Positions 1-14,717 of a stretch of 14,717 bases of DNA are shown here, in pieces. Each line of letters starts with the position of its first letter. Position 1 is the first letter of the stretch. The stretch lies in the NCBI GenBank assembly GCA_013153575.1, contig JAADEE010000025.1, positions 1-14,717 of the forward strand, read 5' to 3'. Under the pieces are notes generated by a model. The model ran no database searches and was not told the DNA's origin. It saw nothing but the letters and a program-made list of their open reading frames with translations. The position numbers and the translations under genes are program-made. The DNA is from Chlorobiota bacterium (GTDB lineage: Bacteria > Bacteroidota > Bacteroidia > Bacteroidales > JAADGE01).

Positions 1-61
1 TGTACTGTTTGTATTTTTCTTCAAGAAATTTTTTTTGTGTTTTTTTTGAAATTTTAGACAT
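1..61 (-). CDS. Partial hypothetical protein, N-terminus only
   Basis: An ATG at 61 on the minus strand opens a frame that stays open to the window edge, giving about 20 residues beginning MSKISKKTQKKF. The peptide is rich in lysine and glutamate, and I do not recognise it. An A-rich leader precedes the ATG on the minus strand, which is usual for Bacteroidota. If real, the gene is transcribed away from the protease gene, and the 70-nt gap at 62-131 would hold two divergent promoters. Twenty codons are too few to prove coding, and an A/T-rich stretch can stay open by chance. Confidence 0.4.
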   Translation of the reverse strand, partial: MSKISKKTQKKFLEEKYKQY

Positions 62-131
62 TTTATATTTTTTCTTGCAACTATTAATATCTTTAACATC
101 TCTTTTATAAGAAATTATAAATTAAAAAGAT

Positions 132-2585
132 ATGAATAAGTTTAGTTTAGTTGCAATATTAATAATGTTTTCATTATTTGCAAATTCGCAGGTTAAAAAT
201 GTTAATCCTAATAAAAATGCAGAACCTTGGTTGCTTGGAGGTTTAAGAATTCCTTCGCAAGAAGAAATAAATAAAATACCTGTTATAAAAAAATCATATG
301 AAAAAAATGCAAAGGATTTACCATCTTCATTAGATAATAGCCAAAAAGATTATTTTAGACCTATTTTTAGCCAAACAGATGGATGTTGTGCACAAGCAAG
401 TGGTGTTGCATATAATTTTACTTATGAAATGAATAGAGAGAAAGGTACAAGTGCAGATATTTCTTCAAATCAATTTCCTACACATTACACTTATAATTTT
501 TTAAATAATGGTGATGGAGGAAATGGCTCTTGGCTTTTTGATGGTTGGGAAATTATAAGTGCAAATGGTTGCCCAAATGTTGATACATATGGAGGACTTG
601 CTGATAATGGAGCTCAATATTGGATGAGTGGTTATGATAATTATTTAAGTGGAAAATCAAATAGGGTAGCTGAAATATTTACTATTGATGTTAGTAATGA
701 GGAAGGTTTAATTACTTTAAAACATTGGATGTACGACCATTTAGAAGGAGCAAATGATGGAAGTATTGTAAATTTTGCAGCAGGAATTTCAGAAGGTGAT
801 TATGAGATAACTTCTGATTATAAGATAATAAAGTGGCATAATGTTGCAAATCATGCAATGACTTTTGTTGGTTGGGACGATAATATTGAGTATGATTATA
901 ATAACGATGGAAATATAACCACAGATATAGATATAAATGGAGATGGTATTGTAAATATGCAAGATTGGGAAAGAGGGGCTTTAATAATGGTTAATTCGTG
1001 GGGAACTTCATGGGCTGATGGAGGAAAAGCTTATGTTATGTACAAATTGTTAGCTGATCCTATTGAAGATGGAGGAATATTTTCAAACAAAGTTTATTCA
1101 ATAAAAGTTAAAGATGCTTATACTCCACAACTTACAATGAATATTAAAATGGAACATAATTCAAGAGATAAAATAAAAATATATGCAGGAGTTTCTTCGG
1201 ATGTAAATGCAACAGAACCTGAATATACTATAGATTTTCCATTATTTAACAAGCAAGGAGGAGCGTATGATATGAGAGGAACAACTGCTGATCCAATTGA
1301 AATAACTCTTGATATTACACCTTTACTTAATTATGTTAATAGTGATAGTAACTCAAAATTTTTTCTTTTAGTTGATGAAAATGATGATGCTGGGACTTCT
1401 TCAGGACAAATTTATGATTTCTCAATAGTTGATAATGAAAATAATGAAACTATTTGTAGTGACCATAATGTAACTCTTTTGAATAATGATGTAACAATTC
1501 TTTCAGTTAGTAGTTCTGTAACTTTTGACTATCCAACAATTACAACAGAGAACTTACCAGAAGCTGAGGTTAATAAACCTTATTCTCAAGAATTAAGTGC
1601 AGAAGGAGGACAGGCTCCATATAAATGGGCAGTTAAAATTGATTATTTAGAAGATGATTTATCGGAAACTTTTCCAACAGCAACAAGTCAGTTAACACCA
1701 AATGATAATGATGATGGTTTTGCAACAAAATCATTGCAATTTAGTTTTCCATTTTATGGAAAAGAGTATAATGAATTATACCTTTCAACTGATGGCTCTA
1801 TAATTTTTGAACCTGAATTTTCATTTATTCGTAGTGAAGATGCAATAAAAGGAGCAAGAGTAATTTCTATTTTTGCTTCTGATTTAATGATATATCCTGA
1901 TGATGGAGATGGAATTTTTTATAGCGGTGATGAAAATAGTGCAACTTTTAAATGGAAAACATCTTTATATGGAAATCAATCTGCAAATATTGAATTTGCT
2001 GTAACTTTATTTCCTTCCGGTGAAATTAGGTATTATTATGATAGTGCAGATGATGGATTAACTTGGGCAGCAGGAATATCAAATGGCGACAGAGCCAATT
2101 ATGTAATATATTCGAATTCAGGAATTTATAACCCTGATAATGAAAGAGCAAAATTTACAACAATTCCATTTCCTATAGGAATGTCCGTTTCAGAAGAAGG
2201 TATTTTTGAAGGAACACCTTCAGAGGCTGAAGGCTCTTGGGATATATCTTTTGTTGTTACAGACTATAATAATATTTCTAAAGCAAAGCAATTAACTTTC
2301 ACAACTTCTCCATTGTCAGTTAATGAACTTTCGGAAAATAATGTGAATGTTTACCCTAATCCATTTAATAGTGTTGTTGATTTTTTATATACTTTAGAAG
2401 AACGTGCAGATGTAAATTTAAATATTTTTGATGTAACAGGGAAGTGTGTAAAGTCAATTTATAAAAATAATAAAAATTCAGGGACTTATAAATTAAGTTG
2501 GCAACCTAGCGTTCCTGCAGGAATTTATTTTTATAAGTTTGATATTAATGGTAAGATTAAAACAGGAAAGCTTATTTTTAATTAA
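132..2585 (+). CDS. Secreted papain-family (C1) cysteine protease with T9SS sorting domain
   Basis: Residues 1-20 are a signal peptide ending FANSQ. The C1 peptidase domain spans roughly 65-310. C86, in the Q81-TDGCC context, takes the nucleophile position with Q81 as the probable oxyanion-hole residue. H241 (NHAMTFVGWDD) and N288 (VNSWGTSW) complete the triad. Between His and Asn, residues 255-278 carry a calcium-loop motif (D267, N269, D271, G272, D278) and a weaker one at 255-266. A putative-Ig (He_PIG-like) module starts near 468 and appears to resume near 681-726. Between these parts lies a beta-rich segment (536-560, FPFYGKEYNELYLSTDG) of a type seen in surface proteins. Residues 738-817 form a type A T9SS C-terminal sorting domain (VYPNPFNSVVDF, PAGIYFYKF, GKLIFN). 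The protein is therefore expected to be exported, then released or anchored at the cell surface. Its substrate is unknown. The protease call is strong from the three motif blocks; activity is inferred. Confidence 0.88.
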   Translation: MNKFSLVAILIMFSLFANSQVKNVNPNKNAEPWLLGGLRIPSQEEINKIPVIKKSYEKNAKDLPSSLDNSQKDYFRPIFSQTDGCCAQASGVAYNFTYEMNREKGTSADISSNQFPTHYTYNFLNNGDGGNGSWLFDGWEIISANGCPNVDTYGGLADNGAQYWMSGYDNYLSGKSNRVAEIFTIDVSNEEGLITLKHWMYDHLEGANDGSIVNFAAGISEGDYEITSDYKIIKWHNVANHAMTFVGWDDNIEYDYNNDGNITTDIDINGDGIVNMQDWERGALIMVNSWGTSWADGGKAYVMYKLLADPIEDGGIFSNKVYSIKVKDAYTPQLTMNIKMEHNSRDKIKIYAGVSSDVNATEPEYTIDFPLFNKQGGAYDMRGTTADPIEITLDITPLLNYVNSDSNSKFFLLVDENDDAGTSSGQIYDFSIVDNENNETICSDHNVTLLNNDVTILSVSSSVTFDYPTITTENLPEAEVNKPYSQELSAEGGQAPYKWAVKIDYLEDDLSETFPTATSQLTPNDNDDGFATKSLQFSFPFYGKEYNELYLSTDGSIIFEPEFSFIRSEDAIKGARVISIFASDLMIYPDDGDGIFYSGDENSATFKWKTSLYGNQSANIEFAVTLFPSGEIRYYYDSADDGLTWAAGISNGDRANYVIYSNSGIYNPDNERAKFTTIPFPIGMSVSEEGIFEGTPSEAEGSWDISFVVTDYNNISKAKQLTFTTSPLSVNELSENNVNVYPNPFNSVVDFLYTLEERADVNLNIFDVTGKCVKSIYKNNKNSGTYKLSWQPSVPAGIYFYKFDINGKIKTGKLIFN

Positions 2586-2604
2586 TTGTTATTTTATGAA
2601 AAAA

Positions 2605-2630
2605 AGGCTTCATTTATTGAAGCTTTTTTT
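2605..2630. terminator. Bidirectional intrinsic terminator between converging genes
   Basis: The stem GGCTTCA (2606-2612) pairs with TGAAGCT (2618-2624, one G-U pair) around a 5-nt loop. It is preceded by an A run and followed by seven T, so it works in both directions. It sits between the protease stop and the lolD stop and overlaps the last bases of lolD. Confidence 0.85.
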
Positions 2631-3282
2631 ATGTTTTTACAATGCCATCTTCTAAATTAATAATTCTGTCAGACATTTCTGCAAGTTCATTATTGTGAGT
2701 TATTATTACAAAAGTTTGGTTGTATTTTTCACGTAAAGTGAAGAATAACTTATGAAGATCTTTTTTGTTTTTTGTGTCAAGATTGCCGGAAGGTTCATCT
2801 GCAAGAATTACCGATGGATTATTAATTAGTGCTCTGGCAACAGCAACACGTTGTTGTTCACCGCCTGACATTTCTCCGGGTTTATGTTCTGTACGATGTG
2901 ATATGTTTAAAAAGTCAAGTAATTCTTTAGCTTTTTCAGTTGCTTCTTTTTTGCTTTGCCCTTTTATAAATGCAGGCATACAAACATTCTCAATTGCAGT
3001 AAATTCAGGTAAAAGATGATGAAATTGAAATACAAATCCAATGTTTTCATTCCTAAAATCTGAAAGCTGTTTTTGGTTTAGTGTGTTAATGTTTGTATTA
3101 TCAATAATTAATTCACCTTCATCGGGCAAGGACAAAGTTCCTATAATTTGAAGTAATGTTGTTTTTCCTGCACCACTTGGTCCTATAATTGAAACAATTT
3201 CTCCTTTTTTAACATCAAGATTAATGCCTTTTAATACTTGTAGTGTGCCAAAAGATTTTGTTATATTTTTTACTTTTATCAT
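2629..3282 (-). CDS. lolD: LolD-type lipoprotein-releasing ABC transporter ATPase
   Basis: This is an ABC ATPase of 217 residues from the preferred start. Walker A is at 34-41 (GPSGAGKT), the Q-loop at Q86, the signature SGGEQ at 139-143, Walker B at 158-164 (VILADEP) and the H-loop at H196. The segment [16 protein letters not shown] (85-100) and [10 protein letters not shown] are hallmarks of LolD. LolD powers extraction of lipoproteins from the inner membrane for delivery to the outer membrane, together with LolC/E-type permeases that are not in this window. The frame extends upstream to an ATG at 3315, but that would overlap the end of lptC. The ATG at 3282 gives the family's usual N-terminus ([12 protein letters not shown]) and a 13-nt gap after lptC, so I chose it. 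A related MacB-like ATPase is the main alternative. Confidence 0.85.
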
Positions 3283-3295
3283 AGGGAACAGTTTG

Positions 3296-3895
3296 TTATT
3301 TTTTGTTATTATCAATGAAGAAGTTATTGCTTTCGTTTTCTTTAATTATTTTAACACCTGATACATCTGTAAAACGATAAACTGTAAAATCAAGGTTAGA
3401 TTCAAAACCTCCTTCTCCTGTTATTTCAAACCCATCTTTATCTTTAATATTGACAGGTACGACAGAGTAAATTTTTTCTTCATTTTCATCAATTAGCAAT
3501 TCTTCTGTTTTTAAAACACTTCCATTTACATTTGTTAGTATAACATTGCCTTTTGCTTTTGCAAATTTCTTTTTTTCATAATAAATACCATAATCAGCAG
3601 TAAGACTAGAGTGTAGATTGAAATTTTTATCGTAAAACATTAGGTTAATACCATCAGGAAAAAGAGAGTATTGCTTTGTTTCTGATGTATATTTATATGC
3701 TTTTGGTGTTAAAAGTTTAACTTTTGTATTACCATTCAAACTGTATACAGCTTCAAGATTTTCAATAATAACATCCGGTAATTCTTCTTTGTTTGTAAGA
3801 GCTTTAATTTTCTCTAAATCGGTTGTTTCGCATGAAAATAATAAAACTGTTGCGATTATAAATATACTCAAATGTTTTATGTTAAATTTTATCAT
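3296..3895 (-). CDS. lptC: LPS export protein LptC, lipoprotein form
   Basis: The protein has 199 residues. An N-terminal hydrophobic stretch (8-20) ends in a lipobox LFSC with C22, so it is predicted to be a lipoprotein; E. coli LptC instead keeps an uncleaved membrane helix. The remainder is beta-rich with LptC/OstA-like features: [21 protein letters not shown] (98-118) followed by [18 protein letters not shown], which is typical of LptC proteins in this phylum. LptC takes LPS from the LptBFG complex and passes it to the periplasmic LptA bridge. The gene lies 24 nt downstream of the aminotransferase and 13 nt upstream of lolD, so the three are probably co-transcribed. The low sequence conservation of LptC leaves some doubt. 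Confidence 0.75.
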
Positions 3896-3919
3896 ATTTA
3901 AAGAATGTATTATTCTTAT

Positions 3920-5113
3920 TTATTGTAAACTTTCAAGTGCATTTTTTATTCTTTGCATTGCAGTTGTAATTTTATCTTTGCCAAGAGCAAATGAAAAACG
4001 TATGCAATTTGGGTTCCCGAAAGCGGTACCCGGAACAGTTGCAACATGAGCTTCATTAAGTAAAAACATACTTAAGTCAGAAGCATTTTTTATTGTTATG
4101 TAATTATTAACTTTTCCAAAATATTCTCTTATGTCAGGAAAAATATAAAATGCACCTTCAGGGTTATAAGTTTTAAAGCCTGGAATTTCTTTTAAAAGCT
4201 GAACTATTAAATCTCGTCTTTCTCTAAAAGCTTGGTTCATTCCCATTGTGTAAATATTATCACCTTTTAAGGCAGAAATTGCTGCCATTTGCGATATTGA
4301 GCTTGCTCCTGATGTATATTGTCCTTGAAGTTTTATGCAAGAGTCTGCAATCCATTTTGGAGCAGCCATATATCCAATTCTCCAACCAGTCATTGCATAT
4401 CCTTTCGACATTCCGTTTATTAAAATAACACGGTCTTTTATTTCATCAAATTGTGCAATACTTTCGTGTTTTCCAACATAATTAATGTGTTCATAAATTT
4501 CATCAGAAATTACAAAAAGATTTTCATATTTTTTTATTACGTCAACGATTTCGCGTAGTTCTTTTTTTGAATAAACGCTTCCTGCCGGATTAGATGGAGA
4601 ACTATAAATTAAAATTCTCGATTTTGGGGTTATTGCATCTTCAATTTGTTTTGCAGTAACTTTATAATTTGTTGATATATCCGTTTCAATTATTTTAACA
4701 TTTCCTTCTGCCAAATTTATAAGTTCTTTATAGCTTACCCAAAATGGTGATGGTACTAAAATTTCATTTTCATTTCCGATTAATGTTAAAATTGCATTTG
4801 CTAATGCTTGTTTTGCACCATTAGAAACAACAATGTTTTCACGTTTATAATCTAAATTATTTTCTTTTTTTAACTTATCTACAATTGCATCTCTTAACTC
4901 TGAGTAACCTGCAACATGTGTATAAAAAGTAAAATTTTTGTCTATTGCATCTTTTGCTGCTTGTTTTATGTGTGGTGGAGTAGGGAAATCTGGTTGGCCA
5001 ACACTCATGTCAATAATATCAACACCTTTTTCTCTTAACTCTTTGCTTCGTTGAGACATAGCAAGTGTTTGCGATACTGAAATCCTTTTAATTCTTTTTG
5101 ATAGATAAGTCAT
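3920..5113 (-). CDS. PLP-dependent aminotransferase, aspartate aminotransferase (class I) type
   Basis: A 397-residue fold-type I aminotransferase, the normal length for subgroup I-gamma aspartate aminotransferases. Key residues are K237 (NGMSKGYAMTGWR) for the Schiff base, N175 (SPSNPAG) and D204/Y207 (SDEIYEH) for the cofactor ring, R245 for the phosphate, and R372 (IRFSF) for the substrate alpha-carboxylate. SVGQPDFPTP (37-46) and NGAKQAL (98-104) also fit the group. It probably moves the amino group between aspartate and glutamate. Enzymes of this subgroup sometimes also use prephenate or other amino acids, and the sequence alone does not settle this. It is the first gene of the presumed aminotransferase-lptC-lolD operon and has a good promoter just upstream. 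No metabolic link to its two envelope neighbours is evident. Confidence 0.88.
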   Translation of the reverse strand: MTYLSKRIKRISVSQTLAMSQRSKELREKGVDIIDMSVGQPDFPTPPHIKQAAKDAIDKNFTFYTHVAGYSELRDAIVDKLKKENNLDYKRENIVVSNGAKQALANAILTLIGNENEILVPSPFWVSYKELINLAEGNVKIIETDISTNYKVTAKQIEDAITPKSRILIYSSPSNPAGSVYSKKELREIVDVIKKYENLFVISDEIYEHINYVGKHESIAQFDEIKDRVILINGMSKGYAMTGWRIGYMAAPKWIADSCIKLQGQYTSGASSISQMAAISALKGDNIYTMGMNQAFRERRDLIVQLLKEIPGFKTYNPEGAFYIFPDIREYFGKVNNYITIKNASDLSMFLLNEAHVATVPGTAFGNPNCIRFSFALGKDKITTAMQRIKNALESLQ

Positions 5114-5139
5114 TTTTATGAAATAATTAAAAAAGAAAA

Positions 5140-5169
5140 CAAAGGTTTACATTTTTTTTTTATTTGCAA
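5140..5169 (-). promoter_or_regulatory. Bacteroidota-type promoter for the aminotransferase operon
   Basis: On the minus strand, TTG (5169-5167) is followed by a 19-nt spacer and then AACCTTTG (5147-5140). This differs from the TTG-N19-TAnnTTTG consensus at one base. Transcription would start near 5133-5135, leaving a leader of about 20 nt before the ATG at 5113. The remaining gap, to 5282, is A/T-rich with no gene. Confidence 0.55.
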
Positions 5170-5282
5170 GTTTTTTAACTTTTTTTTTAATTTAAATAGA
5201 AAATAATGTTTTAATATAACTGATTTTCTTTATGTTATACTAAATTACTTTAGTAACTGTGGTTTTAGAGATAAGAACATTT

Positions 5283-6074
5283 TTATTTTCTAAATATGTC
5301 TAATTTTAAATTGAAATATTTATCAAAAGCAATTCTATTTGAGAAGAATATTGTAAGAACAACATTTAAAATTGCGGAAGAAAAAATAGTGATAAGAAGC
5401 ATAATCTGATATTTAACAGCAACATTAGGATTGCTTCCTCCAAGTATTTGCCCTGTCATCATTCCGGGCAGTGAAATTAATCCCATAATTGCAGTAGTTG
5501 CAATCATAGGGTTAAATGCCATTCTTAAAGCATCTCGCATAAAAGGTAAAAGCGCTTCTTTTCTTGTAGCTCCATTTGCTAAATGCCATCTATAAAGGTT
5601 TTGCTCATCATCAATTCTTTTGTAATATGCATCGAGTGCAATAATTACATTTTTTATAGTATTGCCTAAAAGCATTCCTGTTACAGGAATAAAATATCTT
5701 GCATCAAAAACATTTTTTAGTTTAACAACAAAACCTAAAAAGTAAACATCAGTTATTGCAATGCTAATAAGCCCTGATAAAAAAATAGGAATAAAAAACA
5801 GTTTAAATTTTAATTTGCTTCTTTTTACAATTGTATAAGATGCAATAATTGACATTATTAAAACCCACAAAATATTTACAAAAGTACTGTTTAATTTAAA
5901 AATATACTCTAAATATAATCCAACAAGTAACAGCTGAATTGTCATTCTAACTGTTGCTATAATTGTATCTTTAACTAATCCTGTTTTGTAATACCAAAGA
6001 ACCAAAACAGGAATAGCCATTAAAGCATAACCAATAAATAACTCAAAATAATTAATATCAATTACTTTTTCCAT
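5283..6074 (-). CDS. fetB: FetB-type ABC transporter permease (UPF0014 family)
   Basis: An integral membrane protein of 263 residues from the ATG at 6074, close to the roughly 260 usual for FetB. Hydrophobic segments lie near 12-28, 37-58, 66-84, 92-115, 129-148 and 224-245. Diagnostic blocks are GMLLGNTIKNVIIALDAYY (133-151), the coupling segment LANGATRKEALLPFMRDALR (165-184) and SLPGMMTGQILGGSNPNVAVKYQ (201-223). In E. coli FetAB exports iron and helps in oxidative stress; substrate here is inferred from family only. The frame also runs upstream to an ATG at 6143, but that adds a 23-residue polar extension overlapping the DUF302 gene. The start at 6074, 31 nt after that gene, gives the family-like N-terminus. 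Its ATPase partner is encoded at 6624-7241. Confidence 0.85.
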   Translation of the reverse strand: MEKVIDINYFELFIGYALMAIPVLVLWYYKTGLVKDTIIATVRMTIQLLLVGLYLEYIFKLNSTFVNILWVLIMSIIASYTIVKRSKLKFKLFFIPIFLSGLISIAITDVYFLGFVVKLKNVFDARYFIPVTGMLLGNTIKNVIIALDAYYKRIDDEQNLYRWHLANGATRKEALLPFMRDALRMAFNPMIATTAIMGLISLPGMMTGQILGGSNPNVAVKYQIMLLITIFSSAILNVVLTIFFSNRIAFDKYFNLKLDIFRK

Positions 6075-6105
6075 TTTGTAAATAATTTGTGGGTATAAGT
6101 AATTG

Positions 6106-6555
6106 CTATTTGTTATTGACTTTTTGTATTGTTTCTTTAACAATTTTTTCCATTGTTCCTGTTACTTTCTTTGATAAAGGGACAATATCAATTTCAGGAA
6201 ACATCATGCTTACCATCCAAGGTTTCATTCTCATAAAACGAAGACTTGTTGTTCCATTTTCTCTTGCTACAATAATAGTTTTAGGCATCATAACACCCAT
6301 GTCGAAACTTAATTCAGTTAAAGCTTTATGCGATTTTGGTGCATTACAAAGGTGAATAATTTTGTATTCGAAATCATCAGCAACCGATAAGTTTTTACTT
6401 GTATAAGTTTCTCTCATATCATGAGTTGCTACAATTCCAAAGTTATTATCTTTTATAACCTCTCCTAATGTTTCAATAACTGTATTAAAGTCTGCTTTTG
6501 TTGTGTGTTTTTCAACAACATCACCCATTAACCATTTTGATAATAATTTTTTCAT
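6106..6555 (-). CDS. DUF302 domain protein between fetA and fetB
   Basis: A 149-residue soluble protein with no signal peptide. The DUF302 region covers about 14-115: a KADFNTVIETLGEVIKDNNFGIV helix-strand start (20-42), then IIHLCNAPKSHKAL (66-79), which contains the family's conserved CN motif (C70, N71), then GVMMPKTIIV (87-96). A hydrophobic, methionine-rich stretch follows (FMRMKPWMVSMMFP, 107-120). The biochemical function of DUF302 is not established. The gene sits between the two halves of a FetA/FetB-type exporter and is 31 nt from fetB, with its own consensus promoter. A role linked to that exporter is inferred from position only. Confidence 0.82.
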   Translation of the reverse strand: MKKLLSKWLMGDVVEKHTTKADFNTVIETLGEVIKDNNFGIVATHDMRETYTSKNLSVADDFEYKIIHLCNAPKSHKALTELSFDMGVMMPKTIIVARENGTTSLRFMRMKPWMVSMMFPEIDIVPLSKKVTGTMEKIVKETIQKVNNK

Positions 6556-6579
6556 TTTTCTTTAATTTAAGATTTGTCA

Positions 6580-6609
6580 CAAAAATACAAATTATAAACA
6601 TATGTGCAA
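6580..6609 (-). promoter_or_regulatory. Consensus promoter for DUF302-fetB
   Basis: On the minus strand, TTG (6609-6607), exactly 19 nt of spacer, and TATTTTTG (6587-6580) match TTG-N19-TAnnTTTG at every defined position. The predicted start of transcription is about 6573, giving a leader near 18 nt before the ATG at 6555. The heptamer ATATGTG occurs at 6600-6606 and 6614-6620, overlapping the spacer and lying upstream of the -33 element. Confidence 0.65.
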
Positions 6610-6623
6610 AACTATATGTGTTT

Positions 6624-7241
6624 TTATTTAAGTTCGATAACAGTATCTGATTTTTTTATCCAGTATTCATCATGCGTAGCAGAAATAACTGTTAAGTTTC
6701 TTTTGCTAAGAATAAAATCTGTAACTTTCATTTTAATACTATCATCTAAAGCCGAAGTAGGTTCATCAATAAGTAATAAAGGTCTGTTAAGTAGTAGGCA
6801 ACTTGCTAGTAAAATTCTTTGTTTTTGCCCTCCGGAAATCTCTTTAGTTTTTTTATTTAATAATTTTGTAGAAAGTTCTAATTCTCTAAATATATCACTA
6901 ATTTCCTTTTCAGAAGGTTTCAATTTTTTATTAATTTCGAAATTAAACGGAGCAAAAAATAATTCTTTAACAGTTTTGAAGTTTAGTGCAGTTTCTTGCG
7001 GAAGCCAAGCTATTTGCTTTCTAATCTCAGATATGTTTTCAGTATTTAGCTGAATGCCATTAATTTGAACATTGCCTTTAAAGTCAGAAATAAAACCGGC
7101 TAATAAATTTAATAGTGTAGATTTTCCTTTTCCTGATTTACCAATAATTGCAACTTTTTCACCTTTGCTAACAGATAATGAAAAATCATTATAAATTATT
7201 TCAGATTTGAAGCTAATGTTTAAGTTCTCAATTTTTATCAT
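6624..7241 (-). CDS. fetA: FetA-type ABC transporter ATPase
   Basis: A compact 205-residue ABC ATPase. Walker A is GKSGKGKST (34-42), the Q-loop Q82, the signature SGGQK 136-140, Walker B LLLIDEP 155-161, the D-loop SALD, and the H-loop H190. WLPQETALNFKTVKELF (79-95) and the short length resemble E. coli FetA (YbbL). The pairing with a FetB permease two genes downstream supports the assignment more than the ATPase sequence does by itself. It would energise FetB. A 68-nt gap with a separate promoter lies between it and the DUF302 gene, so the two exporter subunits may be expressed from different promoters. It is transcribed divergently from marR. Confidence 0.8.
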   Translation of the reverse strand: MIKIENLNISFKSEIIYNDFSLSVSKGEKVAIIGKSGKGKSTLLNLLAGFISDFKGNVQINGIQLNTENISEIRKQIAWLPQETALNFKTVKELFFAPFNFEINKKLKPSEKEISDIFRELELSTKLLNKKTKEISGGQKQRILLASCLLLNRPLLLIDEPTSALDDSIKMKVTDFILSKRNLTVISATHDEYWIKKSDTVIELK

Positions 7242-7255
7242 ATAAAATTTTTATA

Positions 7256-7287
7256 CAAAAGAACAACTTTTTTTTAAATTAAAGCAA
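7256..7287 (-). promoter_or_regulatory. Possible promoter for fetA
   Basis: On the minus strand, TTG (7287-7285) and TTCTTTTG (7263-7256) resemble the Bacteroidota promoter. However, the spacer is 21 nt and one -7 base deviates. It lies 15 nt before the fetA ATG. This is a weak candidate, given mainly because no better one is present. Confidence 0.3.
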
Positions 7288-7295
7288 AAAATACT

Positions 7296-7325
7296 TTGCG
7301 TGCATAATATTTTTTTGTAAATTTG
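7296..7325 (+). promoter_or_regulatory. Consensus promoter for the marR-fad operon
   Basis: TTG (7296-7298), exactly 19 nt of spacer, and TAAATTTG (7318-7325) match TTG-N19-TAnnTTTG perfectly. Transcription would begin near 7331-7333, about 18-20 nt before the marR ATG at 7351. Confidence 0.75.
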
Positions 7326-7336
7326 CAATGCACGCA
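7297..7336. promoter_or_regulatory. Paired palindromic operator, probably bound by the adjacent MarR protein
   Basis: TGCGTGCAT (7297-7305) and ATGCACGCA (7328-7336) form a perfect 9-bp inverted repeat with a 22-bp spacer. Each arm has its own dyad: TGC-GT-GCA in the first and ATGC-AC-GCAT in the second (7328-7337). GCATAATAT also recurs directly at 7302-7310 and 7334-7342, about three helical turns apart. The first arm covers the -33 element and the second covers the expected transcription start. This is the layout expected for autorepression by a dimeric MarR protein. The site is seen; the binding partner is inferred. Confidence 0.6.
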
Positions 7337-7350
7337 TAATATTATTTTAA

Positions 7351-7806
7351 ATGAGATTAACAGAAACAATAGATTTTCACATAAAAAAAACATGGCATTC
7401 ATTAACAAAAATGTATAATCGTATAGCATCACAACATGATGCTTCACAAACTGTTGCATATATACTTGTAAATATTGATAAGGAGGGAACACCTGCAACA
7501 ATTATAGCCCAAAGATTGGGGATGGAAGCAACAAGTCTTAGTCGTGTTATAAAAAATATGGAAGAAAGAGAATTGATATTCAAAGAGGTTGATGGGCAAG
7601 ATAAAAGAGTTATGAAAATCTTTTTAACAGATGCCGGAGTTGAAAAACGCAAACTTGTAAAAAAAACACTTATAGACTTTAATAAAAAAGTATTATCAGC
7701 AATACCTAAAGAAGATATGAAAGTTTTTTATAAAGTTATGAATAAAATTAATGAATTAGCAAGTCAAGAAAATATTAATCAGAAATCACAAAGTGGTTTA
7801 AAGTAA
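7351..7806 (+). CDS. MarR-family transcriptional regulator heading the fad operon
   Basis: A 151-residue winged helix-turn-helix protein. The DNA-binding helices span about 46-70 (GTPATIIAQRLGMEATSLSRVI), followed by EERELI and a wing with the MarR signature D81-GQDKR-VMKIFLTDAG (81-96), where D84 and R86 are the typical conserved pair. The N-terminal helix (1-30) and C-terminal helices (97-140) would make the dimer interface. It is the first gene of the beta-oxidation operon, 37 nt ahead of fadN, and its promoter contains palindromic sites. By analogy with other MarR-type fatty-acid regulators, it probably represses the operon and is released by a fatty acid or acyl-CoA. The ligand is not visible in the sequence. 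Confidence 0.88.
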   Translation: MRLTETIDFHIKKTWHSLTKMYNRIASQHDASQTVAYILVNIDKEGTPATIIAQRLGMEATSLSRVIKNMEERELIFKEVDGQDKRVMKIFLTDAGVEKRKLVKKTLIDFNKKVLSAIPKEDMKVFYKVMNKINELASQENINQKSQSGLK

Positions 7807-7843
7807 TTAAATATCCAATAATCATTCATAAATTAAATAAGTT

Positions 7844-10246
7844 ATGACAAGAAGAATAAGAAAAGTAGCAGTTCTAGGTTCCGGAGTAATGGGTTCCGGT
7901 ATAGCTTGTCATTTTGCGAATATAGGTCTTGAAGTTTTACTTCTTGATATTGTTCCTCGTGAATTGACAGATGCTGAAAAAGCAAAAGGACTGACACTTA
8001 ACGACAAAGCAGTACGAAATCGTATTGTAAACGGTGCATTAAAAGCTGCACTAAAATCAAAACCTTCGCCAATTTATAGGCAAGAGTTTGCAAAACGCAT
8101 AACAACAGGTAATTTTGATGATGACCTTAAAGACATTGCAACTTGCGACTGGGTTATAGAGGTAGTTATCGAGCGCCTTGATATAAAGAAGCAAGTTTTT
8201 GCGAATGTTGAGAAATTCCGTAAAAAAGGAACACTTATTACAACTAACACATCAGGAATTTCAATAGAGAAAATGATTGAAGGACGTAGTGAAGATTTCC
8301 AAAAACATTTTTGCGGAACACACTTCTTTAATCCTCCAAGATATCTGAAATTATTCGAAATTATACCTTCAACAAAAACAGATCCTGAGGTTATTGAATT
8401 TTTAGGAGATTACGCTCGTAGATATTTAGGCAAAACAACTGTTCATGCAAAAGATACGCCGGCATTTATAGCCAATCGTATCGGAACATTTTCAATAATG
8501 TACCTTTTCAATAATGTTCAAAATTATGACTTGAATATTACTGAAATTGATAAACTTACAGGAACATTAATCGGTCGTGCAAAATCGGCAACTTTCAGAA
8601 CCGCCGACGTTGTCGGGCTTGATACTTTGGTACATGTTGCTAATGGTATTAGAGAAAGCACAGATGATGAAGGAACCAAATATTTTGCCATTCCTGATTA
8701 TATTCAAAAAATGCTGGATAATAACTGGTTAGGTTCAAAAACAAAAAAAGGTTTTTCAACCAAGGTTATGGTTGACGGCAAAAAAACTTTTCCAACTTTA
8801 GATTTTGCAACAATGGAATATACCGTTGATGCAAAACCAAAATTTAAAGCACTAGAAAAAACCAAAGGTATTGAAGATATAGGAAAACGCATTGCTATTT
8901 TAATGAAAGACGATGGTAAAGTTGGTAATTTTATGCGAGATAGTTTTTATGCACTTTTCTGGTACTCTTCAAATCGTATTCCTGAAATTACCGATGCTGT
9001 TTATAAAGTTGATGATGCTTTAAATGCAGGTTTTGGTTGGAAATTAGGAACATTCACAACTTGGGATGCAGTAGGCGTTGAAGAAACTGTAAAAGCAATG
9101 GAAAAAGCTGGCAGAAAACCTGCTCAATGGGTTTATGACATGCTTGAAAGCGGTGCAAAAACTTTCTATAAAATAGAAGGAGGACGCAAATTATATTATG
9201 ATATTCCTACAAAATCTTACAAAGTAATTCCGGGTAGTGAAGATATTATTTCTCTTGATATTTTACGAGAAACTAATGTTCTTTATAAAAATGAAGAAGC
9301 AACAATCTTCGATATCGGAGATGGTGTTCTTAATGTTGAGTTCCATTCGAAAATGAACGTAATCGGTGGAGGAACATTACAAGCATTAAACAAAGCCATT
9401 GACTTGGCAGAAGCAGATTATAAGGCAGTTGTTATTCATAATGAAGCTGATAATTTCTCTGCAGGAGCAAATGTTGGTATGATTTTCATGATGGCTGTTG
9501 AACAAGAATGGGACGAGTTAAATTACTCAATACAAATGTTCCAAAATACCATGATGCGACTTCGATATTCAGCAATTCCTGTAATATCTTGTCCTCACGG
9601 AATGACATTAGGAGGAGGTTGCGAGCTTTCAATGCACTCTGATAAAGTTATTGCACATGCTGAAACTTACATGGGACTTGTTGAATTTGGTGTTGGAGTA
9701 ATCCCCGGAGGTGGAGGAACAAAAGAATTTGCTTTACGCTTAGGTGATGAAATTCGTGAAGGCGACATTAGAACAAACCAATTCCTTAATCGTTACCTAA
9801 CAATCGGGCAAGCAAAAGTTTCAACTTCAGCTTATGAAGCATTTGATTTAGGTTACTTACGTGAAGGTATTGACGAAGTTATTGTAAGCTCTGTTGACCA
9901 ACTTGCTTATGCAAAAAAAGTTGCTTTGCAAATGGTTGAAAAAGGTTATACACAACCTGCACCACGTAATAATGTTAAAGTTCTTGGTAAAGAAGTTCAT
10001 GGAATTTGGCTTGTAGGTGCTGATAGCTTTACAGTTGGTGGCTACATGAGTGAACACGATAAGTTAATTGCTGAAAAACTTGGTTTTGTAATGTCGGGAG
10101 GTAACATCTCACAAGCAATGTCAGAAGTTTCGGAGAAATACTTATTAAAACTTGAACGCGAAGCATTTATGGAACTTTGTATGCAGAAAAAAACACTTGA
10201 ACGTATGCAGAGTTTGATTACGAAAGGTAAAATACTTAGAAATTGA
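7844..10246 (+). CDS. fadN: FadN-type 3-hydroxyacyl-CoA dehydrogenase / enoyl-CoA hydratase
   Basis: An 800-residue fused enzyme. The N-terminal half is 3-hydroxyacyl-CoA dehydrogenase: a Rossmann NAD site VAVLGSGVMGSGIA (8-21), catalytic H160 in GTHFFNPP, E172 as its partner, and AFIANRIG (207-214). The C-terminal half (about 485-690) is a crotonase: oxyanion segment FSAGA (538-542), LGGGCE with E594, and LVEFGVGVIPGGGGT with E614. Both hydratase glutamates are kept. This domain order is the reverse of E. coli FadB and matches Bacillus FadN (about 789 residues). It catalyses hydration of 2-enoyl-CoA and NAD-dependent oxidation of the 3-hydroxy product. The ketoacyl-CoA product goes to the thiolase FadA. 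The stop codon overlaps the first copy of the heptad repeat array that begins the first S23 cassette. Confidence 0.93.
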   Translation: MTRRIRKVAVLGSGVMGSGIACHFANIGLEVLLLDIVPRELTDAEKAKGLTLNDKAVRNRIVNGALKAALKSKPSPIYRQEFAKRITTGNFDDDLKDIATCDWVIEVVIERLDIKKQVFANVEKFRKKGTLITTNTSGISIEKMIEGRSEDFQKHFCGTHFFNPPRYLKLFEIIPSTKTDPEVIEFLGDYARRYLGKTTVHAKDTPAFIANRIGTFSIMYLFNNVQNYDLNITEIDKLTGTLIGRAKSATFRTADVVGLDTLVHVANGIRESTDDEGTKYFAIPDYIQKMLDNNWLGSKTKKGFSTKVMVDGKKTFPTLDFATMEYTVDAKPKFKALEKTKGIEDIGKRIAILMKDDGKVGNFMRDSFYALFWYSSNRIPEITDAVYKVDDALNAGFGWKLGTFTTWDAVGVEETVKAMEKAGRKPAQWVYDMLESGAKTFYKIEGGRKLYYDIPTKSYKVIPGSEDIISLDILRETNVLYKNEEATIFDIGDGVLNVEFHSKMNVIGGGTLQALNKAIDLAEADYKAVVIHNEADNFSAGANVGMIFMMAVEQEWDELNYSIQMFQNTMMRLRYSAIPVISCPHGMTLGGGCELSMHSDKVIAHAETYMGLVEFGVGVIPGGGGTKEFALRLGDEIREGDIRTNQFLNRYLTIGQAKVSTSAYEAFDLGYLREGIDEVIVSSVDQLAYAKKVALQMVEKGYTQPAPRNNVKVLGKEVHGIWLVGADSFTVGGYMSEHDKLIAEKLGFVMSGGNISQAMSEVSEKYLLKLEREAFMELCMQKKTLERMQSLITKGKILRN

Positions 10247-10274
10247 TTATTGTTTATCGATTATTGTTTATTGA
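10245..10274 (+). repeat. Left heptad array of S23 cassette 1
   Basis: The 13-mer GATTATTGTTTAT occurs at 10245-10257 and 10259-10271 with a period of 14 nt, which reads as four degenerate heptads (GATTATT, GTTTATC, GATTATT, GTTTATT). It starts inside the fadN stop codon. TATTGTTTAT is perfectly complementary to ATAAACAATA at 10651-10660 on the far side of the enclosed gene. Confidence 0.75.
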
Positions 10275-10283
10275 AAATTGTAT

Positions 10284-10640
10284 ATGACAACAAAAGAATT
10301 ATTAAAAAGAACGAAAGATTTTGCACACAGATGTGTTAAGTTATCAGTTGCTTTGCCAAAAACAAAACTTGGCTATCATATACAAGGTCAATTAATCAGA
10401 TGTTCAACATCGGTTGCTGCAAATTACAGAGCAACAGTTATATCTCAATCAAAAAAGAGTTTTATAGCAAAAATAAGTATTGTTGTTGAAGAGATTGACG
10501 AGTCTGCTTTTTGGTTAGAATTCATTATTGATGAGAACTTAATGAAAAAAGATAGAGTCTCTGATTTGCTTAAAGAAGCAGAAGAACTTACATCCATTTT
10601 CATTGCATCAAGAAAAACAGCAAGCAAAAAAACTAAGTAA
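10284..10640 (+). CDS. Four-helix-bundle protein, S23/bAvd-like family (cassette 1)
   Basis: A 118-residue small basic protein. The region GQLIRCSTSVAANYRATVISQSKKSFIAKISIVVEEIDESAFWLE (35-79) matches the four-helix-bundle family known from 23S rRNA intervening sequences: R39, S41, S43, N47, Y48 and R49 in the signature helix, and E70/D72/WLE in the next. The C-terminus is lysine-rich. The family forms helical-bundle oligomers. A nucleic-acid role is suspected from the related Avd protein of diversity-generating retroelements, but is not proven. It lies 37 nt after fadN and 66 nt before fadA, enclosed by complementary heptad arrays. It has no evident metabolic role in beta-oxidation. I chose ATG 10284 over an in-frame TTG at 10278. 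Confidence 0.85.
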   Translation: MTTKELLKRTKDFAHRCVKLSVALPKTKLGYHIQGQLIRCSTSVAANYRATVISQSKKSFIAKISIVVEEIDESAFWLEFIIDENLMKKDRVSDLLKEAEELTSIFIASRKTASKKTK

Positions 10641-10650
10641 ATAGACAAAA

Positions 10651-10692
10651 ATAAACAATAGTCAAAAAATAATCAATAATAAATAATCAATA
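10651..10692 (+). repeat. Right heptad array of S23 cassette 1
   Basis: ATAAACAATA (10651-10660) is complementary to the left array. It is followed by two copies of AATAATCAATA (10668-10678 and 10682-10692), again at a 14-nt period and readable as heptads AATAATC/AATAATA. These match the reverse complement of the left unit at about 11 of 14 positions. The array ends 14 nt before the fadA ATG. Confidence 0.7.
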
Positions 10693-10706
10693 TTAAATTT
10701 AAAAAA

Positions 10707-11876
10707 ATGGAAGCATATATAGTAGGCGGTTACAGGTCAGCAATAGGCAAAGCACCAAGAGGCAAGTTTAGATTTACTCGCCCCGATGATATAGCAGTTG
10801 CCGTTATAAGACACCTAATGAATGATTTTCCGCAAATAGAAAAATCAAGAATTGACGACGTAGTGGTCGGAAATGCGTTCCCTGAAGCCGAAAGCGGTTT
10901 AAATATGGGACGCTTATTATCATTAATGAGTTTAGATACGATAGAAGTTCCCGGTTCAACAATTAATCGATATTGTGCATCAGGATTAGAAACAATAGCA
11001 GTAGCTACGGCTAAAATCCGTGCAGGAATGGCAGATATGATTATTGCAGGAGGAGCAGAAACAATGTCGATGATAGCAATGGGAGGTTGGAGAAGTGTGC
11101 CAAATCCAACAGTTGCAAAAACACACCCTGACTGGTGGCACGGAATGGGCTTAACAGCCGAAGCTGTTGTTACAGAATATAATGTTACACGTGAAGAGCA
11201 AGATGAGTTTTCTTTAAAATCTCACGAAAAAGCATTAAAAGCTCAAGCAGAAGGTAAATTTGATAGTCAAATTGTACCTATTGAAGTTACCGAAGATTAT
11301 TTTGCAGATGGAAAACATCAAACTCGCAAATATACTGTAAATAAAGACGAAGGACCTCGTAAATCAAATATTGAAGGTTTAGCAAGATTAAAACCGGTAT
11401 TCAAACAAGGAGGAAGTGTTACAGCAGGAAACAGTTCTCAAATGTCTGATGGAGCAGCTTTTGTTTTAGTTGTTTCAGAAAAGATTGTAAAAGAATATAA
11501 TCTTACACCAATTGCTCGTTTGGTTGATTATCAAGTTGCCGGTGTTGAACCATATAAAATGGGTATAGGACCAATTGCGGCAATTCCAAAAGTGTTGAAA
11601 CACGCAGGAATGACAATGGATCAAATAGAACAGTTTGAATTAAATGAAGCTTTTGCTTCTCAATCAATTGCAGTTATTAAGGAGTTAGGTTTAAACCCCG
11701 ATATTGTAAATGTAAATGGTGGAGCAATAGCATTAGGTCATCCGCTTGGAGCAACAGGAGCAAAACTTACCGTTCAGCTTATGAATGAAATGAGGTTAAG
11801 AAAACAAAAATATGGAATGGTAACTATGTGTATTGGTACCGGACAAGGTGGTGCAGGGATATTTGAGTTGTTATAG
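10707..11876 (+). CDS. fadA: Acetyl-CoA acyltransferase (3-ketoacyl-CoA thiolase)
   Basis: A 389-residue thiolase of normal family length. The nucleophile is C90 in NRYCASGLE. NEAF (313-316), H345 in GHPLGATGA and C375 in MCIGTGQGGAG are the remaining active-site blocks. It cleaves 3-ketoacyl-CoA with CoA to give acetyl-CoA and a shortened acyl-CoA, completing each beta-oxidation turn. An N-terminal SAIGKAPRGKFRFTRPDDIA is consistent with degradative thiolases, and the fadN/fadE neighbourhood supports a degradative rather than biosynthetic job. It corresponds to fadA of the Bacillus fadNAE operon (about 391 residues). The gene is separated on both sides from its pathway partners by S23 cassettes. 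Confidence 0.92.
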   Translation: MEAYIVGGYRSAIGKAPRGKFRFTRPDDIAVAVIRHLMNDFPQIEKSRIDDVVVGNAFPEAESGLNMGRLLSLMSLDTIEVPGSTINRYCASGLETIAVATAKIRAGMADMIIAGGAETMSMIAMGGWRSVPNPTVAKTHPDWWHGMGLTAEAVVTEYNVTREEQDEFSLKSHEKALKAQAEGKFDSQIVPIEVTEDYFADGKHQTRKYTVNKDEGPRKSNIEGLARLKPVFKQGGSVTAGNSSQMSDGAAFVLVVSEKIVKEYNLTPIARLVDYQVAGVEPYKMGIGPIAAIPKVLKHAGMTMDQIEQFELNEAFASQSIAVIKELGLNPDIVNVNGGAIALGHPLGATGAKLTVQLMNEMRLRKQKYGMVTMCIGTGQGGAGIFELL

Positions 11877-11885
11877 ATGTTAGGC

Positions 11886-11958
11886 ATGAGATATGAGTAT
11901 TGAGATGTGAGACGCTATACCTAAAATCTAAGTACTCACATCTCTAATCTCAATACTA
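11886..11958 (+). repeat. Left heptad arrays and hairpin of S23 cassette 2
   Basis: Three heptads ATATGAG, TATTGAG, ATGTGAG (11891-11911) are followed after 23 nt by CTCACAT, CTCTAAT, CTCAATA (11935-11955). GAGATGTGAG (11902-11911) pairs perfectly with CTCACATCTC (11935-11944), and AGTATT (11896-11901) with AATACT (11952-11957). One heptad is bulged out. The hairpin lies in the 91-nt gap between fadA and the second S23 gene. Confidence 0.8.
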
Positions 11959-11967
11959 AAAAACAAG

Positions 11968-12324
11968 ATGCATAATCTAAAAGAACTATATGTTTGGAAT
12001 AAAGCAATGATTTTAACAATTGAAGTTTATGAAGCAGTTGCAAACTTTCCGATTGATGAAAGGTTTGGGTTAACCTCTCAAATTAAGCGTTCAGCTGTTT
12101 CTATTCCTTCAAATATTGCAGAAGGTGCAGGGAGAAATAATGTGAAAGAATTTATCCATTTTCTAGGTATTTCAAACGGTTCTTCTTTTGAGTTACAAAC
12201 ACAAATAATTCTTGCAAATAAATTAAATCTAATAAGTAAAGAAATTTCAAATTCAATATTAAATAAAATTGATGAAATTCAGAAAATGACTTATGGTTTA
12301 ATAAAAAAGTTAAGAAATAATTAA
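11968..12324 (+). CDS. Four-helix-bundle protein, S23 family (cassette 2)
   Basis: A 118-residue protein of the classic S23 intervening-sequence type. It has LKELYVWNKAMILTIEVYEAV (4-24) as the first helix, FPIDERFGLTSQIKRSAVSIPSNIAEGAGR (27-56) with the signature R41-S42, S45, P47, N49, A51, E52, G53, and FLGISNGSSFELQTQIILA (65-83) with the conserved E75/T78/Q79 segment. It differs clearly from the copy at 10284-10640, which belongs to another branch of the fold, so the two are not a recent local duplication. It lies between fadA and fadE, flanked by heptad arrays. The molecular function is unknown, and no beta-oxidation role is apparent. Confidence 0.9.
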   Translation: MHNLKELYVWNKAMILTIEVYEAVANFPIDERFGLTSQIKRSAVSIPSNIAEGAGRNNVKEFIHFLGISNGSSFELQTQIILANKLNLISKEISNSILNKIDEIQKMTYGLIKKLRNN

Positions 12325-12375
12325 TCTGATTTGAAACAATACTTATAAGATAAATTCAAAAGTCTAAAACTTAAT

Positions 12376-12397
12376 GTCTCAAATCTCAAATCTCAAA
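12376..12397 (+). repeat. Right heptad array of S23 cassette 2
   Basis: Three exact copies of TCTCAAA occupy 12377-12397 and end 3 nt before the fadE ATG. GTCTCAAATCTCAA (12376-12389) is complementary at 13 of 14 positions to TTGAGATGTGAGAC (11900-11913) on the other side of the S23 gene. Confidence 0.8.
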
Positions 12398-12400
12398 AAA

Positions 12401-14185
12401 ATGGAAAATAAAAAAATAATAAAAGGTGGAGAATTCTTAGTAAAAGAAACTTCATTCAAAGATATCTTCATTCCTGAAGAATTTAATGAAGAACAAAACA
12501 TGATGGCACAAATGTGCTATGATTTTGTTGATGCAAAGGTTTTACCAAATATTGATGCTCTTGATAAACATGATAGAGAATTACTATTAAAACTTTTAAA
12601 AGAAGCAGGAGAACAAGGCTTACTTGGAGTTTCTGTTCCTGAAGAATATGAAGGCTTTGGGCAAAATACTGTAACCTCAATGAGAGTTGCAGAAGCAATG
12701 GGAGGCAGTTTTTCATATGTAGTAGCATTTTCTGCTCATACAGGAATTGGAACATTACCTATTCTTTATTACGGAAATGAAGAACAAAAGAAAAAATATT
12801 TACCAAAACTTGCAAGTGGTGAGTATATAGGAGCTTATTGTTTAACAGAGCCGGGTGCAGGATCTGATGCAAATTCAGGAAAATCAAAAGCTATTTTAAG
12901 TGAAGATGGTACATATTACACATTAAATGGTGTGAAAATGTGGATTACAAATGGTGGAATTGCTGATTTACACATAGTTTTTGCAAAAATTAATGATGAT
13001 AAAAATCTTTCAGCATTTATTGTAGAAAGCTCTTGGGATGGAGTAACAATTGGTGCAGATGAAGAGAAAATGGGTATAAGAGGCTCATCAACAGTTCAAG
13101 TTTATTATGAAGATGTAAAAGTGCCTGCAGAGAACCTTCTTGGTGAAAGAAATGAAGGATTTAAAATTGCACTTAACATCTTAAATTTAGGAAGATTAAA
13201 ACTTGGAGGGTCAACTGTTGGAGCATCAAAAGCTGTTGCTACAAGTGCTGTTAAGTACGCAAATGAAAGAAAGCAGTTTAAAACACCTATTTCTCAATTT
13301 GGAGCAATTAAACACAAACTTGCAGAAATGGTAATAAGGACTTTTGCTGCTGAATCTATTATGTATCGTGTGAGCCAAAATGTTGATGATAAAATCCAAG
13401 AACATATTGCAAATGGTATGGATAAAGGTAAAGCATCAATGGAAGGACTTCGTCAATATGCTGTTGAGGCTGCCATTGCAAAAGTTTATGGCTCAGAAAC
13501 ATTAGATTATGTTGTTGATGAGGGTGTTCAAATTTACGGAGGAATGGGATATTCTGCTGAAACTGATGTTGAACGTGCTTATAGAGATGCAAGAATTAAT
13601 CGTATTTTTGAAGGTACCAATGAAATTAACCGTATGGTAATGGTTGGCGAACTTCTTAAAAGAGCTTTTAAAGGTGAGATTGATGTTTTAGGACCTGCAA
13701 TGGAAGTTGGAAAAGAGCTTATGGGTATTCCTGATTTTGGAGATACAACTCAAGATTATTTTGAACTTAAAAAGAAAGCTCTTAAAAATTTCAAAAAAGC
13801 AATTTTAATGGTTGCAGGAGCAGCAGCTCAAAAATATCAAGATAAATTGCAACAAGAGCAAGAGCTTCTGTTTGCAGTTGCAGATATGCTTATGTTAACT
13901 TATGCATCAGAATCTTTTATGCTTCGTGTTGAAAAAATACAAGATATGAAAGGTGAAGATAAAGTAGAACTTCTTAAACTTATGCTTGATGTATATTTTT
14001 ATGATGTTGCTGCAGCAATTAAGAAATTTGGAGATGATGCAGTAAATTCATTTGCTGAAGGTAATGAAAGAATGGGAATGTTAATGGGAATGAAACGTTT
14101 CACTAAAGTTGATGGTGTAAACGTAATTGCAGCAAGACGTAAAATTGCTAATAAGATTATTGAAGATAATAAATACCCATTTTAA
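12401..14185 (+). CDS. fadE: Acyl-CoA dehydrogenase, FadE type
   Basis: A 594-residue acyl-CoA dehydrogenase with a C-terminal extension, the same length as Bacillus FadE. FAD/substrate blocks are YCLTEPGAGSDA (146-157), KMWITNGG (179-186), ERKQFKTPISQFGAIKHKLAEM (289-310) and QIYGGMGYSAETDVERAYRD (377-396). The catalytic base is E404 in RIFEGTNEINR. A long C-terminal domain (about 430-594), as in VLCAD/ACAD9-like enzymes, follows. It performs the first step of beta-oxidation, passing electrons to an electron-transfer flavoprotein not in this window. The frame also has an ATG at 12374, but the nine extra codons are just translated TCTCAAA repeats. The ATG at 12401 gives MENKKIIKGGEFLVKE, the family-like N-terminus. 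Confidence 0.92.
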   Translation: MENKKIIKGGEFLVKETSFKDIFIPEEFNEEQNMMAQMCYDFVDAKVLPNIDALDKHDRELLLKLLKEAGEQGLLGVSVPEEYEGFGQNTVTSMRVAEAMGGSFSYVVAFSAHTGIGTLPILYYGNEEQKKKYLPKLASGEYIGAYCLTEPGAGSDANSGKSKAILSEDGTYYTLNGVKMWITNGGIADLHIVFAKINDDKNLSAFIVESSWDGVTIGADEEKMGIRGSSTVQVYYEDVKVPAENLLGERNEGFKIALNILNLGRLKLGGSTVGASKAVATSAVKYANERKQFKTPISQFGAIKHKLAEMVIRTFAAESIMYRVSQNVDDKIQEHIANGMDKGKASMEGLRQYAVEAAIAKVYGSETLDYVVDEGVQIYGGMGYSAETDVERAYRDARINRIFEGTNEINRMVMVGELLKRAFKGEIDVLGPAMEVGKELMGIPDFGDTTQDYFELKKKALKNFKKAILMVAGAAAQKYQDKLQQEQELLFAVADMLMLTYASESFMLRVEKIQDMKGEDKVELLKLMLDVYFYDVAAAIKKFGDDAVNSFAEGNERMGMLMGMKRFTKVDGVNVIAARRKIANKIIEDNKYPF

Positions 14186-14210
14186 TTTTATTAAAAACTA
14201 TAAATAATAT

Positions 14211-14246
14211 CCTTTGGGTTTTTTAACCTGAAGGGTTTTATTTTAT
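14211..14246 (+). terminator. Intrinsic terminator of the marR-fad operon
   Basis: CCTTTGGGTT (14211-14220) pairs over all 10 positions, two of them G-U, with AACCTGAAGG (14225-14234) around a TTTT loop. A T-rich tail follows. It lies 25 nt after the fadE stop. The rest of the gap to 14371 is A/T-rich with nothing else recognised. Confidence 0.8.
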
Positions 14247-14371
14247 ATGTTACAATAATTTAAGTAAGCTGTTTTTTTAATATATAAGATATTTTATGAT
14301 ATTAACATTTTGATTTTTATTGGTTATAGTTTATAAAACTTTTATTTATAACTTCTTTAAAGCTTTAAAAA

Positions 14372-14717
14372 ATGAAAAAAAAATATTATCATTAGTATTC
14401 CTTTTTTTTACCTTTTCAGTTTATGCTCAAACTTATTTATCAGAGCAAAATATTATAATAGAAACATTAACTAATGGTGCTGAGTGTGTTTATTCAATAG
14501 ATTTGGATGGAGATGGAGATAATGATATACTTTCGGCATCTTATGAAGATGATAAAATAGCGTGGTATGAGAATGATGGTAGTGGTAATTTTTCTTCACA
14601 AAAGATAATAACAACATTAGCAGATGGTGCTACAAGTGTTTATTCAATAGATTTGGATGGAGATGGAGATAATGATATACTTTCGGCATCTTATGAAGAT
14701 GATAAAATAGCGTGGTA
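14372..14717 (+). CDS. Secreted VCBS/FG-GAP repeat protein, partial, with start frameshifted at a poly(A) run
   Basis: The frame open through the window end reads a signal peptide (ILSLVFLFFTFSVYAQ) and then repeats of the form VYSIDLDGDGDNDILSASYEDDKIAW, typical of VCBS/FG-GAP calcium-binding beta-propeller repeats. No ATG exists in that frame. The ATG at 14372-14374 is followed by nine A (14375-14383) and then runs into TAG at 14393. With ten A the product would begin MKKKILSLVF, an ideal signal peptide. The cause may be a homopolymer base-calling error, phase variation or slippage. The ID-DGDGD calcium loop (about every 50 residues) is seen twice. The protein is probably exported; a T9SS tail beyond the window would be expected but cannot be seen. 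The gene continues past 14717. Confidence 0.75.
14486..14717 (+). repeat. 150-bp tandem repeat in the VCBS gene
   Basis: The segment at 14636-14717 is identical over 82 bp to 14486-14567, a period of 150 bp or 50 codons. The intervening 68 bp (14568-14635) completes the unit. The repeat continues beyond the window edge. Confidence 0.95.

Follow-up and report, generated by a model that had tools for sequence, protein, structure and literature searches.

S23 genes between complementary heptad arrays at both junctions of a fad operon: probable mobile intervening elements

The window, that is the whole 14,717-nucleotide stretch of DNA analysed here, carries a fadN-fadA-fadE operon in which both gene junctions are occupied by a cassette, and each cassette is probably an S23 element: a mobile intervening element in which one S23 gene lies between reverse-complementary arrays of 7-nt (sometimes 8-nt) period, akin to the intervening sequences (IVS) of 23S rRNA genes and placed here between the genes of an operon. 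The operon, read with both cassettes on the plus strand, comprises a fadN-like 3-hydroxyacyl-CoA dehydrogenase/enoyl-CoA hydratase (7844-10246), a fadA-like acetyl-CoA acyltransferase (10707-11876; a high-scoring family match) and a fadE acyl-CoA dehydrogenase (12401-14185). These names are family profile matches, of which that of fadE is above its cut-off (NF058590, 755 bits against 600) while fadN, like fadA, matches its family at a high score although the best listed fadN model is below its own cut-off (NCBIfam, 561 bits against 999). The start of fadE is most likely at 12401 rather than at 12374, because the longer frame enters the array of the second cassette and relatives align from about 12401.

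As the preliminary description had proposed, at both fad junctions an S23 gene stands between 7-nt-period arrays that can pair across it, when tested against dinucleotide shuffles. The left array of cassette 1 (10240-10281; p = 0.001 at lag 7 and 0.0005 at lag 14) reads AAATTGA, TTATTGT, TTATCGA, TTATTGT, TTATTGA and AAATTGT, the first heptad ending in the fadN stop codon (TGA, 10244-10246). It is followed by S23a (10284-10640; 118 aa from ATG) and by a right array (10647-10702; lag 7 p = 0.006) that is reverse-complementary to the left (p = 0.0025), such that the arms 10240-10272 and 10668-10700 are 82% complementary across 33 nt. Cassette 2 begins at the fadA stop codon itself (TAG, 11874-11876), which opens a left array of six G-strand heptads (11874-11915; TAGATGT, TAGGCAT, GAGATAT, GAGTATT, GAGATGT and GAGACGC). 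Six C-strand heptads (11921-11962) follow on the same side as a local hairpin partner (taken together, the left side gives p = 0.0015 at lag 7), then S23b (11968-12324; 118 aa) and a right array of CTCAAAT type (12364-12398; lag 7 p = 0.004), which is complementary to 11894-11913 (p = 0.003). Because G-strand heptads precede C-strand heptads on its left side, the G-strand of cassette 2 could pair either locally or with the right array, the two pairings being mutually exclusive. None of the four window flanks reached significance at lag 5, 6, 8 or 9.

Both proteins are four-helix-bundle proteins by profile match (PF05635, 52.1 bits for S23a and 134.5 bits for S23b against a cut-off of 33.8), with TIGR02436 also matched. 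Given that they align at only 15% identity and fall in separate clades of the tree, the earlier statement that they are on different branches and did not arise by local duplication of one cassette is upheld. The S23a clade consists of six rows, every one at fadN-fadA. The PDB relatives of S23b by sequence are 2gsc and 2rld, of which 2gsc is described as a homopentamer in the available text of PMC4990558, where the function of S23 is reported as unknown. S23 proteins are common, a single query finding 7026 relatives at E ≤ 0.001, and are under strong purifying selection (median dN/dS 0.094; 76 of 90 pairs). S23b, the sole query against a phage collection, gave no match there.

The same anatomy recurs across a sample of 200 S23 genes, drawn largely from Bacteroidota and in small part from other phyla, 80 of whose loci were picked by similarity to S23b. 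Lag 7 exceeded z = 3 in 0.48 of 153 left flanks and 0.68 of 146 right flanks, against 0.09 of 244 control gaps, which were the remaining intergenic gaps at those loci; the reservation that heptad arrays might be equally common in gaps lacking S23 is therefore removed. The best period was 7 in 125 genes, 8 in 23 and another lag in nine, while 28 of the 185 with usable flanks had no period above threshold and the remaining 15 of the 200 lacked a usable flank. The choice between 7 and 8 tracks the tree loosely (15 changes against a shuffled mean of 21.8, with none of 300 shuffles as low). Complementarity of the arms is a property of the single locus and seldom extends to arms from elsewhere: a locus's own arm pair was within the top 5% of cross-locus pairs at 120 of 147 S23 loci, compared with 47 of 338 control genes, and the own score averaged 21.3 against a cross-locus mean of 8.8, a difference which rules out fixed terminal repeats common to all copies. 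After thinning to 43 proteins less than 50% identical, 51% of 39 and 78% of 36 flanks still gave a signal at lag 7 or 8, and the own arm pair ranked within the top 5% in 75% of 36.

The array motif tends to go with the S23 subfamily, rather than with the genome, at different places. Motif overlap was 0.133 between unlike S23 loci of the same genome (n = 101) and 0.274 between loci of other genomes whose S23 proteins are at least 65% identical (n = 118), which rules out one heptad per host genome. Together with the flank period, the locus-specific arms and the thinned set, this comparison strongly supports the earlier proposal of an element class that keeps its repeat style and not its sequence. 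Several observations count against the mobile element, among them the 28 genes lacking a period and the weighting of the sample towards Bacteroidota and towards similarity to S23b. In addition, the motif of the largest S23 cluster, 74 genes of the S23b kind, is loose, AGATA being present in 36 of the 74 versus 15% elsewhere, and arrays without S23 are present in 40 of 551 other gaps, with no S23 remnant in any of those 40. When arrays without S23 were re-drawn, 32 of 43 shared a locus with an array-bearing S23, and only 28% of these 32 matched the motif of that S23 in the top 5%. It could be supposed from such gene-free arrays, and from the TAACTGA arrays described apart from S23 in the available text of PMC4679880, that the arrays are ordinary slippage-prone repeats into which S23 genes fall by chance. 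This is already disfavoured and has hardly any probability: arrays are in large excess beside S23, on both sides and complementary within the locus, the motif goes with the subfamily at different places, and the departure from shuffles is mainly at 7 (with its double, 14) and 8.

Most genes of the class lie between operon genes. They are mostly, not universally, in sense with their operon neighbours (156 of 167, versus 398 of 675 control triples); at ten annotated plasmid loci S23 was co-directional with both neighbours in only six and had both neighbours opposite in three, which counts against the mobile element as described here. The proposed insertion close to a stop codon holds in the window, where both stops lie within the first heptads, and in the class, where the stop codon's first base and the start of the left array are a median of 6 nt apart (123 of 169 loci with an array found) and the upstream stop is TAG at 69 of 169 loci versus 231 of 1072. 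Host junctions range from mraY-murD to cas6-cas4. The possibility that no relatives with empty sites exist can be set aside, as S23-free mraY-murD, purE-purD and fad junctions were found in relatives; among readable junctions of the window's own and related genomes, S23 is missing at 12 of 21 fadN-fadA and 12 of 18 fadA-fadE junctions. The same junction exists in occupied and S23-free states in close relatives, and related copies with related ends stand at different sites, both of which are broad marks of a mobile element; a congener carries a 79% identical S23 on the opposite side of murD.

S23 at the fad junctions is no local peculiarity, as it occurs at fadN-fadA in 37 of 200 and at fadA-fadE in 23 of 200 loci across Bacteroidota, counts which are inflated by the S23b-similarity choice of 80 loci. 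Fad-site labels are clustered on the S23 tree, a quick tree whose starred branches force at least seven changes between fad and other sites, and these junctions are also occupied by S23 of unrelated clades, by other hairpins or by a GxxExxY gene. The recurrence is in part a long stay and in part repeated arrival. So long a stay is slow for a mobile element and counts against that explanation, and it suggests partial domestication. It is conceivable that the cassettes are domesticated operon modules, in which S23 and its arms form a stable regulatory part, the mRNA is split at the long stem by RNase III or translation of the next gene is set, and S23 serves as a feedback RNA-binding protein. 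The clustered recurrence, the purifying selection and the two exclusive pairings of cassette 2 are in keeping with such a module, as is a predicted fold with at least 12 arm pairs in 80% of 80 sampled loci versus 29% with swapped right arms. However, this is unlikely given the many S23-free fad junctions, the unrelated occupants of the same sites, the forced site changes and the variety of host junctions. Nor is there an excess of G·U pairs, a result that counts against the module and against the mobile element alike: arm mismatches at 129 loci comprised 150 G·U and 223 A·C (47 versus 50 when scored by locus). Because G·U is not favoured, the arms give no indication that pairing in the sense RNA is selected, and no support for the RNA processing or translation control raised in the preliminary description, although this is a weak test, as base composition differs between arms.

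For the mobile S23 element, a mechanism may be suggested. An oligomeric S23 would recognise its own array, with approximately one repeat per bound unit, and this recognition would keep the period and the motif, while slippage and hairpin-templated correction would allow the letters of the array to drift. The element, transcribed from a host promoter, would move rarely as a hairpin-ended unit by an enzyme supplied in trans, and would persist where a break in the transcript is harmless, at rRNA helix tips or in stop-to-start gaps. Against mobility, neither an insertion event nor a target duplication nor an excision was observed directly, and that S23 elements encode no mobilising enzyme also counts against this explanation. 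Y1 transposases appear to be the best lead for the trans enzyme: S23 copy numbers track Y1 counts, a correlation that ignores phylogeny, and the window's own genome, at 71% completeness, had no Y1 match. Alternatively, a reverse transcriptase in trans could copy the element RNA, with S23 acting like Avd of diversity-generating retroelements. S23 is kin to Avd (PMC10053308, in its available text; PF22296, 28 bits against a cut-off of 40; Avd model, 24.5 bits against 80) and the elements lie mostly in sense within transcribed regions, rRNA included. This route is nonetheless unsupported and highly improbable: 13 of 29 genomes with at least three S23 genes, some of them incomplete, have no RVT_1 match, and S23 and reverse transcriptase copy numbers are uncorrelated across 60 genomes (rho 0.16, partial -0.02).

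A broader and more tentative proposal, which we regard as possible rather than probable, is that S23 elements, perhaps with GxxExxY elements in parallel, have ends set by period and self-complementarity, that the protein reads the period and the subfamily motif, that the ends are rebuilt with new letters and that a hairpin-reading Y1 acts in trans; 23S IVS would then be one niche and operon stop codons the main one. Ends kept in period and pairing and free in letters would be an unusual definition of a mobile element, and S23 elements might account for many of the locus-specific heptamer repeats that occur between bacterial genes.

Among known systems, the closest are the S23-coding IVS of 23S rRNA genes (in Leptospira, Coxiella and others), which, to our knowledge, have gone unexplained for decades. 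They share with the window copies, and with the class, an S23 ORF in a stem of complementary ends, and they too are sporadic. They differ in that the window copies lie between fad genes and not in a 23S gene, and in that operon elements have several subfamilies per genome. Operon cassettes and rRNA inserts do not differ in design, as an S23 gene within an Azospirillum 23S rRNA gene has the same heptad arms and the available text of PMC4990558 describes tandem heptamers in the Coxiella insert. The same text reports excision of rRNA IVS by RNase III and terms their origin unclear. The shared design points to a general niche and to a partner for S23 that can be put to the test, namely its own array. 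Among the open-licence papers examined, the Coxiella note was the one place where S23 genes were found tied to locus-specific heptad arrays.

Avd resembles S23 in its related fold family, by weak profile matches and the homopentameric relative 2gsc (PMC4990558, available text), whereas S23 is under the Avd cut-offs (NF033474, 24.5 against 80; PF22296, 28 against 40), has no adjacent reverse transcriptase, the sole RVT_1 match of its own genome (71% complete) being on contig C162 and the window on C258, and shows no correlation with reverse transcriptases. The intergenic TAACTGA arrays of Beggiatoaceae, cyanobacteria and Bacteroidetes (MacGregor 2015, PMC4679880, available text) also have a 7-nt period, lie near stop or start codons and gain or lose 7-nt steps, but are direct arrays of one fixed heptamer, whereas S23 elements use any heptamer in paired arms with S23 between; neither S23 nor a four helix is mentioned in that text. 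GxxExxY genes (PF13366) belong to another protein family but are likewise small ORFs, flanked at these operon junctions by short complementary repeats, and in 42% of 26 the arm pair ranked within the top 5%. Their flank period, approximately 9-10 by eye, is weak when tested, 8-15% of 26 flanks exceeding z = 3 at lags 9-10, and PF13366 had no match in the window's own genome. REP/RAYT, IS200/IS605 and MITE-type elements are small, hairpin-ended and intergenic, as S23 elements are, and S23 elements may also resemble them in being moved by Y1 in trans. S23 elements differ from these in encoding S23 and, as from DNA transposons with their fixed terminal inverted repeats, in having ends that are not conserved between copies and are defined instead by period and self-complementarity.

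At the two inner junctions of the fad operon in the window lies one gene each of the S23 family (PF05635, four-helix bundle): S23a at 10284-10640 (+), between fadN and fadA, and S23b at 11968-12324 (+), between fadA and fadE. All four flanks hold 7-nt arrays, which significantly exceed dinucleotide shuffles at lag 7 but at none of lags 5, 6, 8 and 9, and the two arms are complementary across each gene (p = 0.0025 for the fadN-fadA cassette and p = 0.003 for the fadA-fadE cassette), which confirms the preliminary description of an S23 gene with pairable arrays at both junctions. The first heptads contain the upstream stop codons, TGA of fadN and TAG of fadA. The second cassette has an additional C-strand array on its left side, giving the left G-strand two mutually exclusive pairings. 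The 1.75 Mb of the same genome contain seven PF05635 matches, of which six exceed the family cut-off and one is truncated by a contig end; by eye, 7- or 8-nt arrays are present at all seven (on the right side only for the truncated copy) and the array unit differs at each locus.

The preliminary description had further suggested that the style of the repeat, not its sequence, is conserved. The S23 genes came from two sources, this and related genomes (the matches listed for 60 genomes searched, plus sequence at 60 additional places) and 80 named genome records representing the best 80 of 585 confirmed S23b-group matches; 214 domains were found and 200 kept once repeats identical in the gene plus 60 nt were dropped. 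Gene calls for the neighbours came from a simple ORF script rather than annotation, and 250 control gaps were drawn from 566 at the same loci, 244 being used. Mean z at lag 7 was 2.93 for left flanks (153/200 usable) and 3.41 for right flanks (146/200) against 0.46 for the control gaps (n=244), with z > 3 relative to shuffles in 0.48, 0.68 and 0.09 of them respectively. At lag 8 these shares were 0.14, 0.10 and 0.03, lag 14 paralleled lag 7, and the remaining lags tested in the range 4-15 gave at most 0.06. The mean local complementarity score was 21.3 for a gene's own flanks and 8.8 for cross-locus pairs, and the own pair ranked within the top 5% for 120/147 S23 genes with both gaps of at least 40 nt compared with 47/338 control genes. 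Periodicity and inverted complementarity are thus both well above controls over the 200 genes, as expected if the style is kept and the sequence is free. In a set thinned to 43 proteins less than 50% identical, 51% of 39 left flanks and 78% of 36 right flanks had significant periodicity at lag 7 or 8; the arms were within the top 5% for 75% of 36. The best array windows are biased in strand, with G > C in 76% of 82 left arms and C > G in 83% of 101 right arms. Arrays also occur in 40/551 other gaps, and no S23 remnants were found in these 40.

S23 is co-directional with both neighbours in 156/167 cases versus 398/675 control triples (both gaps <400 nt; Fisher p = 3e-20, kinship ignored), and in 29/33 of the thinned set. 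At ten annotated plasmid loci both neighbours are co-directional with S23 in only six and both opposed in three, all cyanobacterial (L282, L285 and L289), an arrangement that most chromosomal copies do not share. TAG is the stop codon of the upstream gene at 69/169 S23 loci versus 231/1072 other genes (p = 2e-7). The array start, located in 123/169, is at a median distance of 6 nt from the first stop-codon base, and in 44 it falls inside the codon. Given median gaps of 70 nt (left) and 60 nt (right), the element almost spans the distance from stop codon to next start.

The idea of a small mobile or intervening element had directed attention to empty junctions in relatives, and these exist. Among 23 fadA loci of this and related genomes, fadN-fadA was readable in 21, with S23 in 9 and without it in 12, and fadA-fadE in 18, with S23 in 6 and without it in 12. 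At one locus (L020) both junctions are short and, by eye, array-free; elsewhere S23-free junctions hold hairpins, gene-less arrays or an ORF of another small-gene family, GxxExxY (PF13366), the last at fadN-fadA of L010 and L019 and, with an internal stop, at fadA-fadE of L023. Other hairpin repeats (CCCCCTATCCCCC..., CACGGATTT...) occupy fadN-fadA of L014 and both junctions of L009. At fadN-fadA, L024 carries the S23a element in tandem duplicate with identical proteins, and the gene-less arrays of L013 and L022 resemble, by eye, deletion scars of an S23 element. At mraY-murD (15/22 loci read, 14 readable) S23 is found in this genome only and the gap string is at most 60 nt in 10/13 readable relatives; one relative (G009) has a 79% identical S23 immediately downstream of murD instead. 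In L265, mraY-murD holds another small ORF, which looks KilA-N-like by eye and is followed by heptad-like sequence. At purE-purD (nine loci examined, purD start located in seven) this genome has S23, G002 lacks it, the G006 copy has an internal stop and the remaining loci have other sequence upstream of purD. At L240 and L245, Y1 (IS200-like) transposase ORFs adjoin purD, at the junction that holds the S23 element in this genome.

A quickly built tree of S23 (196 rows, 121 columns) requires 20 changes between fad and other sites, at least 7 of them forced by starred branches, while the labels are clustered (0/500 shuffles as low); on this sequence comparison both repeated arrival at fad and long stay are likely. 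The fad counts among the 200 genes (fadN-fadA 37, fadA-fadE 23) are inflated by the choice of an S23b-group query. For loci without a common neighbour, arm 6-mer overlap was 0.095-0.098 below 50% S23 identity, 0.124 at 50-65%, 0.213 in the 65-80% class (n = 59) and 0.329 for identities of at least 80% (n = 10), compared with 0.106 for random pairs and 0.133 for unlike S23 within one genome (n = 101). Private motifs mark some of seven S23 clusters: GGCAG is present in 7/9 members of one (8 genomes) versus 2% elsewhere, and GTTGC in 6/6 of one versus 8% elsewhere. The largest cluster (74 genes, S23b type) has a loose motif, AGATA, in 36/74 versus 15% elsewhere, and period 7 or 8 is somewhat lineage-bound. 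Purifying selection acts on S23, with a median dN/dS of 0.094 over the 76/90 pairs for which dS was usable (the pairs are not independent of one another). Such an association of protein and arm would follow if the encoded S23 recognised the array; hitch-hiking of the arms with the gene also yields part of it.

In predicted transcript folds the arms pair by at least 12 pairs in 80% of 80 loci (sampled from 143), and in 29% with a swapped right arm. Mismatches within the arms show no preference for G·U over A·C, so selection for pairing in the sense RNA has no support here, and a DNA-level hairpin, or binding of each arm separately, fits as well. Across 60 genomes, with kinship and completeness ignored throughout, S23 number correlates with that of Y1 transposases (IS200/IS605-like; rho 0.62, and partial 0.54 after allowing for size and DDE_Tnp_1 number) more than with that of DDE_Tnp_1 (rho 0.32, partial 0.21 given size), also with that of GxxExxY (0.58), and not with that of reverse transcriptases (RVT_1; rho 0.16, partial -0.02 given size); the Y1 correlation is a lead only. 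GxxExxY genes themselves lie between complementary repeats (e.g. CACAGAG, CTCCGTG) at L010, L019, L023 and L207-L232, with arms within the top 5% for 42% of 26 (ORF obtained at 26/30 loci) and, by eye, a period of about 9-10 nt, for which the periodicity test gives a weak signal (z>3 in 8-15%).

Inserts with S23 in 23S rRNA are already known. Plasmid records with S23 matches number 31, mostly from cyanobacteria; in the 12 that were read, heptads were seen by eye on at least one side in 11 (GGGAGTA in Nostoc edaphicum, AAAAGCT in Pseudanabaena) and none at Calothrix 7716 (L285). The copy on an Azospirillum lipoferum plasmid lies within a 23S rRNA gene (1133 bits over the whole stretch), its insert starting after about model position 1218 (left junction seen in the alignment), which we take to be helix 45. 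This copy has CAGAGGA/CGGATGA heptads as arms, the right side being complementary. On two cyanobacterial plasmids (L283, L287) S23 elements lie between cas6 and cas4, and the 23S rRNA IVP domain listed in the accessible part of a CRISPR survey (PMC10910872) might represent such passengers. Homology of S23 and Avd is considered likely in the available portion of one paper (PMC10053308). Another describes intergenic arrays of the TAACTGA heptamer close to stop and start codons, and its accessible sections do not mention S23 (PMC4679880). In the open-licence literature S23 genes and locus-specific complementary heptad arrays were not found linked, aside from a note on Coxiella, where the excerpted text describes an insert in helix 45 with GACAGAT heptamers in tandem and a terminal stem of 28 bp that RNase III cleaves (PMC4990558). 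Since the 23S rRNA inserts have heptad arms in Azospirillum and, in that excerpt, tandem heptamers in Coxiella (PMC4990558), as at the operon copies, the latter are, from their sequences, best interpreted as elements of that kind in another niche.
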